Source: Oscillatoria sp. CS-180
Lineage (GTDB): Bacteria > Cyanobacteriota > Cyanobacteriia > Phormidesmidales > Phormidesmidaceae
Length of the DNA: 64,000 nucleotides
Assembly: GCF_028330965.1 (NCBI RefSeq)
Contig: NZ_JAQMUB010000043.1
Location: 62,001 to 126,000, forward strand
Direction: 5' to 3'
In this document: positions 1 to 64,000 of the stretch, piece by piece
Position numbering within the stretch: the stretch's first letter is position 1
Layout: each line of letters begins with the position of its first letter
Notes under the pieces: model-generated
The model's input: the letters and a program-made list of their open reading frames with translations, nothing else
Told to the model about the DNA's origin: nothing
The model's database searches: none
Position numbers and translations under genes: made by a program

Positions 1-516
1 GTTGAAGTAACGTTCAAGCTGGACTGAATAAAAGCCCATCTGAGTGTAGCGCCATAGATATTCCCAGTTGTTAGCACAGCGTTCTTCCTCGCGTTGAAGC
101 GCTAGTTCAAAATCAGAGATAGTCTCGCGTTCATCTCTGATCGCATGCATAAATGCTGAGTATGCCCTCTCCACTGGATCTCTAAGAATGACGATAAGTT
201 TAACGTTAGGCAAATAGTGGTAGATTCTTTCTGGAGCTTTAGTGCTATACAGATACCAAGTTGTTGCCTCTCCGATCGCTACCTCATCTGAAACATTACT
301 GAAAAGTTGCTGATATGCTTTGAAGTCAGTAATGATGTGGCTATATAGCTCAAGGTCACGGGGACCTGCAAACTTGGGAGATTCTCCTTCAAAGTCAAAG
401 AAGCCCGGCTCTTTAATTTCACTCACGAATATTTGAGGATGCCGACTCATATGTCTAGCAAGAGCAGTAGTGCCCGCCTTTTGAGCACCGATAATCAAAA
501 AATTAGGAAGTACCAC
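1..516 (-). CDS. Sulfotransferase, N-terminal 172 residues (cut by window edge)
   Basis: The frame is open from a GTG at 516 to the first base of the window, so the C-terminus is missing. The visible part has both PAPS-binding signatures of the cytosolic/heparan-type sulfotransferase fold: the 5'-phosphosulfate loop GAQKAGTTAL at about residues 10-19 and the 3'-phosphate motif RDPVERAYSAF at about 112-122. The family moves sulfate from PAPS to a sugar hydroxyl or similar acceptor in the cytoplasm. The GTG is chosen because a GAGGT ribosome-binding site lies upstream, an in-frame TGA sits eight codons before it, and the first in-frame ATG would remove the PAPS loop. It is last in a leftward run of glycosyltransferases, so sulfation of the exported polysaccharide is the natural inference. 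The acceptor is unknown. Confidence 0.9.
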   Translation of the reverse strand, partial: MVLPNFLIIGAQKAGTTALARHMSRHPQIFVSEIKEPGFFDFEGESPKFAGPRDLELYSHIITDFKAYQQLFSNVSDEVAIGEATTWYLYSTKAPERIYHYLPNVKLIVILRDPVERAYSAFMHAIRDERETISDFELALQREEERCANNWEYLWRYTQMGFYSVQLERYFN

Positions 517-575
517 AGAATTATCAATACCTCACATCATATGAATCTTAATTGAGCTTCATTTAAACAACTATC

Positions 576-1514
576 CTAAAGCCCGATTTTCACCTTAAAG
601 ATGCTCAGAGCATAGCTTATTGCTTTACGTAACTTTTGGACAGTACGGGCCTTTAAAGATCTATGCCAAACTTTCATAAACCTCTGTTGATCGTACTCTC
701 TATCGATTGCAGTCTCTTTTGGTGGTTTCAGTGGAAAGCTGATAGAAGCCACTCTCAAATTAGCTCTAGTGTCCTCTGAAGATTTGGTATTTGTTGCATT
801 TTTGCTGAATCCGACATTCGAGATCACGTTAACAGCTGGAGTAATAGTCATACCAGAATGCATCAAACACATGAAGAAAAATGGATAGGCCCACGAATCT
901 ATTTTTCCGTTGTATGCTTTGTCAAGTACTCGTGAACGATTTTCAAATTGCTGATCGTTATCAATAAATTCGCGAATATTTTTTTTAATATTAGGGCTAC
1001 TCCAAGCACTCATGTGAGGATCGTACAGTTGCCATACTCTACGCCAGGTTGCCCATCCCCAACAATCAAAATATGCGGAGAAATGAAAGCTTTGATCGTC
1101 GCTTTTCCAGTCACCCAGATGATTGTGGCCTGTTATACAAAAGATCTTCTCATCGTCTTTGTATTTTTCTAGCAGCTCGCTGCAATAGGCAAAAAAGGAA
1201 GTATTAGGGACACAATCATCCTCAAGAATGATCGCAGTCTCAACCTGTTCAAACACCCAGGTAAGTCCGCTCGATATTCTCTTTTTCAAGCCTAGGTTGA
1301 TATCCGAATAATTCTTGAAGACTTGACAATTCCAGTCAACTCCTTCGATAAGTTGGCGAGTTTCATAGCATTTATCTGTTTCCTCAGGATGATCACTTCT
1401 TGGACCATCAGCAATAACAAAAAGTTTTTGAGGAGCCGCCAGACGAATCGCTTCGATCACTCTTTGTGTCGTATCTGGCCTCTTGAAAATAACTAGAACA
1501 ACTGCAGTCTCCAT
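576..1514 (-). CDS. Glycosyltransferase, GT2-like (HlpA-like group)
   Basis: A 312-residue protein with a GT-A type start: a short hydrophobic strand, then DGP at 36-38, NLGLKKR at 73-79 and the probable metal/nucleotide-sugar motif EDDC at 98-101. A conserved CWGWATWRR block follows at 151-159. This combination is typical of bacterial glycosyltransferases often labelled family 2 or hemolytic protein HlpA-like. No membrane segment is obvious, so it probably acts at the inner face of the cytoplasmic membrane. It lies 59 nt upstream of the sulfotransferase on the same strand, in a cluster with two other glycosyltransferases. The ATG at 1514 has only a weak ribosome-binding site. Donor and acceptor sugars cannot be inferred. 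Confidence 0.75.
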   Translation of the reverse strand: METAVVLVIFKRPDTTQRVIEAIRLAAPQKLFVIADGPRSDHPEETDKCYETRQLIEGVDWNCQVFKNYSDINLGLKKRISSGLTWVFEQVETAIILEDDCVPNTSFFAYCSELLEKYKDDEKIFCITGHNHLGDWKSDDQSFHFSAYFDCWGWATWRRVWQLYDPHMSAWSSPNIKKNIREFIDNDQQFENRSRVLDKAYNGKIDSWAYPFFFMCLMHSGMTITPAVNVISNVGFSKNATNTKSSEDTRANLRVASISFPLKPPKETAIDREYDQQRFMKVWHRSLKARTVQKLRKAISYALSIFKVKIGL

Positions 1515-1640
1515 AAAATCCGTCTAAGCTAGTACACTTCATTTGCAAGTTAAATTCATCCCAAACTTAATTACCCTTTATGAAAGGAAAAACTTTAATG
1601 AATTTTCACAAGCCAAAAATACACCCATCTCAAGTAGTAT

Positions 1641-2885
1641 TTAGAAGCTACTCTTGATCGTAGTAAGCAATGGAAGTATGTGTTGCCTGTACAATAATCT
1701 AATACGTGAACCATAAAAATGCATGAAAGGAACCATGTGTATCTCATGCGAAGCTTCGTGAAAAACAGCATCAATCAGCCTTATCCACCTTGTTATTGTG
1801 AGATCTGTTTGAGCATCAAACCATTGAGCAACTGCCATAGACCTCTGTTGAAGTTCACGATATCTTAGGGGTTCAGAGACCAGCCATTCAACTTTTTCGG
1901 GTATCTTCTTGTGCCCATCAACAATTAGCTCTGGAAAAAAACGCATGCAATCCGACATGCCGTAGTCACCGGAAGCAATTACAGGAGTACCAAAAGCCAT
2001 ACATTCAAGTGGAGAAGCTGGAAAAGCCTCGGTATAACCTTTGGGGTTGAGAATAGCTAAGTGAGATTTTCTTAAAATGTCAAATTTTTCCTTGCCAAGA
2101 TTTCCATGAAATACAACTTTCCCATCATCAATATCCTGCTTGGGAATATATTCAAGTATTCTCTTTGCAAAGTCTGGAGAAGTCGGAATTAAATCAGAAT
2201 TGACCTTTAGACCATATGTAGCGACGGAACCGATAACATGTAATGTCATTTCAGGAAAGCGCTCTTTTAAGAAATTCCATGCCCTTGCAACTTCTAAAAA
2301 GCATTTTCCAGGAATCAAGGCACCCAAGTATACAACTTCAAGACGAGATTGATTGACGGGCAAAAAAGAAATTTCACTAGCAAGGTTCGGAAGAACAAAG
2401 ATATTTTGTATATGCTTTACATGATGGCTTATGGCCTGATTAGAATAGAACTGATATGTGCCAACACAAACAATATTTTTGAATTCAATTCGCGAGGACA
2501 GTGATCTCAAACTCTTATCAAATGGGTGCCTACTCCAAAAAATTATTCTTCGCGCAATTTTCTGGAGAGCTTTCACATCACTTCTTTTAAGAACTGATGC
2601 CACTGAAATTACAACGAATTCTTCACTTAAATTGAGACTATTAAAGAAGCTTGAACTATTTTCGAAAATAGCAATTCTTAGATTTTCTGGACAACAATCT
2701 AATAGAAAGGGAGCATTATTTACTAAGACAATCTCCCATTCGGGAGAGGCTTTCGCTAAAAGTAGCGATAATCGAATGGAAGTAAATTGTGTACCTCCGA
2801 CTCCAGGATTGCATCCATCTGCAGAGAATACTTTTGATTGAATAGCGTCAGAGAAGATTGGGATATAAACTTTTCGGATAATCAT
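1641..2885 (-). CDS. Glycosyltransferase family 4 (GT-B fold)
   Basis: A 414-residue retaining-type glycosyltransferase. The N-terminal half carries the glycine-rich acceptor-domain opening (GCNPGVGGTQ, about 24-33). The C-terminal half has the GT4 donor-binding pattern: VVYLGALIPGK, then the E-x7-E-like stretch EAFPASPLECMAFGTPVIA. The family transfers sugars from nucleotide donors during lipopolysaccharide, capsule or exopolysaccharide assembly. It is the middle of three leftward glycosyltransferase genes. The start codon and probable ribosome-binding site (AGGT) lie inside a long inverted repeat (2883-2930), so translation may be structure-dependent. The coding region is AT-rich and lacks HIP1 octamers, unlike most of the window, which suggests acquisition with its neighbours. 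Sugar specificity is unknown. Confidence 0.82.
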   Translation of the reverse strand: MIIRKVYIPIFSDAIQSKVFSADGCNPGVGGTQFTSIRLSLLLAKASPEWEIVLVNNAPFLLDCCPENLRIAIFENSSSFFNSLNLSEEFVVISVASVLKRSDVKALQKIARRIIFWSRHPFDKSLRSLSSRIEFKNIVCVGTYQFYSNQAISHHVKHIQNIFVLPNLASEISFLPVNQSRLEVVYLGALIPGKCFLEVARAWNFLKERFPEMTLHVIGSVATYGLKVNSDLIPTSPDFAKRILEYIPKQDIDDGKVVFHGNLGKEKFDILRKSHLAILNPKGYTEAFPASPLECMAFGTPVIASGDYGMSDCMRFFPELIVDGHKKIPEKVEWLVSEPLRYRELQQRSMAVAQWFDAQTDLTITRWIRLIDAVFHEASHEIHMVPFMHFYGSRIRLLYRQHILPLLTTIKSSF

Positions 2886-2930
2886 AGACCTGATGTTCGA
2901 CTCTATATAGAGTATTCTAAAAGGTCTATG
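2883..2930 (-). promoter_or_regulatory. Nested inverted repeat covering a start codon
   Basis: Nine-base arms CATAGACCT (2883-2891) and AGGTCTATG (2922-2930) pair perfectly. They enclose a 14-base perfect palindrome ACTCTATATAGAGT (2900-2913). On the minus strand one arm contains the AGG and ATG of the GT4 gene that starts at 2885. In RNA this could sequester the start site; in DNA it could be an operator. Function is inferred only. Confidence 0.5.
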
Positions 2931-3029
2931 GCTATCAGGTTTTTCAGTGCTTGATAATTTCTATTCTTTAAATTGGTTTGTTGTTTTAGTCCTTATATTT
3001 ACATCATGCAAAGATCGCCAGCATTGATG

Positions 3030-4142
3030 TCAGCAATTTTTGGCACTATCCTTTCGTTTGAAAATTCCGCCATTAGATAGGACAATTAGCTTTAATTTCG
3101 AAAACTTAAGCTTGTAGAGATTAATTCGCTTTTGAACTTGGTAATAATAAAATCTATATATTGAAGCCCCACAAGGAACAAATTCCTTCATCAAACTCAG
3201 CGTTATAATCAAACCCTCCAAAAAATGCTTAGGCGTATATCTGTGAATAATTTCTCGTGCTGCACTTATATCTTCTGTTGTTAGTCTAGACCGAAGAGTA
3301 TTTCGAAATACCTTCGTAGATACTTCAAGCTTGCTGTATTCGTCCAGATTAGCAATATAGTCCTCAAAAGACTTTCGCCCCTCCGCTTCGAGACGGTCAA
3401 GCCCGATTGTCTTTCTCTCACGAGCTAAGAATCTGGCAAAGAGACTGTAAAGTGCCTGCTTTTCAGCCTTTCTTGGGTTTCCAGCTACGTCAAATCTGGG
3501 ATCAATGACTTTGGTATACAACTCCTGCCTTAGCCTGACAATTGCATATTTGCTCAAAATACGTAACCAAAGATCGCGATCTTGACAGTAGACAAAAAAC
3601 GATCGGTAGCCGCCAAATTCTTGATATGCCCTCATTCTGACCATCGCATCACCGTGGTCCACGATATTTCTCTCAATCATTTGATCGACAGTGGTGTACT
3701 CAACGTGATTGCGTCGCTCACGTAAAGTATTACTCCCAAGTTTTTCAACCTTCTTTGGATTGGATTGGTCGGACACGATGTGGATATTTGTAAAACACGA
3801 AACAACAGCAACATTTGGCCTCGATTCAAGATACTGCAGCTGTGTTGCTAATCTATCAGGCAACGAAATATCGCCAGCTCCATGAATTGCGACATAGGGT
3901 GTTTTTATACTGCTCATCACCTGGATCATTGTTTTGATGAAACCCTGATTATCCTGATGGATAATCGTCAATCGTGGGTCATCAAACTCTGCCAAAATTT
4001 CTTTCGTATCGTCGGGCGAACCGTCGTTAACTACAATATACTCGAAGTCCTTGTAGGTCTGGTTCAAAATACTTCGAATGGACTGACGGTTTCGTTCTCC
4101 TTTGTTATAAGTTGCTGTGACTACAGTCAGTAATTTACTCAT
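3030..4142 (-). CDS. Glycosyltransferase family 2
   Basis: A 370-residue GT-A enzyme. It opens with the classic GT2 strand LLTVVTATYNKGE and has NDGSPDDT at about 39-46, the first aspartate motif that binds the nucleotide sugar. GAGDISLPDRL at about 88-98 fills the DxD position, and RDLWLRI at about 190 is the usual acceptor-side motif. The C-terminal third is less conserved and basic. The ATG at 4142 is preferred because the family motif starts four residues later; a GTG at 4154 in frame is an alternative and neither has a strong ribosome-binding site. A gap of about 220 nt separates it from murA upstream on the same strand, so it may have its own promoter. Likely adds a sugar to the polysaccharide repeat unit. 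Confidence 0.85.
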   Translation of the reverse strand: MSKLLTVVTATYNKGERNRQSIRSILNQTYKDFEYIVVNDGSPDDTKEILAEFDDPRLTIIHQDNQGFIKTMIQVMSSIKTPYVAIHGAGDISLPDRLATQLQYLESRPNVAVVSCFTNIHIVSDQSNPKKVEKLGSNTLRERRNHVEYTTVDQMIERNIVDHGDAMVRMRAYQEFGGYRSFFVYCQDRDLWLRILSKYAIVRLRQELYTKVIDPRFDVAGNPRKAEKQALYSLFARFLARERKTIGLDRLEAEGRKSFEDYIANLDEYSKLEVSTKVFRNTLRSRLTTEDISAAREIIHRYTPKHFLEGLIITLSLMKEFVPCGASIYRFYYYQVQKRINLYKLKFSKLKLIVLSNGGIFKRKDSAKNC

Positions 4143-4366
4143 AATTTTTTGCACGAGAATCGTTCATCGTTTCAACATTCAAAAGCATGCATTTTCTTAG
4201 TTACTCAATGGTAAATCTCCTGAAAAACATTCGTCCGTATCAATGAAGGTCTGAACAATTATAAAAACAGAATTATGTAAGGAGCGTAGTCCTTTCGGTT
4301 TATCTATAAAGCATGTTTCAGACAAGTACAAACCACTATGCAATTCTCCGAAACCTTTCTTTTGAG

Positions 4367-5638
4367 TCATGAAGCTTGGCTCTCGTATTCGAATAGTGCT
4401 TTTGCTTCTAGTTGTGACAACTTCTTTTCTAGCTGATCATATCCTCTCGAAATCTGCCAAGCGTTTGTGATTATTGTCAAGTTATGGGCCAGAAAGCCTA
4501 CTGTCATCAACGCAGCACCTGCCCTCAGGTCAAGTGCTCTTACCTCAGCGCCATGGAGAGAATTACCACCTTCAATCAGTAGAAGATTGTCTTTTACCTT
4601 GTAGCGGACACCCATTTTCGACAACTCGTCAGCGTATGCGTATCGTCCAGGAAATCTGAGATCTACAATGCGGCTTTCTCCTTTGGCAACTGCACCTAGT
4701 ACGGCAAAAAGTGGTTGCATATCAGAATTAATTCCTGGATATGGGCCAGTACTAATGTCAACTGGATAGCAAGTTGAGCCACGCACAATCAACCTATCGT
4801 CAAGCCGATATAAACGAACACCACTTTCTCGAAGATGAATTAAAGGAATTTCTAGATGCTCGAAAGGAAAGTCAATAATTTCAACATCTCCCCCTGTTAC
4901 AGCTGCTCCAACCAGCCATGTAAGTGCTTCAACGTTGTCGGGAATAACCTCATGATGAGTACTCCCTAATTCATCTACTCCTTCGACAAGAATACTTTCT
5001 TGTCCACGAACCTCTATTTTGGCTCCTAAGGATTTTAGAAATTGAATTAAATCTAGGATCTCTGGTCGAATGTGAGGCCCCCAGATGCGAGTCGTTCCAT
5101 TCGCTAAACAGGCTGCAAGAATGCTATTTTCTGTTGCTCCTGTAGAACGAATTGGCAAAAAGATATCTGCGCCTCTCAACCTTGTTCCATTTTGTACTTC
5201 AGCACAAAGACACCCGTCTTCTTCCCAAACGCTTGCTCCGAGGGTTTCCAACGCCATGACGTGGATATCATATTTGCGATCGCCGAGTTTACATCCTCCT
5301 GGAAGAGGGACTTTGCCTTTGCCTGTCCGTCCTGTGAGTGCTCCGAGGATCAGCAGCGTGTTGCGAATTGAACGTTTTTTCCATCGAAGTTCTGAAGATG
5401 GAAATTCTTTTTCTTTGATTTCTATTTCTTGAGGACTAATGAGCGTACAGTGTTTGCCTAATACCTCAAGCATTTCAACATGCAGACAGGCATCCAGGAG
5501 AGTACTTGGATAGTTTTGCAATCGAATATTGCCTGAGGTCAATAAAGATGCTGCAAGCAAACGCAAAGCGGAGTTCTTGGCACCACTAACTTTTACCTCT
5601 CCGACTAATCGCGAAGGACTGACAATAAGTTTATCCAT
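4367..5638 (-). CDS. murA: MurA-family UDP-N-acetylglucosamine 1-carboxyvinyltransferase
   Basis: A 423-residue EPSP-synthase-fold enyne transferase. MurA adds enolpyruvate from PEP to UDP-GlcNAc, the first committed step towards UDP-MurNAc. Residues matching the E. coli active site are all present: K21-N22 in SGAKN, R92, C116 in GGCKLG (the fosfomycin-sensitive cysteine), R121, D306 in NSDMQ, and R372 in DLRAG. It therefore looks catalytically competent. The sequence between motifs is clearly diverged from textbook MurA, for example IRNTLLILGAL where RASIWALGP is usual. The gene lies 11 nt downstream of murB and inside an exopolysaccharide cluster. It may be the housekeeping enzyme or a second copy serving polysaccharide synthesis; the window cannot decide. 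Confidence 0.85.
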   Translation of the reverse strand: MDKLIVSPSRLVGEVKVSGAKNSALRLLAASLLTSGNIRLQNYPSTLLDACLHVEMLEVLGKHCTLISPQEIEIKEKEFPSSELRWKKRSIRNTLLILGALTGRTGKGKVPLPGGCKLGDRKYDIHVMALETLGASVWEEDGCLCAEVQNGTRLRGADIFLPIRSTGATENSILAACLANGTTRIWGPHIRPEILDLIQFLKSLGAKIEVRGQESILVEGVDELGSTHHEVIPDNVEALTWLVGAAVTGGDVEIIDFPFEHLEIPLIHLRESGVRLYRLDDRLIVRGSTCYPVDISTGPYPGINSDMQPLFAVLGAVAKGESRIVDLRFPGRYAYADELSKMGVRYKVKDNLLLIEGGNSLHGAEVRALDLRAGAALMTVGFLAHNLTIITNAWQISRGYDQLEKKLSQLEAKALFEYESQAS

Positions 5639-5649
5639 ACTATTGCTAT

Positions 5650-6543
5650 CTACTCTAAGAAATGAACTTCTGGACTTAGATGAATACCAAATTGGATCTC
5701 AACTTTGCTTTGTATATGAGCAATAAGTTGACGAATATCTTTCGCTGTTGCTCCCCCTAAGTTTTCAATCCAATTTGCATGCACTGAACTTACCCTAGCT
5801 TTTCCGATTTGCAATCCCTTCAGACCAGCTTGATCGATATACCAACCTGCTCCTTTACCTCCGGGAACTGATTTGAAAGTGCTCCCTGCTGTAGGTTTAT
5901 CTAAAGGTTGTTTTCGTTTGCGCTCTGCAAGATGCTCAAATGTATTACGGCGAACCACTGCTGGGTCTTCTTCCTCCTCTAGCCGAAAACGAACCCGTAA
6001 AACAAATCTTTCTCCATTCAGCAAATCGGTTCTTCGATAGCCAACATTAATATCCTGCATAGTTAGTGTTTCAACGCTACCGTCTGCATTAAGAACATCA
6101 AAATTTTCGACAACGGAAACCATTTCACGAGGACGGAAAACTGTTAAACCAGCATTCATCGCCAGTGCTCCTCCAACAGTTCCAGGTATACCAATAAGGA
6201 ACTCGAATCCTGCAAATCCATGTTTAGCTGCGAATTTCGAGACATGCGGGAGAAAAGCTCCACTCTCTGCAACAATCAAGTTGTTTTCTCGACATATTTC
6301 AGTGAGAGAGTTGCAGGTCACAATAACCAACCCTGGTAAACCCTCATCATCTATCAGGATATTGGAACCACGCCCTATGAAATAAGATTTGATGCCTTGA
6401 GTATTGGCCCACTCCATCAAATCTGGCATCTGATCTGCCTTCGGTTCGATAAACCAACGGGCAGTCCCACCTACTTTCCAGGTTGTATAGTCAGCAAGTA
6501 ACACTTCTTGCAACAATTGGATGGACGAGTCTATCTTTTTCAC
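5650..6543 (-). CDS. murB: UDP-N-acetylenolpyruvoylglucosamine reductase (MurB)
   Basis: A 297-residue flavoenzyme that reduces the MurA product with NADPH to UDP-MurNAc. The FAD-binding segment has TTWKVGGTARW, FIGRGSNILI and GIPGTVGGALAMNAG. Catalytic positions are visible: R170 in GYRRTD, S221 in AGSTFKS, and E292 in the C-terminal PEVHFLE. Length and the shortened C-terminus fit the type II group. The start is GTG at 6543 with GGTGAGC upstream. It sits 11 nt before murA and 18 nt after a serine-acetyltransferase-like gene, so the three are probably co-transcribed. In many cyanobacteria murB lies beside murC, so this location beside murA and export genes is unusual. Confidence 0.9.
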   Translation of the reverse strand: MKKIDSSIQLLQEVLLADYTTWKVGGTARWFIEPKADQMPDLMEWANTQGIKSYFIGRGSNILIDDEGLPGLVIVTCNSLTEICRENNLIVAESGAFLPHVSKFAAKHGFAGFEFLIGIPGTVGGALAMNAGLTVFRPREMVSVVENFDVLNADGSVETLTMQDINVGYRRTDLLNGERFVLRVRFRLEEEEDPAVVRRNTFEHLAERKRKQPLDKPTAGSTFKSVPGGKGAGWYIDQAGLKGLQIGKARVSSVHANWIENLGGATAKDIRQLIAHIQSKVEIQFGIHLSPEVHFLE

Positions 6544-6561
6544 TGAAGCTCACCAAAAAAA

Positions 6562-7113
6562 TCATAGATTTCCTTTGTAAGGCACACCTACTGCTACCGT
6601 ATTTGCAGGAACATCTGATAGAACAACGGCATTAGCTCCTACAATTGCGTTTTCACCAACCTTGATATTACCTAGTAAAACAGCACCAGCAAATATTTTC
6701 ACTCCGCTACAAATATAGGGATATTCTTGTCGGGCACGTGGTTTGCCATGGCTGCCAAGAGTAACGTTTTGCCATATTGAAACATCATCTTCTATAACTA
6801 CACCATCACCAATTACAATTCCCGCTGGATGGGGTAAGTACAACCGCTTTCCGATTGAGCCTTTAAAGGATAAGTAACAACCATATCGACTCTGTAAAGA
6901 CTTGAAAATATATGCAAATCTCTTACGCCCATGAACATACAAAAACCGAGATATACGATAGCAGAAAAGTACTCTAATGCTTGGTGAGAATACGAGATAG
7001 AAAAGAGCAAGTTTGTAGGACCTTGTCTTTAAAGAAAGATCAGATTTCAAGTCTGAAAGAAGCTCACCTAAAGGATAGGGATGCCGATCTGTTGTAGAAA
7101 GAGTATCTTTCAT
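6562..7113 (-). CDS. Serine O-acetyltransferase-like hexapeptide protein
   Basis: A 183-residue protein whose C-terminal two thirds is a left-handed beta-helix made of hexapeptide turns: VIGDGVVIEDDVSIWQNVTLG, then IFAGAVLLGNIKVGENAIVGANAVV, ending in VPANTVAVGVP. The HPAGIVIG and TLGSHG segments match the CysE active-site region. It lacks the long N-terminal helical domain of housekeeping CysE and resembles the shorter polysaccharide-associated acetyltransferases (EpsC/WcaB style), which acetylate serine or sugars. It lies between an ABC exporter and murB with short gaps, so O-acetylation of a polysaccharide precursor is a reasonable inference. A role in cysteine synthesis cannot be excluded. 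Confidence 0.75.
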   Translation of the reverse strand: MKDTLSTTDRHPYPLGELLSDLKSDLSLKTRSYKLALFYLVFSPSIRVLFCYRISRFLYVHGRKRFAYIFKSLQSRYGCYLSFKGSIGKRLYLPHPAGIVIGDGVVIEDDVSIWQNVTLGSHGKPRARQEYPYICSGVKIFAGAVLLGNIKVGENAIVGANAVVLSDVPANTVAVGVPYKGNL

Positions 7114-7145
7114 AGAAGAATCTAATCAAGAGACATACAAAACTA

Positions 7146-8978
7146 TTACTTTGAAGCTTGCACCATGCTTCTGAAACTTTGGCTAAGATTTAACAGCTCC
7201 TTATAACTTCCTTTAGCAACAATACTTCCCTGATGCAGCTCAAAAATTGTGTCGCATTTTTCGACAGTACTCAGACGATGCGCAATCAAAATAATTGTGA
7301 ATTTGTGACTTAGGCGATTAATTGCGTCCATTACTTCTTTTTCAGTCGCATTGTCCAATGCACTTGTTGCTTCGTCGAATACAATGACTGAGGCTTGACG
7401 ATAAAGTGCCCGAGCGATACCAATTCTTTGTCTTTGCCCGCCCGATAGCCTCACGCCCCTTTCACCTACATAGGTATCGTATTTTGCTGGAAGACTATCA
7501 ATAAAATCGCTGACCTGAGCTAATCGAGCAGCATTTTGAACGCGCTCAAAATCAATTTCTGCTTTAGGGATTGCAAATGCAATATTTTCTGCAATTGAAG
7601 CATCTGTCAAGAAAATATGCTGGGGAACATGGGCAATACCGCTTTGCCACTGTCGCCAACTATCTCCCTCCAAAACCTGGTCATCAACCCAGACTGTCCC
7701 TTTTTGAGGTCTTAGTAACCCTAAAATCAGATCTGCGGTTGTGCTTTTTCCGCTTCCTGTAGTTCCTACAAACCCGATTGTTGTCTTCGCAGCGATCTTC
7801 AAATTCAAATTTTTGAGTACCCAATCGCCATCTTCGGTATATCGGAACCAGACGTTTTTTACTCTAATTCCTCGTTCCAACGTCAACTGCCTAGTAGCTG
7901 CCAGTTGTTTCTGGTGTGAGAAGTCTATTGAACGCTTTAGTGCAACAAGAACCCTCTCCAAAGATGTTCGTGATCCCTGAACTTGAGCAATGGAAAGAAA
8001 AACAGATTGAAGAGCTGGCAGTAATCGTTTGGCACCTAATGCTAAGCTGCCTAAAACTGGAACAGCTTGACTAAAATCGCCGTTTCTACCTAAGGCCACA
8101 GACAGAAGAGCGATCGCCGCCATCGTAATCGCCTCGATTAAAAACTTAGGAGACTGAGAAATTACAGCATTTTGAGCCTGTATGTTCTTAAACTTAAGCT
8201 CTGCATTTTGGAACTCATTCTCAAAAAAGCCGTAGGTGTGAGCAATCAAGACATCTCGAATACCACCGATGCTCTCTTGGACAGTCTTGATTCTACGCTG
8301 CCCCGATTGAGATACGAGTTTGCTATTACGCTTCAGAATCCTCTGTCTGAGGCGATATGTAACAAGGTAAGCAGATCCCAATATTGCGGCAGCTGAAATT
8401 GCAATTGGAGCGTCAATTAGAATCAGCGCCCAGATTAGCGAGAAAACTAGAATACCGTCTGTGAAAGCAGTCAGCAGCGGAGTTATAATCCTTGTTGTCA
8501 AACGATTTGTGTCGTCTAACAGGGTTTGCATCAAATCACTGCTGTTGTGGCGAGCATGAAATTGATAAGGCTGTTGAAGTGTTTTATGGAAAATTTTGCA
8601 GCTTATATCACAACCAATAGCAGCCGATAAATATACTCGTGCTCTAACGGTCAAGAAACGTAGGCTGTTTGAAATTATGGCCGCAAAGACAAAGACTAGT
8701 GCTAATCCGACGACGAGCTGCGATACCGTCTCGATATTTAAGAATGTTATTAGTACCTGCCATCTAGGATTTTCTAGCAGCTCCTCAGGGTTGCTGAGTG
8801 CACTTAGAAAAGGCAACAAAGCTCCCAAGCTAATCATCTCACTTAAAGAAGACAACACCATCAGGGCTAATAAAGCGACGAGATGCCGCTGATGTTTGTT
8901 GTTTATATGCTTGAATAACTGCCGAATATCCTGAACTAAGGTATTACCCTTTGCTTTCTTCTTAGTCTTAATTCTCAT
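7146..8978 (-). CDS. ABC exporter, fused permease-ATPase (MsbA/PglK type)
   Basis: A 610-residue half-transporter. Residues about 30-330 hold six hydrophobic segments of a type I exporter membrane domain. The nucleotide-binding domain follows with Walker A GTTGSGKST at about 405-413, signature LSGGQRQR at about 508, Walker B VIVFDEATSAL at about 530 and H-loop AHRLS. It should act as a homodimer that flips a lipid-linked substrate or exports it across the plasma membrane. As the first gene of the leftward exopolysaccharide run it is the likely flippase for the sugar built by the downstream enzymes. A basic N-terminal tail (MRIKTKKKAK) precedes the first helix. Substrate is inferred from context only. 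Confidence 0.88.
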   Translation of the reverse strand: MRIKTKKKAKGNTLVQDIRQLFKHINNKHQRHLVALLALMVLSSLSEMISLGALLPFLSALSNPEELLENPRWQVLITFLNIETVSQLVVGLALVFVFAAIISNSLRFLTVRARVYLSAAIGCDISCKIFHKTLQQPYQFHARHNSSDLMQTLLDDTNRLTTRIITPLLTAFTDGILVFSLIWALILIDAPIAISAAAILGSAYLVTYRLRQRILKRNSKLVSQSGQRRIKTVQESIGGIRDVLIAHTYGFFENEFQNAELKFKNIQAQNAVISQSPKFLIEAITMAAIALLSVALGRNGDFSQAVPVLGSLALGAKRLLPALQSVFLSIAQVQGSRTSLERVLVALKRSIDFSHQKQLAATRQLTLERGIRVKNVWFRYTEDGDWVLKNLNLKIAAKTTIGFVGTTGSGKSTTADLILGLLRPQKGTVWVDDQVLEGDSWRQWQSGIAHVPQHIFLTDASIAENIAFAIPKAEIDFERVQNAARLAQVSDFIDSLPAKYDTYVGERGVRLSGGQRQRIGIARALYRQASVIVFDEATSALDNATEKEVMDAINRLSHKFTIILIAHRLSTVEKCDTIFELHQGSIVAKGSYKELLNLSQSFRSMVQASK

Positions 8979-9521
8979 ATATAATTTAGGCTAAATCGTT
9001 TAGATGTTTGTCCAAATGACACATTGTCTAACTCAGAAATCTCTTCAAATCCTTATTAGGAGTCTCTAGACGACTGGAAGCTATTGTAGAAAATCACACA
9101 GCAGTGACCTTTGAGAAAACCACTCAAGCAGACTATATTCCAGTGACGAGACAGCCTACTTTTCTTTAAAGCGCGGTCAAGTTCTATGCTCTCAGACATT
9201 TGGAGATCTCCATAGAGAAATAACGAGGCTAATACTGTAGGTTTTCTAGCCATTAAGTCTCGCAAGTAGCCTAGGGCAAATAAACCGAGGTAGAAACGAC
9301 GCGAACCCTTGTTCTGATGTTATCTTTACCTCAAATTAATTATCCGTACCTAAATAGCCTTAGGATTATTCTGTAAAATGAAAGAGCAGTTCATAGTGCA
9401 ATTGGATACAAGGTAAACTTCTAGTGGATGCATAAAACCTAGTTGCTGACACCCTTAAGCTGTAGAGTCGTTTTGCCTTTTAAGATGGCAACGATACAGC
9501 CAAATAATAAAGAAAGGGGTG
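8979..9521. other. Intergenic region, 543 nt
   Basis: Lies between the ABC exporter start and the 3' end of the small zinc-ribbon-like gene. A 69-codon TTG-initiated minus-strand frame (9056-9265) has no recognisable family and no ribosome-binding site. It may be a gene remnant. The exporter promoter is expected here, but no clear sigma-70 boxes could be assigned. Confidence 0.4.
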
Positions 9522-9950
9522 CTAACGTACAAACCCAAAATCTTTGACTCCATTAAAATTAATCATTCGTGACTGTCGCCTTGTAAATTCACTCACTGAA
9601 GGATTTCCGGCAGGCTGAATCACACCTGATACTTGCTGCCAAAGTTCTTTAGGTGCCACTCTGAGCACATAGGACCGATCGCCCGTCTTACAAACGTGAT
9701 ACCACTTTGTTTCCTGACAGTGGTCACACCAGAACGCCTCTAGCCATTCTCCGGTAAGCGGCACTGTATTGTGATGAGCAATGGCTAGTAGCGATCGCTT
9801 CGGACTTAGTCCTCGTTCCTGAAGCTGACCTGCTTCATCCGCGTATAGAGAATGCTTTTGGCTAACGCTATCCAGATAACAGTTGTGAACTGGACAGTAG
9901 ATCGCTCGTCGTTTTGAGCGCTTTCGGTTGCGTTCAGATCTTCTCTTCAT
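9522..9950 (-). CDS. Conserved hypothetical, CxxH/CxxC zinc-ribbon-like
   Basis: A 142-residue protein. The ATG at 9950 is chosen over an upstream in-frame start at 10037 because a near-perfect AGGAGGTG lies immediately before it (9951-9960). The very basic N-terminus (MKRRSERNRKRSKRR) is followed by CPVHNC and, about 65 residues later, CDHC. Together these could bind one zinc ion. The middle contains a run of histidines (AIAHHN) and a Trp-rich stretch. No enzyme motif is seen. The basic tail plus zinc-ribbon pattern suggests nucleic-acid binding, but this is inference. It stands between the polysaccharide biosynthesis run and wzc on the same strand, separated from both by long spacers. Confidence 0.72.
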   Translation of the reverse strand: MKRRSERNRKRSKRRAIYCPVHNCYLDSVSQKHSLYADEAGQLQERGLSPKRSLLAIAHHNTVPLTGEWLEAFWCDHCQETKWYHVCKTGDRSYVLRVAPKELWQQVSGVIQPAGNPSVSEFTRRQSRMINFNGVKDFGFVR

Positions 9951-10604
9951 AACACCTCCTATCACTAGATACACTAATCCTGTAGAGGGGTTATCTGGAG
10001 GGACTGAGATCCTAAGACCGTCGAAGCCCAACTCCAACTCTTAAAAGGCTAAATTGTATTTCTGACTACTAAAAACTTTCAGACTATTATAAAGACTCTA
10101 AAAAACTGCTTTAAGTTCCAGAATGCAAACTCATATGTGTACGACCTCCTAATCTATTTTATGCATACCGATATGTATTCATGGCGACATTAGGAATGCA
10201 GAATTATCTCAGACAATGAATACAGAAGTTGTGTCTTTGCATTGATGCTCTACATTTATTATCTCAGCAGTATTTAGTGGAAATCCGGACAATTCAGAAG
10301 GCTTTCAAACAGTATTGTACAAATAAATTGGGCATTAAGGGTCAACTCATAGACATAAAGCAGCACACCTGTGGAAACTACTGAGCCCTAAAAAAGTACC
10401 TAAGCAAAAGCTCTTTTGTTCTCATCAAACCTGAAGTCATGAATATGCGCTTCAAAGAAGCAAACAGAGCAATAGGCTATATTTATGGCGTTTTCGTGTA
10501 AAAAATTGATGTATTCTGATTTTCTGGCATGAACAAAAGAGCCATTAAAGGTTCTTCAAATGCTTTTCATGAGCCTTAAGTGCAAAACATAGGGTTCTCT
10601 AAAG

Positions 10605-10715
10605 TATAGTTGTCGCCAATTCGGCTAGGTTAGACAGCGGGTCATCTCGTGATGTGCTAATCACCAGGATGCCACTGAGTGCACAGCCTAGAGGGATATG
10701 CTTATAAATAGCTAT
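10605..10715 (+). repeat. Dispersed structured repeat, copy A (degenerate)
   Basis: Matches the family consensus through TGTCGCCAATTC, then GTGCTAATCACCAGGATGCC, ACTGAGTGCAC and AGCCTAG, ending in AATAGCTATG. It has more substitutions than the other copies and an insertion near the 3' end. Intergenic. Confidence 0.65.
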
Positions 10716-10940
10716 GATCCTGGCGACCAACAAGAATTTGACTGTAGTGAATTGTGCTATTCGTTGATAATTGTTGTCTATGAGCTCAAGTGCTTATAGG
10801 CGCAACTATTCAATCAGGACATTCAGATCATCAGGGTTTCTACTAAATCAAAAAGCGCTTCTCCTTCTCTCTTCTGCTATTTTTGGACAGCAAAAATAGA
10901 TTCTCAATCAAGCGATAACAATACAAACTCCCAAGCATCA

Positions 10941-10964
10941 GATCACTTGCTGTAGCAAGTGATC
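10941..10964 (-). terminator. Perfect hairpin downstream of wzc, no T-run
   Basis: GATCACTTGC (10941-10950), loop TGTA, GCAAGTGATC (10955-10964): a ten-base perfect stem 33 nt past the wzc stop. No U-tract follows on the minus strand, so it is either an RNA 3'-end stabiliser or a Rho-type or weak terminator. Confidence 0.45.
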
Positions 10965-10996
10965 ACTATCTGCGTCAATAATCGAAGCGGTTTTGC

Positions 10997-13237
10997 TTAA
11001 AGCGATAAGCCCTTTCTACGAGTCAAAACTCTTTCAGACTCAACTGCATTTTCTACAGAATAGCCCTTGGGCTGACGCAGATAGAACTGTCCATCTGGCT
11101 CATTCGTTGGATTCACACCATTGACAACCATGCCCAGCACTCGTTGTTGAGATTGGGCAAGAACGTCTGTCGCATTGCGCCCCTGAGCATGATCAACAAC
11201 ACCAGGACGCACCACTAGCAAAATACCATCAGACATTCTGCCTAAGATGGACGCATCTGCGTATCCTGATAGGGGAGGTGCATCTACAATAATCATTTCG
11301 TAGTGCTGAGCTAGCGATTGCAGAAGCGAATTCATTCGTTTCGAATCTAGCAGGGCCACGGGGTTTGGCGGTACAACCCCTCCGGTTAAAACGTCTAGAT
11401 TGCCTAGTACTGGCTGAATACAGTCCTTAACACTGGCCTGTCCTGTAATAACATGGCTAAGCCCTTGCTGATTCAAAACCTTAAGCGCATGATGTTGGCG
11501 TGGACATCTCATATCAGCATCAATTAGCAAAACCCGCTTGCCAACCTGAGCTAACGCCGCAGCAAGGTTCGCAGAAACTTCGGATTTTCCTTCTCCAGAA
11601 ACTGCACTCGTCATGACTACCGTTCTAAGTTCAGTATCAGACTGCAGAAATTTCAGATTCGCCTGAAGTATTTGATAGGCCTCTCGTACTCCTGAGTACT
11701 CAGGTTGATCCACCAGGAGTCGTGGTAGGGACGGATCGAGATCCTGTCGTCCTGAACTTTTTACAAAAGGGATGACACCTAGTAGCGTGTAGCCATAGAG
11801 TTCTTTTACCTCTTTGATCGTCTTGACAGAGCTATCTAGCAAATCGATCAAGAATGCCGTTGCAACCCCCAAGAGAAAACCAACAAATACGCCTGCCGCA
11901 AGGTAAAGCCTACTGCTAGATCCCATTGGATTTTCAGGAACCTCTGCTAAAGACACGACCTGTACGTTGCCAACAGTCTGATTTTCGATAACGCGGATTT
12001 CTTGGAGCTGGGCTAGTAGTGCCTCGTAAGTCGATTGGGATGCCTGAAGCTGACGTTCGAGCTGGCGTTGAGTCTTCTCTAGTTCTGGCAAGTTATCCAT
12101 CTCCTGAGTGTAGAGATCTCGGGTTTGGGTTAACTCGTTCAACCGATCTACTAGCCCCACTCGCTGGACTTCCAAATTAGCCAAATTGTCAATCAAGCCC
12201 AGACGCAAGTTGCCGAGCTGCAGACGGCCAAAATCTATTTGACTTACTGGAACAGATAGGTATTGCCCAGCAACTTCTTCGATGCGAACCTTCAATAGAG
12301 CTTCAGCTTCAGCTTGTTCTCGCAGTAAAATCCGCATCTCTGGATGATTTTCGCTGTAGAGGGCCCGCAGTTCTGCTACCTCAGACTGCACTGTCTGCAA
12401 ATTCGCTAGGGCAGTTTGCACCCCTTCAGATTGATTGAGTGCACTGAGTGAAATTGCTTCTGATACACCTAATCCTAATTGTCCTTGTAGTCGGTTAGCT
12501 TGAGCACCTACCTCTGAAAGGTCAGCTTGAACTTGATAAATCTCCTCATCAAGCTCGGACAATGTCCTGACAGCGTTGTTAGCTTCGGCATCTAAAACGA
12601 TGACGCCATTATCTTCCTTGAACTGACGAAGGTCTGATTCTGCTTCTAGTACATTATCTTCAATAGTAGGTAGTTGTTCCTCAATGAAACGCCGGGCTGC
12701 TGCTGCCTCTTCCTTGTTGTTTGCTATGTTGAGCTCGCGATACTCCTGAATAACCTGATTGACGATCGCCGCCGCTTCCTCTGGATCATCGGATTGAGTT
12801 GAGATTTGTAGGATTTCGGTTCCTGTAATAGGTGAAACATCAACCCTACCAAGTAATGATCGGGGCTCAACAGGCTCACCATTGTCATTAATGAGTTCCA
12901 GTTCCTCGATAACCTCTTGCATGACAGGCAAAGATCTTACAATCTCAGACTGTGTATCTAATGGTTCTCCACGACCTGGAAGTACGTCCACCTGACCCCG
13001 ATCATCTTCCAACCCAGTGAGGGCAGAGGTACGATCGCTCTTAAACCTAACTCGACCTTCGGCAGAGTAGACGTCCTCCTCCCTCAAAGCAGCAAAGAGG
13101 GCTAGTGCCACCGTACCGCCGAACACGACAAGCGCTGGCAACCAGCGCCGCTTGAGCACTAGCCAATACTTTTGAAAGTCTATTTCTTCAATATATTCGG
13201 CGGTTTGCCGAGTATCACTATCATGTTGTTGAGACAT
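10997..13237 (-). CDS. Polysaccharide co-polymerase / tyrosine autokinase (Wzc type)
   Basis: A 746-residue inner-membrane protein. Order of parts: a cytoplasmic tail, first membrane helix at about 33-50, a long extracytoplasmic Wzz domain with coiled coil (about 55-440), second helix at about 444-466, then a cytoplasmic BY-kinase domain. Kinase motifs are Walker A AVSGEGKS at 545-552, Walker A' LLIDADMR at 570-577 and Walker B MIIVDAPP at 648-655. The family controls chain length and export of capsular or exopolysaccharide through cycles of tyrosine autophosphorylation. The C-terminal tail has only two tyrosines (about 719 and 726) rather than the usual cluster, so phospho-regulation may be reduced. 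It is oriented with the leftward polysaccharide genes and anchors that assignment. Confidence 0.92.
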   Translation of the reverse strand: MSQQHDSDTRQTAEYIEEIDFQKYWLVLKRRWLPALVVFGGTVALALFAALREEDVYSAEGRVRFKSDRTSALTGLEDDRGQVDVLPGRGEPLDTQSEIVRSLPVMQEVIEELELINDNGEPVEPRSLLGRVDVSPITGTEILQISTQSDDPEEAAAIVNQVIQEYRELNIANNKEEAAAARRFIEEQLPTIEDNVLEAESDLRQFKEDNGVIVLDAEANNAVRTLSELDEEIYQVQADLSEVGAQANRLQGQLGLGVSEAISLSALNQSEGVQTALANLQTVQSEVAELRALYSENHPEMRILLREQAEAEALLKVRIEEVAGQYLSVPVSQIDFGRLQLGNLRLGLIDNLANLEVQRVGLVDRLNELTQTRDLYTQEMDNLPELEKTQRQLERQLQASQSTYEALLAQLQEIRVIENQTVGNVQVVSLAEVPENPMGSSSRLYLAAGVFVGFLLGVATAFLIDLLDSSVKTIKEVKELYGYTLLGVIPFVKSSGRQDLDPSLPRLLVDQPEYSGVREAYQILQANLKFLQSDTELRTVVMTSAVSGEGKSEVSANLAAALAQVGKRVLLIDADMRCPRQHHALKVLNQQGLSHVITGQASVKDCIQPVLGNLDVLTGGVVPPNPVALLDSKRMNSLLQSLAQHYEMIIVDAPPLSGYADASILGRMSDGILLVVRPGVVDHAQGRNATDVLAQSQQRVLGMVVNGVNPTNEPDGQFYLRQPKGYSVENAVESERVLTRRKGLSL

Positions 13238-14002
13238 ATCAGCTTATCAGCCCCTTATTATAGAGCGCCCCCGGATAAGTCTTTGCTTACAGGCTACGGC
13301 AGTTTAAGTCAGCCTATGACAAAGCTATGAGTTAGTTTGACACCTCGGTCAGTGGTCAAATGGATATAGACCGTACCTTAAAATTGCCAACACCACATTA
13401 CAAACAATAACGCCTTCGTACTCTCTTCTGAGTCCCGCTTATTACTCAAAAGTTCCCACATCACTTCCTGAGAAACACGGTGTTTTGCTCATATCAAGTA
13501 AATTTAGGTGAAACTATGTAGAACCCCAGATCGTTCTTTTTGAACGCATAGATAAATGAAAGAAACTTGAACCGTACTCTCTCAGCTGCTACCCGAAATT
13601 AATTTCAGTGATGTCACTTAAATAGCTGACTTCAGGTGTGTAAAATTACTGAAACGGTCGCCCAAAAAACTATCAGTACACCCGACTGCGAGCGATGAAC
13701 TGGCAGTGCGATATTTTGACTGCAGTACACTTCCCTGCATTAACCTACGGTCCTTTTGCTTAGCTGTCAGGAAAGAGTACTTTGCTGAAGAGATAGGTAT
13801 GTTTTAGTACCTCTTTGCTTCATTTAAGGCAATCTGTAGTGCCTATCAATCTACAGACTTCGCTCATGAATCTATACAGATCCGTGAAAGGCTGCTGCCA
13901 TTGCTACAGACGGTGTTTCAATCTTCGTGAGAGTTTGTCTGGTAGCCTGTCATCACAGCAGCATCTTAAAGATATGAAGCGGATAAGTAGACGAGAAGGA
14001 CT
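13238..14002. other. Intergenic region between divergent wzc and potA, 765 nt
   Basis: Should hold the promoters of wzc (leftward) and the polyamine transporter (rightward). One inverted repeat is visible about 100 nt upstream of wzc: TTTGAC at 13336-13341 and GTCAAA at 13355-13360. A 70-codon frame near 13815 looks spurious. No recognised regulator site. Confidence 0.4.
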
Positions 14003-15202
14003 ATGGCACTGGACACCCAAAATCTAGCTTCGACTCAGCCGAAGCTATCACAACTGGATACAGCGGGGGACATTCAGGAGGCTGTAGCGCGGGGAGCCGC
14101 AGGGGTTTCGTTACGCTCAGTCACGAAGAAGTACGGTAACTTCACTGCGATCGAAAATCTGACGTTAGATATTCCTGCAGGTTCCTATTGTTGTCTATTA
14201 GGTCCTAGCGGCTGTGGAAAAACGACGACGCTGCGGATGGTGGCAGGGCATGAGCCGGTGACGAATGGTGATGTTTACATTGGCGATCGCCGCGTCAACG
14301 CCCTGCCGCCAGCCAAACGAAACACTGCCATGATGTTTCAAAATTATGCGCTGTTTCCTCACAAGACCGTGTGGCAAAACGTGGAATTTGGTCTGCGGAT
14401 GCGAGGCATCAACACTGCTGAGCGGCAAGTGCGAGTCAGTGAAATTTTGGAGTTGGTTGGGTTGGGACATACCGGCGATCGCAAGCCCGATCAGCTAAGC
14501 GGAGGCCAACAGCAGCGGATCGCGTTGGCTCGGGCACTGGTCACCCGTCCCCAAGTTTTAATGCTAGATGAACCACTTAGCGCCCTGGACGAAAATCTGC
14601 GAGTCCGTATGCGGAGTGAACTGCGAAACATTCAGAAGCAATTTGGTCTGACCTTTATTCAGGTCACCCATCACGTCGAAGAGGCCTTTTCGCTTTCTGA
14701 TCAGATTGTCGTGATGGACCACGGACACATTGATCAGGTCGCAACACCCACGGAACTGTTCGAAGCGCCTGCCTCTCGCTTTGTGGCCCGGTTCATTGGC
14801 GACAACAACATTTTCGAAGGCAAGGTGGTGAACGTCATTCCCGATGACGGCACCTTCGATGTCATTGAACTAGATGTCGAAGGCTTGGGCTCTGTCTTTA
14901 GCCGAGGACAAGCCGTGCCTGTGGGCCAAACGGCGGCCTGCTCTGTCCGCCCAGATTTACTGGCCATAGTGACTAGCTCAGAAGAACAATCATCCTTCAC
15001 GAAGGACAACCACCTGACAGCGAGGATCGTAGACGTTGAGCTGACGGGCTACGTGACTCGCGTAGGACTTCTCTCTGAAGCCACCGGACAGGAACTGCTC
15101 TACAAGGTTCGGACCTCAGACTGGTCGCGGATGGGATTGAGCGAAGGGCAGGTCGTTATGCTGCGCTGGTCTGCCCATGATTGCGTTTTTCTACCGTATT
15201 GA
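14003..15202 (+). CDS. potA: Polyamine ABC transporter ATPase (PotA-like)
   Basis: A 399-residue importer ATPase. After a 30-residue extension come Walker A LGPSGCGKTT, Q-loop MMFQNYALFPH, signature LSGGQQQRIA, Walker B VLMLDEPLSALD and the switch histidine QVTHHVEEA. The last 100 residues form the TOBE regulatory domain that binds the substrate-related signal in CUT1/PotA ATPases. AGAAGGA precedes the ATG. It heads a four-gene run (ATPase, binding protein, two permeases), the usual spermidine/putrescine importer order in cyanobacteria. Related importers for iron or thiamine share this ATPase type, so substrate identity rests on the whole set. Confidence 0.9.
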   Translation: MALDTQNLASTQPKLSQLDTAGDIQEAVARGAAGVSLRSVTKKYGNFTAIENLTLDIPAGSYCCLLGPSGCGKTTTLRMVAGHEPVTNGDVYIGDRRVNALPPAKRNTAMMFQNYALFPHKTVWQNVEFGLRMRGINTAERQVRVSEILELVGLGHTGDRKPDQLSGGQQQRIALARALVTRPQVLMLDEPLSALDENLRVRMRSELRNIQKQFGLTFIQVTHHVEEAFSLSDQIVVMDHGHIDQVATPTELFEAPASRFVARFIGDNNIFEGKVVNVIPDDGTFDVIELDVEGLGSVFSRGQAVPVGQTAACSVRPDLLAIVTSSEEQSSFTKDNHLTARIVDVELTGYVTRVGLLSEATGQELLYKVRTSDWSRMGLSEGQVVMLRWSAHDCVFLPY

Positions 15203-15265
15203 TACGGTGTTGACTGATTGCCTTAAACTGCCCTTAATCAATTTACGTTGTGAGGAACATTTTCG

Positions 15266-16573
15266 ATGGCTAACATTTCTCGTCGTCACGTCATTCGGAC
15301 TGGGCTGGCCGCTGGGGCTGCGATCGCAGCGGCTCGATGTGGTACTGCCCCTGAAGGAACTCCCAATAATCCCGCTCCGGGTCCCGAGGTCAACACCAAC
15401 CAAATTAAGGACGTGACCCTGCGACTCATTGGTACTGGAGTGTCTCAAATCAATGAGATTCGCGACAAGGCGCAGGAAGATCTAGGCTTCAGCGTGGAAA
15501 TGCGAGCACTGAGCACCGAAGAGAATAACCAGATTGCCATTACGCAGCCAGGGCAGTACGACATCTTTGATGGGGAATACTTCAGCTTGCCGCTGGTGGT
15601 CCCTTCTGGAAACTTGCAGGCGATCGATATCTCACGGATTTCAGACTGGGACAAAATTGTGTCCTTTTTCACAACTGGTGAATTCGACGGTATGCCTGTA
15701 GAAGCCTCTCAGGGCACCGCACCTTACAAGGTCATGTACCTTCAGGGTGCAGACTCAACGGAATTTTCCAGTACGCCTACGGATCATGCGACGCTGATCC
15801 CGTTCCAATACAACGCTGATACCCTGGGCTATCGTCCTGACTTGGTGGGACGCAACATTGAAACTTGGGGCGAGCTTTTCAACGAAGAATTTAGGGGTAA
15901 GACCTCCATTCTGGATATTCCTCAGATCGGCATTATGGATGCGGCAATGGTTGCTGAGTCCTTGGGACTGATGACGTTTGGCGATAAAGGCAATATGACG
16001 CAGGCCGAAATCGACCAGATCATTGAGATCTTGAAGGAGCAAAAAGCTGCGGGCCAGTTCCGAGCCTTTTGGAAGACCTTCGACGAATCAGTCAACCTAA
16101 TGTCTTCTGGCGAAGTTATCCTGCAATCGATGTGGTCTCCAGCGGTGACAGCAGTTCAATCCAAGGGAATTGACTGCATCTACGCTCCTCTAAAAGAAGG
16201 CTATCGCGGCTGGGGTGGCGGTGTCGGCCTATCTAAAGGCTTAGAGGGCATTCAGCTGGATGCGGCTTACGAATATCTGAACTGGATGTTGGAAGGCTGG
16301 GTCGGCGCGTTCTTAGGCCGTCAAGGCTACTACAGTGCAGCTCCTGAAAATGCCAAGCAGTATATGTCTGATGCCGAATGGGCCTACTGGTATGAGGGGG
16401 AACCTGCTCCCGAAGATATCGTAGACCCCTTTGGTAAGACCCTAGCCAAGACCAGCACAGTCCGTGACGGTGGATCCTTTAAGGAGCGCTTCGGCAATAT
16501 TGTCTGCTGGAATTCCGCGATGGAGGAAAATACCTATCTCGTTCAGAAGTGGAATGAGTTTATTGCTTCATAA
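15266..16573 (+). CDS. potD: Extracellular solute-binding protein (PotD-like), Tat signal
   Basis: A 435-residue periplasmic binding protein. The N-terminus SRRHVIRTGLAAGAAIAAA is a twin-arginine signal, so it is probably exported folded. The Cys after it (ARCG) is close to, but not a good, lipobox. The mature part has family 1/PotD-type features, including VTLRLIGTGVS and FDGEYFSLP near the start and WGGGVGLSKG late. It begins 63 nt after potA and should deliver polyamine or a related cation to the two permeases downstream. At 435 residues it is longer than E. coli PotD (about 350), in line with cyanobacterial homologues. Ligand is inferred from family. Confidence 0.85.
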   Translation: MANISRRHVIRTGLAAGAAIAAARCGTAPEGTPNNPAPGPEVNTNQIKDVTLRLIGTGVSQINEIRDKAQEDLGFSVEMRALSTEENNQIAITQPGQYDIFDGEYFSLPLVVPSGNLQAIDISRISDWDKIVSFFTTGEFDGMPVEASQGTAPYKVMYLQGADSTEFSSTPTDHATLIPFQYNADTLGYRPDLVGRNIETWGELFNEEFRGKTSILDIPQIGIMDAAMVAESLGLMTFGDKGNMTQAEIDQIIEILKEQKAAGQFRAFWKTFDESVNLMSSGEVILQSMWSPAVTAVQSKGIDCIYAPLKEGYRGWGGGVGLSKGLEGIQLDAAYEYLNWMLEGWVGAFLGRQGYYSAAPENAKQYMSDAEWAYWYEGEPAPEDIVDPFGKTLAKTSTVRDGGSFKERFGNIVCWNSAMEENTYLVQKWNEFIAS

Positions 16574-16594
16574 GGGCCCAATCTCTACAGGTAG

Positions 16595-16611
16595 GGTGGG
16601 CTGTGCCCACC
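16595..16611. repeat. GGTGGGC/GCCCACC hairpin
   Basis: GGTGGGC (16595-16601), loop TGT, GCCCACC (16605-16611), in the gap between potD and potB. This palindrome is a common short intergenic repeat in cyanobacteria. It could pause transcription or stabilise the potA-potD part of the message. Confidence 0.6.
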
Positions 16612-16667
16612 TTCCTCATTTATCCCTACAGTCTCTAGCCTCATAGGCTTCGCATTCAACACGACCA

Positions 16668-17525
16668 ATGTCCAAAACCTGGGTTCGCCTAAAACCGTAT
16701 TTACTGGTGACGCCTCAGGCGATCGCCCTTGCCATCTTCCTGATTTTCCCTATTGTGCTGATTGGGGTCGTGAGCTTTTGGGAATTTAATGGCTACTCCA
16801 TGACGCCCGCGTTCACTCTGGCGAACTACCGAGGTATCTTCACCTCTGAAGTCACGTTGAGGACATACCTTAATACCTTCAAGTTTGTCGGTCTGGTTTG
16901 GCTAGCGACGCTGCTAATAGGTTATCCTGTCGCCTTCTTTCTGTCGTTCCATATTCCCAAGCTGAAATGGCAAATTCTCCTGTTTCTCATCTGTACGATT
17001 CCATTCTGGACATCGAATATTATCCGGATGATCTCGTGGCTGCCGTTGTTGGGTAAGGAAGGTCTGGTTAATCAACTGCTAACTGGAGCAGGATTGATCA
17101 ATCAGCCGTTGGAGTTTTTGCTGTACTCTGACTTCGCCGTCGTTCTAGGGATGGTGCACCTTTACATCATCTTCATGATTGCTCCCATCTTCAATAGCCT
17201 CATGCGGATAGACCGGACCCTAATTACTGCCGCTGAGGACATGGGAGCTTCTGGTTTCGAGGTATTCAAAGAGATCATTTTGCCGCTGTCAGCTCCAGGC
17301 ATCGCGATTGGGTCTATTTTCGTGGTGACGCTGGTAATGGGGGAGTTTGTCACAGTGCGACTGATGGGCGGTGGGCAGGCTGCCTCTGTTGGCAAGCTCA
17401 TTCAAACGCAAATCGGTAGTCTGCAATATCCGCTAGCTGCCGCAAACGCGATTGTTCTGCTGACGATTACCTTGCTGATCGTGTTTTCCATTCTCCGTGT
17501 TGTGAATATTCGCAAGGAGCTGTAG
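16668..17525 (+). CDS. potB: Polyamine ABC transporter permease (PotB-like)
   Basis: A 285-residue integral membrane protein with about six hydrophobic segments, beginning IALAIFLIFPIVLIGVVSF. The cytoplasmic EAA loop that docks on the ATPase is AAEDMGASGFEVFKEIILPL, followed by SAPGIAIG. It forms the importer channel with the next gene product in the plasma membrane. It ends with TAG at 17523-17525, whose final G is shared with the GTG start of the second permease, a sign of translational coupling. It is separated from potD by 94 nt containing a short hairpin repeat. Confidence 0.92.
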   Translation: MSKTWVRLKPYLLVTPQAIALAIFLIFPIVLIGVVSFWEFNGYSMTPAFTLANYRGIFTSEVTLRTYLNTFKFVGLVWLATLLIGYPVAFFLSFHIPKLKWQILLFLICTIPFWTSNIIRMISWLPLLGKEGLVNQLLTGAGLINQPLEFLLYSDFAVVLGMVHLYIIFMIAPIFNSLMRIDRTLITAAEDMGASGFEVFKEIILPLSAPGIAIGSIFVVTLVMGEFVTVRLMGGGQAASVGKLIQTQIGSLQYPLAAANAIVLLTITLLIVFSILRVVNIRKEL

Positions 17526-18343
17526 TGAACGCCATGAAACAGCGATCGCTCTCCTTTTACCTACTCGCTATTTTCTTTGGGCTGTTCGTTCTTTTTCTCT
17601 ACGGCCCCATGATCACAATCTTCATCCTCTCTCTACAGGGACCCGATGGTACATTGACGTTTCCTATCCGGAGCTTTGGAATTTATTGGTTGGGTCAAGT
17701 GTTCCAAGAGCAGCGGGTGGGCAATTTCGTCGAACCGTTCCAGCGATCAATTGTGTTGGGATTGATTGTCACCGGATTGGTTGTCGGCATGTCAACGTTA
17801 TCGGCAATGGCCTATCGCCAGCGGTTCAAAGGCTCGACCGTGCTGTTTTATTTGGCGATCGCCGCCCTCATCGTCCCTAGTATTCTCATTTCATTGGGCC
17901 TGGGCGTCATGTTCCAAGTCTTGGGGTGGCCAGTGAACTGGTTTAGTTCGGGCTTAGGGGCTCATCTAACGTGGACGCTACCTGTCGCTTTTCTCATCAT
18001 GTTAGGCATCTTCAATCGTTTCAACCCCTCCTACGAAGAAGCCGCGAAAGACTTAGGCGCAAACGACCCCAAAACCTTCTGGGAGATTGTGTTGCCCTTG
18101 ATCGCACCCAGTTTGATCGGCGTTGGGTTGTTGACGTTCACTTTGTCCTATGACGAGTTCACTCGCACGTCGCTCGTTTCCGGTCAACACAACACGCTCC
18201 CTCTAGAAATCTTCGGAATGACAACCAACGTCACGTCTCCAGCGCTCTACGCCTTAGGTACGCTAACAACGCTGTTTTCATTCACGATGATCGTGATTGC
18301 CTACCTCGTTGTGAGTCGCCTCGCGCGCCGACAACAAGGATAG
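17525..18343 (+). CDS. potC: Polyamine ABC transporter permease (PotC-like)
   Basis: A 272-residue second permease with six predicted membrane helices. The EAA loop AAKDLGANDPKTFWEIVLPL is followed by IAPSL. It pairs with PotB to form the heterodimeric channel. The GTG at 17525 overlaps the PotB stop by one base; an ATG at 17534 is an alternative three codons later. It is the last gene of the operon. A copy of the dispersed structured repeat lies shortly downstream (18427-18516). Confidence 0.92.
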   Translation: MNAMKQRSLSFYLLAIFFGLFVLFLYGPMITIFILSLQGPDGTLTFPIRSFGIYWLGQVFQEQRVGNFVEPFQRSIVLGLIVTGLVVGMSTLSAMAYRQRFKGSTVLFYLAIAALIVPSILISLGLGVMFQVLGWPVNWFSSGLGAHLTWTLPVAFLIMLGIFNRFNPSYEEAAKDLGANDPKTFWEIVLPLIAPSLIGVGLLTFTLSYDEFTRTSLVSGQHNTLPLEIFGMTTNVTSPALYALGTLTTLFSFTMIVIAYLVVSRLARRQQG

Positions 18344-18426
18344 AACCAAGAGGAAAGGGTAAAAGAAGTAGGCCGGACTCCAACTCCCTACCCAAATAGG
18401 ATTTCTAGCTCAAGCGAGTCTCAAAA

Positions 18427-18516
18427 GTGCCGTTAGGACGAGCCGGCAGGCCATCTTGCTATCTGCTAAGCACCCGAATGCTGTTGAGTGCACGAGCTTG
18501 GATAGCTAAAGCTATG
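18427..18516 (+). repeat. Dispersed structured repeat, copy B
   Basis: Contains GCCGTTAGGACGAGCCGGC, GGCCATCTTGCT, CTAAGCACCCGAATGC, TGTTGAGTGCACGAGC and GATAGCTAAAGCTATG in consensus order. Its 3' end abuts the stop codon of the minus-strand lipoprotein gene (18517). Confidence 0.85.
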
Positions 18517-18969
18517 TCACTTGCCTACCGTTCGTTCCAAGATGTCCACTGCTGGTTCGACCATGGCCCAAGTGCCACTGGGCTGACGACGCATGGCGGC
18601 AAATTGAAGAATATCGCTACGCCCAATGACCTCTCCAGCTTCGACTTCTCCTAACCGAGGACGATTCACCCCGCAAAGACGGAACAGATAGGCGGGGATT
18701 TCTGGACTGGTAAAAGCGATGCAATTGTTGTCCGCAGGCTGAACTTTGCCGTCAAAAGGGGCCTTGATCTTGCCGCCCTCCAAATCAATGGAGACATCCC
18801 CCAGACTGCCAACAACCTGAAAATCTCCAACTTCGCTACCCGGCTGAAGCGCCCAATCTTGATGAATAGGAATGTTGCGAGGTGGGACTTGCGCCTGCGT
18901 AAAGCCACAAGCCCCTGCCCCTGACAGCAACAATAGCCCTATAACCTTTAGCGGTAGATGCGATCGCAT
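18517..18969 (-). CDS. Probable lipoprotein, unknown function
   Basis: A 150-residue protein. The ATG at 18969 is chosen because it is preceded by GGGGGTG and opens directly into a lipoprotein signal: basic start MRSHLPLK, hydrophobic core VIGLLLLSG, then AGAC as lipobox. The mature part carries VGDFQVVGSLGDVSIDLEGG and KIKAPFDGKVQPADNNC, which resembles the beta-rich biotinyl/lipoyl or M23-like hairpin region of envelope proteins, but no catalytic motif is visible. It is 28 nt downstream of another envelope hypothetical on the same strand and probably co-transcribed. Likely anchored at the periplasmic or outer-membrane face. No family name can be given with confidence. Confidence 0.7.
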   Translation of the reverse strand: MRSHLPLKVIGLLLLSGAGACGFTQAQVPPRNIPIHQDWALQPGSEVGDFQVVGSLGDVSIDLEGGKIKAPFDGKVQPADNNCIAFTSPEIPAYLFRLCGVNRPRLGEVEAGEVIGRSDILQFAAMRRQPSGTWAMVEPAVDILERTVGK

Positions 18970-18997
18970 ATTCACCCCCACAACCTTAAGAATGCTG

Positions 18998-19642
18998 TTA
19001 CTCACGTTCAAAGCTAAAGTCAAACCCGGCATATTCACCCTCTTCATAAAGCACGATGAACCAGGTCTGAGGGTTGAATTCTAGAGGGTAAGCTTCGCGT
19101 TCCGAAACAGCACCCTCACGAACTTGCACAGACGGCAACGTACAGTAGGGTTCGTCAATGACTGCTCGAACGTCTGCCTTGGGAGCACGTTCTGAGACTG
19201 ATAGCAGCTGTGATAGTTCGTCTCGGGACAAGACTGATTGGGGTTGCACCTTCTCTTGGCAAACCACCGGTGCATTCGCCTCATCGCTAGCCGAGTTAAA
19301 CATTGGTTTAGGGCTAATTCCCACGACTGCTGCTAGAAGTACACCCCCACCAGCGATTAACATGCTGGGCGAACGGGATGGCCGCGTCTTACGACGCTGG
19401 GCAGTCGCTGCACCTGCTTTTGGTACTCGTCTTCGACCCGTGGTCGGACGAGCTTGAGGTGGAGGCGTTCCGACTCGACGAGGAACATTCTGGTGGGGCA
19501 TGACCCGCGATCGCTGAGTCGGGGGAGCAAAGTCAGAAACATAGCCCTCCTGATATTGGGCCGCTTGCTCGTTGTGATAACCGTTCTGATAATAAGAGCT
19601 GTAGCGCTCTCTAGAAGAATATTGAGGATCAGAATGGGTCAT
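18998..19642 (-). CDS. Single-pass membrane protein, unknown function
   Basis: A 214-residue protein in three parts. Residues 1-92 are low-complexity and rich in Tyr, Gln, Pro and Arg, ending in a strongly basic stretch (GRRRVPKAGAATAQRRKTR). A single membrane helix follows (about 94-110, MLIAGGGVLLAAVVGIS). A polar C-terminal domain of about 100 residues has two cysteines (VVCQEK and YCTLPS) that could form a disulphide. The positive-inside rule puts the basic N-terminus in the cytoplasm and the C-terminus in the periplasm. It is upstream of, and probably in an operon with, the lipoprotein gene. Family not recognised; a cyanobacterial envelope function is inferred. Confidence 0.7.
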   Translation of the reverse strand: MTHSDPQYSSRERYSSYYQNGYHNEQAAQYQEGYVSDFAPPTQRSRVMPHQNVPRRVGTPPPQARPTTGRRRVPKAGAATAQRRKTRPSRSPSMLIAGGGVLLAAVVGISPKPMFNSASDEANAPVVCQEKVQPQSVLSRDELSQLLSVSERAPKADVRAVIDEPYCTLPSVQVREGAVSEREAYPLEFNPQTWFIVLYEEGEYAGFDFSFERE

Positions 19643-19852
19643 GGGGTTCGCCCTCCTCAGTAACTGTAGAACTCATCTAGCGGACAGATAGCACTCCAAG
19701 CTACAACCGACCTCAGAGGTACTTTCTATTTCCTACTAAGGAGTATAGTACAAAAATACTAAGACAATGAAGAATTCGACAAGTTTAAACATTCGCTAAG
19801 CTAGAGGAGAAGCAGATACTCCTATCTGCACAGTGTTTCAGCTCATCCCAGC

Positions 19853-21490
19853 ATGAATCGTACGATTGTCTGGTTCCGGCGAGATTTACGGATTTATGAC
19901 CACGAGCCTCTCTTTCGGGCTGCTCGTCGAGGTTTGGTGATTCCAGTATTCGTGTTTGACCAGGCGCTCTTGCAGCATCCAGAAACAGGCTCAGCCCGAG
20001 TTGCTTTTATGCTGGAATGTCTGGCTTCGTTAGAGGCCGATCTTCAGTCAAAAGATGGCCGATTGATTTTGCGAACCGGCGACCCTGTTCGAGTCCTCCC
20101 CGACCTCATTAAGGAAACGCAGGCTGAGGGCATCTATGCCTACACCGATTGTGAGCGCATCTATGGTCGAGTGCGGGATGCCCGGCTGAATCAGGCTTTG
20201 GAAAGAAAAGGAATGAAAATTCGCTGGTTTGAGCCGCCAGCTAGTCTGCCAGAACTGATCTCTTACCCGCAGTACCGATCGCGCTGGTATCAAGATATGG
20301 CCGCGCCCATGCTGCCTGAACCCACCCGTGTTGATGTTCCCACGGATATTCCTAGCGATGACCTGCCAACGTTGACAGCACTCAAACAGGCGCCAGACGG
20401 CAAGTCGATTCCTCAAGGGGGAACAGCAGCGGCGCGGCAATTCTTAGCCAATTTTCTAAGCGAGAAAAGCGATCGCTACTATTGGCAACTCTCCTATCCC
20501 AGTGCTGAGGCGACAACGGGGCTGAGTCCCCATATCAAATTTGGAGCCATTTCGGTCCGAGACTGTGTACAGACGATTCAAAAAACACCGGATGAAGGTA
20601 ACTTTCGCATTCGGCGCAGCCAACAGCAGTTAATTGCTCGGCTACGGTGGGGTAGTGGATTTGCGCAACGATTTCGGTATTTACCTCAGTTAGAGCTGCG
20701 ATCGCTCTACACCGTTTTTGACGAAGATGGTTGGGCTTTTGATGAAGACTTATACCAGGCCTGGCAGGCAGGGCAAACCGGATTCCCTATCGTGGATGCT
20801 GCGGCCCGCTGTCTGCAAGCGACTGGGGGATGGCAAGCGCTGAACTTTCGGTCTCGGGCAATTTACGCCAGTTTCCTGAGCAACTTGCTGGGGATGGACT
20901 GGCGGTTTGGGGCGCTGCACTTTATGCGACATCTGATTGATGGTGACTGCCCCATCGACCACTACCAATGGGCTATGCAGTCGGGTGTTACGCACTGTCT
21001 AGACAAAACCTGGACCCGCATCTACAATCCCGGCCAGGTTGCCGTTGATCGATGTGACCCAAACGGGGCGTTCATCAAGCACTGGGTGCCGGAATTAGCG
21101 CACCTGCCCACCCATCAATTGGGGATTCCACCCCAAACAAAAGGCTATCCGGCACCTATTTTGGATTATCGTACAGCCCGCCAGAAGCGGGTTCAGCAGT
21201 TGGAAGAACAGCGCGGACGATTCCTATGCCAAGAGAACGTTGTTCCCTATCTGGCCGATCTGCCCGAGGACTTGACGCCCTTTGGCAGCGATCGCTATCC
21301 CAGTGAAATTACCTGGGCGCAAAACCCTGTCGAAGGTCTGTTTCCTGAACCACTCAACATTTCTCAATTAGACCTACAACAGGCCAAAGCCCTACGAACT
21401 TGGTTTGTGGCCCATGTCAACATTGCTCCTCCGAAAATTCGTAAACGTAAGCCAAAAGCGCCAGTTGACCAATTGGTATTGAATCTGTAG
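19853..21490 (+). CDS. Cryptochrome/photolyase family protein
   Basis: A 545-residue flavoprotein. The N-terminal alpha/beta antenna domain starts TIVWFRRDLRIYDHEPL. The C-terminal FAD domain has LIARLRWGSGFAQRF, TGFPIVDAAARCL, FRSRAIYASFL, and IYNPG ... VPELAHLP. Class I photolyases repair cyclobutane dimers using blue light. Here the usual NNGGWQW segment (Trp-triad region) reads PIDHYQW at about residue 366-372, with Tyr where the first Trp stands, and the protein is about 70 residues longer than E. coli PhrB. It therefore belongs to a diverged subgroup, and repair versus signalling cannot be settled. It is a single gene; a tandem heptanucleotide repeat follows it. Confidence 0.85.
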   Translation: MNRTIVWFRRDLRIYDHEPLFRAARRGLVIPVFVFDQALLQHPETGSARVAFMLECLASLEADLQSKDGRLILRTGDPVRVLPDLIKETQAEGIYAYTDCERIYGRVRDARLNQALERKGMKIRWFEPPASLPELISYPQYRSRWYQDMAAPMLPEPTRVDVPTDIPSDDLPTLTALKQAPDGKSIPQGGTAAARQFLANFLSEKSDRYYWQLSYPSAEATTGLSPHIKFGAISVRDCVQTIQKTPDEGNFRIRRSQQQLIARLRWGSGFAQRFRYLPQLELRSLYTVFDEDGWAFDEDLYQAWQAGQTGFPIVDAAARCLQATGGWQALNFRSRAIYASFLSNLLGMDWRFGALHFMRHLIDGDCPIDHYQWAMQSGVTHCLDKTWTRIYNPGQVAVDRCDPNGAFIKHWVPELAHLPTHQLGIPPQTKGYPAPILDYRTARQKRVQQLEEQRGRFLCQENVVPYLADLPEDLTPFGSDRYPSEITWAQNPVEGLFPEPLNISQLDLQQAKALRTWFVAHVNIAPPKIRKRKPKAPVDQLVLNL

Positions 21491-21911
21491 AGAAGTGAAA
21501 AGCAATGACATCGAACCATCAGAAACAAAGGGAACAGTCCCCTTGACCCTGTCTGTCAGCGGACTGCTGTTGTGCAGACTGAAGTTGCTTTAGTGATGCT
21601 GACTCTAGTACCGCTACGCAGAATTCAAAACTCAAAACTCAAAACTCAAAACCTAAAACTCAAAACTCAGGCAAAAAAGCCTCCTCAGTGTTCTGAATGG
21701 TCAACACGTTTCTATCACAATGGACTAGTATCCCCACGGTTGTCCTTAGAGGGTTTTCTCAGATCGCCTATATAATCGACGAGTCTATGGGTATGCTTAC
21801 GAAAGCGAATTGTAAGCTGATTCAATTCGGAGATCCCTTGTCAGTACGTTTATCCAACAGTCACCTGAGTGACTTTATGAAAACTTCTATACGTCTCCTT
21901 TGGAGGAACTC
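21491..21911. other. Intergenic region between photolyase-family gene and cobQ, 421 nt
   Basis: Holds the AAAACTC tandem repeat (21625-21668). No cobalamin riboswitch features were recognised upstream of cobQ. The cobQ ribosome-binding site GGAGG is at 21902-21906. Confidence 0.5.
21625..21668. repeat. Heptanucleotide tandem repeat (TCAAAAC)n
   Basis: About six consecutive units of TCAAAAC, one altered to CTAAAAC, in the photolyase-cobQ spacer. Heptameric short tandem repeats of this sort (STRR) are characteristic of filamentous cyanobacterial genomes. Confidence 0.85.
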
Positions 21912-23402
21912 ATGAAGGCAATTATGGTAGTGGGCACTACATCCCATGCAGGCAAGTCCCTGGTCACAACTGCCCTCTGCCGGATTTTGAGTCGTCGTGG
22001 ATGGCGGGTTGCTCCTTTCAAGGGGCAGAACATGGCACTAAACGCCTATGTCACCAACGCCGGTGCCGAGATTGGTTATGCTCAAGCGGTGCAAGCGTGG
22101 GCTGCTAAGGTATCCCCCATTGCCGAAATGAACCCGATTTTACTGAAGCCGCAGGGCGATATGTCCTCTCAGGTGGTTTTACGGGGACGCCCGGTCGGAA
22201 GGATTAGTTCGCAAGAATATTACGAGCGATTCTTTGATACCGGATGGCAGGCGATTCAAGAAAGTCTGGCACGACTTGAGCAAGAGTTTGATTTTTTAGT
22301 TTGCGAAGGGGCTGGAAGCCCTGCTGAGGTTAACCTCAAACACCGCGATTTGACCAATATGCGGGTGGCAAAGCACTTGAATGCGCCAACAGTACTAGTA
22401 GCTGATATTGATCGCGGCGGTGTATTTGCTCATATTATCGGGACGTTAGAGCTGCTGGATCCCGACGAGCGATCGCTCATCAAAGGCATTGTTATTAACA
22501 AGTTTCGTGGACAGCGCGAACTGTTGCAGTCCGGTATTGACTGGCTTGAAGAACGAACCGGCATTCCTGTAATTGGCGTCTTGCCGATGCTTGATCAGGC
22601 TTTCCCCGCTGAGGACTCACTATCACTCCTGGATCGATCGCCGGATAATTCCTCGGCAGAGCTGACCATTGCCGTCATTCGACTGCCCCACATCTCCAAC
22701 TTCACTGATTTCGATCCGCTGGAGTCAGAATCCTCTGTGAAACTGCGTTACGTCAGCCCCAAAGAGGATTTGGGCTATCCAGATGCAGTGATTTTGCCGG
22801 GAACGAAGACCACCATTGCCGATATGATCGCGCTGCAGAAAACAGGAATGGCTGAGGCGATCAAGAACTATGTCACGGCGGGGGGAACTCTGCTGGGTAT
22901 CTGCGGTGGATTTCAAATGATGGGTGAATATCTGGCCGACCCCGAGGGGATTGAAGGACAAGACGGTCGCTATAAGGGACTGCAACTCGTGCCCATTCGG
23001 ACCGTCATCACCACCCGTAAGATTGCCCGCCAGCGCGATACCAGTTCCCAATACCCTCAAATGGGTCTACCTATCTCGGGCTATGAACTACACCAAGGAC
23101 GGACTCAGCTGGTTTCTCTAGAAGGGGAAGAAGCTGGCTCTGCAAAGTTCGACTTCCTGTTTGAAGACAAATCTTTGGGTATCGTAGACACCCGCCAGGC
23201 TTTATGGGGAACCTATCTGCATGGGTTGTTTGATAACGGTCCGTGGCGGCGATCGTGGCTCAACTGTCTGCGCCAGCAGCGCGGTTTGGGTTCCCTACCT
23301 ACCGGAGTGGCAAACTACCGTGAGCAGCGAGAAATGATGCTAGATGGTTTAGCCGATGCGGTGGAGAAACATATTGACGTGGCCCCCCTGTTGAAGCCGT
23401 AA
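21912..23402 (+). CDS. cobQ: Cobyric acid synthase
   Basis: A 496-residue amidotransferase that amidates four side chains of adenosyl-cobyrinic a,c-diamide during cobalamin (pseudocobalamin) synthesis. The N-terminal P-loop-type domain starts MVVGTTSHAGKSLVTTALC and includes VLVADIDRGGVFA and GVLPMLDQAFPAEDSL. The C-terminal class I glutamine amidotransferase domain has the nucleophile elbow LLGICGGFQMMG (Cys near residue 331) and YELHQGRT. The start is the ATG at 21912, four codons after a TTG, because GGAGG lies six bases before it. Length is normal (about 490). It is monocistronic here, with no other cob gene adjacent. Confidence 0.95.
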   Translation: MKAIMVVGTTSHAGKSLVTTALCRILSRRGWRVAPFKGQNMALNAYVTNAGAEIGYAQAVQAWAAKVSPIAEMNPILLKPQGDMSSQVVLRGRPVGRISSQEYYERFFDTGWQAIQESLARLEQEFDFLVCEGAGSPAEVNLKHRDLTNMRVAKHLNAPTVLVADIDRGGVFAHIIGTLELLDPDERSLIKGIVINKFRGQRELLQSGIDWLEERTGIPVIGVLPMLDQAFPAEDSLSLLDRSPDNSSAELTIAVIRLPHISNFTDFDPLESESSVKLRYVSPKEDLGYPDAVILPGTKTTIADMIALQKTGMAEAIKNYVTAGGTLLGICGGFQMMGEYLADPEGIEGQDGRYKGLQLVPIRTVITTRKIARQRDTSSQYPQMGLPISGYELHQGRTQLVSLEGEEAGSAKFDFLFEDKSLGIVDTRQALWGTYLHGLFDNGPWRRSWLNCLRQQRGLGSLPTGVANYREQREMMLDGLADAVEKHIDVAPLLKP

Positions 23403-23483
23403 AGATCAGGCGAAAGGGTGAAGGCAGTGCTTAAGCGGACCTGAAATGTTAGCTCTTTTCAGATCTTTGATAGAAGTGGACGA

Positions 23484-23858
23484 TCAACCGGACGTGATGT
23501 GAGAACAATCATCAGTCTGCTCGATAGGTGTTTCTTCCAAGCTGAAGGATGCACCGCAACCGCAAACTTGCTTAGCGAGGGGATTGGTAAATCTAAAGTT
23601 GCCGCCCATCAGATCTTCTGAGTAGTCGATCGCCAGCCCTTCGCACTGAGCCAGATGGTCTTCTGAAATCACCACCTTGAGCTGATCGATTTTGAGGACT
23701 TGGTCGGTTGGCTTGGCTGCTTGCCGAAACTGCCAATCGTACACAAGGCCAGAACAGCCACCAGGGGCGATCGCGAGCCGCACAACACCACTGCCATAGG
23801 GATCCTTGGCTTCCAGACGCTTTAACTCGCGAATAACGCTTTGGCTCAGTTGAATCAT
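23484..23858 (-). CDS. A-type iron-sulfur cluster carrier (IscA/SufA)
   Basis: A 124-residue HesB/IscA protein. Starting at the ATG at 23858 gives MIQLSQSVIRELKRLE, the normal family N-terminus; an upstream TTG would add 17 residues with no homology. The three cluster-binding cysteines are in place: GGCSGL and the C-terminal CGCG pair. The protein carries or stores Fe-S clusters for delivery to apoproteins. In cyanobacteria such proteins also sense iron and redox state. No suf or isc genes are adjacent. The C-terminus extends about 20 acidic residues beyond the CGCGASF motif, ending in DDCSHITSG with an extra Cys. Confidence 0.92.
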   Translation of the reverse strand: MIQLSQSVIRELKRLEAKDPYGSGVVRLAIAPGGCSGLVYDWQFRQAAKPTDQVLKIDQLKVVISEDHLAQCEGLAIDYSEDLMGGNFRFTNPLAKQVCGCGASFSLEETPIEQTDDCSHITSG

Positions 23859-23950
23859 GGCAGTCGTGTCCACAAACTCTACTTCCGTCCAGCTTACCGC
23901 CTTCTTCAATCTCGACCCTAATGTTGTGTCAGACTTGTTTTGAGAGATGG

Positions 23951-24054
23951 TATAGCTGTAGCCATCTAGGTTTGTGCATTCCCAGTAGCATCCAGATGCT
24001 TAGCATAAGCCAGATGGCTTGCCGTCTTGTCCTAACGGAACTGGCGACGGCTAA
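23951..24054 (-). repeat. Dispersed structured repeat, copy C
   Basis: Read on the minus strand: TAGCCGTCGCCAGTTCCGTT, GACAAGACGGCAAGCCATCT, AGCATCTGGATGCT, then CCTAGATGGC and ACAGCTATA. It is nearly the full consensus. It lies in the 309-nt gap between the iscA-type gene and the 41-residue ORF, which holds no other feature. Confidence 0.9.
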
Positions 24055-24167
24055 CCGCGCTCGATTTTGGGGTTTGGAATTGACTGAACACAAAACAGCC
24101 TGAGGTATGCGATCGCACATCTCAGGCCGAGGTCAAAGGTAAAATTCATGAGCAATTTGTCAAGAAC

Positions 24168-24293
24168 TTAGTTGGTTCCTGCACCTCTAGAACGTCTGGG
24201 CTTTCCCCGATTCACAGGCTTATAGGGAGATTTATAACGGTTGCGCCGAATGGCCCGTTTTGAGGTGTGGTTATAGCGATAGTTACCAGACAT
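24168..24293 (-). CDS. Small highly basic protein, 41 aa
   Basis: A short frame with ATG at 24293 and a good ribosome-binding site, GAGGA, seven bases upstream. The product begins MSGNYRYNHTSKRAIRRNRY and ends PRRSRGAGTN. About 14 of 41 residues are Arg or Lys, with repeated Tyr-Arg pairs and no acidic residue. It resembles a ribosomal-protein-like or nucleic-acid-binding peptide, but no family is recognised. The strong translation signal and biased, repeat-free composition argue for a real gene. It is flanked by the dispersed repeat copy C and the MITE-like element, so a chance frame is still possible. Confidence 0.6.
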   Translation of the reverse strand: MSGNYRYNHTSKRAIRRNRYKSPYKPVNRGKPRRSRGAGTN

Positions 24294-24356
24294 GGGAGTT
24301 CCTCAGCGTTTTTGCTTATTGAGGAATTCAGTGTCAGATGTCGGGTTTCCGGAGAG

Positions 24357-24513
24357 AGGTGTAACTGAGATCTTGCACTAGTACATCGGCATCCTGCATT
24401 TGCCCCTGCCCCCCCAATTCTGGGGGACTTCGACCTCAGAACCCCCCAAATTTGGGGGGCAGGGGGGCCAAGTCAGGCAATGTCGGGACAACTGCAAGAT
24501 CTGAGTGTAACCT
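24357..24513. mobile_element. MITE-like non-coding inverted-repeat element, 157 bp
   Basis: Terminal inverted repeats at 24357-24377 and 24493-24513 match at about 17 of 21 positions, sharing AGATCTTGCA. Inward, the arms continue to pair imperfectly, ending in G/C-rich palindromes around GCCCCTGCCCCC and CCCCCCAAATTTGGGGGG. There is no coding capacity. No clear target-site duplication was seen. Element type is inferred from structure only. Confidence 0.6.
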
Positions 24514-24557
24514 AAGCCAGAAGGCTGAGAGTCTACAGCGACATTGGCCCGCAGTGC

Positions 24558-24971
24558 TTATTGATTACGACGATTTTGCCGACGTTCTTGAGCTATTTCA
24601 CGCAGCTCCGCGAGTTGCTCTTCAGTCAGGACATCAGCAATGTCGTCCCGAGCACTTTGAACCAAGGCCCGAATGTCAGTCTTTTGTTCATCCGTTAGCG
24701 TATCCATTGCCGCAACCGCAGACCGAAAGTCTTGTTCCTCTTGATAAACCTCCTGAAATTGCTCTCGTTGTTCGTCTGTCAAAATATCGCTGATGTCTTC
24801 CCGTCGCTCGGCAAAGATGTCTTGAACTTGCTCTCGCTGCTCGTCGGTGAGGTCAAGTTCTTCTAGAATGCGCGGCGTTTGGGCGATCGCCTGAGGGGCA
24901 ACTGTCAGAACGCTGGCTGTAGCCGCGATCGCTGCCAAACCTGCCAAACCCATTTGAAGAAAACGTTTCAT
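24558..24971 (-). CDS. Periplasmic Spy/CpxP-like LTxxQ protein
   Basis: A 137-residue exported protein. The ATG at 24971 follows AGGAGA and opens a standard Sec signal (MKRFLQMGLAGLAAIAATAS ... AIAQ). The mature part is helical, acidic and glutamine-rich, with three LTxEQ motifs: LDLTDEQREQ, ILTDEQREQ and TLTDEQKT, plus VLTEEQLAE near the end. This is the signature of Spy/CpxP-type chaperones that bind unfolded or metal-exposed proteins and damp envelope-stress kinases. It is divergent from a histidine kinase/response regulator pair 171 nt away, so it is likely both a target and a modulator of that system. Activity is inferred from the motif. Confidence 0.82.
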   Translation of the reverse strand: MKRFLQMGLAGLAAIAATASVLTVAPQAIAQTPRILEELDLTDEQREQVQDIFAERREDISDILTDEQREQFQEVYQEEQDFRSAVAAMDTLTDEQKTDIRALVQSARDDIADVLTEEQLAELREIAQERRQNRRNQ

Positions 24972-25052
24972 GGAAAATCTCCTGTTGAGAAAAGGATTGA
25001 ACGGAAACGATTTCAATCTAGAAAATACAAGCTGGTAAAAAGGGGGAAAGAG

Positions 25053-25097
25053 GTCATGTTTCTGCCCATGACTTTGGTCATGCCTGATCTTTCATGA
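25053..25097. promoter_or_regulatory. Cluster of GTCATG/CATGAC half-sites
   Basis: GTCATG (25053-25058) and CATGAC (25067-25072) form an inverted pair with an 8-nt spacer. GTCATG (25077-25082) and TCATGA (25092-25097) follow. All lie in the gap between the Spy-like gene and the divergent kinase/regulator operon. This suits binding of a NarL-type regulator dimer. Inference only. Confidence 0.5.
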
Positions 25098-25141
25098 ATT
25101 GGGCTTACATAGAGGAGAGGAAATCTCCCCCACGTTGAGCC

Positions 25142-26374
25142 ATGTCAACCGATTTTACGATTCGTCCAGCCAACCATCCATTTCGTTTCTTGCTGTATGT
25201 GGAATGGACACTATTAGGAATCGCGCTTTTCGGTGAGCTTGTGCCCGCTCTCATGACTGAAGTTGAGAGCACATCAACCCTTTCCCTCCTCGCCATTATC
25301 GGTTTTGCCGTGCTGGGGCTAAGGCTACCGATTAGACCGCTGGGATTGAAAATTGCCCATGTTTTCCTACAGCTAACGCTGGTTTATCTAGCAGGTCGAT
25401 TGGGGAGCATGGGACTGCGACTATTCCCGTTGCTGTATGTCGTGCTGGTTTTGCGCAGCTGTTTACTGTTTCGCCTGCCTGGACGCTTGGTTGTCACCAG
25501 CATCTCTTTCGTTTTCTTTCTAGGAATTACGCGGGCTTGGCTGAGATCGCTCAATGGAGAACTACCTCGGCGGCTGTTACGGCGCTTATTTCCTCACTTA
25601 CTAGGCATTCGTTTAAACCTCATCATCATGTTCATCATGCTGCTGGTGTTTTTGCTGCTGTTGATGAATGCCCTGCTGTCAGAACGGGAAAGTCGAGATG
25701 AGCTCGATCGAGCTAATCGGAAGTTACGAGAGTCGGCTAATCAGATCGAAGCCTTAGCGATGGCCCAGGAGAGGGCGCGGATCGCTCGCGACATTCATGA
25801 TTCTTTGGGCCATGCCCTGACAGGGCTTAATATTCAGCTGGAGGGAGCACTGAAGCTGTGGGACGGCAATCCTGAACAAGCTAGACAGTTTGTCGCACAG
25901 GCGAAAGAAATGGGATCGATCGCGCTACAGGAAACTCGACAAGCGGTGGCAACGCTGAGGGAAACAAAACCTATAGACCCTGATTTGGCGGCGGCGATCG
26001 CGCCTCTCTCACACCATTTTCAACAACTCACAGGCATTGTTCCCCAAGTCACTGTAGAGTCAGTGCCCCTTTCTCAACCGCTGAAACTTGCGGTCCATCG
26101 GATAGTGCAGGAGGCGTTAACGAACGTTTGTAAACACGCTCAGGCAGATGCGGTTGCCATTACAGTGCAACGGCTCTCTGAGCCTTCACGCCTAGGGATC
26201 ACCGTCAAAGACAATGGGGTAGGGTTTCATCCTCAAGACAATACGACGGGCTTTGGATTGAAAGGGATTCAGGAACGAGCGGAGGCCGAAGGGGGACAAC
26301 TGCAGCTCATCAGTTCACCCGGACAAGGCTGCACGATTCATGTCTGGCTGCCGTTAGCGCCGGAGGCAACATAA
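25142..26374 (+). CDS. Sensor histidine kinase, NarL/DesK (HisKA_3) type
   Basis: A 410-residue kinase. About five hydrophobic segments fill the first 185 residues with no large periplasmic loop, as in DesK/LiaS-like membrane sensors. A short coiled linker leads to the dimerisation motif RARIARDIHDSLGHALTGL with the phospho-acceptor His219. ATP-binding motifs follow: EALTNVCKHAQA (N-box), DNGVGF (G1) and GFGLKGIQERAE (G2). It should autophosphorylate and pass phosphate to the regulator encoded 3 nt downstream. The divergent Spy-like gene points to envelope or membrane stress as the signal, but the ligand is unknown. Confidence 0.92.
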   Translation: MSTDFTIRPANHPFRFLLYVEWTLLGIALFGELVPALMTEVESTSTLSLLAIIGFAVLGLRLPIRPLGLKIAHVFLQLTLVYLAGRLGSMGLRLFPLLYVVLVLRSCLLFRLPGRLVVTSISFVFFLGITRAWLRSLNGELPRRLLRRLFPHLLGIRLNLIIMFIMLLVFLLLLMNALLSERESRDELDRANRKLRESANQIEALAMAQERARIARDIHDSLGHALTGLNIQLEGALKLWDGNPEQARQFVAQAKEMGSIALQETRQAVATLRETKPIDPDLAAAIAPLSHHFQQLTGIVPQVTVESVPLSQPLKLAVHRIVQEALTNVCKHAQADAVAITVQRLSEPSRLGITVKDNGVGFHPQDNTTGFGLKGIQERAEAEGGQLQLISSPGQGCTIHVWLPLAPEAT

Positions 26375-26377
26375 GTC

Positions 26378-27037
26378 ATGTCGATTAACGTTTTACTGGT
26401 GGACGATCAGGCCATCCTACGGCAAGGCTTGCGAGCACTGCTCAGTCTGGAAGACGATATCACCATCATGGGGGAGGCCAACAATGGACGAGAAGCAGTG
26501 GCCCTAGTTCAGCGATCGCTCGGTAGCTCTGATTCGGTCGATGTCGTGTTGATGGATATCCGCATGCCTGTCATGGATGGTGTCGCGGCTACGCGAGAGA
26601 TTTTACGCCAGCACGACAGCCCTAAAATTCTGATGCTGACCACGTTCGACGACGATGAGCTAGTCCAGCAGGCGGTTCAGTCTGGTGCTATGGGCTACCT
26701 GCTCAAAGATACGCCTTCAGAGGAAGTTGCTCAGGCTATTCGAGCGGTGCATCGAGGGTATGCCCAATTTGGTCCGGGCATTTTCCAAAAGGTGATGCCA
26801 CAGCCAGCTAGTACTGCCAAGCAGTCAGTGCTCCCCGGATGGGACGAGCTAACGCCACGCGAACGAGACGTTTTGGCACTCATCGGTAAAGGAGCGAATA
26901 ATCGAGAAATTGCCCAAGCTTTGTTTTTATCGGAGGGAACGGTCAAAAACCATGTTACTAGCATTTTGAGCCGTTTAGGACTGCGCGATCGCACCCAAGC
27001 AGCCCTGATTGCTGCTGAAAGGATGAAAGAGGAATGA
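26378..27037 (+). CDS. Response regulator, NarL/FixJ family
   Basis: A 219-residue regulator. The receiver domain (1-125) has the acidic pair D9-D10, phospho-acceptor D60 in VVLMDIRMP, Thr in MLTTFDDDE and Lys in LLKDTPSEE. A LuxR-type HTH (about 155-215) reads ELTPRERDVLALIGKGANNREIAQALFLSEGTVKNHVTSIL in outline. It is the cognate partner of the kinase gene that ends 3 nt upstream. Likely targets include the divergent Spy-like gene through the GTCATG sites and possibly its own operon. Confidence 0.94.
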   Translation: MSINVLLVDDQAILRQGLRALLSLEDDITIMGEANNGREAVALVQRSLGSSDSVDVVLMDIRMPVMDGVAATREILRQHDSPKILMLTTFDDDELVQQAVQSGAMGYLLKDTPSEEVAQAIRAVHRGYAQFGPGIFQKVMPQPASTAKQSVLPGWDELTPRERDVLALIGKGANNREIAQALFLSEGTVKNHVTSILSRLGLRDRTQAALIAAERMKEE

Positions 27038-27071
27038 ATGGTAGCAGAAGCTATGACGCTGAGCAGACATC

Positions 27072-27103
27072 AAAAAAGCCGACACGCAAGGCATATCGGC
27101 TTT
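27072..27103 (-). terminator. Rho-independent terminator of prk
   Basis: Stem AAAGCCGA / TCGGCTTT (27075-27082 with 27096-27103). On the minus strand it is followed by a T-run (A-run at 27072-27077 on the plus strand). It lies 20 nt beyond the prk stop, and could also slow transcription from the response regulator on the other strand. Confidence 0.85.
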
Positions 27104-27123
27104 CAAGGTTTTGTTGAGAGTGT

Positions 27124-28122
27124 CTAGCTAACGGCTTGAGGAGCTTTAGCAGTCAGTTTTTCGTAGGTCTCACGCATCTTCAAACCAACCAGAACCTGGA
27201 ACAGACCACTGCCGTTCTTAGAGCCAGGATATTCCCGGTGCTTGAGCAATAGCTCAGTCATTTCACCGTAGTACCTAGTGGAGGTGTTGCTGAGATGGCT
27301 TTCGACGTAAATGAGTTCCTCTAGACGCTCAAATTGACCATCGATTTCAAGGACCGATACTTCATGACCATAGTAAGAATCGGGACCGTAGTGCATCCGA
27401 ATTCCGGGGAAGGAACAAGTCAGCTTACGACCGCAGGGAATCCAATCGATGGTAGACCCCTCATCAAACAGATAAACGGGATTGAAGCCTTCCACGCCTT
27501 CACGCTGCAAGAGACGGACCCGCAGAATCTTCTTCTCTTCGTCGTCAGGAATCAGCTGAGTTGGCAGAATTTGAATAACGACGTCGGCATACTGCTTTTG
27601 AACATCGATGTAGGCTTCGAAATCGGGGCGACGTGCATTGATAGACGCCAGCACATCCTCATAGGTATGCCCCCGCTCAGCCATATCCCGCTGAATTTTC
27701 CAAGCAATTTTAACGTCGTCGTGAATGTCAAGATAAACGCTGAAATCTAACAGCCCACGGACGCGCTCATCGTAGAGAGGATGCAATCCTTCAATCACAA
27801 TAATGCGGTTGGGATCGATGCGCTCAGGAGGGTCGAGCTCGCCTGTTTCATGATTGTAGATTGGCTTATCAATAGGATTACCCTCTTTCAAAGCCTTGAC
27901 CTGCTCGTACATCAAGTCAAAGTTATTCGCTTTAGGATTCAACGCAGTTACGCCTGCTGCCTTGCGCTGTTTCCGATCAAGACTGTGATAGTCATCTAAG
28001 CAGATGACTGTCATGAATTCCTCACCAAACAAATCAGCTAGCCGTCTCAAAAATGTGGATTTACCACATCCTGAGTCTCCAGCAACTCCAATTAAAACCA
28101 CGCGATCCGGCTTACTTGTCAT
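27124..28122 (-). CDS. prk: Phosphoribulokinase
   Basis: A 332-residue Calvin-cycle enzyme that phosphorylates ribulose 5-phosphate with ATP to form the Rubisco substrate. The start is the ATG at 28122 (GAGGAAAG upstream), giving MTSKPDRVVLIGVAGDSGCGKST; a longer frame would add 38 unrelated residues. The P-loop contains Cys19, and Cys41 follows in VICLDDYHS. These two form the regulatory disulphide of cyanobacterial and plant PRK. A second Cys pair (230 and 236, in WIPCGRKLTC) is also present. The protein should be light-activated by thioredoxin and can bind CP12/GAPDH in the dark. Ends at a clear terminator. Divergent from petH across a 714-nt spacer. Confidence 0.97.
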   Translation of the reverse strand: MTSKPDRVVLIGVAGDSGCGKSTFLRRLADLFGEEFMTVICLDDYHSLDRKQRKAAGVTALNPKANNFDLMYEQVKALKEGNPIDKPIYNHETGELDPPERIDPNRIIVIEGLHPLYDERVRGLLDFSVYLDIHDDVKIAWKIQRDMAERGHTYEDVLASINARRPDFEAYIDVQKQYADVVIQILPTQLIPDDEEKKILRVRLLQREGVEGFNPVYLFDEGSTIDWIPCGRKLTCSFPGIRMHYGPDSYYGHEVSVLEIDGQFERLEELIYVESHLSNTSTRYYGEMTELLLKHREYPGSKNGSGLFQVLVGLKMRETYEKLTAKAPQAVS

Positions 28123-30048
<1,926 letters not shown>

Positions 30049-30101
30049 GGGCTTCCATTTACAGTTAGCCTCAGCATGAAATGCCCGTATTTAGGGTAGT
30101 C

Positions 30102-30136
30102 AAAACCGGAGAAGCCTTCTGGCTTCTCCGGTTTTT
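30102..30136 (+). terminator. Rho-independent terminator of petH
   Basis: A 13-bp perfect G/C-rich stem (AACCGGAGAAGCC at 30104-30116, loop TTCT, GGCTTCTCCGGTT at 30121-30133) followed by T-residues. It is 55 nt past the petH stop and upstream of hom. Confidence 0.95.
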
Positions 30137-30195
30137 GTAATGGCAGACCATCCCCTACCATGAGAGTGACACTGTACGAAAGACAGGGGTAAAAG

Positions 30196-31515
30196 GTGAC
30201 GGTCAAACTAGGTCTGTTGGGGTTGGGTACGGTTGGTACAGGGGTGGCAAAAATTTTGCTCGACCCATCAGAGCGACATCCTCTAGTCAGCAAGCTGGAA
30301 ATGGGGCGGGTGGGCGTGCGATCGCTCGACAAGCCACGTGAAGTCGATATTCCGCCCCATCTCTTGACGACAGATTTGGAAGCTATCGTTGCCGATCCCG
30401 ATTTGGACATTGTGGTTGAGCTAATTGGCGGATTGGAACCTGCCCGTTCTCTCATTTTGAAGGCCATCCATCAGGGCAAGCACGTGGTTACGGCAAACAA
30501 AGCTGTTATTGCTCGCTATGGCGATGAAATCTTTACGGCAGCCAACGACGCCGGCGTCTACGTTTTGCTAGAAGCTGCCGTTGGGGGTGGAATTCCTGTC
30601 ATTCAGCCATTGAAGCAGGCATTAGGTGTTAACCGCATTCATGCCGTCACGGGGATCGTCAATGGCACAACCAACTACATCCTGACCCGGATGCAGGAAG
30701 AAGGCGGTGATTTTGAACCCATTCTCAGAGACGCTCAGGCCCTCGGCTATGCCGAAGCTGATCCCACTGCCGATGTCGATGGTCTAGACGCAGCTGACAA
30801 GATTGCCATTCTGGCGTCCCTGGCCTTTGGTGGACGCATTAAACTGTCGGAAGTCTTTTGTGAGGGGATTCGCCAGGTTAGCGCCGCTGATATTGCCTAC
30901 GCTGAACGACTGGGATTTGTGATCAAGCTGCTGGCGATCGCCCGCCGGGATACCTGCCCCGTCTCCAATGATGTACTAGAGCATCTACAGCTGCGGGTTC
31001 ACCCTACGTTAGTGCCAAAGCATCATCCTTTGGCTAGCGTCAACGACGTCTATAACGCCATTCTGGTAGAAGGCGACCCCATTGGTCAGGTCATGTTCTT
31101 TGGGCCAGGAGCAGGATCAGGACCGACGGCAAGTGCCGTGGTGTCCGACGTTCTGAATATTGCTGGAATGCTGACCTCTCAAGTCGTTGAACCTCAGTCA
31201 AAAACCCAAAATCCACTGTTGGCCTGTTCCCATCAGCATTACTGTCAGGTCAGTCCGATGGCCGACATTGTGAGCCGCTTTTATGTCCGGCTGCTGGCAA
31301 AAGACCAGCCGGGTGTTATTGGTCAGGTCGGGCTGTCCTTTGGCAACCATGAGGTCAGTATTGAATCCGTCGTGCAGATTGATATGCGCGGCGATATTGC
31401 TGAGATTGTGGTGGTAACCCACGAAGTGAAAGAAAGTAACCTGCAAAGCGCTCTGAATGAACTGCGAGGATTTGGTGATATTCAAGCTGTTCCAAGTGTG
31501 CTGCGGGTGCTGTAG
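30196..31515 (+). CDS. hom: Homoserine dehydrogenase
   Basis: A 439-residue enzyme that reduces aspartate semialdehyde to homoserine, the branch point to threonine and methionine. GTG start at 30196, giving VKLGLLGLGTVGTGVAK, the Rossmann loop. Also visible are HVVTANKA (active-site Lys), GGGIPVIQPLK, VNGTTNYILTRM, and GYAEADPTADVDGLDAADK, which carries the catalytic Asp/Lys. The last 80 residues form an ACT domain (FYVRLLAKDQPGVIGQVG), which usually confers feedback inhibition by threonine. Full length for the family. prmC follows after only 3 nt, so the two are probably co-transcribed. Confidence 0.96.
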   Translation: MTVKLGLLGLGTVGTGVAKILLDPSERHPLVSKLEMGRVGVRSLDKPREVDIPPHLLTTDLEAIVADPDLDIVVELIGGLEPARSLILKAIHQGKHVVTANKAVIARYGDEIFTAANDAGVYVLLEAAVGGGIPVIQPLKQALGVNRIHAVTGIVNGTTNYILTRMQEEGGDFEPILRDAQALGYAEADPTADVDGLDAADKIAILASLAFGGRIKLSEVFCEGIRQVSAADIAYAERLGFVIKLLAIARRDTCPVSNDVLEHLQLRVHPTLVPKHHPLASVNDVYNAILVEGDPIGQVMFFGPGAGSGPTASAVVSDVLNIAGMLTSQVVEPQSKTQNPLLACSHQHYCQVSPMADIVSRFYVRLLAKDQPGVIGQVGLSFGNHEVSIESVVQIDMRGDIAEIVVVTHEVKESNLQSALNELRGFGDIQAVPSVLRVL

Positions 31516-31518
31516 GGG

Positions 31519-32502
31519 TTGAATTTGAACACCGTCTTTCCTTACGTAATCTCAGGTTCAGCGCTGTGGACGTGGCGATCGCAGGCAATCGCAGACGCGC
31601 AATCGCATCAAATTGATGTCGCTGAAGTGGACTGGCTGCTGCAACAGGTCTGCCAACTGGAGTCGCTGGCTATTCGCTTAGGAACGCTAGCTCACCAATC
31701 TGAAGTGCCATCAGCCGTTCCCCTGGCTGAGTTGAGGACCTTATGGCAGCGGCGCATTCGTGACCGTGTTCCCGTCCAGCACCTTGTGGGAAAAACGCAG
31801 TGGCGCAATTTCACGTTGCACGTCTCTCCCGCAGTCCTAATCCCCCGTCCTGAAACAGAACTCATCGTTGAGTTGGCGGCAGCAATAGTAGCGCAATCCC
31901 CCCAGGCTGAGCAGTTAACGCAGGGTATCTGGGTCGATCTCGGAACGGGCAGCGGTGCGATCGCGCTAGGTTTAGCCGAAGCCTTTCCCCAGGCTGAAAT
32001 TCTGGCAGTGGATATCAGTGTGGCAGCCCTGGAGATGGCTCAACGGAATGCGAAAGAGAACGGACTGAGCGATCGCATTCAGTTTTTGAATGGATCTTGG
32101 TTTGAGCCGTTGTCCCATTTGCGCGGCCAGCTGACAGGCATTGTCTCTAACCCGCCATACATTCCCAACGCCATCATTCCGACCCTGTCTCCTGAAGTTT
32201 CTCAGCATGAGCCACTACTAGCGCTAGATGGGGGTGAGGATGGTCTAACTGCCGTTCAGCATCTGATTCAGGAAGCCCCTCAGTATTTGCGCCCAGATGG
32301 TCTCTGGATCACTGAATTGATGGCCAATCAAGCTTCTAAAGTTATGACACTACTGGCAGAGACCCATCAATACGTGGCGATTCAAAGTGAGCGCGACCTC
32401 GCTGGCATCGAGAGGTTTGTCGTAGCTAGGAAACGCAATATTGAGCTGAAGAAAATGTCCCTAAAGCAAACGGCAGACGGCAGAATTAAGCGCCCTTGTT
32501 GA
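31519..32502 (+). CDS. prmC: Release factor glutamine methyltransferase (PrmC/HemK)
   Basis: A 327-residue SAM-dependent enzyme that methylates the Gln of the GGQ motif in peptide chain release factors. It has the helical N-terminal substrate-binding region, then PVQHLVGKTQWRN, the strand LIPRPETELIVEL, SAM loop VDLGTGSGAIALG, and the signature NPPYIP at 211-216. The start is uncertain: TTG at 31519 is 3 nt after the hom stop and no early ATG is present. The C-terminal 20 residues (KKMSLKQTADGRIKRPC) extend past the usual end and overlap the 3' end of the opposing gene by 17 nt. Confidence 0.93.
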   Translation: MNLNTVFPYVISGSALWTWRSQAIADAQSHQIDVAEVDWLLQQVCQLESLAIRLGTLAHQSEVPSAVPLAELRTLWQRRIRDRVPVQHLVGKTQWRNFTLHVSPAVLIPRPETELIVELAAAIVAQSPQAEQLTQGIWVDLGTGSGAIALGLAEAFPQAEILAVDISVAALEMAQRNAKENGLSDRIQFLNGSWFEPLSHLRGQLTGIVSNPPYIPNAIIPTLSPEVSQHEPLLALDGGEDGLTAVQHLIQEAPQYLRPDGLWITELMANQASKVMTLLAETHQYVAIQSERDLAGIERFVVARKRNIELKKMSLKQTADGRIKRPC

Positions 32503-34957
32503 AGTAGCTATACGAGCAGCTTAACTCTTGTTTGGGTTCCCCAATGGCATATCCCTGGGCGAAGTCAATGCCTATGGTTCTCAGTTTTTCGAGAATAGCT
32601 TTGTCTTCCACAAACTCGGCGATCGTTTTCATGTCGTGCACAGAAGCAATCCGATGAATAGCCTCGACAATAGTTTGATTTCTAGGACTTTCACCGATAG
32701 AGCGCACGAAATTACCGTCAATTTTGACGTAATCGACCGCCTCCAGATGCTTGAGATAGGTAAAAGACGACATGCCTGTTCCGAAATCGTCTAAAGCAAA
32801 CTGACACCCAATTTCTTTGAGGTTGTTGATGAATGCCTTCGCCGTGTGGAAATTGGAGATGGCACAAGTCTCTGTAATTTCAAAGCATAGCTGTTTCGGA
32901 TTCACCTGATATTCCTCTAGCTGCGCTCTCAGAAATTGGAGAAAAGTTTCATCGGTAATCGTGCTGCCTGAAATGTTGATCGCGTACATGCGAGAGTCAT
33001 CTTGCGGCAAACAGGATGTCAGCTCTTGAAAGAATCGACTGATAACCCAGCGATCGACCTCTGCCATCTTGTTGTAGCGCTCTGCCGCAGGAATGAACAC
33101 ATTGGGAGAAATTTTTGTGCCTTCTCGATCTATCATGCGCAGGAGTACCTCATGGTGCCTTTTCTCATGAGTTGAGATCGACTGGATGGGCTGATAGCAG
33201 AGAACGAATCGCTCTTCCTCCAGAGCATCTTGAATGTCAATAATCCATTGCCGTTCTTGTCGCTGTTTTGCCAGTTCAGCGTCATTTTTACGATAAACAT
33301 GCACCCGATTTCGTCCGTTATCTTTAGCTGCATAGCAAGCAACATCTGCATGTCCCAGCACTTCGACTCCGTCCCTCACCTGCGCATTAATTTCGGTGAC
33401 GCCAGCAGAGCAGCCAACATTAAACGAACGGTTCTTGTGAACAAAGCGGAACTCAAGCAGGGTTTGTCGAATGTCATTGATGACCTTGAGGGCTTGAGCG
33501 ACGTTGCAATCCATCAGTAGAATGCCAAACTCGTCTCCGCCCAAACGAGCCAGAATATCGGTCTTACGCAATCCACCTTGAATGAGCATAGCGACTTGTT
33601 GAAGCAGCTGATCCCCTGCTGAATGTCCGCAGGTGTCGTTGATGACTTTGAATTGGTCAAGGTCCAGATAGCATAGTGAATGAATCGTATTGTCCTGCTG
33701 TGCATCAACCACAACTTGACTCAAACGAACTTCAAAGGCTCCCCGATTCATCACGCCCGTCAATGAATCCTGACTAGCTTGTTCAGCCAACTGTCTAGAG
33801 AGTTGTCGGGCCTCGGTGACGTCATGAAAAACAATGACTACGCCCGTCAGTTCACCATCAACGTTGAAGATGGGAGCGGCTGAATCTTGAATACCTCGCT
33901 CTCGGTTGGTTGCTGAGATGAGCAGTGTGTTGTCAGGAATACCTGATGACTTTCTAGTTTTAATCGCTCGATGGACTGGACTTTCAAGCGGTTCACGAGT
34001 GTCGGCATCCACCAGTTTGAGAATTGAAAGGATAGAGTGGCCGTACGCTTCCTCAAGGGTGTATTCGGTCATTTCTTCGGCCTTGGGATTCATGTACTCT
34101 ACACGCCCTCTTCTATCAGTGGCGATGACAGCATCACCAATTGAGGCCAGCGTTGTATGGGCAAAATCTCTTTCTTTGCTGAGTTGGGTTTCGAGCCGTT
34201 TCTGTTCAGTGACGTCGAAAGCGACGCCGCCAACATGACTTTCTCCATGATCATCAACAAACGGAAATTTGTAGACGAGCCAGTGATGCTCTTCTCCGTC
34301 TGGAGTGGGGACCATTTCAATTTGCTGGAGCTTTTGCCCCGTGTTGAGCACCTTGATGTCACTGGCCCGTACGGCTCGGGCGATATTTTTAGGTAGCCAG
34401 TCAAAGTCAGTTTTGCCATTAATGTCGTCATGGCTGGTCGAGAACATACGGTGCATTTCTCGATTGGTGTAAACGTATTTACCTTCTACATCCTTCATGA
34501 ACGCAACTGCCGCAGTGTTGTTCATAAAGGCGTGAAATAGATGCTGAGCAACTTCCAGCTTGTCTTCCAGACGTTTGTTTTCAGTTCGGGCTTCGGTGAC
34601 CATGACGATGCCGCCGATCTCATGGTCATCTTTTGTCCAGGGATAGAGCGCCCACCTCAGATGATCGATGATCCCAGACTGGCGATTAAACGCATCATCT
34701 TTGGATGCCACTTCCGCTTCAGAATTTAAAACTTCACCTTTCAAAGCTCTCTGATGATGATCCTTCCAGCGATCAGGTATTTCGGGAAAAACCTCGTAGT
34801 GGCAGCGCCCGATGAGACTTGACTGATTCTGAAGGGCATAGTCAGAGATCCAGCGAGGACTGTGTGCGAGATACTTGAGTTCTTGATCTAGAACCGCGAT
34901 CGCAACGGGAGCCGTTCTAGCTAATAAAAGAGCTGAATCAAACGATAGGTAGTTCAC
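32486..34957 (-). CDS. PAS-PAS-PAS-GGDEF-EAL cyclic-di-GMP signalling protein
   Basis: An 823-residue soluble sensor. Three PAS domains (about 10-120, 140-255, 262-385) precede a GGDEF domain (about 395-555) and an EAL domain (about 560-815). The cyclase motif RLGGDEF is intact at about 470-476, with an RxxD inhibitory site (RKTD) five residues before it. In the EAL domain the first motif reads EVL, a common active variant, and ALDDFGTGMSS, ITET and VKIDG are kept. It may thus make or degrade c-di-GMP depending on PAS input. The last PAS has EEMTEYTLEEAYGHS. GTG start at 34957. It converges on prmC with a 17-nt 3' overlap. In cyanobacteria such proteins control motility, aggregation and polysaccharide. 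Confidence 0.93.
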   Translation of the reverse strand: MNYLSFDSALLLARTAPVAIAVLDQELKYLAHSPRWISDYALQNQSSLIGRCHYEVFPEIPDRWKDHHQRALKGEVLNSEAEVASKDDAFNRQSGIIDHLRWALYPWTKDDHEIGGIVMVTEARTENKRLEDKLEVAQHLFHAFMNNTAAVAFMKDVEGKYVYTNREMHRMFSTSHDDINGKTDFDWLPKNIARAVRASDIKVLNTGQKLQQIEMVPTPDGEEHHWLVYKFPFVDDHGESHVGGVAFDVTEQKRLETQLSKERDFAHTTLASIGDAVIATDRRGRVEYMNPKAEEMTEYTLEEAYGHSILSILKLVDADTREPLESPVHRAIKTRKSSGIPDNTLLISATNRERGIQDSAAPIFNVDGELTGVVIVFHDVTEARQLSRQLAEQASQDSLTGVMNRGAFEVRLSQVVVDAQQDNTIHSLCYLDLDQFKVINDTCGHSAGDQLLQQVAMLIQGGLRKTDILARLGGDEFGILLMDCNVAQALKVINDIRQTLLEFRFVHKNRSFNVGCSAGVTEINAQVRDGVEVLGHADVACYAAKDNGRNRVHVYRKNDAELAKQRQERQWIIDIQDALEEERFVLCYQPIQSISTHEKRHHEVLLRMIDREGTKISPNVFIPAAERYNKMAEVDRWVISRFFQELTSCLPQDDSRMYAINISGSTITDETFLQFLRAQLEEYQVNPKQLCFEITETCAISNFHTAKAFINNLKEIGCQFALDDFGTGMSSFTYLKHLEAVDYVKIDGNFVRSIGESPRNQTIVEAIHRIASVHDMKTIAEFVEDKAILEKLRTIGIDFAQGYAIGEPKQELSCSYSYFNKGA

Positions 34958-35129
34958 TTTTTAAAGTTACGGTGAAGGAATCTGAACGATCGTTATAGCT
35001 CTTCTGTTGATGGCCCTCGAACCGTAATATCCTCAGAATTAAATCCTGGTCATTCCTCTTGATGAAAGGAATATGCGTGATTACGCTCACTCCAAGCCAA
35101 AAAATCTAAGGCTAGGGACGGTACCCTTT

Positions 35130-35185
35130 AGGTATAGTCAGATGACTTGCCGTCCTGTCCTCGTGGAACGGGTAACGGTCATAGC
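35130..35185 (-). repeat. Dispersed structured repeat, copy D (partial)
   Basis: Only the half carrying the CCGT...GACGG part is kept: on the minus strand ACCCGTTCCACGAGGACAGG, GACGGCAAGTCATCTGAC. It lies 28 nt upstream of the phytase-like gene start. The 256-nt gap (34958-35213) shows nothing else. Confidence 0.7.
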
Positions 35186-35213
35186 ATTCAGGGAATCGCA
35201 AAGGTAGGTTACG

Positions 35214-36446
35214 GTGAAGAACGCTGCTCAGGTTAGCATCAAGCACTTTGTTCGATACGGCTCTCGTGCGATCGCTGTCTGGCCGCACTTCATCAAAAGG
35301 AAGGTACTATTGGCAGTGCTTTCAGTCCTCTGGCTAGTCGGGTGTTCACTGCCTCAGGTCAGCGCTGAGTCCCGCCTCTTCTTGCCCCTAGAGGTTGAAT
35401 TGGTGGACGTTGTGACGCTGCCGAAGCAATCCTTTGAAGGCACGCCTGTTGGCGGACTGTCAGCGATCGCCTATGACAGCAACCGAAATGTGTTTTATGC
35501 CGTTTCGGATGACAAGGGTCAGTTGTCGCCGCCACGTTTTTATACCCTTGATATCCAAACGGACTTAAAGAATTCTGAAGCACCCAAAATTCTGTCAGTT
35601 GAAGTGCAAGCTGTTACCACCTTGAAAGATTCAACAGGCACTGAGTACCCAATCAATCGTCTTGATTCAGAGGGGATTGTGCTTTCCCCCCGCCAGAGCG
35701 TATTTATCTCTAGCGAAGGTTTGGCGGAGGCCCAGTCACCCCCAGCACTCAACGAATATGACCTGGATACAGGGGTCTTGAGAACAGAATTCAGGCTGCC
35801 AGACAGATTGATTCCTGAGACGGATGAAGACGGCGTTGAGATCGTCAAAGGCGTTCGCAGCAATCAAGGGCTTGAAGCACTGACACTAGGCTTGTTTTCT
35901 AGTGCAGGCGCTTTCGAACCCTTTCGATTGTTTGTGGCAACTGAATCTGCTCTGGCGCAAGATTTCGACCCTAATCCTGAAAATCCGCTGACAAACCGCT
36001 TCTTGCACTATCTGATTGGCCCTGATCAATCCACCTTCATTGCGGAGCATGCTTACCCTCTGAGCTTGGAACCGATGGGTGCTGTTAGCAGTGGCCTGAC
36101 AGAACTGGTGGCAGTTGATCAGGGTGGGCATTTCTTGGCGCTAGAGCGAGTGTATGGAATTCGCGGGTTTGAAATCAAGCTTTTTCAGCTGGCGACTGGA
36201 GGAGCAACCGACATTTCTAACCGAGTAGCGCTACCGTCTTTGGCGGGCATCAACCCGATTCGAAAGCAATTAATGTTGGATTTCAATACCCTAGATAGTC
36301 CTGTCGAGGCGATCGACAACTTGGAGGGAATGACCCTGGGTCCGCCTTTCTCCGACGGAACCCGTAGCTTATGGCTAATCAGTGACGATAACTTTTCTGA
36401 CGAACAAACGACTCAGATTTGGCTATTTCGGCTGAAAAATTTGTAA
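35214..36446 (+). CDS. Esterase-like/phytase-like beta-propeller lipoprotein
   Basis: A 410-residue secreted protein of the esterase-like activity of phytase family (PF13449). GTG start at 35214; a long basic N-region precedes the hydrophobic stretch VLLAVLSVLWLVGCS, whose LVGC is a good lipobox, so the mature protein is probably membrane-anchored outside the cytoplasm. Family landmarks are GGLSAIAYD, FYAVSDDKGQ, LDSEGIVLSP, SNQGLEALTLG and, near the end, NLEGMTLGP with SLWLISDDNF. Homologues bind calcium and may hydrolyse phosphoesters, a possible phosphate-scavenging role. No Pho box was found. It is monocistronic. Confidence 0.85.
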   Translation: MKNAAQVSIKHFVRYGSRAIAVWPHFIKRKVLLAVLSVLWLVGCSLPQVSAESRLFLPLEVELVDVVTLPKQSFEGTPVGGLSAIAYDSNRNVFYAVSDDKGQLSPPRFYTLDIQTDLKNSEAPKILSVEVQAVTTLKDSTGTEYPINRLDSEGIVLSPRQSVFISSEGLAEAQSPPALNEYDLDTGVLRTEFRLPDRLIPETDEDGVEIVKGVRSNQGLEALTLGLFSSAGAFEPFRLFVATESALAQDFDPNPENPLTNRFLHYLIGPDQSTFIAEHAYPLSLEPMGAVSSGLTELVAVDQGGHFLALERVYGIRGFEIKLFQLATGGATDISNRVALPSLAGINPIRKQLMLDFNTLDSPVEAIDNLEGMTLGPPFSDGTRSLWLISDDNFSDEQTTQIWLFRLKNL

Positions 36447-36645
36447 TCCAACGAGCCACAAATAGCAAAGCTGACCTGCCCCAAACTGTGAAGGGGAACT
36501 GATGAGTTATGAGGTCTTTTTCCTTCGCTCGTAAGTTACAGTATTGCGATCGCGCTCAACCGATTCGCGACCTACTTTTTCTAGGAAAGCTATGTTTAGG
36601 GGACATAAAGCTGATAAATTAAGCGGGTATTAGCGAAGTGTTTGA

Positions 36646-37806
<1,161 letters not shown>

Positions 37807-37986
37807 GTTTATTGCTTAGCAACCGCTAGCTGCAGGAAGGTTGAGCCTAATGGGTGCATCAGGTTTATGCCGATCATCGGAACATTCTAGTGACCTTCTT
37901 TGCCCTTCAGGCGGGTGCTTGATTTCTTGGCTCGATGATTTTTGCCCTAAGTCTCCAATTTGCGTCCTAGCCTCCGGTCATGGCCC

Positions 37987-39120
37987 ATGCGTATTGCCCT
38001 GTTTACTGAAACCTTTTTGCCCAAAGTCGATGGCATTGTTACTCGCCTGAAGCATACAGTCGAGCACCTGCAGCGGCTTGACGACGATGTCATGGTGTTT
38101 TGTCCTGAAGGAGGATTGACGAGCTATAAGGGTGCTCAAATTCACGGTGTGTCTGGGTTAGCTTTTCCCCTCTATCCAGAACTCAAGTTAGCGCTACCTC
38201 GACCTTCGATTGGTGAAGCTCTAGAGGCGTTTCGTCCCGATCTGATTCATATTGTGAATCCGGCAGTATTGGGACTAGCGGGATTGTTTTATGCCAAGAC
38301 CTTGGACATTCCCTTGATGGCCTCTTATCACACCCATCTGCCTAAGTATCTGGAGCACTATGGTTTGGGAATGCTCGAAGGGGTCATGTGGGAGCTAGTG
38401 AAAGCTGTGCATAACCAAGCTCGGGTGAATCTAGTAACCTCCACTGCCATGCAACAGGAACTGAGTGAGCACGGCGTTGAGCGGGTTCAAGTTTGGCAAC
38501 GAGGCGTGGATACGGAACTCTTTTGCCCTGAACTAGCCAGTCGTGAAATGCGCGATCGCCTCACCCAAGGTCATCCAGATGCACCCCTGCTGCTCTATAT
38601 CGGTCGTCTTTCTGCCGAGAAGGAAATTGATCGCATCAAGCCCGTTTTGGAAGCGATTCCAGATGCTCGCCTAGCTTTGGTGGGTGACGGTCCGAATCGG
38701 GAGCAGCTCGAAAAGCATTTTATGGGTACCCACACTCACTTTGTGGGCTACCTAGCTGGTGAGGAACTGGCCTCAGCCTATGCCTCTGCTGACGTGTTTG
38801 TTTTTCCCTCGCGGACGGAGACCTTAGGATTAGTGCTCTTGGAAGCAATGGCGGCAGGGTGTCCTGTGGTCGCTGCTGACGCTGGGGGCATTCCTGACAT
38901 CGTGACCGATGGCGAAAATGGCTATTTGTTTGATCCGAAGGACGATTATGGGGCGATCGCGGCAGCTCAGCGCTTGTTCAATCGGGGTGCTGAACGCGAG
39001 TTAATGCGTCGCAATGCTCGGATTGAAGCTGAGAAATGGGGTTGGAATGCAGCAACTCAGCAGCTACAGCAGTTTTATAGCAGGATTTTGGACGTGGACT
39101 CCATGCCGTCCGCAGCTTGA
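37987..39120 (+). CDS. sqdX: Sulfoquinovosyltransferase (SQDG synthase)
   Basis: A 377-residue GT4 glycosyltransferase that moves sulfoquinovose from the UDP donor to diacylglycerol, the last step of sulfolipid synthesis. The ATG at 37987 gives MRIALFTETFLPKVDGIVTR, the typical SqdX/SQD2 start; an earlier in-frame start adds nine residues. Also visible are HIVNPAVLG, SYHTHLPKYLEHYG, LLYIGRLSAEKEID and the donor-site E-x7-E in RTETLGLVLLEAMAAG. It acts at the cytoplasmic face of the thylakoid or plasma membrane. It lies 180 nt after sqdB on the same strand. A copy of the dispersed repeat begins 11 nt past the stop. Confidence 0.95.
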   Translation: MRIALFTETFLPKVDGIVTRLKHTVEHLQRLDDDVMVFCPEGGLTSYKGAQIHGVSGLAFPLYPELKLALPRPSIGEALEAFRPDLIHIVNPAVLGLAGLFYAKTLDIPLMASYHTHLPKYLEHYGLGMLEGVMWELVKAVHNQARVNLVTSTAMQQELSEHGVERVQVWQRGVDTELFCPELASREMRDRLTQGHPDAPLLLYIGRLSAEKEIDRIKPVLEAIPDARLALVGDGPNREQLEKHFMGTHTHFVGYLAGEELASAYASADVFVFPSRTETLGLVLLEAMAAGCPVVAADAGGIPDIVTDGENGYLFDPKDDYGAIAAAQRLFNRGAERELMRRNARIEAEKWGWNAATQQLQQFYSRILDVDSMPSAA

Positions 39121-39130
39121 GTGAGCATGA

Positions 39131-39234
39131 TATAGCCATCGTCAGGATTGTTAAGACAAGACGGCAAACCATTTGGCTATTGCGCTAAGCACCTCTGGAT
39201 GCGACTAAGTGCATTAGCTTCAATAGTTAATGCC
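39131..39234 (+). repeat. Dispersed structured repeat, copy E
   Basis: TATAGCCATCGTCAGGATTG, AAGACAAGACGGCAAACCAT, TGCGCTAAGCACCTCTGGAT, ACTAAGTGCATTAGC, then AATAGTTAATGCC. Nearly full length, in the sqdX-rmuC gap. Confidence 0.88.
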
Positions 39235-39331
39235 ACGGCTGGATACTATAAGTGGCTATGCGTCAATCCTGAAGGCATTGAGGATTAGTACAAATGTTGC
39301 TACCTTGGTATGACTCAAGCGAAGGAGTGAC

Positions 39332-40876
39332 ATGGCGCAGAGTCTACTGTGGGGGCTGTTGGGACTGGTTTTAGGAAGCGCGATCGCCACCTTGCTATTC
39401 CAAGCCCGCATCCAAACCATTCGAGAGCGGGCCAAAGCAGACGTGGTTGCTGACCGAGCCAGCGCTTATGAACGGCTACAGCAGCAGGAGCGGCAAATTC
39501 AAGAGTTGCGCACCACAGTTCAAGAGCGAGAGAAGCGGATTGAAACTACCCAGGACACGCTGCGACAGGAAGCAACCCTACGGGCAACGGCAGAAGCTCA
39601 GCTAGATCAGGTCTTTCAGGTAAGGCAGCAGCTTCAGGAACGGGACGCTCAACTGCACGAGTTGCAACAGTCTTACCTAACTGCGCGATCTCACCTCACT
39701 GAGGTCCAAACGCGATTGCAACAAGAACAAGCCCTGACTCAGGAAAAACAAGCGCTGCTGGATCAAGCCCAACAGCGACTCACCGATACCTTCAAAGCCC
39801 TCTCCACCGATGCGCTACAGCAAAATGCTCAATCTTTCATGCAGCTGGCAGAAGGCATTCTGTCTAAATTTCAAACTCAAGCGCAGGGAGATTTGGGTCA
39901 GCGACAAGCGGCTATTTCAGCTTTGGTGCAGCCACTGCACACATCTCTGCAGCAGGTCAGCACCCATTTGAAGCACTTAGAAACAGCCCGCACGGCTGCC
40001 TACAGCACCCTGACAGAGCAGGTGAAGTCTCTTGCCGTGGCCCAAACGCAACTACAAGGCGAGACAGCTAATTTAGTGAAGGCGCTGCGATCGCCTACGG
40101 TGCGAGGCCGCTGGGGCGAAATTCAGCTTCAGCGTGTAGTCGAAATCGCGGGCATGGTGGAGCACTGCGACTTCTTTCAGCAGGCAACCGTTGAAACCGA
40201 GCAGGGGCGGCTCAGACCTGACATGCTGATCCAACTCCCTAATCAGCGTCATATTATTGTGGATTCCAAAGCCCCCCTGCAAGCGTATTTGGACGCCTTG
40301 GAAGCTACCACTGAGCAGGAAAAGCGCGATCGCCTACAGCATCACGCCCGCCAGATCCGCACCCACCTGACCCAGCTTGGCAGCAAAGGGTATTGGGATC
40401 AGTTTCAGTCGGCGCCTGAGTTTGTTGTACTATTTCTGCCCGGCGAGACGTTCTTCAGTGCCGCTCTAGAGCAAGATCCGGGACTGATTGAATTTGGTGT
40501 GGAACAGCGAGTCATCCTCGCAACGCCCACTACGCTGATCGCCTTGCTGAAAGCTGTTGCTTATGGTTGGCGACAGGAAAAGCTCGCAGAGAATGCTGAG
40601 CAGATCAGCACTCTGGGCAAAGAAATGTACGATCGCACCTATACGCTCGTGAGCCATCTCGGTAAACTGCGACGAGGATTAGACAGTAGCGTAGACGCTT
40701 TCAATAAAGTAGTCGGCTCTTTAGAATCTCGTGTTCTCGTCACAGCCCGCAAATTCAAAGATTTAGGGGCTGTTTCGGGCGATGAATTGGCGTCTGTGGA
40801 AGCGCTGGATAGAACGCCGCGATCGCTGACGACAGGGGAGCTGAGGCACGACACACCGTTGGATACCGAAGAGTAA
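39332..40876 (+). CDS. rmuC: DNA recombination protein RmuC
   Basis: A 514-residue protein. An N-terminal membrane helix ([19 protein letters not shown]) is followed by a long coiled coil (about 25-150) rich in Gln and Glu. The RmuC nuclease-like domain (about 185-480) has [43 protein letters not shown] and the [17 protein letters not shown] block. RmuC limits recombination between short inverted repeats in E. coli; the catalytic PD-(D/E)xK-like core is inferred from the family. AAGGAG precedes the ATG. Length matches homologues. No partner gene adjacent. Confidence 0.94.
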
Positions 40877-41083
40877 GGTTGATAGGTCTTCATGCCGAAA
40901 TTCCTTGTCCCGAGAAAAGTCTTGACAAGTGACAAAAGTTGAGGCAATCCCCAAGAGAGTGTTAAAGGTTTGCTGGTTTCCAAAATTTAGGCTCACAATG
41001 ACGCTAGCGCTGAAGCAATAGGGTTCATGCATTGCAAGAGCATGCGACAGCGCACCGTTCTGACGCAAAACTAACAACTGCCT

Positions 41084-43732
41084 ATGCGCCCAATTCGCAC
41101 TTTCAACGTAACTCCTTCCTTACCTCCTCGGTTAGAGGGTCTCAGAAAGCTGGCCTATAACCTCCAGTGGGATTGGGATGTCGATACAGTTGATCTTTTT
41201 CGGCGTCTCGATCCTGACCTGTGGGAATCCAGCCGTTACAATCCGGTTTTAATGCTGGGGACGATTAGTCAACAGCGACTGCAGGAAGTAGCAGAAGATG
41301 AAGGCTTCATTGCCCAGACGGATCGTGCACTCCAGCGCATGGAAGATTACCTGCGAGAAAGGACTTGGTATCACAAGAACCGTCCTCAGCCAGTAGGTGG
41401 CGAATGTTACGCCTACTTCTCGATGGAATTTGGCCTCACCTCCTGTATGCCTGTTTATTCAGGAGGACTAGGGGTCTTGGCTGGGGACCATTTGAAATCC
41501 GCCAGTGATTTAGGATTGCCGCTAGTGGCAGTCGGACTGCTCTATCAGGAAGGATATTTCGCTCAATATCTAAATGCTGATGGCTGGCAGCAAGAGCGCT
41601 ATCCGGTCAATGACTTCTACAACATGCCGCTACAGCTAGAGCGGGATGACAATGGATCTGAGATTCGCATTGCCGTAGACTACCCGGGGCGGACCGTTTA
41701 CGCTCGGATCTGGCGGGTTCAGGTTGGTACTGTGCCGCTGTATCTGCTGGATACGAACATCGAATCCAATAGCCAGTACGACCAAGATATCTGCGATCGC
41801 CTCTACGGTGGCGATATTGACATGCGGATTCACCAAGAGATTATGCTGGGCATTGGCGGCGTGCGGATGCTGGAAGCCTTGGGCTTGCAGCCAACGGCCT
41901 ATCACATGAACGAAGGTCACTCTGCTTTCTTGGCCCTTGAGCGCATTCGCATGCTGATGCAGTACAAAGGGCTGTCTTTCCCTGAAGCCTTCCAAGTTGC
42001 GGCTTCGAGTCAGGTCTTTACGACTCACACACCTGTGCCAGCGGGGATCGATCTGTTCGGGGCAGACAAGATTCTCTACTACTTAGGGCACTATGCCCGC
42101 AGCTTTGGTCTCTCCGACGATCAGTTTCTGGCCCTAGGTCGAGGGGATACTGGCGACTTGTCAACACCGTTCAGCATGGCGGTGCTAGCCATCAGAACTG
42201 CCAGTTTCGTGAATGGCGTCAGTAAGCTCCACGGGGCAGTATCTCGGGAAATGTTTGGTCTGCTGTGGCAAGCTCTCCCCTTGTCGGAAGTGCCTATCAC
42301 GTCCATCACTAACGGAGTTCATGCCAGAAGCTGTGTAGCTAAGCCCACTCAAGAGCTTTTTGATCGCTATCTAGGACCGAATTGGTCACAAGCCGGATCT
42401 AAAGATCCGCTATGGGAACGAGTGAAATCTATTCCTGATGAGGAAATGTGGCGCAACCATGAGCTGTGCCGCTCCCAGCTCGTCAAATATGTCCGCAATC
42501 GACTGAAGCAGAGCTTGGTTAATCGAGATGCCCCGCCGCATGAAATTATGAAGGCTGAGGAAGTACTCGATCCGTCTGTGCTGACTATCGGATTTGCCCG
42601 ACGATTTGCGACGTATAAGCGAGCAACGCTCTTCCTCAGAGACTTGGAACGGATTCGCCAAATCATCACAGGCAGTGGCAAGCTCAATCGTCGAGTCCAG
42701 TTTGTCATCGCCGGTAAGGCACACCCCAGGGACATTCCTGGAAAAGAGCTGATTCGCAGCATTATTCACTTTACCCGTGATGAAGGTCTCGACAGTTCAA
42801 TCGTCTTTGTGCCCAACTACGACATTCATACGTCTCGGGCGATGGTTGCCGGAGCTGATGTCTGGTTGAACAATCCTCGTCGTCCTCGCGAAGCCTCAGG
42901 CACCAGTGGCATGAAGGCAGCGATGAACGGCGTGCTGAATCTTAGCGTCCTAGACGGCTGGTGGGATGAGGCAGACTATGTGAAAACAGGCTGGGCGATT
43001 GGCTCTGGTGAAGAGTACGACAATCCCAACTATCAGGATGATGTAGAGGCCAATGCGCTCTATGAACTGATTGAGAAGGAAGTTGTGCCGCTGTTCTACG
43101 ATCGCGATGAAAATGATGTTCCTCGCGGTTGGGTCAGCAAGATGAAGGACGCCATCTATCTGAACACGCCAACCTTCAATACGGCTCGCATGGTCAAGGA
43201 GTATGCCCGCCGGGCCTACTTCACCACCAGCGATCGCCTACAGCAGCTCATCACCAACCAGTATGAGCCTGCCAGGGAGTTAGCAGCCTGGAACAATCGC
43301 CTGCACGAGCACTGGTACGCCATCAAGATCGACTCCATCAATATCGCCGAGCCGACTGATTTGCAGGTGAATCAAACGTTTGAGGTCAAGGCTGACATCA
43401 ATTTGGGGCAGCTAACCCCTGAGGATGTCCAGGTTGAGCTTTATCAGGGCACGGTGCAAGTCGATGGCGAAATGCACAGCGGCGTTGCTATTCCAATGAC
43501 CTATGAAGGGGACAGCGGTCAAGGTCAAAGTCGCTATGGCGGCACTCTGCAATATTCCAAGAGTGGCTTGCAGGGGTTGTCTTTGCGAATTCTGCCGAAG
43601 CATCGCTACCTCAATAGCTCACTAGATCCCGGACTGATTCTGTGGGCACAGCCCGATGAAGTTCAGGTCTCGGTAGGCGAACAGGTCCCTAGCCCACTGC
43701 CTATCGCAGAACCAGCAGCGATCGCTAAATAA
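41084..43732 (+). CDS. glgP: Alpha-glucan (glycogen/maltodextrin) phosphorylase
   Basis: An 882-residue GT35 enzyme that releases glucose 1-phosphate from alpha-1,4-glucan using phosphate and pyridoxal phosphate. The N-terminal DUF3417-like block (LEGLRKLAYNLQWDWD) marks the Thermotoga/Thermus-type phosphorylase rather than the plant/E. coli GlgP type. Also present are CYAYFSMEFGLTSCMPVYSGGLGVLAGD, TTHTPVPAGID, FARRFATYKRA and the PLP-lysine motif GTSGMKAAMNG near residue 610. It should mobilise glycogen in the dark. The C-terminal 120 residues form an extra beta-rich region. A strong terminator follows at 43772. Confidence 0.94.
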   Translation: MRPIRTFNVTPSLPPRLEGLRKLAYNLQWDWDVDTVDLFRRLDPDLWESSRYNPVLMLGTISQQRLQEVAEDEGFIAQTDRALQRMEDYLRERTWYHKNRPQPVGGECYAYFSMEFGLTSCMPVYSGGLGVLAGDHLKSASDLGLPLVAVGLLYQEGYFAQYLNADGWQQERYPVNDFYNMPLQLERDDNGSEIRIAVDYPGRTVYARIWRVQVGTVPLYLLDTNIESNSQYDQDICDRLYGGDIDMRIHQEIMLGIGGVRMLEALGLQPTAYHMNEGHSAFLALERIRMLMQYKGLSFPEAFQVAASSQVFTTHTPVPAGIDLFGADKILYYLGHYARSFGLSDDQFLALGRGDTGDLSTPFSMAVLAIRTASFVNGVSKLHGAVSREMFGLLWQALPLSEVPITSITNGVHARSCVAKPTQELFDRYLGPNWSQAGSKDPLWERVKSIPDEEMWRNHELCRSQLVKYVRNRLKQSLVNRDAPPHEIMKAEEVLDPSVLTIGFARRFATYKRATLFLRDLERIRQIITGSGKLNRRVQFVIAGKAHPRDIPGKELIRSIIHFTRDEGLDSSIVFVPNYDIHTSRAMVAGADVWLNNPRRPREASGTSGMKAAMNGVLNLSVLDGWWDEADYVKTGWAIGSGEEYDNPNYQDDVEANALYELIEKEVVPLFYDRDENDVPRGWVSKMKDAIYLNTPTFNTARMVKEYARRAYFTTSDRLQQLITNQYEPARELAAWNNRLHEHWYAIKIDSINIAEPTDLQVNQTFEVKADINLGQLTPEDVQVELYQGTVQVDGEMHSGVAIPMTYEGDSGQGQSRYGGTLQYSKSGLQGLSLRILPKHRYLNSSLDPGLILWAQPDEVQVSVGEQVPSPLPIAEPAAIAK

Positions 43733-43771
43733 CGGTCGGCAGCACTTTAAAGCTTGTCCGACACTCGACTC

Positions 43772-43827
43772 AAAGAGCAGGTAGCTTGATAAGAATTTTC
43801 TTCTTAAGGGCTGCACCTGCTCTTTTT
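43772..43827 (+). terminator. Rho-independent terminator of glgP
   Basis: An 11-bp stem AAAGAGCAGGT (43772-43782) / ACCTGCTCTTT (43815-43825) with a 32-nt loop that itself contains a small AGAAxxxxTTCT stem, followed by T-residues. It lies 40 nt past the glgP stop and 73 nt before the SNF2 gene. Confidence 0.88.
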
Positions 43828-43899
43828 GCGTATGAATGCCTTAAAATTTCCAATAATTCACTATCAAAAGTCCACCGCTGCCATTTTCAGGGGGCCGCG

Positions 43900-46800
43900 A
43901 TGCAAGTTCTCCACGGTACTTGGATACCCCAATCAACAACCGATTTTCTGCAGACGGGTACCTTTTGTCTCTGGGTAGAGACCGATCAAAAAAGTCGTCG
44001 CCGTCGAGCAGGACATCCTTACCATCTGTTCGAGCCTGAGTTGGTTCCTCTGCTGGAGGGTGAACTAGGCATTCAACCAAAAGGACGATGGCAGTTAAAG
44101 GATTTTATTGCCCCACGTTTGTTCCTATTGCCCACGGTAGAGGAACAGCCACTGCCCTCTTTGGAGATGTCTCGCTACCTAGAAACAGAGACTCCAGATT
44201 CCTTCGACTGGCAGTTTTGGCAAATTGATTGCTTTTCTATTAGCGACAATGCCAGCTTAATTAGTACGCTGAATGACCTGCATTTTTTAGCTTTTTATAA
44301 CTTGGCGGATGTTCAGCTAGGGGCTGATCTGCTGTTTTGGTATCACTATACCCAGGCGTTCAAACAGGTCATTTTACGGGACCAATATATCCCGGCGCTG
44401 AAGTACCGCAGCCTATCTACTGCTCAATCAACGACAGCTAAGACGAAAACTCGTTCCAAAAAGGCGTCCTCCCGAGCCACTTCCAGCCGTTCTAAATCAG
44501 CTAGCGACAAGTTTGAAATCTATGCCGGTTGGGAAATTGCCGGCGATCGCTACGAAAATGATCTGCAAGCCTACAGCGAATATATGCCCTATCTCTGCGT
44601 TGCGGGCTTTGATACACCACCTGATGATCTCCAACTCTTTGACCGCAAAACTCTGCTGCGCCATTTTTCAGAATGTTGGATGAATGCTTTAATCAAGCAA
44701 ACATACCTGCCGCAGTCGTATTGCAAGCGGATTGAAGGGTCCCTCATTGAGGTTTGCCTACAACAAAGCCCCCAGTATCCGTGGGTAGGCAACGGTTCAT
44801 CCCTAGAAAACTATCAGCGATGGCAGGCATGGCGCGATCGCATCAGCCGCTCAGAAACTGCGGCTCCCTTTCATATTGCCTTCAAGCTAGAGGAACCTGC
44901 TAAACCAGAAGACGCTTGGCAAATTCTCTTCTACGTAGCGCCTAAGCATGATCCCTCTTTGCAAATAGCCCTGCTGGACTTTTGGCGACTGCGGGGGAGC
45001 AAACAACAAGAACTACAAAAACAGTTTGGCGATGAATTTGAGCAGCACTTGCTCATGAATCTAGGTTACGCCGCTCGGATTTATCCTGGTTTTTGGGATG
45101 GTTTAGAAACCGATGAACCCGTTGGCATTTCCGTCAACCTGGATACGGCTTTCAACTTCCTCAAGGAAGCGGCCTGGGTGTTGGAAGATGCCGGCTACAA
45201 AGTCATCGTGCCAGCCTGGTGGACACCCAAAGGTCGCAAACGCGCCAAGGTACGGTTAAAAGCACAAGGCAAGTCGCTCGGCGGCAATGACAAAAGTAAG
45301 AGCTACTTCTCGTTTGAAACCCTGGTGCAGTACCAGTACGAGTTGTCTATTGGGGATAAGCCGGTTACCGAGCAGGAGTGGCAAGAACTGGTAGAGGCGA
45401 AATCGCCGCTGGTGAAATTTCGCGGACAGTGGATGGAGCTAGACCAGGACAAAATGCAGGAAATGCTGAAGTTCTGGAAACAGCAGCAGGCTGAGAATCC
45501 TGAAATGTCGCTGCTGGAATTTATGAAGCTAGCAGCGGCTGAAGACGAAAATAACCTAGAGGTGGAGTTCGATCGCCAAGATACGCTAGCCACCATGCTG
45601 ACGCAGCTCAACGACAAAACGTGCCTGCATGTTTCAGAGGACCCCGCTCAGTTTGAGGGGACGCTGCGGGAATATCAGAAACGCGGTCTTTCCTGGCTGC
45701 AATATTTAGAAAACCTGGGGCTAAACGGCTGTCTGGCCGACGATATGGGGTTGGGAAAAACGGTTCAAGTCATTGCTCGTTTGGTGCAGGAGCGCGAACT
45801 GGCGACTGAGGCTGGAATCAAAAACATTCCCCCAACACTGCTCATTGCCCCAACTTCTGTTTTGGGGAACTGGCGACACGAAATTGAAAAATTTTCGCCT
45901 GGTCTACAAGCGATTGTGCACCATGGCAGCGATCGCGCCAAAGAAGCCAAAGACTTCAAAGCTATGTGTCGTGGCAACGATATCGTCATTACCTCCTTCA
46001 CCCTGGCCCGCAAAGATGCCAAATTGCTCAACTTAGTCAACTGGCATCGCATTGTGCTGGACGAAGCCCAAAACATTAAAAATCCTAAAACAGCCCAGAC
46101 CAAAGCCATCCTCAAGCTGGAAGCCAATCACCGCCTAGCACTGACTGGAACCCCCGTAGAGAACCGACTGCTCGATCTCTGGTCCATCTTCAACTTTTTG
46201 AATCCGGGCTACCTCGGTACTCAAGCACAGTTTCGCAAACAGTTTGAAGTGCCGATTCAAAAAGACAACAGCCCTACCCGCTCTGCAACCCTCAAGAAGC
46301 TGGTGGAGCCGTTCATTCTGCGACGGGTCAAAACTGACCAGTCCATCATCAAAGACTTGCCCGACAAGGTGGAACAAAAGCTATTTTGCAACCTCACGAA
46401 GGAGCAGGCTTCCCTCTATGAAGCGGTTCTTAAGGACGTTACAGAACAGCTTAATGACTCTGAGGGGATTCAGCGCAAAGGATTAATTCTGGCAACGCTG
46501 ACGAAGCTCAAGCAAATCTGCAATCACCCCCGTCAGTTTTTGCAAGACGAGAGTGAGTTTGCGCCGGAGCGATCACACAAACTCAGCCGTCTCTCCGAAA
46601 TGCTGGAAGAGGTGGTCGAGGAAGGCGAAAGCGCTTTGGTCTTCAGCCAGTTTCGCGAAATCGGTGATGCCCTCGAAAATCACCTGCGCCATACCCGTCA
46701 CTACAAAACCCACTACATCCACGGCGGCACTAACCGCAAAAAGCGCGAGCAAATGATCGCCGATTTCCAAGATCCCGATTCAGATCCCGCCATTTTTGTT

Positions 46801-47115
46801 CTGTCGCTCAAAGCCGCCGGTGTCGGTATCACCCTGACCAAAGCCAACCACGTTTTCCACTTCGATCGCTGGTGGAATCCTGCTGTTGAAGATCAGGCCA
46901 CGGACCGCGCCTTTCGTATCGGCCAGAAGAAAAATGTCTTCGTCCACAAGTTCGTCACGATGGGGACCCTGGAAGAACGCATTGACCAGATGATTGAAGA
47001 CAAGAAAAAACTGGCAGGGGCGATCGTCGGCTCTGATGAATCCTGGCTCACTGAACTCGACAACGACGCCTTCAAAGAACTAATCGCTCTCAACAAAAGT
47101 GCCATCCTGGAATAG
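43900..47115 (+). CDS. SNF2-family DNA helicase/translocase
   Basis: A 1071-residue protein. The ATG at 43900 follows GGGGG and begins MQVLHGTWIPQ, the usual opening of bacterial SNF2 proteins. Residues 1-540 form the SNF2-associated N-terminal region; a Ser/Lys-rich hinge lies near 180-200. The helicase core starts at about 595 with DDMGLGKTVQVIARL (motif I, about 612), LDEAQNIKNP (motif II, about 720), ALTGTPVENRLLDLW (III), and ends with LSLKAAGVGITLT and QATDRAFRIGQ (motifs V-VI). It is an ATP-dependent duplex translocase probably used in repair or transcription. It heads a run with DUF29 and SWIM genes; SNF2-SWIM pairing is common in bacteria and suggests one complex. Confidence 0.95.
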   Translation: MQVLHGTWIPQSTTDFLQTGTFCLWVETDQKSRRRRAGHPYHLFEPELVPLLEGELGIQPKGRWQLKDFIAPRLFLLPTVEEQPLPSLEMSRYLETETPDSFDWQFWQIDCFSISDNASLISTLNDLHFLAFYNLADVQLGADLLFWYHYTQAFKQVILRDQYIPALKYRSLSTAQSTTAKTKTRSKKASSRATSSRSKSASDKFEIYAGWEIAGDRYENDLQAYSEYMPYLCVAGFDTPPDDLQLFDRKTLLRHFSECWMNALIKQTYLPQSYCKRIEGSLIEVCLQQSPQYPWVGNGSSLENYQRWQAWRDRISRSETAAPFHIAFKLEEPAKPEDAWQILFYVAPKHDPSLQIALLDFWRLRGSKQQELQKQFGDEFEQHLLMNLGYAARIYPGFWDGLETDEPVGISVNLDTAFNFLKEAAWVLEDAGYKVIVPAWWTPKGRKRAKVRLKAQGKSLGGNDKSKSYFSFETLVQYQYELSIGDKPVTEQEWQELVEAKSPLVKFRGQWMELDQDKMQEMLKFWKQQQAENPEMSLLEFMKLAAAEDENNLEVEFDRQDTLATMLTQLNDKTCLHVSEDPAQFEGTLREYQKRGLSWLQYLENLGLNGCLADDMGLGKTVQVIARLVQERELATEAGIKNIPPTLLIAPTSVLGNWRHEIEKFSPGLQAIVHHGSDRAKEAKDFKAMCRGNDIVITSFTLARKDAKLLNLVNWHRIVLDEAQNIKNPKTAQTKAILKLEANHRLALTGTPVENRLLDLWSIFNFLNPGYLGTQAQFRKQFEVPIQKDNSPTRSATLKKLVEPFILRRVKTDQSIIKDLPDKVEQKLFCNLTKEQASLYEAVLKDVTEQLNDSEGIQRKGLILATLTKLKQICNHPRQFLQDESEFAPERSHKLSRLSEMLEEVVEEGESALVFSQFREIGDALENHLRHTRHYKTHYIHGGTNRKKREQMIADFQDPDSDPAIFVLSLKAAGVGITLTKANHVFHFDRWWNPAVEDQATDRAFRIGQKKNVFVHKFVTMGTLEERIDQMIEDKKKLAGAIVGSDESWLTELDNDAFKELIALNKSAILE

Positions 47116-47132
47116 AAACCTCTCCTACTCCC

Positions 47133-47591
47133 ATGACGACTGTGCCCTCTCATTCACCCTCTACGCCCCTCTACGATCGCGACTACGCAGCGTGGCTATC
47201 CCAGACAGCCTTACTACTGCGAGAAGGCAAGCTAGAAGCCGTCGATATTGTCAACCTGGTCGAAGAACTCGAAGACATGGGGCGCAGCGAAAAACGAGCA
47301 CTTGAAAGCAACTTAGAAATCCTCCTGCGGCACTTGCTGAAGTATCAGTACCAGCCAGATCTCCGCTCCAACAGTTGGCGATTCACCCTTCTGGAACACC
47401 GCGATCGCATCCTCAAATCTTTCCGTGACAGCCCTAGCCTCAAACTCTATTTCAGCCAGATTTTTGCCGAAGCTTATTGCCGCTCTCGTCAGAAAGCTGC
47501 TGTTGAAACAGGGCTGCCGATTGAGACTTTTCCCAATGTTTGCCCCTTTGCTCCCGAAGCCGTTTTAGATACAGCGTTTTTGCCTGCCTGA
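47133..47591 (+). CDS. DUF29 family protein
   Basis: A 152-residue helical protein of the DUF29 family, abundant in cyanobacteria. Landmarks are LYDRDYAAWLSQTALLLREG, LVEELEDMGRSEKRALESNL, LLRHLLKYQYQP and SWRFTLLEHRDRI. No catalytic motif or membrane helix is known for the family. The gene lies 17 nt after the SNF2 gene and 65 nt before the SWIM gene on the same strand, so it may be co-expressed with them. DUF29 genes scatter widely, often in multicopy, and a link to mobile elements or toxin-antitoxin pairs has been suspected but not shown. Confidence 0.9.
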   Translation: MTTVPSHSPSTPLYDRDYAAWLSQTALLLREGKLEAVDIVNLVEELEDMGRSEKRALESNLEILLRHLLKYQYQPDLRSNSWRFTLLEHRDRILKSFRDSPSLKLYFSQIFAEAYCRSRQKAAVETGLPIETFPNVCPFAPEAVLDTAFLPA

Positions 47592-47656
47592 ATCTGCCTG
47601 CCTGACCCTGACCGACTGACTTTATTTGACCCAAAAGTGTTATGGAGTAAATTGCA

Positions 47657-48493
47657 ATGGCTAAATTTGGACGAACTTGGTGGGGACAGAAATTCATTGA
47701 AGCGATTGAGAAACTGACCGATCCTGGTCGCCTCAGTCGAGGACGCTCCTACGCTAGCCCCTCCCGCATCCTCAGCTTCAATCTGGAAGACAGCACAGTC
47801 ACGGCTCAGATTCGCGGCAACGTTAATCCCTACTTCGGCGTTTATGAAGAACCGCGTTATCACACCGTGATTGACTTTGAGCCGATCAGTCGAGCTAAGT
47901 GGGCTGCTGCGATCGCCCTCATTGGGTCCAAAGCCAGCCTCATTTCTCGCCTGCTCCTCAACGAAATTCCTGAAAACATCGAAGACAGCTTTGCCACGCT
48001 AGGACTACACCTGCTGCCCGCCAAGAAAGGCGATTTCCATACCCAGTGCTCCTGCCCAGACTGGAGCAATCCCTGCAAACACGTCGCTGGCCTCTACTAT
48101 CGCATTGCCGAGGAAGTTGATCGCGACCCGTTTTTGCTTTTTCAGCTCCGTGGTCTCTCCCGCGATCAGCTCCAAGCCGAACTTGCCAAAACGCCCCTCG
48201 GTCAAGCCCTCTCCGCAGAACTCGCCGCCCAACGAAAGCCCCCAACGCCTGTAGACAGCTATTTCACTCGACCCGAACTGCAATCAGCACCAGAGTTGAG
48301 CTTGAAAACATTTTGGCAAGGGGAAAAACGACTGCCCCAAACCGTTGAAGCCGTTTCACCATCGCCCGTCTCAGCCGTGCTGGTCAAAAAGCAAGGCGAC
48401 TTCCCCGAATTCTGGCACCGAGACAACTCCTTCATTGAAGCAATGGAAGGACTGTATGGCTACGTTAAGAGCAAGAATGCCAAGAAGCTCTAA
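47657..48493 (+). CDS. SWIM zinc-finger protein
   Basis: A 278-residue protein. An N-terminal beta-rich region (KFGRTWWGQKFIEAIE, GRSYA) leads to the SWIM zinc finger CSCPDWSNPCKHVAGLYY at about 131-148 (CxCx6CxH, slightly variant spacing). SWIM domains bind DNA or protein and are regularly encoded beside SNF2 helicases, where they are thought to target or regulate the helicase. The C-terminal half (about 165-278) is variable, with a proline-rich linker. ATGGAGT lies about ten bases before the ATG. It ends the SNF2-DUF29-SWIM run. Confidence 0.92.
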   Translation: MAKFGRTWWGQKFIEAIEKLTDPGRLSRGRSYASPSRILSFNLEDSTVTAQIRGNVNPYFGVYEEPRYHTVIDFEPISRAKWAAAIALIGSKASLISRLLLNEIPENIEDSFATLGLHLLPAKKGDFHTQCSCPDWSNPCKHVAGLYYRIAEEVDRDPFLLFQLRGLSRDQLQAELAKTPLGQALSAELAAQRKPPTPVDSYFTRPELQSAPELSLKTFWQGEKRLPQTVEAVSPSPVSAVLVKKQGDFPEFWHRDNSFIEAMEGLYGYVKSKNAKKL

Positions 48494-48546
48494 TCGCTTG
48501 GCTAAGCGCTCGGTATGATGAGTGTGGTTTCTGGGAAAGAGTGGGT

Positions 48547-49830
48547 ATGGTTAGCGATCGCTACGCGGAGTTCATCACAGTCTCTCGAAACTTAGAGAAC
48601 TTTCCTCTATTAGCAGCAGAGGACATCGAGAGATTCCGGGTTCCCTACGGACAGCGTGTGCTGGCTCGACTGCGAGGCGACATTTTGTCAGTCGGAGACG
48701 CCGGTAAAGTCATTTTCACGGGGCACCGAGGGTGCGGCAAGTCTACTTTGCTGGCGCAACTGCCTCGATTAATGCGAGAGGACGACCTCTTCGTCTCCTT
48801 CTTCTCCATTGCTGACATGGTAGAAATGTCAGACGTGAACCATATCAATATCCTGTACGCTATTGCGCTGAAGCTGCTGAGTCAGGCAACGAAGCAACGA
48901 ATTCCCATTACCGAGAACACCAAAAATACCCTCATCAACTGGTTTACTCAGACCAAGTCTCGGACTTACATAGACCAACTTAACCAAGCCATGTCTGCGG
49001 GAATAGACTTCTTTAATTTTTTTACAGGGAAGTTGCAGAAGGAAAGCGTTTTTCGAGAAGAAATCAAAGAAACCTACGAGCGCAGCGTCTCAGACTTATC
49101 CCGGCAGATTGACCTAATTGCAGCAGCCATCTTTTCGGCAACTCGAAAGAAGGTCCTCGTCATCATTGATGACCTGGATAAGCTAGACCTGCCCGTAGTG
49201 AGGTCCATTTTTCAGGAAAATGTCAACGCACTGTTTTCACCCAATGTCCGGGTTGTCTTCACGATCCCGATTTCGGTGATTCGCGAACCCCAGATTTATG
49301 CGGCGCTGGCGGCCAGAAGCAACGTTATCCTGCTACCCGTGATGAAGTTCTTTCCGAAGGAGAAAGCTCACCAGACAGAGCGCGTTCCTATTCAGTCCAA
49401 TGTTGAGATGTTGGAACGAATTCTGGAGAAGCGAATTCCAGCGCACCTAATTGAACCTGACATGGTGCGGCAAATTGTATTGCTAAGCGGCGGCGTCCTC
49501 CGCGAACTGGTTCGTCTTTGTCGAGAATGCTGTCGGGAGTGCCTACTGGTCATAGACCTGGAGCCTGAAACAACTGACGTTAAAATTAACGACGACATTT
49601 TGACCGAAGCAGTCAAGTCTCTGCGGAACCAGTATGCACGGCCTATCGGCACCAATCGCTATGCAATGCTGGCGCAGACGTATGAAAATTTTGCCCCGCC
49701 GGATGCCGAGAGCGAAGAGTTTTTGGAACTCCTGCACGGGCTGTATGTGTTGGAATATGAGAATGCCGACCTGTGGTATGACCTGCATCCCCTCGTTGCC
49801 GACATCCTGCGACGCAAGCAGCTGATTTAA
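48547..49830 (+). CDS. P-loop (AAA/STAND-like) ATPase paired with TPR protein
   Basis: A 427-residue soluble ATPase. ATG at 48547; a GTG two codons earlier is possible. Walker A is GHRGCGKST at about 59-67 and Walker B is VLVIIDDLDKLD at about 203-214, followed by VVFTIPISVI (sensor-like strand). A C-terminal helical region has LLSGGVLRELVRLCRECCREC, then ends in a winged-helix-like segment (YVLEYENADLWYDLHPLVADIL). The arrangement suits a regulatory ATPase of the STAND/KAP broad group. No effector domain is fused. The TPR gene begins 7 nt after the stop, so the two are almost certainly translated together. Function is unknown; a signalling or conflict/defence role is an inference from architecture. 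Confidence 0.85.
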   Translation: MVSDRYAEFITVSRNLENFPLLAAEDIERFRVPYGQRVLARLRGDILSVGDAGKVIFTGHRGCGKSTLLAQLPRLMREDDLFVSFFSIADMVEMSDVNHINILYAIALKLLSQATKQRIPITENTKNTLINWFTQTKSRTYIDQLNQAMSAGIDFFNFFTGKLQKESVFREEIKETYERSVSDLSRQIDLIAAAIFSATRKKVLVIIDDLDKLDLPVVRSIFQENVNALFSPNVRVVFTIPISVIREPQIYAALAARSNVILLPVMKFFPKEKAHQTERVPIQSNVEMLERILEKRIPAHLIEPDMVRQIVLLSGGVLRELVRLCRECCRECLLVIDLEPETTDVKINDDILTEAVKSLRNQYARPIGTNRYAMLAQTYENFAPPDAESEEFLELLHGLYVLEYENADLWYDLHPLVADILRRKQLI

Positions 49831-49837
49831 TCCGCCC

Positions 49838-51616
49838 ATGTCCTTACCCGATCTTGACGCTGGTAACCGACGCGAATTCCGTAAGCTGGTGCTCACCCTT
49901 CAGGCCAACATCCAGCGGCTCGATTTGGTGTTGGCCATTTGTGATGACCGCAACCTGCAAGCCCAGCTCATCACTGCCTACGAAACCAAACTTGCTGAGG
50001 CCGACATTACTCCCCTCCGCGTCCGCCTTAGCCATAAGCGGCCCAGCCTCCGTGCCGCTTTAGTAGACCTCACTGAACAAGAGCCGATTTTGCAAAGAGA
50101 CCCTGCCATTGTCACCGTTCTCAACGCGGGAGAACTCCTTGGCGTTCGCCTCACCGATGACAAGTCTGAGCAGGAACGCTTTTTCTTTTCCCTTCAGTGG
50201 ACGCGGGAAGCTCTGCGGCAGTTCAACTTTCCCATCGTGCTGTGGCTGCCCGACAGCATCGCCACTCGCCTCGCCCAGCAGGCTCCCGACTTTTGGAGCT
50301 GGCGCAGCGGCGTGTTTGAATTCACCACCCCTCCTCCCGCCCCCGCCATCACCGCCCCTCACCTTGCCCCCCAGCCCCTCCAGTCAGAAACAGACCACAC
50401 CGATAGCGACAGTCAAATCCCCATCGCCGACCTGCAACAGCAAGTCGCCGCCATTGAAGAAACCTCCCCCCACTCGCCCCTGCTGACTACTCTCCACAAC
50501 ACCTTGGGCGACGCCTACCAGCGTCAGTACGATTATCAAGCCGCGCTAGAACAGTACAAAAAAGCCCAAACCCTAGCCCAAACTCACCAAGATCTCCCCA
50601 ACCAAGCTCGCGCCCTCCATAATTTGGGAGATACGCTGCGTGCCCACGGCCGTCCCCCCCAGGCAATCAGCTATTACGAACAGGCACTCGCCCTTTACCG
50701 CCAGCTTGAAGACCATCATGGAGAAGCCGCAACGCTCAATCAGCTTGGAAATGCGTACTTTGCTCTGGGTCAGTATCAGCAGGCGATTGACTTTCATCAG
50801 CAGTCTTTAGAGATTAAGCACGAGATGGGCGATCGCCGTGGCGAAGCCTATTCCCTCGGCAATTTGGGCAGTGCGTATCTTTCGCTCGGCCAATACCGGC
50901 AGGCGATTGACTTTTACCAGCTGTCTTTAGAGATTACACGCGAGATGGGTGATCGCCGTGGCGAAGCCTATTCCCTTGGCAATTTAGGTCTTGCATATCG
51001 TTCACTAGGTCAGTATCAGCAGGCGATTGACTTTTACCAGCAGTCTTTAGAGATTACACGCGAGATGGGCGATCGCCGTGGCGAAGCCTATTCCCTTGGC
51101 AATTTGGGGATTGCGTACCATTCACTAGGTCAATATCAGCAGGCGATTGACTTTTACCAGCAGTCTTTAGAGATTGCGCGTGAGATGGGCGATCGCCGTG
51201 GCGAAGCCTATTCCCTTGGCAATTTGGGGATTGCGTACGATGCGCTAGGCCAGTATCAGCGGGCGGTTGACTTTTACCAGCAGTCTTTGGAGATTAAGCG
51301 TGAGATAAGCGATCGCCGTGGCGAAGCCAATGCCCTTGGCAATTTGGGGATTGCGTACCATTCGCTAGGTCAGTATCAGCAGGCGATCAACTTTCAACAG
51401 CAGTCTTTAGAGATTGCGCGAGAGATTGGCGATCGCCGTGGCGAAGCAACCTCCCTATTCAACAAGGGGAATGCGTTGGCGAAGCTGGGTAAGAAATGGG
51501 AAGCACAGTCATGCTACGAAGCGGCACGGGCTTTGTATGAAGAACTAGACTTACCTAAAGAAGTCGAAAGATGCGACGCAGCCATTAGCAATTTGGGGGA
51601 AACGGGTGGTGGTTGA
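49838..51616 (+). CDS. TPR protein with uncharacterised N-terminal domain
   Basis: A 592-residue protein. Residues 1-170 form an alpha/beta-looking domain: LVLAICDDRNLQAQLI, FFFSLQWTREALRQF, then FPIVLWLPDSIATRL and DFWSWRSGVFEF. This could be a nucleotide-binding or effector-like domain; I recall similar domains ahead of TPRs in cyanobacteria and Chloroflexi but know no name for it. A proline/serine linker follows. Nine 40-residue tetratricopeptide repeats of the kinesin-light-chain type run from about 217 to 580. Units 3-8 are almost identical (GNLGxAYxSLGQYQQAIDFY). It is 7 nt downstream of the ATPase gene and overlaps a small tail-anchored frame at its 3' end. Repeat homogeneity points to recent expansion or gene conversion. 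Confidence 0.88.
   Translation: MSLPDLDAGNRREFRKLVLTLQANIQRLDLVLAICDDRNLQAQLITAYETKLAEADITPLRVRLSHKRPSLRAALVDLTEQEPILQRDPAIVTVLNAGELLGVRLTDDKSEQERFFFSLQWTREALRQFNFPIVLWLPDSIATRLAQQAPDFWSWRSGVFEFTTPPPAPAITAPHLAPQPLQSETDHTDSDSQIPIADLQQQVAAIEETSPHSPLLTTLHNTLGDAYQRQYDYQAALEQYKKAQTLAQTHQDLPNQARALHNLGDTLRAHGRPPQAISYYEQALALYRQLEDHHGEAATLNQLGNAYFALGQYQQAIDFHQQSLEIKHEMGDRRGEAYSLGNLGSAYLSLGQYRQAIDFYQLSLEITREMGDRRGEAYSLGNLGLAYRSLGQYQQAIDFYQQSLEITREMGDRRGEAYSLGNLGIAYHSLGQYQQAIDFYQQSLEIAREMGDRRGEAYSLGNLGIAYDALGQYQRAVDFYQQSLEIKREISDRRGEANALGNLGIAYHSLGQYQQAINFQQQSLEIAREIGDRRGEATSLFNKGNALAKLGKKWEAQSCYEAARALYEELDLPKEVERCDAAISNLGETGGG
50738..51457 (+). repeat. Six tandem 120-bp coding repeats (TPR units 3-8)
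   Basis: Six consecutive 120-bp units with high DNA identity, each ending in GGCGATCGCCGTGGCGAAG or a close variant (a HIP1 octamer at a fixed phase; two units have lost it). They encode TPR units in residues 301-540. Such arrays are prone to unit gain and loss. Confidence 0.92.
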
Positions 51617-51794
51617 GCCAAAGCGTGCACCGCCCATCGGCCAAGCTGCTTCAGCCACTCCCGGTGGGCCTGAAAGCTCAAGAACTTCTGACGAATCAAG
51701 TTCATCATCAAGGGGACAAAAAGTACCTGTATGGGTTTGGTTCTTACTGGCATTGGGAATAGCCGTATTGGTCGGGTTGATGTTGTCACGATGA
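51606..51794 (+). CDS. Small tail-anchored protein, 62 aa (possible frameshift extension)
   Basis: GTG at 51606 overlaps the last 11 nt of the TPR gene in another frame. The product is a Ser/Pro-rich, flexible 40-residue segment followed by one strong membrane helix, VWVWFLLALGIAVLVGLML, ending SR. Two readings are possible: an independent, translationally coupled small membrane protein, or a C-terminal tail of the TPR protein reached by a +1 frameshift, which would anchor that protein in the membrane. The clean hydrophobic helix and overlap make a random frame less likely. There is no clear ribosome-binding site of its own beyond the GGTGGTGG at the junction. Confidence 0.5.
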   Translation: MVVEPKRAPPIGQAASATPGGPESSRTSDESSSSSRGQKVPVWVWFLLALGIAVLVGLMLSR

Positions 51795-52019
51795 TGAAAG
51801 GGGCGCTGCTGATCAGCAGTAATGATTAGCTCCTCTTCACCACGAAGTCATTGCTTGAAATCCCCCAACTTGCTTCTAAAACTTAGGCTGTACAAACGAT
51901 AGAGCAACTTATGCCTAACGGATAGGAGAATAGAAGGGGGATGGGTGAGAACGACCTATCCGAGAGAATAGTCTGTGTGTGCTTCTACAATAGCAATAGG
52001 GCAACTTGGGAGGGTCACC

Positions 52020-52457
52020 ATGTCTACAGACCAAGCAATGGGTAAAATTCTCACCACACTCACTATCACCAACCGAGCCGATCAGATTCTTGCCTCCAGA
52101 CAAGTCATACCAACTGACGAGATCCGCTCTGTCACCCTCAATAACGTTCTAGTGGACACTGGAGCTACAACTTTATGTCTCTCTGCTGAAGCGATCAAGC
52201 AACTCGGGTTAGAGCTTCTTAAAGAAGTCGATGTTGCTACTGCGGCTGGTTTTAGTAAAGCTCGAATTTTTCAGGATGCTCGTATTTCTCTGATGGGACG
52301 TGAAGGTACGTTCGAGTGCTTAGAACTGCCAGGTGGGCAGGATGCTTTATTAGGCGTCATTCCTCTAGAAGCACTTGGTATTGAGTTGGATTTACGGAAT
52401 CAGAATCTCAAAGTATTGCCGGAAGAATCGATTGAGACTTATCTCACAATCCTCTAA
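52020..52457 (+). CDS. Retropepsin-like aspartic protease (clan AA)
   Basis: A 145-residue single-domain protease. The ATG at 52020 has GGGAGGG upstream. The catalytic motif VLVDTGATTLCLS (Asp near residue 48) and the downstream ALLGVIPLEALGIELD, which fits the hydrophobic-hydrophobic-Gly psi-loop of retropepsins, show the fold. Such enzymes act as homodimers, each subunit giving one Asp. No retroelement genes are near, so this is a cellular clan-AA protease. Small stand-alone forms are common in cyanobacteria, and their substrates are largely unknown. It follows the ATPase-TPR cluster after about 225 nt on the same strand; whether it belongs to it is open. Confidence 0.85.
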   Translation: MSTDQAMGKILTTLTITNRADQILASRQVIPTDEIRSVTLNNVLVDTGATTLCLSAEAIKQLGLELLKEVDVATAAGFSKARIFQDARISLMGREGTFECLELPGGQDALLGVIPLEALGIELDLRNQNLKVLPEESIETYLTIL

Positions 52458-52659
52458 CTGAATGCAGATGTTTGGGGCGATCGCGTTTGTGCTGGAATAG
52501 ACATCAAAGGCCCGGTGGGGCTGACGGCAGGACAGAAAACGACATTGACAAGGCCGAGGGATAAGGGCAGAAGTCAGAAAAGGGGTGAAGGGAGAGTTCG
52601 TTATTTTAAGTTTTGAATTTTAAGTCGGGTAAGTGCTGACGATGATTGCAAAAGCTAGC

Positions 52660-53415
52660 CTAAAGTGTGGTGAATTGTAGAGCGATCGCCACCAAGATTG
52701 GCCCGACCACCAACGCTGGCAAAAACGACGCGACGCGAATTTTGGCGACTTCCAGTAGGCTAAATCCTAAGCCGATGATCATCATGCCGCCGATGCCCGT
52801 CGCGACGAGGACATGGGGATCGGTGGTGGGGTCGGTGATGACGGCGGCAAGGGTGCCCGCCAGGAGAGAGAGGCCACCCTGCACAACGAGTATCGTGAGG
52901 GCTGAAAAGCCGACCCCGATGCCATAGGTGCCCGTAAAGGCAACGGAGGCGAGGCCGTCCATGGTGGCTTTCAGCGTTAGCAATGTGTTGTCCCCCGACA
53001 AGCCGTTGTTGAGGCTGCCGACGATGGTCATGGGGCCAATGCAAAACAGCAGGCTAGCGGCTACAAATCCCTCTGTAAACTTGCCGCCACCCTGCACCTG
53101 AGCCTTTAACGTATCGCCGATCGCAACCAGTCGCTTCTCAATCTGCCACCACTCGCCCAGCAGGCCTCCGAGGACTAATGCCAGCAGCCCTAAGATGACG
53201 CCATCCACCCGTCCTGTTTCGGCTTCAAACAGGCTCCGCGACATCGCAAACCCGATCACCAGCGTCAGTAATCCCACGGCCTGAGTAATAATCTGCTGCA
53301 TCGCAACAGGCAAGCGATGTCGGAGCAGCAGCCCAAACCCCGTCCCTACCAGAACAGTCGCCACGTTAATCCAGGTGCCACTGGTGCGTGCCCAAAAATC
53401 CAACATGCCATCCAC
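52660..53415 (-). CDS. DUF554 family membrane protein
   Basis: A 251-residue protein with about seven membrane segments, including NVATVLVGTGFGLLLRH, LLTLVIGFAM, VDGVILGLLALVLGGLLGEWW and LTILVVQGGLSLLAGTL. The signature GFVAASLLFCIGPMTIVGSLNNGLSGD (in shorter parts) and KATMDGLASVAF identify the DUF554/YdfK family. Probably a transporter or channel; the substrate is unknown. GTG at 53415 or ATG at 53406 could start it. The terminator of the upstream minus-strand gene ends only 6 nt before the GTG, so it must have its own promoter or be leaderless. Confidence 0.9.
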   Translation of the reverse strand: MDGMLDFWARTSGTWINVATVLVGTGFGLLLRHRLPVAMQQIITQAVGLLTLVIGFAMSRSLFEAETGRVDGVILGLLALVLGGLLGEWWQIEKRLVAIGDTLKAQVQGGGKFTEGFVAASLLFCIGPMTIVGSLNNGLSGDNTLLTLKATMDGLASVAFTGTYGIGVGFSALTILVVQGGLSLLAGTLAAVITDPTTDPHVLVATGIGGMMIIGLGFSLLEVAKIRVASFLPALVVGPILVAIALQFTTL

Positions 53416-53420
53416 GAAAT

Positions 53421-53455
53421 AAAAAAACCTTCCCCTTTGACAATACTGGGGAAGG
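53421..53455 (-). terminator. Rho-independent terminator of the DUF2330 gene
   Basis: On the minus strand CCTTCCCC pairs with GGGGAAGG (53448-53455 with 53428-53435) and is followed by seven T residues (53421-53427). It is about 50 nt past the DUF2330 stop and directly abuts the start of the DUF554 gene. Confidence 0.93.
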
Positions 53456-53502
53456 CGATCGCACCACTAAACTTGGGGGCGCATTCTGGGCAACGATGCG
53501 CC

Positions 53503-54858
53503 CTACGACAACATACTCTCTAGCAAACGATCAGATCGCCGCCACAGCTCTTCCCACCAAGGGTTCGAACCCCCTTCGCTGAGGTCTGGTAGCTTGCTCC
53601 GGATGTTGTCAATATCCCATCCTGTCAGCCGTGCTAGCGTTTGGGCTTCCTCCTCAAAGCGAGAGGGCAGCGATCGCTGATACTCCTCGGCAGCAGGACA
53701 CGTCGCTTCGCCCGTGTAGGGATGCTGCAAAATATATCGTCCCTGGAAAAACTCTTGATTGTTCGTTTGCTGAAATGCCAGGTCTTCAGGAAACTTGCTG
53801 CGGGTATATCGAACATGGAGTCGCGTGATGAACACGTTGGTATCCCAAGGAGAGGTATTGGGCCGCACCCAAAAGACACCCGCCTGTCGCAATTCCTCGG
53901 GCGTTAGCGGGTCAGCCGAGCAGGGATCGCAGCCGCGCATATCCCAGGCATATTCCAGAAACGCGACTTCGCGATCTTGTTGCTCGTAGCTGCGATCGAA
54001 CATGGCTTTGTAAAAGTCACCAAATTCGTCTTCTACAAAGGTCGGAATTCGAGCATCCGAAGGAATTTTAACGGTGCGGTAGTTCGTCAATTCCACTTGT
54101 CCATCCGGAGACAACAGATAAACTACCAAATCCTGGGCGCTCTGAGCATTCATCATGCCCAGACGAATTGGCAGCATGAAGCGCGGTGATTCGTAAGCAA
54201 TCTGAAGGGGACGCAATTGCTGAAACTCAGATTGCTCGAACTCCTCCAGGTTCACCCTAGCAACGAAAAATTTAAGGCCCTGACGGATGTAAGGCTGCAA
54301 TAGATCACTGGCTCCCTGCGGAATCTGATAATCGTTCTGAATCAGCCAAGTCTCTAAACCGTCTGACTCCTCAGCACTGAGAATAACGATGTCGTACTCA
54401 CCAACAGCAAACTCGGCCTCCACCGTGACGCCTAGCGCCTCTGCGCTAGCGCCGCGAGCAGCGGGAGCGGCAGCTGCCTGCGGCAGTGCCCTATCTTCGT
54501 AGAGAACTATCGGGTCGCAAGGATCAGGGTCGAAGTATTCCACTAAGCGCGGAGCACTGAAGTCATCGAGTCGCTCCACAATGGCCGGGTCGCCCACGTT
54601 GACCTGACCTTCCTGCAACACAGTAGGAACAGGTACGACCATGGCAAAGTCAGCCACCTCTCCCTGATAGTCGTTGGCCATTGTGAGAACAGTGCGATCG
54701 CCTCGTCGCGCAATAATGACCTGCGAGGCTTCGTTATATAAGCTTGTGTCTGCTTTAGCCACATAGAAACCGCAAAAGGCTAGCGCGGCGGGTGTAATGA
54801 CCAGAAACGCTGCGATCGCAACAACAATTCCAGTCAAAATAGAACGAGATAATTTCAT
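53503..54858 (-). CDS. DUF2330 family secreted/membrane protein
   Basis: A 451-residue exported protein. The N-terminus MKLSRSILTGIVVAIAAFLV ... AALAFCG is a signal peptide with cleavage after ALA. The mature start FCGFYVAKADTSLYNEASQV and TVLTMANDYQGEVADFAMVVPVP (given in parts) are typical of DUF2330. Several Cys pairs (FCG, DPDPCDP, GCDPCSAD) may form disulphides or bind metal. The family has no assigned activity and is usually periplasmic. It is downstream of an RnfD-like gene on the same strand with a 215-nt gap, and ends in a strong terminator. A functional link with the RnfD-like protein is inferred from adjacency only. Confidence 0.88.
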   Translation of the reverse strand: MKLSRSILTGIVVAIAAFLVITPAALAFCGFYVAKADTSLYNEASQVIIARRGDRTVLTMANDYQGEVADFAMVVPVPTVLQEGQVNVGDPAIVERLDDFSAPRLVEYFDPDPCDPIVLYEDRALPQAAAAPAARGASAEALGVTVEAEFAVGEYDIVILSAEESDGLETWLIQNDYQIPQGASDLLQPYIRQGLKFFVARVNLEEFEQSEFQQLRPLQIAYESPRFMLPIRLGMMNAQSAQDLVVYLLSPDGQVELTNYRTVKIPSDARIPTFVEDEFGDFYKAMFDRSYEQQDREVAFLEYAWDMRGCDPCSADPLTPEELRQAGVFWVRPNTSPWDTNVFITRLHVRYTRSKFPEDLAFQQTNNQEFFQGRYILQHPYTGEATCPAAEEYQRSLPSRFEEEAQTLARLTGWDIDNIRSKLPDLSEGGSNPWWEELWRRSDRLLESMLS

Positions 54859-55073
54859 GGATTTTAGTCAAGAGTAGTTTGCTATCAGCTACTGCTAAGG
54901 AATTGGAGTGAAAGGAGGATGGCGAAAGGCAATTACCGTTGGTGATCAACGGGAGTAGCTCGTATGGCCTGATGTCAACTCTGTGTCTATGAAGCTATGC
55001 AATAGCGTCAGACGCACTCGAACATCAAAACCGACTCTCCATATCAGCCTTCATCCCCTCGAATTGGTGGCGT

Positions 55074-55997
55074 CTAAGATGCTGTAGGACTTTGAGAGGG
55101 TAGTCCTTTCCAGGTAAATCGCTTTGATTCCCATACGGCATCTAAAACAACTGTCAGGGGAGACATCACAAAGAGCGCCCAAAATACAGCCGTTGATAAA
55201 TAGAAATAGTTCCGCAGAATGAAGGTTAATGCGGCGATGCTGATTGCCCAAATGAGACGAGCCGGACGAGCATTCGGAATTGATCGCGGATCCGTCACCA
55301 TAAACAAGGCAAACAGCAGTAGAGAACCGCTAGACAGTCGATGTAGCCAAACATCCCAGGTCCATCCTAGATACCAATTGCGGCCTGCCTCCAACAGTGC
55401 ATAGCTGCCGAGAAAAGCCGCCGTTGTGTCCCAGCGGCCCACTCGCTTGAGCACCATACCGCCTGCCCCTAGGAAGATGAGCGCATACCAAAGCTCTTCG
55501 CCCCACTGTCCGGGGGAGACCCAAGCATCATGGGTTAGCGTCAGCGCTGCAATGATGCCAATGTTGGCAGGATTGAAAAAATGTTTGTCATTAACCTTGA
55601 GACAAAATTTGCTGGCGATCGCCACAAATGCCGCCAGTGCCATCGTGGGCAGATGATCGACTCGCAGCAACAGGCTAAGCCCCAAAGCTGAGATCAGCGG
55701 ACTCCGCCAATTCAGCTTAAAGTTTGCTAACGCTTCTAGAAAACGAGCGGGCAATGTGGTTTGTGGAGCCTGAATAGCTGTGGGTAACAAGAGTTCGCCG
55801 CTGTCTTCTGCAGTAACTTTGGAGCGATGATGAAAAGCTGAGAAGAGGGCTTGTGTTGTCAGGCTTGTGGCGATCGCCACCCCAACCACTTCTGGCTTGA
55901 GTGTCCAATCTCGGGTCGCTAACCCCAGCACCAAAAATAACGACAGAAATAAAATTTGATAGTCTCGCGCATCTCGCAACACTGACACTGTCTCCAT
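55074..55997 (-). CDS. Orphan RnfD/NqrB-like membrane protein
   Basis: A 307-residue protein with about nine membrane helices. The segment LKVNDKHFFNPANIGIIAALTL and the later LLFALFMVTDPRSIPNARPARLIW correspond to the conserved helices of RnfD/NqrB, the quinone-side subunit of Na+-pumping NADH oxidoreductases. The SGAT-type motif where FMN is bound to Thr is not visible, and no rnfABCGE or nqr genes are nearby. It is therefore a stand-alone member that may not be a redox pump. It precedes the DUF2330 gene on the same strand. It ends ESKRFTWKGLPSQSPTAS. Confidence 0.85.
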   Translation of the reverse strand: METVSVLRDARDYQILFLSLFLVLGLATRDWTLKPEVVGVAIATSLTTQALFSAFHHRSKVTAEDSGELLLPTAIQAPQTTLPARFLEALANFKLNWRSPLISALGLSLLLRVDHLPTMALAAFVAIASKFCLKVNDKHFFNPANIGIIAALTLTHDAWVSPGQWGEELWYALIFLGAGGMVLKRVGRWDTTAAFLGSYALLEAGRNWYLGWTWDVWLHRLSSGSLLLFALFMVTDPRSIPNARPARLIWAISIAALTFILRNYFYLSTAVFWALFVMSPLTVVLDAVWESKRFTWKGLPSQSPTAS

Positions 55998-56127
55998 ATA
56001 CTGTGACTGTTCTGGTTGCTAGTATGACGATGGCTTTGGGGCGTCCGTTGCATGGTTACATCTTCTGTAACGACCTAACTCAGAGGTCAGCAATTAACTC
56101 TGTGAGGGTTATCTTTGTGAGGTGACT

Positions 56128-56559
56128 TTACGCGATCGCTCTGCTAGCCCATTCCGGCTTACGATCAGTGATGACTAAACTCTGATTCTTGGGCTTGACC
56201 AGTTTCTTGACATGCCAATTGTTGGGATCCCAGCCGGTAGCGACCCAAACATTTCTACGAGCATCGTAAATAGATGCCTCAGCATCGCGATAATTAAAAC
56301 TGAAGAAAGATTCCCCGCCTGCTTGGGAGCCGGCTAGAACAGCCTCTGAGTCATGTAGCGTGAATTGTCCAAAAACTTGATCAAAACCCATAATCAAGTT
56401 GCCCTGGTTGTTAAGGCAAATGGCTTTGAGGGACCGTAGATTGAAAATAACATCCAGGGTATTTCCATAAGAATCACCTTTAACTGTGCCTATGAGCTTG
56501 TGTCCTGATTCAAAAACATAGACAAAGCGAAAATGACTGGTATGTAGACACAGGTTCAT
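56128..56559 (-). CDS. Hypothetical protein, beta-rich
   Basis: A 143-residue protein with no recognised family. It starts at the ATG at 56559 (MNLCLHTSHFRFVYVF); a GTG at 56595, preceded by AGGAA, would add 12 residues. The sequence alternates hydrophobic and polar residues as in beta-sheet: GHKLIGTVKGDSYGN, LDVIFNLRSLKAICLN, ESFFSFNYRDAEASIYD, then NVWVATGWDPNNWHVKKL. The middle resembles the ordering of cyanobacterial PEP-CTERM-like proteins, but there is no sorting signal and no signal peptide. Stands alone on the minus strand, with long spacers on the 5' side. Function unknown. Confidence 0.65.
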   Translation of the reverse strand: MNLCLHTSHFRFVYVFESGHKLIGTVKGDSYGNTLDVIFNLRSLKAICLNNQGNLIMGFDQVFGQFTLHDSEAVLAGSQAGGESFFSFNYRDAEASIYDARRNVWVATGWDPNNWHVKKLVKPKNQSLVITDRKPEWASRAIA

Positions 56560-57097
56560 GGATAAACGCTCTATGAAGGAGGGACAATTCAACACATTTC
56601 CTTGAACAGGTGGTTTTGCTGCCCATATTGGGGAACGCTAGCCTCTAGAAGAAATATGAAGCTGCCAGTAATACCTAGTCGCAGGAAGTATGCTCAGGTA
56701 GTTCGCCGTGCGTAGTATCACACCCTATCTAAAAAAACTATAAGTTTTGATGGCTGTGGATCTATAGGCTCTTTAGGTCATTTCACAGAGCCTTGAAGAA
56801 AACAGCTAAAATCTAAAGTAAATGTAAAAGTGCACGTATTGTTTACGGATTAAGCTTTTCAGACGAAAGTGTCCCCGTTTCAGACCTCTAAAGTCTGACT
56901 CTAGCTACATCGAAACTACATAATTACCTTGAGTGTTTACCCCTCAGGTCCAAATTGTGGAGACCCTAAATTTGAAAGCTCTCGAAGTCTATGCTTTGTC
57001 AACATTCGAAGTGAGTGTAGGTGTAGGTGGTTAGCGTAGAACAAAGTGTTGGCGGAGCCTTTCCGAAGGAAATAACTCAACAATAGCCAGGGATACG

Positions 57098-57121
57098 TTG
57101 GGTTTTCTGACGGCAACCCAA
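57098..57121. repeat. TTGGGTT/AACCCAA hairpin repeat
   Basis: TTGGGTT (57098-57104) and AACCCAA (57115-57121) separated by 10 nt, preceded by ACG and followed by TCTAC. This is a widespread short intergenic hairpin in cyanobacterial genomes. Confidence 0.6.
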
Positions 57122-57212
57122 TCTACAAATTTAGGCTAGGCAGACCGCTATAGCTTCAAAAGCCAAAAGGCATAATGGTCAAGACAAAAAAACTGGCCCT
57201 ATGATCTAGAGC

Positions 57213-57246
57213 CAAAAAAAAGTCGATGGATATTCACCATCGACTT
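57213..57246 (-). terminator. Rho-independent terminator of the DUF1830 gene
   Basis: A ten-base stem AAGTCGATGG / CCATCGACTT (57220-57229 with 57237-57246). On the minus strand it is followed by eight T residues. It lies 100 nt past the DUF1830 stop codon. Confidence 0.9.
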
Positions 57247-57345
57247 CAAGCGAAGAGACTAAGTTGTCCGTAAAAAGTTGACTATTAAAAGTATTGTCCT
57301 GTAGAGGTTATCTCAAAAAGCTGTTCTTTTGAGGATATCTATGGT

Positions 57346-57681
57346 CTAAGCAACGGCTGAAACTGCAACAGATTCTTTGCCTTCTAAATCGGAAGAAATT
57401 TGTTTTTCCCAGGGAGCCTGGTCTCTGGGATCAACCATTAACCGTTCGCAAGGGATCGTATCAGACAAGATAGCACTCGCCATCATGCCGGTGTGGATTT
57501 CTAGCTGAGCTTCAGGGACAGCCTCGAACATTAAGCGTTGCCCTGGAAACACAACCCGTTCGAAATACCAATCACAAATATTGGTAACTCGGACTATCTG
57601 CATCTTGCTCGTAGCATTTGTATAGCAGCACAGCGTGGGTTCAGACTGATCGGAAGGTAGACTATCAAGAATCTGGGTCAT
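57346..57681 (-). CDS. DUF1830 family protein
   Basis: A 111-residue protein of a family found almost only in cyanobacteria. Landmarks are CCYTNATSKMQIVRVTNI, WYFERVVFPGQRLMFEA, and LEIHTGMMASAILSDTIPCERL. The product is soluble, beta-rich and without known activity; conserved Cys (TLCCY and IPC) might bind a metal or cofactor. ATG at 57681. It is monocistronic, with its own terminator. Conservation across oxygenic phototrophs suggests a photosynthesis- or stress-related role, which is inference. Confidence 0.93.
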   Translation of the reverse strand: MTQILDSLPSDQSEPTLCCYTNATSKMQIVRVTNICDWYFERVVFPGQRLMFEAVPEAQLEIHTGMMASAILSDTIPCERLMVDPRDQAPWEKQISSDLEGKESVAVSAVA

Positions 57682-58292
57682 AAGACGTCAAGGGCGAACC
57701 ATAATAAACAACTAAATATTAAACTAACACTCTCAGATTAACTTGGCTGTAAAGGCGACTACCATCAATTCTTTCTCTTCCCTGAATGCCCAAAATTCAA
57801 TGATTTATACCTCTTGAGGCAAAACCTGTTTCTCGCTTAAAAGACTTTTCCGTGATCCCTAAAAACGGCCAGAATGCCTCTTGTAAGAGGATTCAGGATT
57901 TCCGCATCTATAATAAAGGGGACTTTACTGTCACTATCTGAGATTTCCTTAATGATGATCTCAGGATTTCTTAGAAATCTTTTTTGATTTGATCCCCGTC
58001 TCTATTAAAAAGTTGACTGATGGGTCAAACCAGGAACTATAAACGTGCTCAAAAATACCAAATCCTATTCAAAATGTAGCGTCATTAACTAAGCTGTTTG
58101 GAAGTGAAAACATAACTCAAATCTGTTCTCTCAGGTATCTTCATATACAATTTAGTGGCAAGATTAAGAACAGGGTAAGTAGCTATTTTCTTTCGGGTTC
58201 TAGGCAAAATCAGAGTCAGATTTAATAAATCTTTGATAATGAAAAATAAGATTGTAACGAAGGGTTGAGATGCGGAGGAGTGCTTAGATGCC
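57682..58292. other. Divergent intergenic region, 611 nt
   Basis: Promoter region for the DUF1830 gene (leftward) and the GTPase gene (rightward). It contains CCTCTTGTAAGAGG and, at 57965-57985, GATTTCTTAGAAATC followed by six T residues, which reads as a weak plus-strand terminator with no gene in front of it. A short RNA could end there. Confidence 0.4.
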
Positions 58293-59828
58293 ATGAAACA
58301 AGTTCGCCTGGTTTTCATTGGCATTGCTGTTGTTTTCGTTGTAGGCGCACTCCTGTGGCTGGTCGATTTCGTGCTACGGATCCAAGCTGCGATCGCCTAT
58401 TGGTCACCTCTCCTCTCACAAATCTTCTTGGTCAGCATGATTTTGCTGGCGGTAGCGGTCACGATAGCAGGGGTCTACTATCTACGTCCCTTTCTTCGTC
58501 CCCGCCGTAAGACAGCACCAAGTGTTCCTTCAGATAAAAAGAATGCCGCCGCCGTTGCGATCGCAGGCGTCGAACAGCAGGTAGCTCAAATTCAAGACGA
58601 AGTGGCCCAAACAGCTCTCGAAGAGCGGTTGCGAACCCTGTCGAACAACTGGCAGCAGCGGGATATCCGAATTGTTTTATTTGGTGTTGGGTCGGTTGGC
58701 AAAACGTCGATTGTGAATGGACTGTTAGGAGACTGGGTTGGGTCAGTGGATGCACCCATGGGAACAACCACCGTGGCGGCAACGTATCCCTTGCGGCTGC
58801 CCAACATCGACACAATTTTATGGTTGACGGATACGCCCGGCTTGTTAGAAGCCAGCGAAGCAGGTCAAGAACGGGAAGCTCAGGTCAGACATCTGGCAGC
58901 CGAAGCGGATTTATTGCTGTTCGTTATCGATGACGACTTACGACAATCTGAGTATGCGCTGGCGCGATCGCTGCTAGACATGGGCAAGCGTCTCATCATC
59001 GTGCTCAACAAGGCTGATTTGTATACAGAGGAAGACTTTCAGACCATTCTTAGAAAGGTGCGATCGCGCTTTCAGTCTGTGCTGACCCCAGAAGATGTGG
59101 TGGATGTGGTGGCAAATCCTCAGCCACTGCGTTTAGCAACTGGAGAATTGGCACAAATGGAAGCCGACCTGTGGCCTTTGGAGAAACGTCTTACCGAAGT
59201 CCTACGAGATGAAGGAGCAGATCTGTTAGCGGATTCAATCTTGCTGCGATCGCAGCGCCTCAGTGAAGAAGCTCGAACGTTAATTCAAGCGCAGCGCCGC
59301 ACCGCCGCCGATGTCATCGTTGAGCGCTATCAGTGGATCAATGCAGCAGTTGTAGCGGCAACTCCGCTACCGGGAGTTGATTTGCTGGCGACTGCTGCCA
59401 TCAATGCCCAAATGGTTGTCGAGTTGGGTCGGGTCTATCAGTTCGACCTTTCTATCGAAGAAGGAAAGGAGTTGGCCTATACCCTCGCTCGAACGCTGAC
59501 GGGGTTAGGCATTGTGAAAGGCGCAATGAGTTTGCTGACGTTGGGAATGCAGACGACTTTGCCGACTGCGATCGCCAGTCGCGGGGTTCAAGGCATCAGC
59601 GCCGCCTACCTGACCCGTATTGCCGGTAAAAGCTTCATGGATTACTTTTCTCAGAACCAAGATTGGGGTGACGGTGGCGTTGGTGAAGTAGTGCAGAAAC
59701 AGTTTCAGCTCAACCGCCGTGAGCAATTCGTACGGGAATTCGTTACAGATGCCATTGCCCATCTGCGAGATGAGGTAACCGTACCGTTGGATTTACCAAT
59801 AAGAGATTGGGAGAAGAATGAGCCGTAA
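58293..59828 (+). CDS. Membrane-anchored GTPase with DUF697 domain
   Basis: A 511-residue protein. Two N-terminal membrane helices (VRLVFIGIAVVFVVGALLWL and a second at about 45-65) are followed by a coiled segment and an Era/dynamin-like GTPase domain: G1 GVGSVGKTSI at about 131-140, G3 DTPG at about 179-182, G4 NKAD at about 239-242. A DUF697 hydrophobic domain (about 335-480, containing ATPLPGVDLLATAAINAQMV and the GKELAYTLARTL stretch) ends it. The family is common in cyanobacteria and is thought to act in membrane remodelling or envelope homeostasis. GTP hydrolysis is inferred from intact motifs. It is monocistronic. Confidence 0.92.
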   Translation: MKQVRLVFIGIAVVFVVGALLWLVDFVLRIQAAIAYWSPLLSQIFLVSMILLAVAVTIAGVYYLRPFLRPRRKTAPSVPSDKKNAAAVAIAGVEQQVAQIQDEVAQTALEERLRTLSNNWQQRDIRIVLFGVGSVGKTSIVNGLLGDWVGSVDAPMGTTTVAATYPLRLPNIDTILWLTDTPGLLEASEAGQEREAQVRHLAAEADLLLFVIDDDLRQSEYALARSLLDMGKRLIIVLNKADLYTEEDFQTILRKVRSRFQSVLTPEDVVDVVANPQPLRLATGELAQMEADLWPLEKRLTEVLRDEGADLLADSILLRSQRLSEEARTLIQAQRRTAADVIVERYQWINAAVVAATPLPGVDLLATAAINAQMVVELGRVYQFDLSIEEGKELAYTLARTLTGLGIVKGAMSLLTLGMQTTLPTAIASRGVQGISAAYLTRIAGKSFMDYFSQNQDWGDGGVGEVVQKQFQLNRREQFVREFVTDAIAHLRDEVTVPLDLPIRDWEKNEP

Positions 59829-60021
59829 AGGAACAACGCCTCAGCCTAGAATGCCTGTAGTTAGAATGAACGGTGCCCATTTTAGGGCATCTCCAAGCAA
59901 GAATTGACCGCTGGTAGGGTGTCATTAGCGCAGCATAATGCACCATAGCCAGGTGTTTTTATTTTCAGCATCTCCTTACGCTGGCTTCAGGCATTGGATG
60001 AATCGTTCGCATGACCCCATT

Positions 60022-60573
60022 CTAGATGCCGAGTCGTTGACAGATGGTCTGCTCAATCGCCTCAGGTGACTGATGACCATCCACTTTCAGCAATCGTTGC
60101 CGATAGCCGTAGTAGTCCAAAATCGGGATGGTCCGTTCGTAAAGCAGGTCAATTCGTCGCTGAATAGCTTCAGGATGGTCGTCATCACGGGATCGAGTCA
60201 GCGATCGCTCCATCAAAATGGCTTTAGGAACATCTAGCCAGATAGCCCAGTCCACCTTTTGCCCCAATTCATCAAGCAGGAAATCTAATTCTTCAGCTTG
60301 AAATGCGGTGCGAGGATACCCGTCCAGCAGCCAACCCTGAGTCGCATCGGGCTGTTGCAGGCGATCGCGCATCAGCTCAATCATGACCGTATCATCCACA
60401 AATTCTCCTTTTTCCACGACGGGCTGGACTGCTCGACCCAAAGGCGTTTGAGCTTCAATCGCCTGGTGTAAAACATCTCCGGTGGAAATCCAGGGAATGC
60501 CTAGTGCTGCCTGTAATCGTTTTGCCTGAGTGCCCTTACCCGCCCCAGGTCCACCCACCATAACAAGTCTCAT
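60022..60573 (-). CDS. adk: Adenylate kinase, short form
   Basis: A 183-residue nucleotide kinase interconverting AMP, ATP and ADP. Motifs: P-loop VMVGGPGAGKGTQAKRL (3-20), AMP site ISTGDVLHQAI, GWLLDGYPRTAFQAE, and the lid-adjacent Arg residues in RSRDDDHPEAIQRRI. The lid is the short type without the zinc-binding cysteines. AGGAG lies eight bases before the ATG at 60573. Cyanobacteria usually carry a further adk in the ribosomal-protein operon, so this may be a second copy. Two copies of the dispersed repeat lie upstream. Confidence 0.95.
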   Translation of the reverse strand: MRLVMVGGPGAGKGTQAKRLQAALGIPWISTGDVLHQAIEAQTPLGRAVQPVVEKGEFVDDTVMIELMRDRLQQPDATQGWLLDGYPRTAFQAEELDFLLDELGQKVDWAIWLDVPKAILMERSLTRSRDDDHPEAIQRRIDLLYERTIPILDYYGYRQRLLKVDGHQSPEAIEQTICQRLGI

Positions 60574-60597
60574 GGGATGTCTCCTAATCCCGTTTGA

Positions 60598-60692
60598 TAG
60601 CCGTCGCTAGTTCCATTAGATCAAGATGCAGGCTATCTGGTGAAGCACCCAGATGTTATTGAGTGCACAAGCCTAGATAGCTAAAGCTATAC
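60598..60692 (+). repeat. Dispersed structured repeat, copy F
   Basis: TAGCCGTCGCTAGTTCCATT, then ATCAAGATGCAGGCTATCTG, GAAGCACCCAGATGT, TATTGAGTGCACAAGCCTAG and ATAGCTAAAGCTATACC. It begins 25 nt upstream of the adk start. Confidence 0.88.
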
Positions 60693-60814
60693 CTTCCACC
60701 TTACTGCCGACATCACAAAGGGATGTCAGTTTTGATAGGAATTGTTGGAGTTGAAAAACAGCATTACGCAATGGCAACCCTCAAGCAATCTTTGGATCTG
60801 TTGCCAGTGAGCAA

Positions 60815-60902
60815 TATAGCCGTCGTCAGTTCCGTTAAACAAGACGGCGAGCCATCTGTTGATGCGCGAAGCACTCCAGGTACCTAGCCTAGAGGCTAGA
60901 AC
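60815..60902 (+). repeat. Dispersed structured repeat, copy G
   Basis: TATAGCCGTCGTCAGTTCCG, ACAAGACGGCGAGCCATCTG, GCGAAGCACTCCAGG and CCTAGAGGCTAGAACT. The 5' half matches the consensus closely; the GAGTGCAC block is missing. Confidence 0.85.
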
Positions 60903-61086
60903 TCATAAATCAACAAGAAAGTTAGTCGATCACAGATCCAATTTGCCTCTGGCTTTGTATATGAAATGAATCCTTAAACAGGTAGCGGTTCTAGATAAGT
61001 CGCCCTCTTATTTTAGAGCCGCAGGGCGTGCCTGCCATTGGGATTAGTTTTCTGATTGCAAAACTGATCACATTAGAGGCAGCACT

Positions 61087-62175
61087 ATGCAAACGCAGCT
61101 AACAATCACTGTTGAAAATTTAGCGCCTGAAAACGGCACTTCCTTAACGCCCTTCTGGTTTGGCATCCATGATGGCGGTTTTGACACTTATGATCGCGGA
61201 CGTCCGGCCTCTGCAGGATTAGAGAGCGTTGCCGAAGACGGTGCAACCGTTGAGATCAGCCGTGAATTTGACCTATCAGGTTTCGGCACTATCCAGGGCA
61301 CGATTGGAGATGCTCCCATTGGTCCTGGCGAAAGTATTGAGTTTGAAGTGACGGTAGATACTGATGATCCCACCAGTCGCTACTTCAACTATGCGTCAAT
61401 GATTCTACCTAGCAACGACTTTTTCATCGCTAATGGCAATGAACTTGCCCATGAGATATTTGATGAAGACGGTAACTTCCTAGGGGCAGACTTCGTTGTA
61501 TCAGGAACCGCTGTGCTAGACGCAGGGACTGAAGTGAACGACGAACTGCCTGAGAGCACTGCCTTTTTCGGTCAGTCCGCACCCGACACGGGTACGACCG
61601 AAAACGGCGTCATTCAATCGGCAGAAGGCTTTATCGAAGATGGCCGTATTCTGAGTGAGCCTCGTTTTGCGGCGGCTGACTTCACACAGCCTGATTATGA
61701 AGTCGTCCGTATCACTGTCGCTGAATCCGAACCCGATCCTTTAGAGCCGCTTGCTGAGCTAATTGATTTAACTGGATTTGATGGTGAAGTGTCTATATCT
61801 CTGACTCTGTCGCGAGAAGCTGCCTTTGACAATATCCTGCAGTTTTACGAGACAGATGCAGAGGGCACCATCGCAGGTCTCAAACCGGGGGACACTGGAT
61901 ATGAAGATGCTGTTCGTGAAAACCTGATTGACGGTCTAGAGTTGACGGTACAAAACTTTGAAACCGTTGACCAAGACCTCCTAATTACAGGCGGAACGTT
62001 CTATGCTCCTGCCCTACTAATTGATGGCGACATCAACAACCTAGCAACTATTGATGATGCAGTTACAGGCATGAGCCGCATTGAGCGCGACGGCAATATC
62101 TGGGGATTCGAGGATCTGTCAGACTTCGACCTCAACGATTTTGTGCTGACGTTAAACAGCGCTGAAGTTGCTTAG
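61087..62175 (+). CDS. Spondin-domain protein with C-terminal DUF4114-like domain
   Basis: A 362-residue acidic protein. Residues about 1-215 form a spondin_N domain (LTITVENLAPENGT, TPFWFGIHDGGFDTYDRG, YFNYASMILPSNDFFIANGN). The C-terminal part (about 245-362) resembles DUF4114, with FYETDAEGTIAGLKPGDTGY and the closing GFEDLSDFDLNDFVLTL, an aspartate-rich, calcium-binding-like motif. No signal peptide is present, although the start has a good ribosome-binding site, so export, if any, may use a type I or other C-terminal signal. It is followed by an ECF sigma/anti-sigma pair, a neighbourhood often seen for spondin-domain proteins. Role probably extracellular or surface; inference. Confidence 0.85.
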   Translation: MQTQLTITVENLAPENGTSLTPFWFGIHDGGFDTYDRGRPASAGLESVAEDGATVEISREFDLSGFGTIQGTIGDAPIGPGESIEFEVTVDTDDPTSRYFNYASMILPSNDFFIANGNELAHEIFDEDGNFLGADFVVSGTAVLDAGTEVNDELPESTAFFGQSAPDTGTTENGVIQSAEGFIEDGRILSEPRFAAADFTQPDYEVVRITVAESEPDPLEPLAELIDLTGFDGEVSISLTLSREAAFDNILQFYETDAEGTIAGLKPGDTGYEDAVRENLIDGLELTVQNFETVDQDLLITGGTFYAPALLIDGDINNLATIDDAVTGMSRIERDGNIWGFEDLSDFDLNDFVLTLNSAEVA

Positions 62176-62367
62176 ACAGCAGCCTGGCCAACAGAGCCAA
62201 AGTTGCCGATGGGGATGCGAGATATCGTGTCCCCATATTGTCATCCCCTATCTCCTCCCATCACACTACAAAAGGTCAGCTAATTCTCATTTCACTCTCA
62301 TTTCTTTCCAACTAGCTCCGGCGAAACTGTGCTTTGTTACACCGATTGCTGAATAGGCAAACAAGCG

Positions 62368-62988
62368 ATGAATCGTCACATTCCACAGGAACCTAGGATG
62401 AGTGCTTTTGAGTCAAAAGCATCTTCCAGTGAGGATTTGAGCAATTTAAAAGATGCTGAAATTGTGCAGGTGATGCATTCAGGGTGCCTGACAGCACTGT
62501 CAATTTTATATCGGCGTTACGGAGGGGCCGTTTACCGTCTGGCGTTAAGAATATTGCGAAGTCCGGATGAGGCAGAAGATCTGACACAGGAAGTATTTCT
62601 GACATTCTGGCAAACAGCCTCCTATGACCCATCTCGTGGGACAGTTTTGGTCTTTTTGCTAACCATTGCTCGATCGCTGGCCCTTAATCGTCTCAAACGA
62701 TCTCAGGCCCACTATCGGCGTTTGCTTCAGTGGCAGATAATGCGATCGCCTAATCCCCACAGTGCACCTTTCGAAAATGCCACCCTTGAAGAACTGTCTA
62801 AGCATGTAGCAGACGCCATGAAAGCACTCCCGGACAATCAGCGAAAAGTCCTAGAAATGGCCTACTATGATGGCCTAAGTCAATCCGAAATTACCCGACG
62901 TTTGAATATCCCCCTAGGAACGGTTAAAACGCGATCGCGCCTGGGACTTCTCAAATTACGGCAGCTTTTAAAGGACTGGATGGAATAA
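62368..62988 (+). CDS. ECF RNA polymerase sigma factor
   Basis: A 206-residue sigma-70 family factor of the extracytoplasmic-function group. Region 2: LYRRYGGAVYRLALRIL, EDLTQEVFLTFWQ, TIARSLALNRLKR. Region 4: ALPDNQRKVLEMAYYDGLSQ, the HTH SEITRRLNIPLGTVKTRSRL and GLLKLRQLL. It directs RNA polymerase to a stress regulon when released by its anti-sigma partner, encoded 2 nt downstream. ATG at 62368; MSAF at 62398 is an alternative 10 codons later. Resembles the SigK/ECF19 type. The spondin gene upstream is a plausible target. Confidence 0.93.
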   Translation: MNRHIPQEPRMSAFESKASSSEDLSNLKDAEIVQVMHSGCLTALSILYRRYGGAVYRLALRILRSPDEAEDLTQEVFLTFWQTASYDPSRGTVLVFLLTIARSLALNRLKRSQAHYRRLLQWQIMRSPNPHSAPFENATLEELSKHVADAMKALPDNQRKVLEMAYYDGLSQSEITRRLNIPLGTVKTRSRLGLLKLRQLLKDWME

Positions 62989-62990
62989 TT

Positions 62991-63815
62991 GTGGAACCTG
63001 CTGACTCCCCTCGTGCCCTTCAGGAATTGCTTGCCGATTATGTCTTAGGCAATCTGACGCCTGAAGATTGCAGCAAGGTTGAGGAATTGCTTGAAACCAT
63101 GCCGGATGTGGCGATCGAGCTAGAGCGTTTACAGTCTACGTTATCTGTTTTGCCACTGTCACTGCCCCACGCCACGCCATCGCAACAGCTAGAGCAGCGA
63201 ATCATGCAAGCTGTCCAAGGAGAAACACAGGCATTTCAACGACGCCCGTCTCCTCAAAGATTTTCCTGGAAATGGCTAGCAGCGGGCAGCGCAGCAGCGC
63301 TCCTAATGGGATTAGGTTATGAGGTGTATCGCCTGCGTCAAAATTGGACTCTTGCTCAGCTTGAGAATCAGGCCCTGCAAGAACAGCTGGCTGCTACTCA
63401 AACAGCTCTCGAACAACTCCGCCAGAATGAGCTAGTTACGACACGTCAAGAACTCTCTCGCTATCAAGAGGCGATCGACTTACTGCGACAGCCCAATAGC
63501 CGCTATATGCCTTTGAGGGGCACGGAACCGGGAATTAACTCTACGGGCAGCCTGATCATTGTTGTGACGATGAATTCTGCCATTTTGACACTGCAAGATG
63601 TTCCTGTTTTGCCAGAAGGTCAAGTTTACCGAATGTGGGCCTTAGTAGAGGGTGAAAAGGTTGCTTGCGGAGACTTTAGGCCAGATGAATCGGGGAGGGT
63701 ATTTGTTCAGCTTCCTGTCGATCAGTGGGGCGAAACGCCAGAAATTGCTATCACCGTTGAGCCCACACAAGAACTTGCAGAACCAATTGGTGAAATGGTT
63801 ATTTTTGGTAGCTGA
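62991..63815 (+). CDS. Anti-sigma factor (RskA-like)
   Basis: A 274-residue membrane protein. GTG start at 62991, 2 nt after the sigma stop, which indicates translational coupling. The N-terminal cytoplasmic sigma-binding region reads ELLADYVLGNLTPEDCSKVEELL. A single membrane helix lies at about 93-112 (WKWLAAGSAAALLMGLGYEV), then a coiled coil rich in Gln and Leu, and a periplasmic RskA domain (ILTLQDVPVLPEGQVYRMWALV, GDFRPDESGRVFVQLP). It should hold the ECF factor inactive at the membrane until a periplasmic signal triggers its degradation. There is no zinc-binding HxxxCxxC. The last 185 nt of the window after it show no feature. Confidence 0.92.
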   Translation: MEPADSPRALQELLADYVLGNLTPEDCSKVEELLETMPDVAIELERLQSTLSVLPLSLPHATPSQQLEQRIMQAVQGETQAFQRRPSPQRFSWKWLAAGSAAALLMGLGYEVYRLRQNWTLAQLENQALQEQLAATQTALEQLRQNELVTTRQELSRYQEAIDLLRQPNSRYMPLRGTEPGINSTGSLIIVVTMNSAILTLQDVPVLPEGQVYRMWALVEGEKVACGDFRPDESGRVFVQLPVDQWGETPEIAITVEPTQELAEPIGEMVIFGS

Positions 63816-64000
63816 CGACAGAGGGAAGAATCTCTTGTTGATGCAGGCTCTGGCTGTCTCAACCCTCTTGAGCTAAACGGTTACAGCTCGATTAGCATCT
63901 CTAAACGACCTCGAAATTGCTGTACGCCTGCTAGTTTCTGAGTTGTAAGAGTAAGGATGATGGGTGATGTGGCGCCACTTCCCTATTGTAAGAATCACTT

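Follow-up and report, generated by a model that had tools for sequence, protein, structure and literature searches.

A second MurA–MurB set in an exopolysaccharide locus of Oscillatoria sp. CS-180, a candidate nucleotide-sugar pathway for a secreted polysaccharide

An exopolysaccharide (EPS) locus of Oscillatoria sp. CS-180 carries homologues of MurA and MurB, here called MurA2 and MurB2, which are a second set beside a separate housekeeping MurA and MurB. We propose, with a probability of roughly 0.78, that murA2 and murB2 form a nucleotide-sugar pathway dedicated to a secreted polysaccharide rather than to peptidoglycan, whatever the acceptor sugar may be. The observations behind this are the second set itself, its separate clade, the co-location of the two partners, the retained catalytic residues, a group of rewritten positions and the polysaccharide context.

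Lactyl-ether sugars have been reported in cyanobacterial, marine and O-antigen polysaccharides. If MurA2 and MurB2 produce such sugars, a small enzyme pair would explain this trait and allow its prediction from genome sequence in at least nine phyla, and the first two steps of peptidoglycan synthesis would have been re-aimed at another sugar. Database entries for MurA and MurB that belong to the MurA2 clade would then not be cell-wall enzymes, which matters for annotation of essentiality and of the fosfomycin target.

The locus and the second set

The window, i.e. the whole stretch of 64,000 nucleotides analyzed here, contains both ORFs (Table 1). ABC exporter, acetyltransferase, murB2 and murA2 follow one another in a tight run, with gaps of 32, 18 and 11 nt. 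The initial annotation had described MurA and MurB homologues in an EPS locus, flanked by an acetyltransferase, an ABC exporter and glycosyltransferases; both ORFs were recovered with exact coordinates, and profile matches agree with all of the flanking assignments. Outside the window, on the same contig, the EPS locus also encodes a WecG/TagA-family glycosyltransferase, a Wzy_C-domain protein and a priming sugar transferase.

Table 1. Features of the exopolysaccharide locus, in window positions
Feature	Coordinates	Strand	Remarks
Sulfotransferase-domain protein crossing window start	1..516	-	remainder on same contig, locus L006
Probable glycosyltransferase	576..1514	-	weak GNT-I match, under Pfam cut-off
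Group 1 glycosyltransferase	1641..2885	-	
Family 2 glycosyltransferase	3030..4154	-	212 nt downstream of murA2
murA2, enolpyruvyl-transferase-like protein, EPS-type MurA clade	4367..5638	-	423 aa, ATG start
murB2, MurB-type FAD reductase, distinct from housekeeping MurB	5650..6543	-	297 aa, GTG start
Hexapeptide acyltransferase, CysE/EpsC-like	6562..7113	-	profile matches
HepA/MsbA-like ABC exporter, first gene of tight run	7146..8978	-	profile matches
Wzc-like chain-length determinant/tyrosine autokinase of EPS locus	10997..13237	-	

The genome (6.53 Mb in 102 contigs; listed completeness 100%) holds three genes of the EPSP synthase family and two for MurB. Besides murA2, the former are the housekeeping MurA on contig C59 (L009) and a gene on contig C92 that reads as AroA (L008). 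The second MurB lies on contig C29 (L007), right after an ORF read as murC, which has a Mur-ligase match. The initial annotation had offered two readings, that the window genes are the only cell-wall copies or that they are a second set. Because the genome encodes a housekeeping MurA and MurB at other sites, the first is excluded; the second is right, and the window pair groups apart from those other copies.

Four sulfotransferase-domain proteins are encoded in the EPS locus (L006 9649-16513, contig C83, to window position 516), which suggests a sulfated polysaccharide. A 171-aa ORF (9522-10037, minus strand), located between the genes for the ABC exporter and the Wzc-like kinase, has no Pfam or NCBIfam match; an ORF 65% identical to it adjoins the exporter in locus L011. 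Beside the EPS locus (14003-16573, plus strand), a gene for a spermidine/putrescine-type ABC-transporter ATPase is followed by one for a possible solute-binding protein, both named by eye.

Distribution and phylogeny of MurA2

A genome-collection scan returned 131 relatives of the window MurA, of which 80, with 57–79% identity, were retained; together with the window they make up the 81 loci considered below. Besides cyanobacteria, MurA2 occurs in Bacteroidota, Pseudomonadota, Verrucomicrobiota, Spirochaetota, Planctomycetota, Thermodesulfobacteriota, Armatimonadota and Omnitrophota, with some rows coming from metagenome-assembled genomes. It is also present in seven plasmid records, of which five are from Rhizobium. 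Within cyanobacteria MurA2 is rare and patchy. Counting the window's own genome, it was found in 3 of 59 near relatives (E under 1e-200) and in 6 of 388 genomes of the window's class (E ≤ 1e-120; one match partial).

The initial annotation had named a phylogeny as a check, and MurA2 falls outside the housekeeping clade of its own phylum. In a quick tree without bootstrap, covering 36 of the 81 MurA2 (nine phyla) and 48 housekeeping MurA, the two groups are split by one branch of length 2.58 (SH-aLRT 100). MurA2 proteins are on average 63% identical to one another and housekeeping MurA 49%, against 34% between the groups. The MurA2 proteins of Psychrobacter and Aliidiomarina nest within Bacteroidota in the same quick tree, which fits horizontal transfer.

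Against the NCBIfam murA model TIGR01072, the window MurA scores 363.2 bits, under the equivalog cut-off of 392.7; with the broader PRK09369 it reaches 382.5 bits (cut-off 297). Eight of 39 MurA2 in the loci genomes searched narrowly exceed the TIGR01072 cut-off (393–404 bits), so the family model separates the two kinds imperfectly. In L204 and L205, annotation pipelines give MurA2 and MurB2 the names of the peptidoglycan enzymes, MurA and MurB. The MurA search of loci genomes covered 39 of the 80 related loci (the MurB search, 29 of 80). A MurA-class match was found in all 39 genomes and was above the cut-off in 37; the exceptions are G034 (Rubripirellula obstinata) and G037, in which the housekeeping MurA is apparently split over two contigs. 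In an Alkalispirochaeta genome (L015, G006, contig C19), the housekeeping MurA is directly followed by another MurA-class match (416 bits, profile positions 79–416).

No MurA above the cut-off was found in any of 149 genomes of the R. obstinata family (Pirellulaceae by NCBI name), a sample of unstated completeness drawn from a larger group. Only two MurA-class matches in these genomes exceed 100 bits (358 and 351). Both carry the MurA2 signature PHIRPE/RFPGRY, with a MurB adjoining and polysaccharide genes around. MurA2 is thus retained in genomes that gave no standard MurA, in a family where divergent peptidoglycan genes are possible. The best Mur-ligase match of R. obstinata (L062, G034) is MurE-like and reaches 125 bits (cut-off 257), with three weaker ones besides; the second MurB of this genome scores under its cut-off.

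These data bear on a reading in which both proteins serve peptidoglycan synthesis, as redundant or stress-induced enzymes. Gram-positive bacteria have comparable duplicates, MurA and MurZ. The conserved fold and catalytic residues, the pipeline labels and the eight MurA2 just above the murA cut-off all accord with this reading. It does not sit well with the polysaccharide loci, the separate clade, the rewritten positions or the presence of MurA2 in only six of the 388 genomes of the window's class, nor with its being the only strong MurA-class match in two Rubripirellula-family genomes, and we regard it as highly improbable.

The MurB partner and neighboring genes

The window MurB scores 227.9 bits against TIGR00179 (cut-off 144.5) and 297.2 bits against PRK13905 (cut-off 259). 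A MurB ORF was called in 65 of the 81 loci, always on the same strand as MurA2 and within four genes and 3.2 kb of it (maximum gap 3,113 bp). An HMM search added two more (L043, L082), for a total of 67 loci with MurB near MurA2. As a control, we placed the housekeeping genes: in 23 of 23 genomes with both located, MurA and MurB are >100 kb apart or on different contigs, although contig ends could hide some closeness. The remaining 14 loci, several of them on short contigs, gave no MurB in the examined locus DNA by ORF or HMM.

Such loci would be expected if the enolpyruvyl group stayed in the polymer and MurB2 had another job. However, MurB accompanies MurA2 in 67 of 81 loci, and all 65 called MurB2 ORFs retain the catalytic Arg, Ser and Glu (R170, S221 and E292 in the window); we consider a retained enolpyruvyl group very unlikely. 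The three residues presumably match Arg159, Ser229 and Glu325 in MurB numbering, where we take Ser229 to be a catalytic residue. Arg159 and Glu325 are named in PMC12844806. In 4 of 29 genomes checked (those of L012, L041, L056 and L074) there is a single MurB, so reduction in these organisms would be carried out by the housekeeping enzyme or be absent. L041, L056 and L074 keep the acyltransferase, flippase and glycosyltransferase families.

Two MurB trees were built, the first with 30 of the 65 MurB2 and the second with 29 of the 65 plus L168 and L169, which lie inside MurB2 clades; L035, which has a long branch, and three short housekeeping rows were left out of the second. The window MurB groups with the MurB2 of L010, L011 and L013 (100/100; careful tree). 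The cyanobacterial MurB2 clade is sister to cyanobacterial housekeeping MurB at 93/84 (not starred) and distant from it in branch length. MurB genes outside the locus DNA, from the genomes of L068 and L078, also fall inside MurB2 clades. MurB2 resembles MurB (TIGR00179) in its score and catalytic triad; it differs in that the window protein belongs to a cyanobacterial clade of its own and has MurA2, not MurC, as its partner. Three MurB2 lineages are strongly supported, which is suggestive of several independent recruitments; these are not claimed here, because a single clade of all MurB2 was not rejected (p-AU 0.41).

Within four genes of MurA2 in the 81 loci, one family each of flippase-like proteins (43 loci), acyltransferases (that of the window; 34), glycosyltransferases (34) and epimerases (25) is frequent. 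Relatives of the window acyltransferase are present in 33 of the 80 related loci, 32 of them within three genes of MurA2. In Anabaenopsis, as judged by eye, a partial duplicate of the start of MurB2 directly follows MurA2 (L010 11266-11622), and a transposase-like ORF (L010 8984-9937) takes the place of the window's acetyltransferase.

Catalytic residues, the rewritten pocket and the acceptor

The initial annotation had stated that both proteins keep all catalytic residues and that MurA is diverged around its active-site loop. The former holds for the window MurB and for the window MurA, in which K21, N22, R92, C116, R121, D306, D370, R372 and R398 are present. Equivalents of Lys22, Asn23, Arg91, Cys115, Arg120, Asp305 and Arg397 occur in 81 of 81 MurA2, or in 80 with one gap, depending on the position. 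The fosfomycin-target cysteine is found in all 81 MurA2 and in 32 of 48 housekeeping MurA, the other 16 having Asp. As for the loop, it is largely conserved (LPGGCKLGDR versus LPGGCAIGAR in the organism's own housekeeping MurA); MurA diverges more consistently at positions that we assign to the UDP-sugar pocket.

The latter positions are numbered here as in E. coli, taken as the Photobacterium housekeeping MurA minus 8. We assume, from UniProt and structural work, that positions 160–163, 305 and 327 of E. coli MurA bind UDP-GlcNAc, and that 161, 188 and 327 line the UDP-sugar site. Changes placed near this site in MurA2 are A92→N, 161 (variable in housekeeping MurA)→R, V163→T, A185-A186→P-H, E188→R, F302-P303-T304→I-N-S and 327 (I/V/M)→R. 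Six of these (E188→R, 327→R, 161→R, A92→N, P303→N and T304→S) are invariant in the 81 MurA2. R164, R191 and R328 (E. coli positions 161, 188 and 327) are Arg in 81 of 81 MurA2, and Arg or Lys in none of the 48 housekeeping proteins; in the AroA of the window genome, the residue aligned with 327 is a lysine. In all, 24 positions carry a residue shared by at least 80 of the 81 MurA2 and seen in none of the 48 housekeeping MurA. Part of this invariance is selection: the related loci were retrieved with query peptides, an approach that is biased toward close relatives and makes residues look more invariant than they are, and 21 of the 48 housekeeping rows lie on or near the cyanobacterial side of the tree. 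The rewritten pocket suggests that the acceptor is another UDP-sugar, perhaps an acidic one, and argues against plain UDP-GlcNAc.

An AlphaFold model of MurA2 (pLDDT 91.5, pTM 0.90) matches E. cloacae MurA best (Z 52), followed by NikO (Z 42) and AroA (Z ∼36); the structure alignment comprised 31 MurA2 rows, with L042 left out (stops in the match). MurA2 is like MurA (TIGR01072) in fold and in its catalytic equivalents. It differs in that the window protein is under the equivalog cut-off, in its separate clade and polysaccharide loci, and in the changes at pocket-placed positions such as 188 and 327. NikO is a MurA-fold enolpyruvyl transferase outside peptidoglycan, described in an excerpt of PMC6801904 as acting on UMP in nikkomycin synthesis, which indicates that the fold can be redirected to another nucleotide. 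Unlike NikO, MurA2 is nearer MurA in sequence and fold, has a MurB partner and belongs to a polysaccharide context rather than a nucleoside-antibiotic pathway.

The chemistry, lactyl product and acceptor of the two enzymes are predictions from sequence. MurA2 would transfer enolpyruvate from PEP to a hydroxyl (O-3 by homology) of a UDP-sugar, using the Lys22/Cys115/Asp305 chemistry of MurA. MurB2 would reduce the enolpyruvyl ether, by homology with FAD and NADPH, to an (R)-lactyl (1-carboxyethyl) ether. Local glycosyltransferases would then use the UDP-lactyl sugar, and the polymer would be exported; that of the window organism would probably be O-acetylated and sulfated through the action of neighboring genes.

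The acceptor in this scheme is probably not plain UDP-GlcNAc. The three invariant arginines, above all E188→R, favor an acidic sugar and make UDP-glucuronate, or a related acidic UDP-sugar, the likeliest single candidate, with UDP-GlcNAc as the main rival. A sugar of the predicted type exists: 3-lactyl-glucuronic acid (nosturonic acid, 3-O-lactyl-glucuronic acid) is described in a part of PMC5983295 as a component of Vibrio alginolyticus EPS, with Nostoc commune cited there. The words 'gene', 'biosynthesis' and 'MurA' do not occur in the main text of that paper; the link between nosturonic acid and MurA2/MurB2 is our inference. We tentatively suggest that the two proteins are an unrecognized, horizontally spread pair for 3-O-lactyl uronic acids, in which MurA2 would act on UDP-glucuronate or another UDP-uronate and the new arginines would bind the sugar carboxylate. 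We would not give this suggestion even odds; if true, peptidoglycan chemistry would have been re-aimed at a different sugar.

Alternatively, the acceptor could be UDP-GlcNAc and the product UDP-MurNAc, giving a muramic-acid polysaccharide; a separate set would not be subject to the feedback and flux of the peptidoglycan pathway. This reading keeps the favored role and changes only the acceptor; it is, in our judgment, rather unlikely. MurNAc does occur outside peptidoglycan, in the core of Psychrobacter arcticus (an extract of PMC4515632, where Yersinia ruckeri and Proteus penneri are cited) and in the capsule of Vibrio vulnificus ATCC 27562 (an extract of PMC7247339), and the locus of another Psychrobacter (L045) carries MurA2 and MurB. 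Moreover, in the four genomes with MurA2 and a single MurB, that MurB would be enough if the intermediate were the usual one. On the other hand, the same substrate needs no rewrite such as that seen at the six invariant positions, and a MurA above the cut-off is already present in 37 of 39 genomes. The initial annotation had suggested UDP-MurNAc-type sugars for a secreted polysaccharide containing muramic or related lactyl sugars. Locus context and the MurB partner across phyla speak for a secreted lactyl-sugar polysaccharide; the UDP-MurNAc part is uncertain, given the pocket rewritten in 81 relatives. For a link to E. coli O antigens, a DNA search with a Psychrobacter MurA2 found nothing, which is weak evidence at such divergence.

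Among the listed matches from searches of open-licence papers, at the level of titles and the starts of abstracts, we found no tie between MurA/MurB homologues and lactyl sugars of secreted polysaccharides; a published assignment could exist. Pediococcus murA (and, in PMC12492903, also murB) is listed in the available portions of PMC12492903 and PMC12570439 among genes considered for EPS sugar supply, and 'lactyl' and 'muramic', as word starts, are absent from those portions.

Returning to UDP-glucuronate, the only full nucleotide-sugar dehydrogenase of this genome is encoded on contig C63, outside the EPS locus. There is none on the window's contig, and no uronate-forming enzyme was seen among the subset of EPS-locus ORFs scanned. 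Across the 81 loci, 34 have CapI-like (UDP-glucuronate-epimerase-like) or nucleotide-sugar dehydrogenase genes, and CapI-like genes lie directly upstream of MurA2 in 12, counts that rest on an ad hoc motif that misses some look-alikes, in loci where other epimerases are present and without matched control loci. As a clue to the acceptor, these neighbors are suggestive only. An Agrobacterium plasmid has genes for a UDP-sugar dehydrogenase and an epimerase, then two more genes, then murB and murA2, in this order, with O-antigen ligase genes around.
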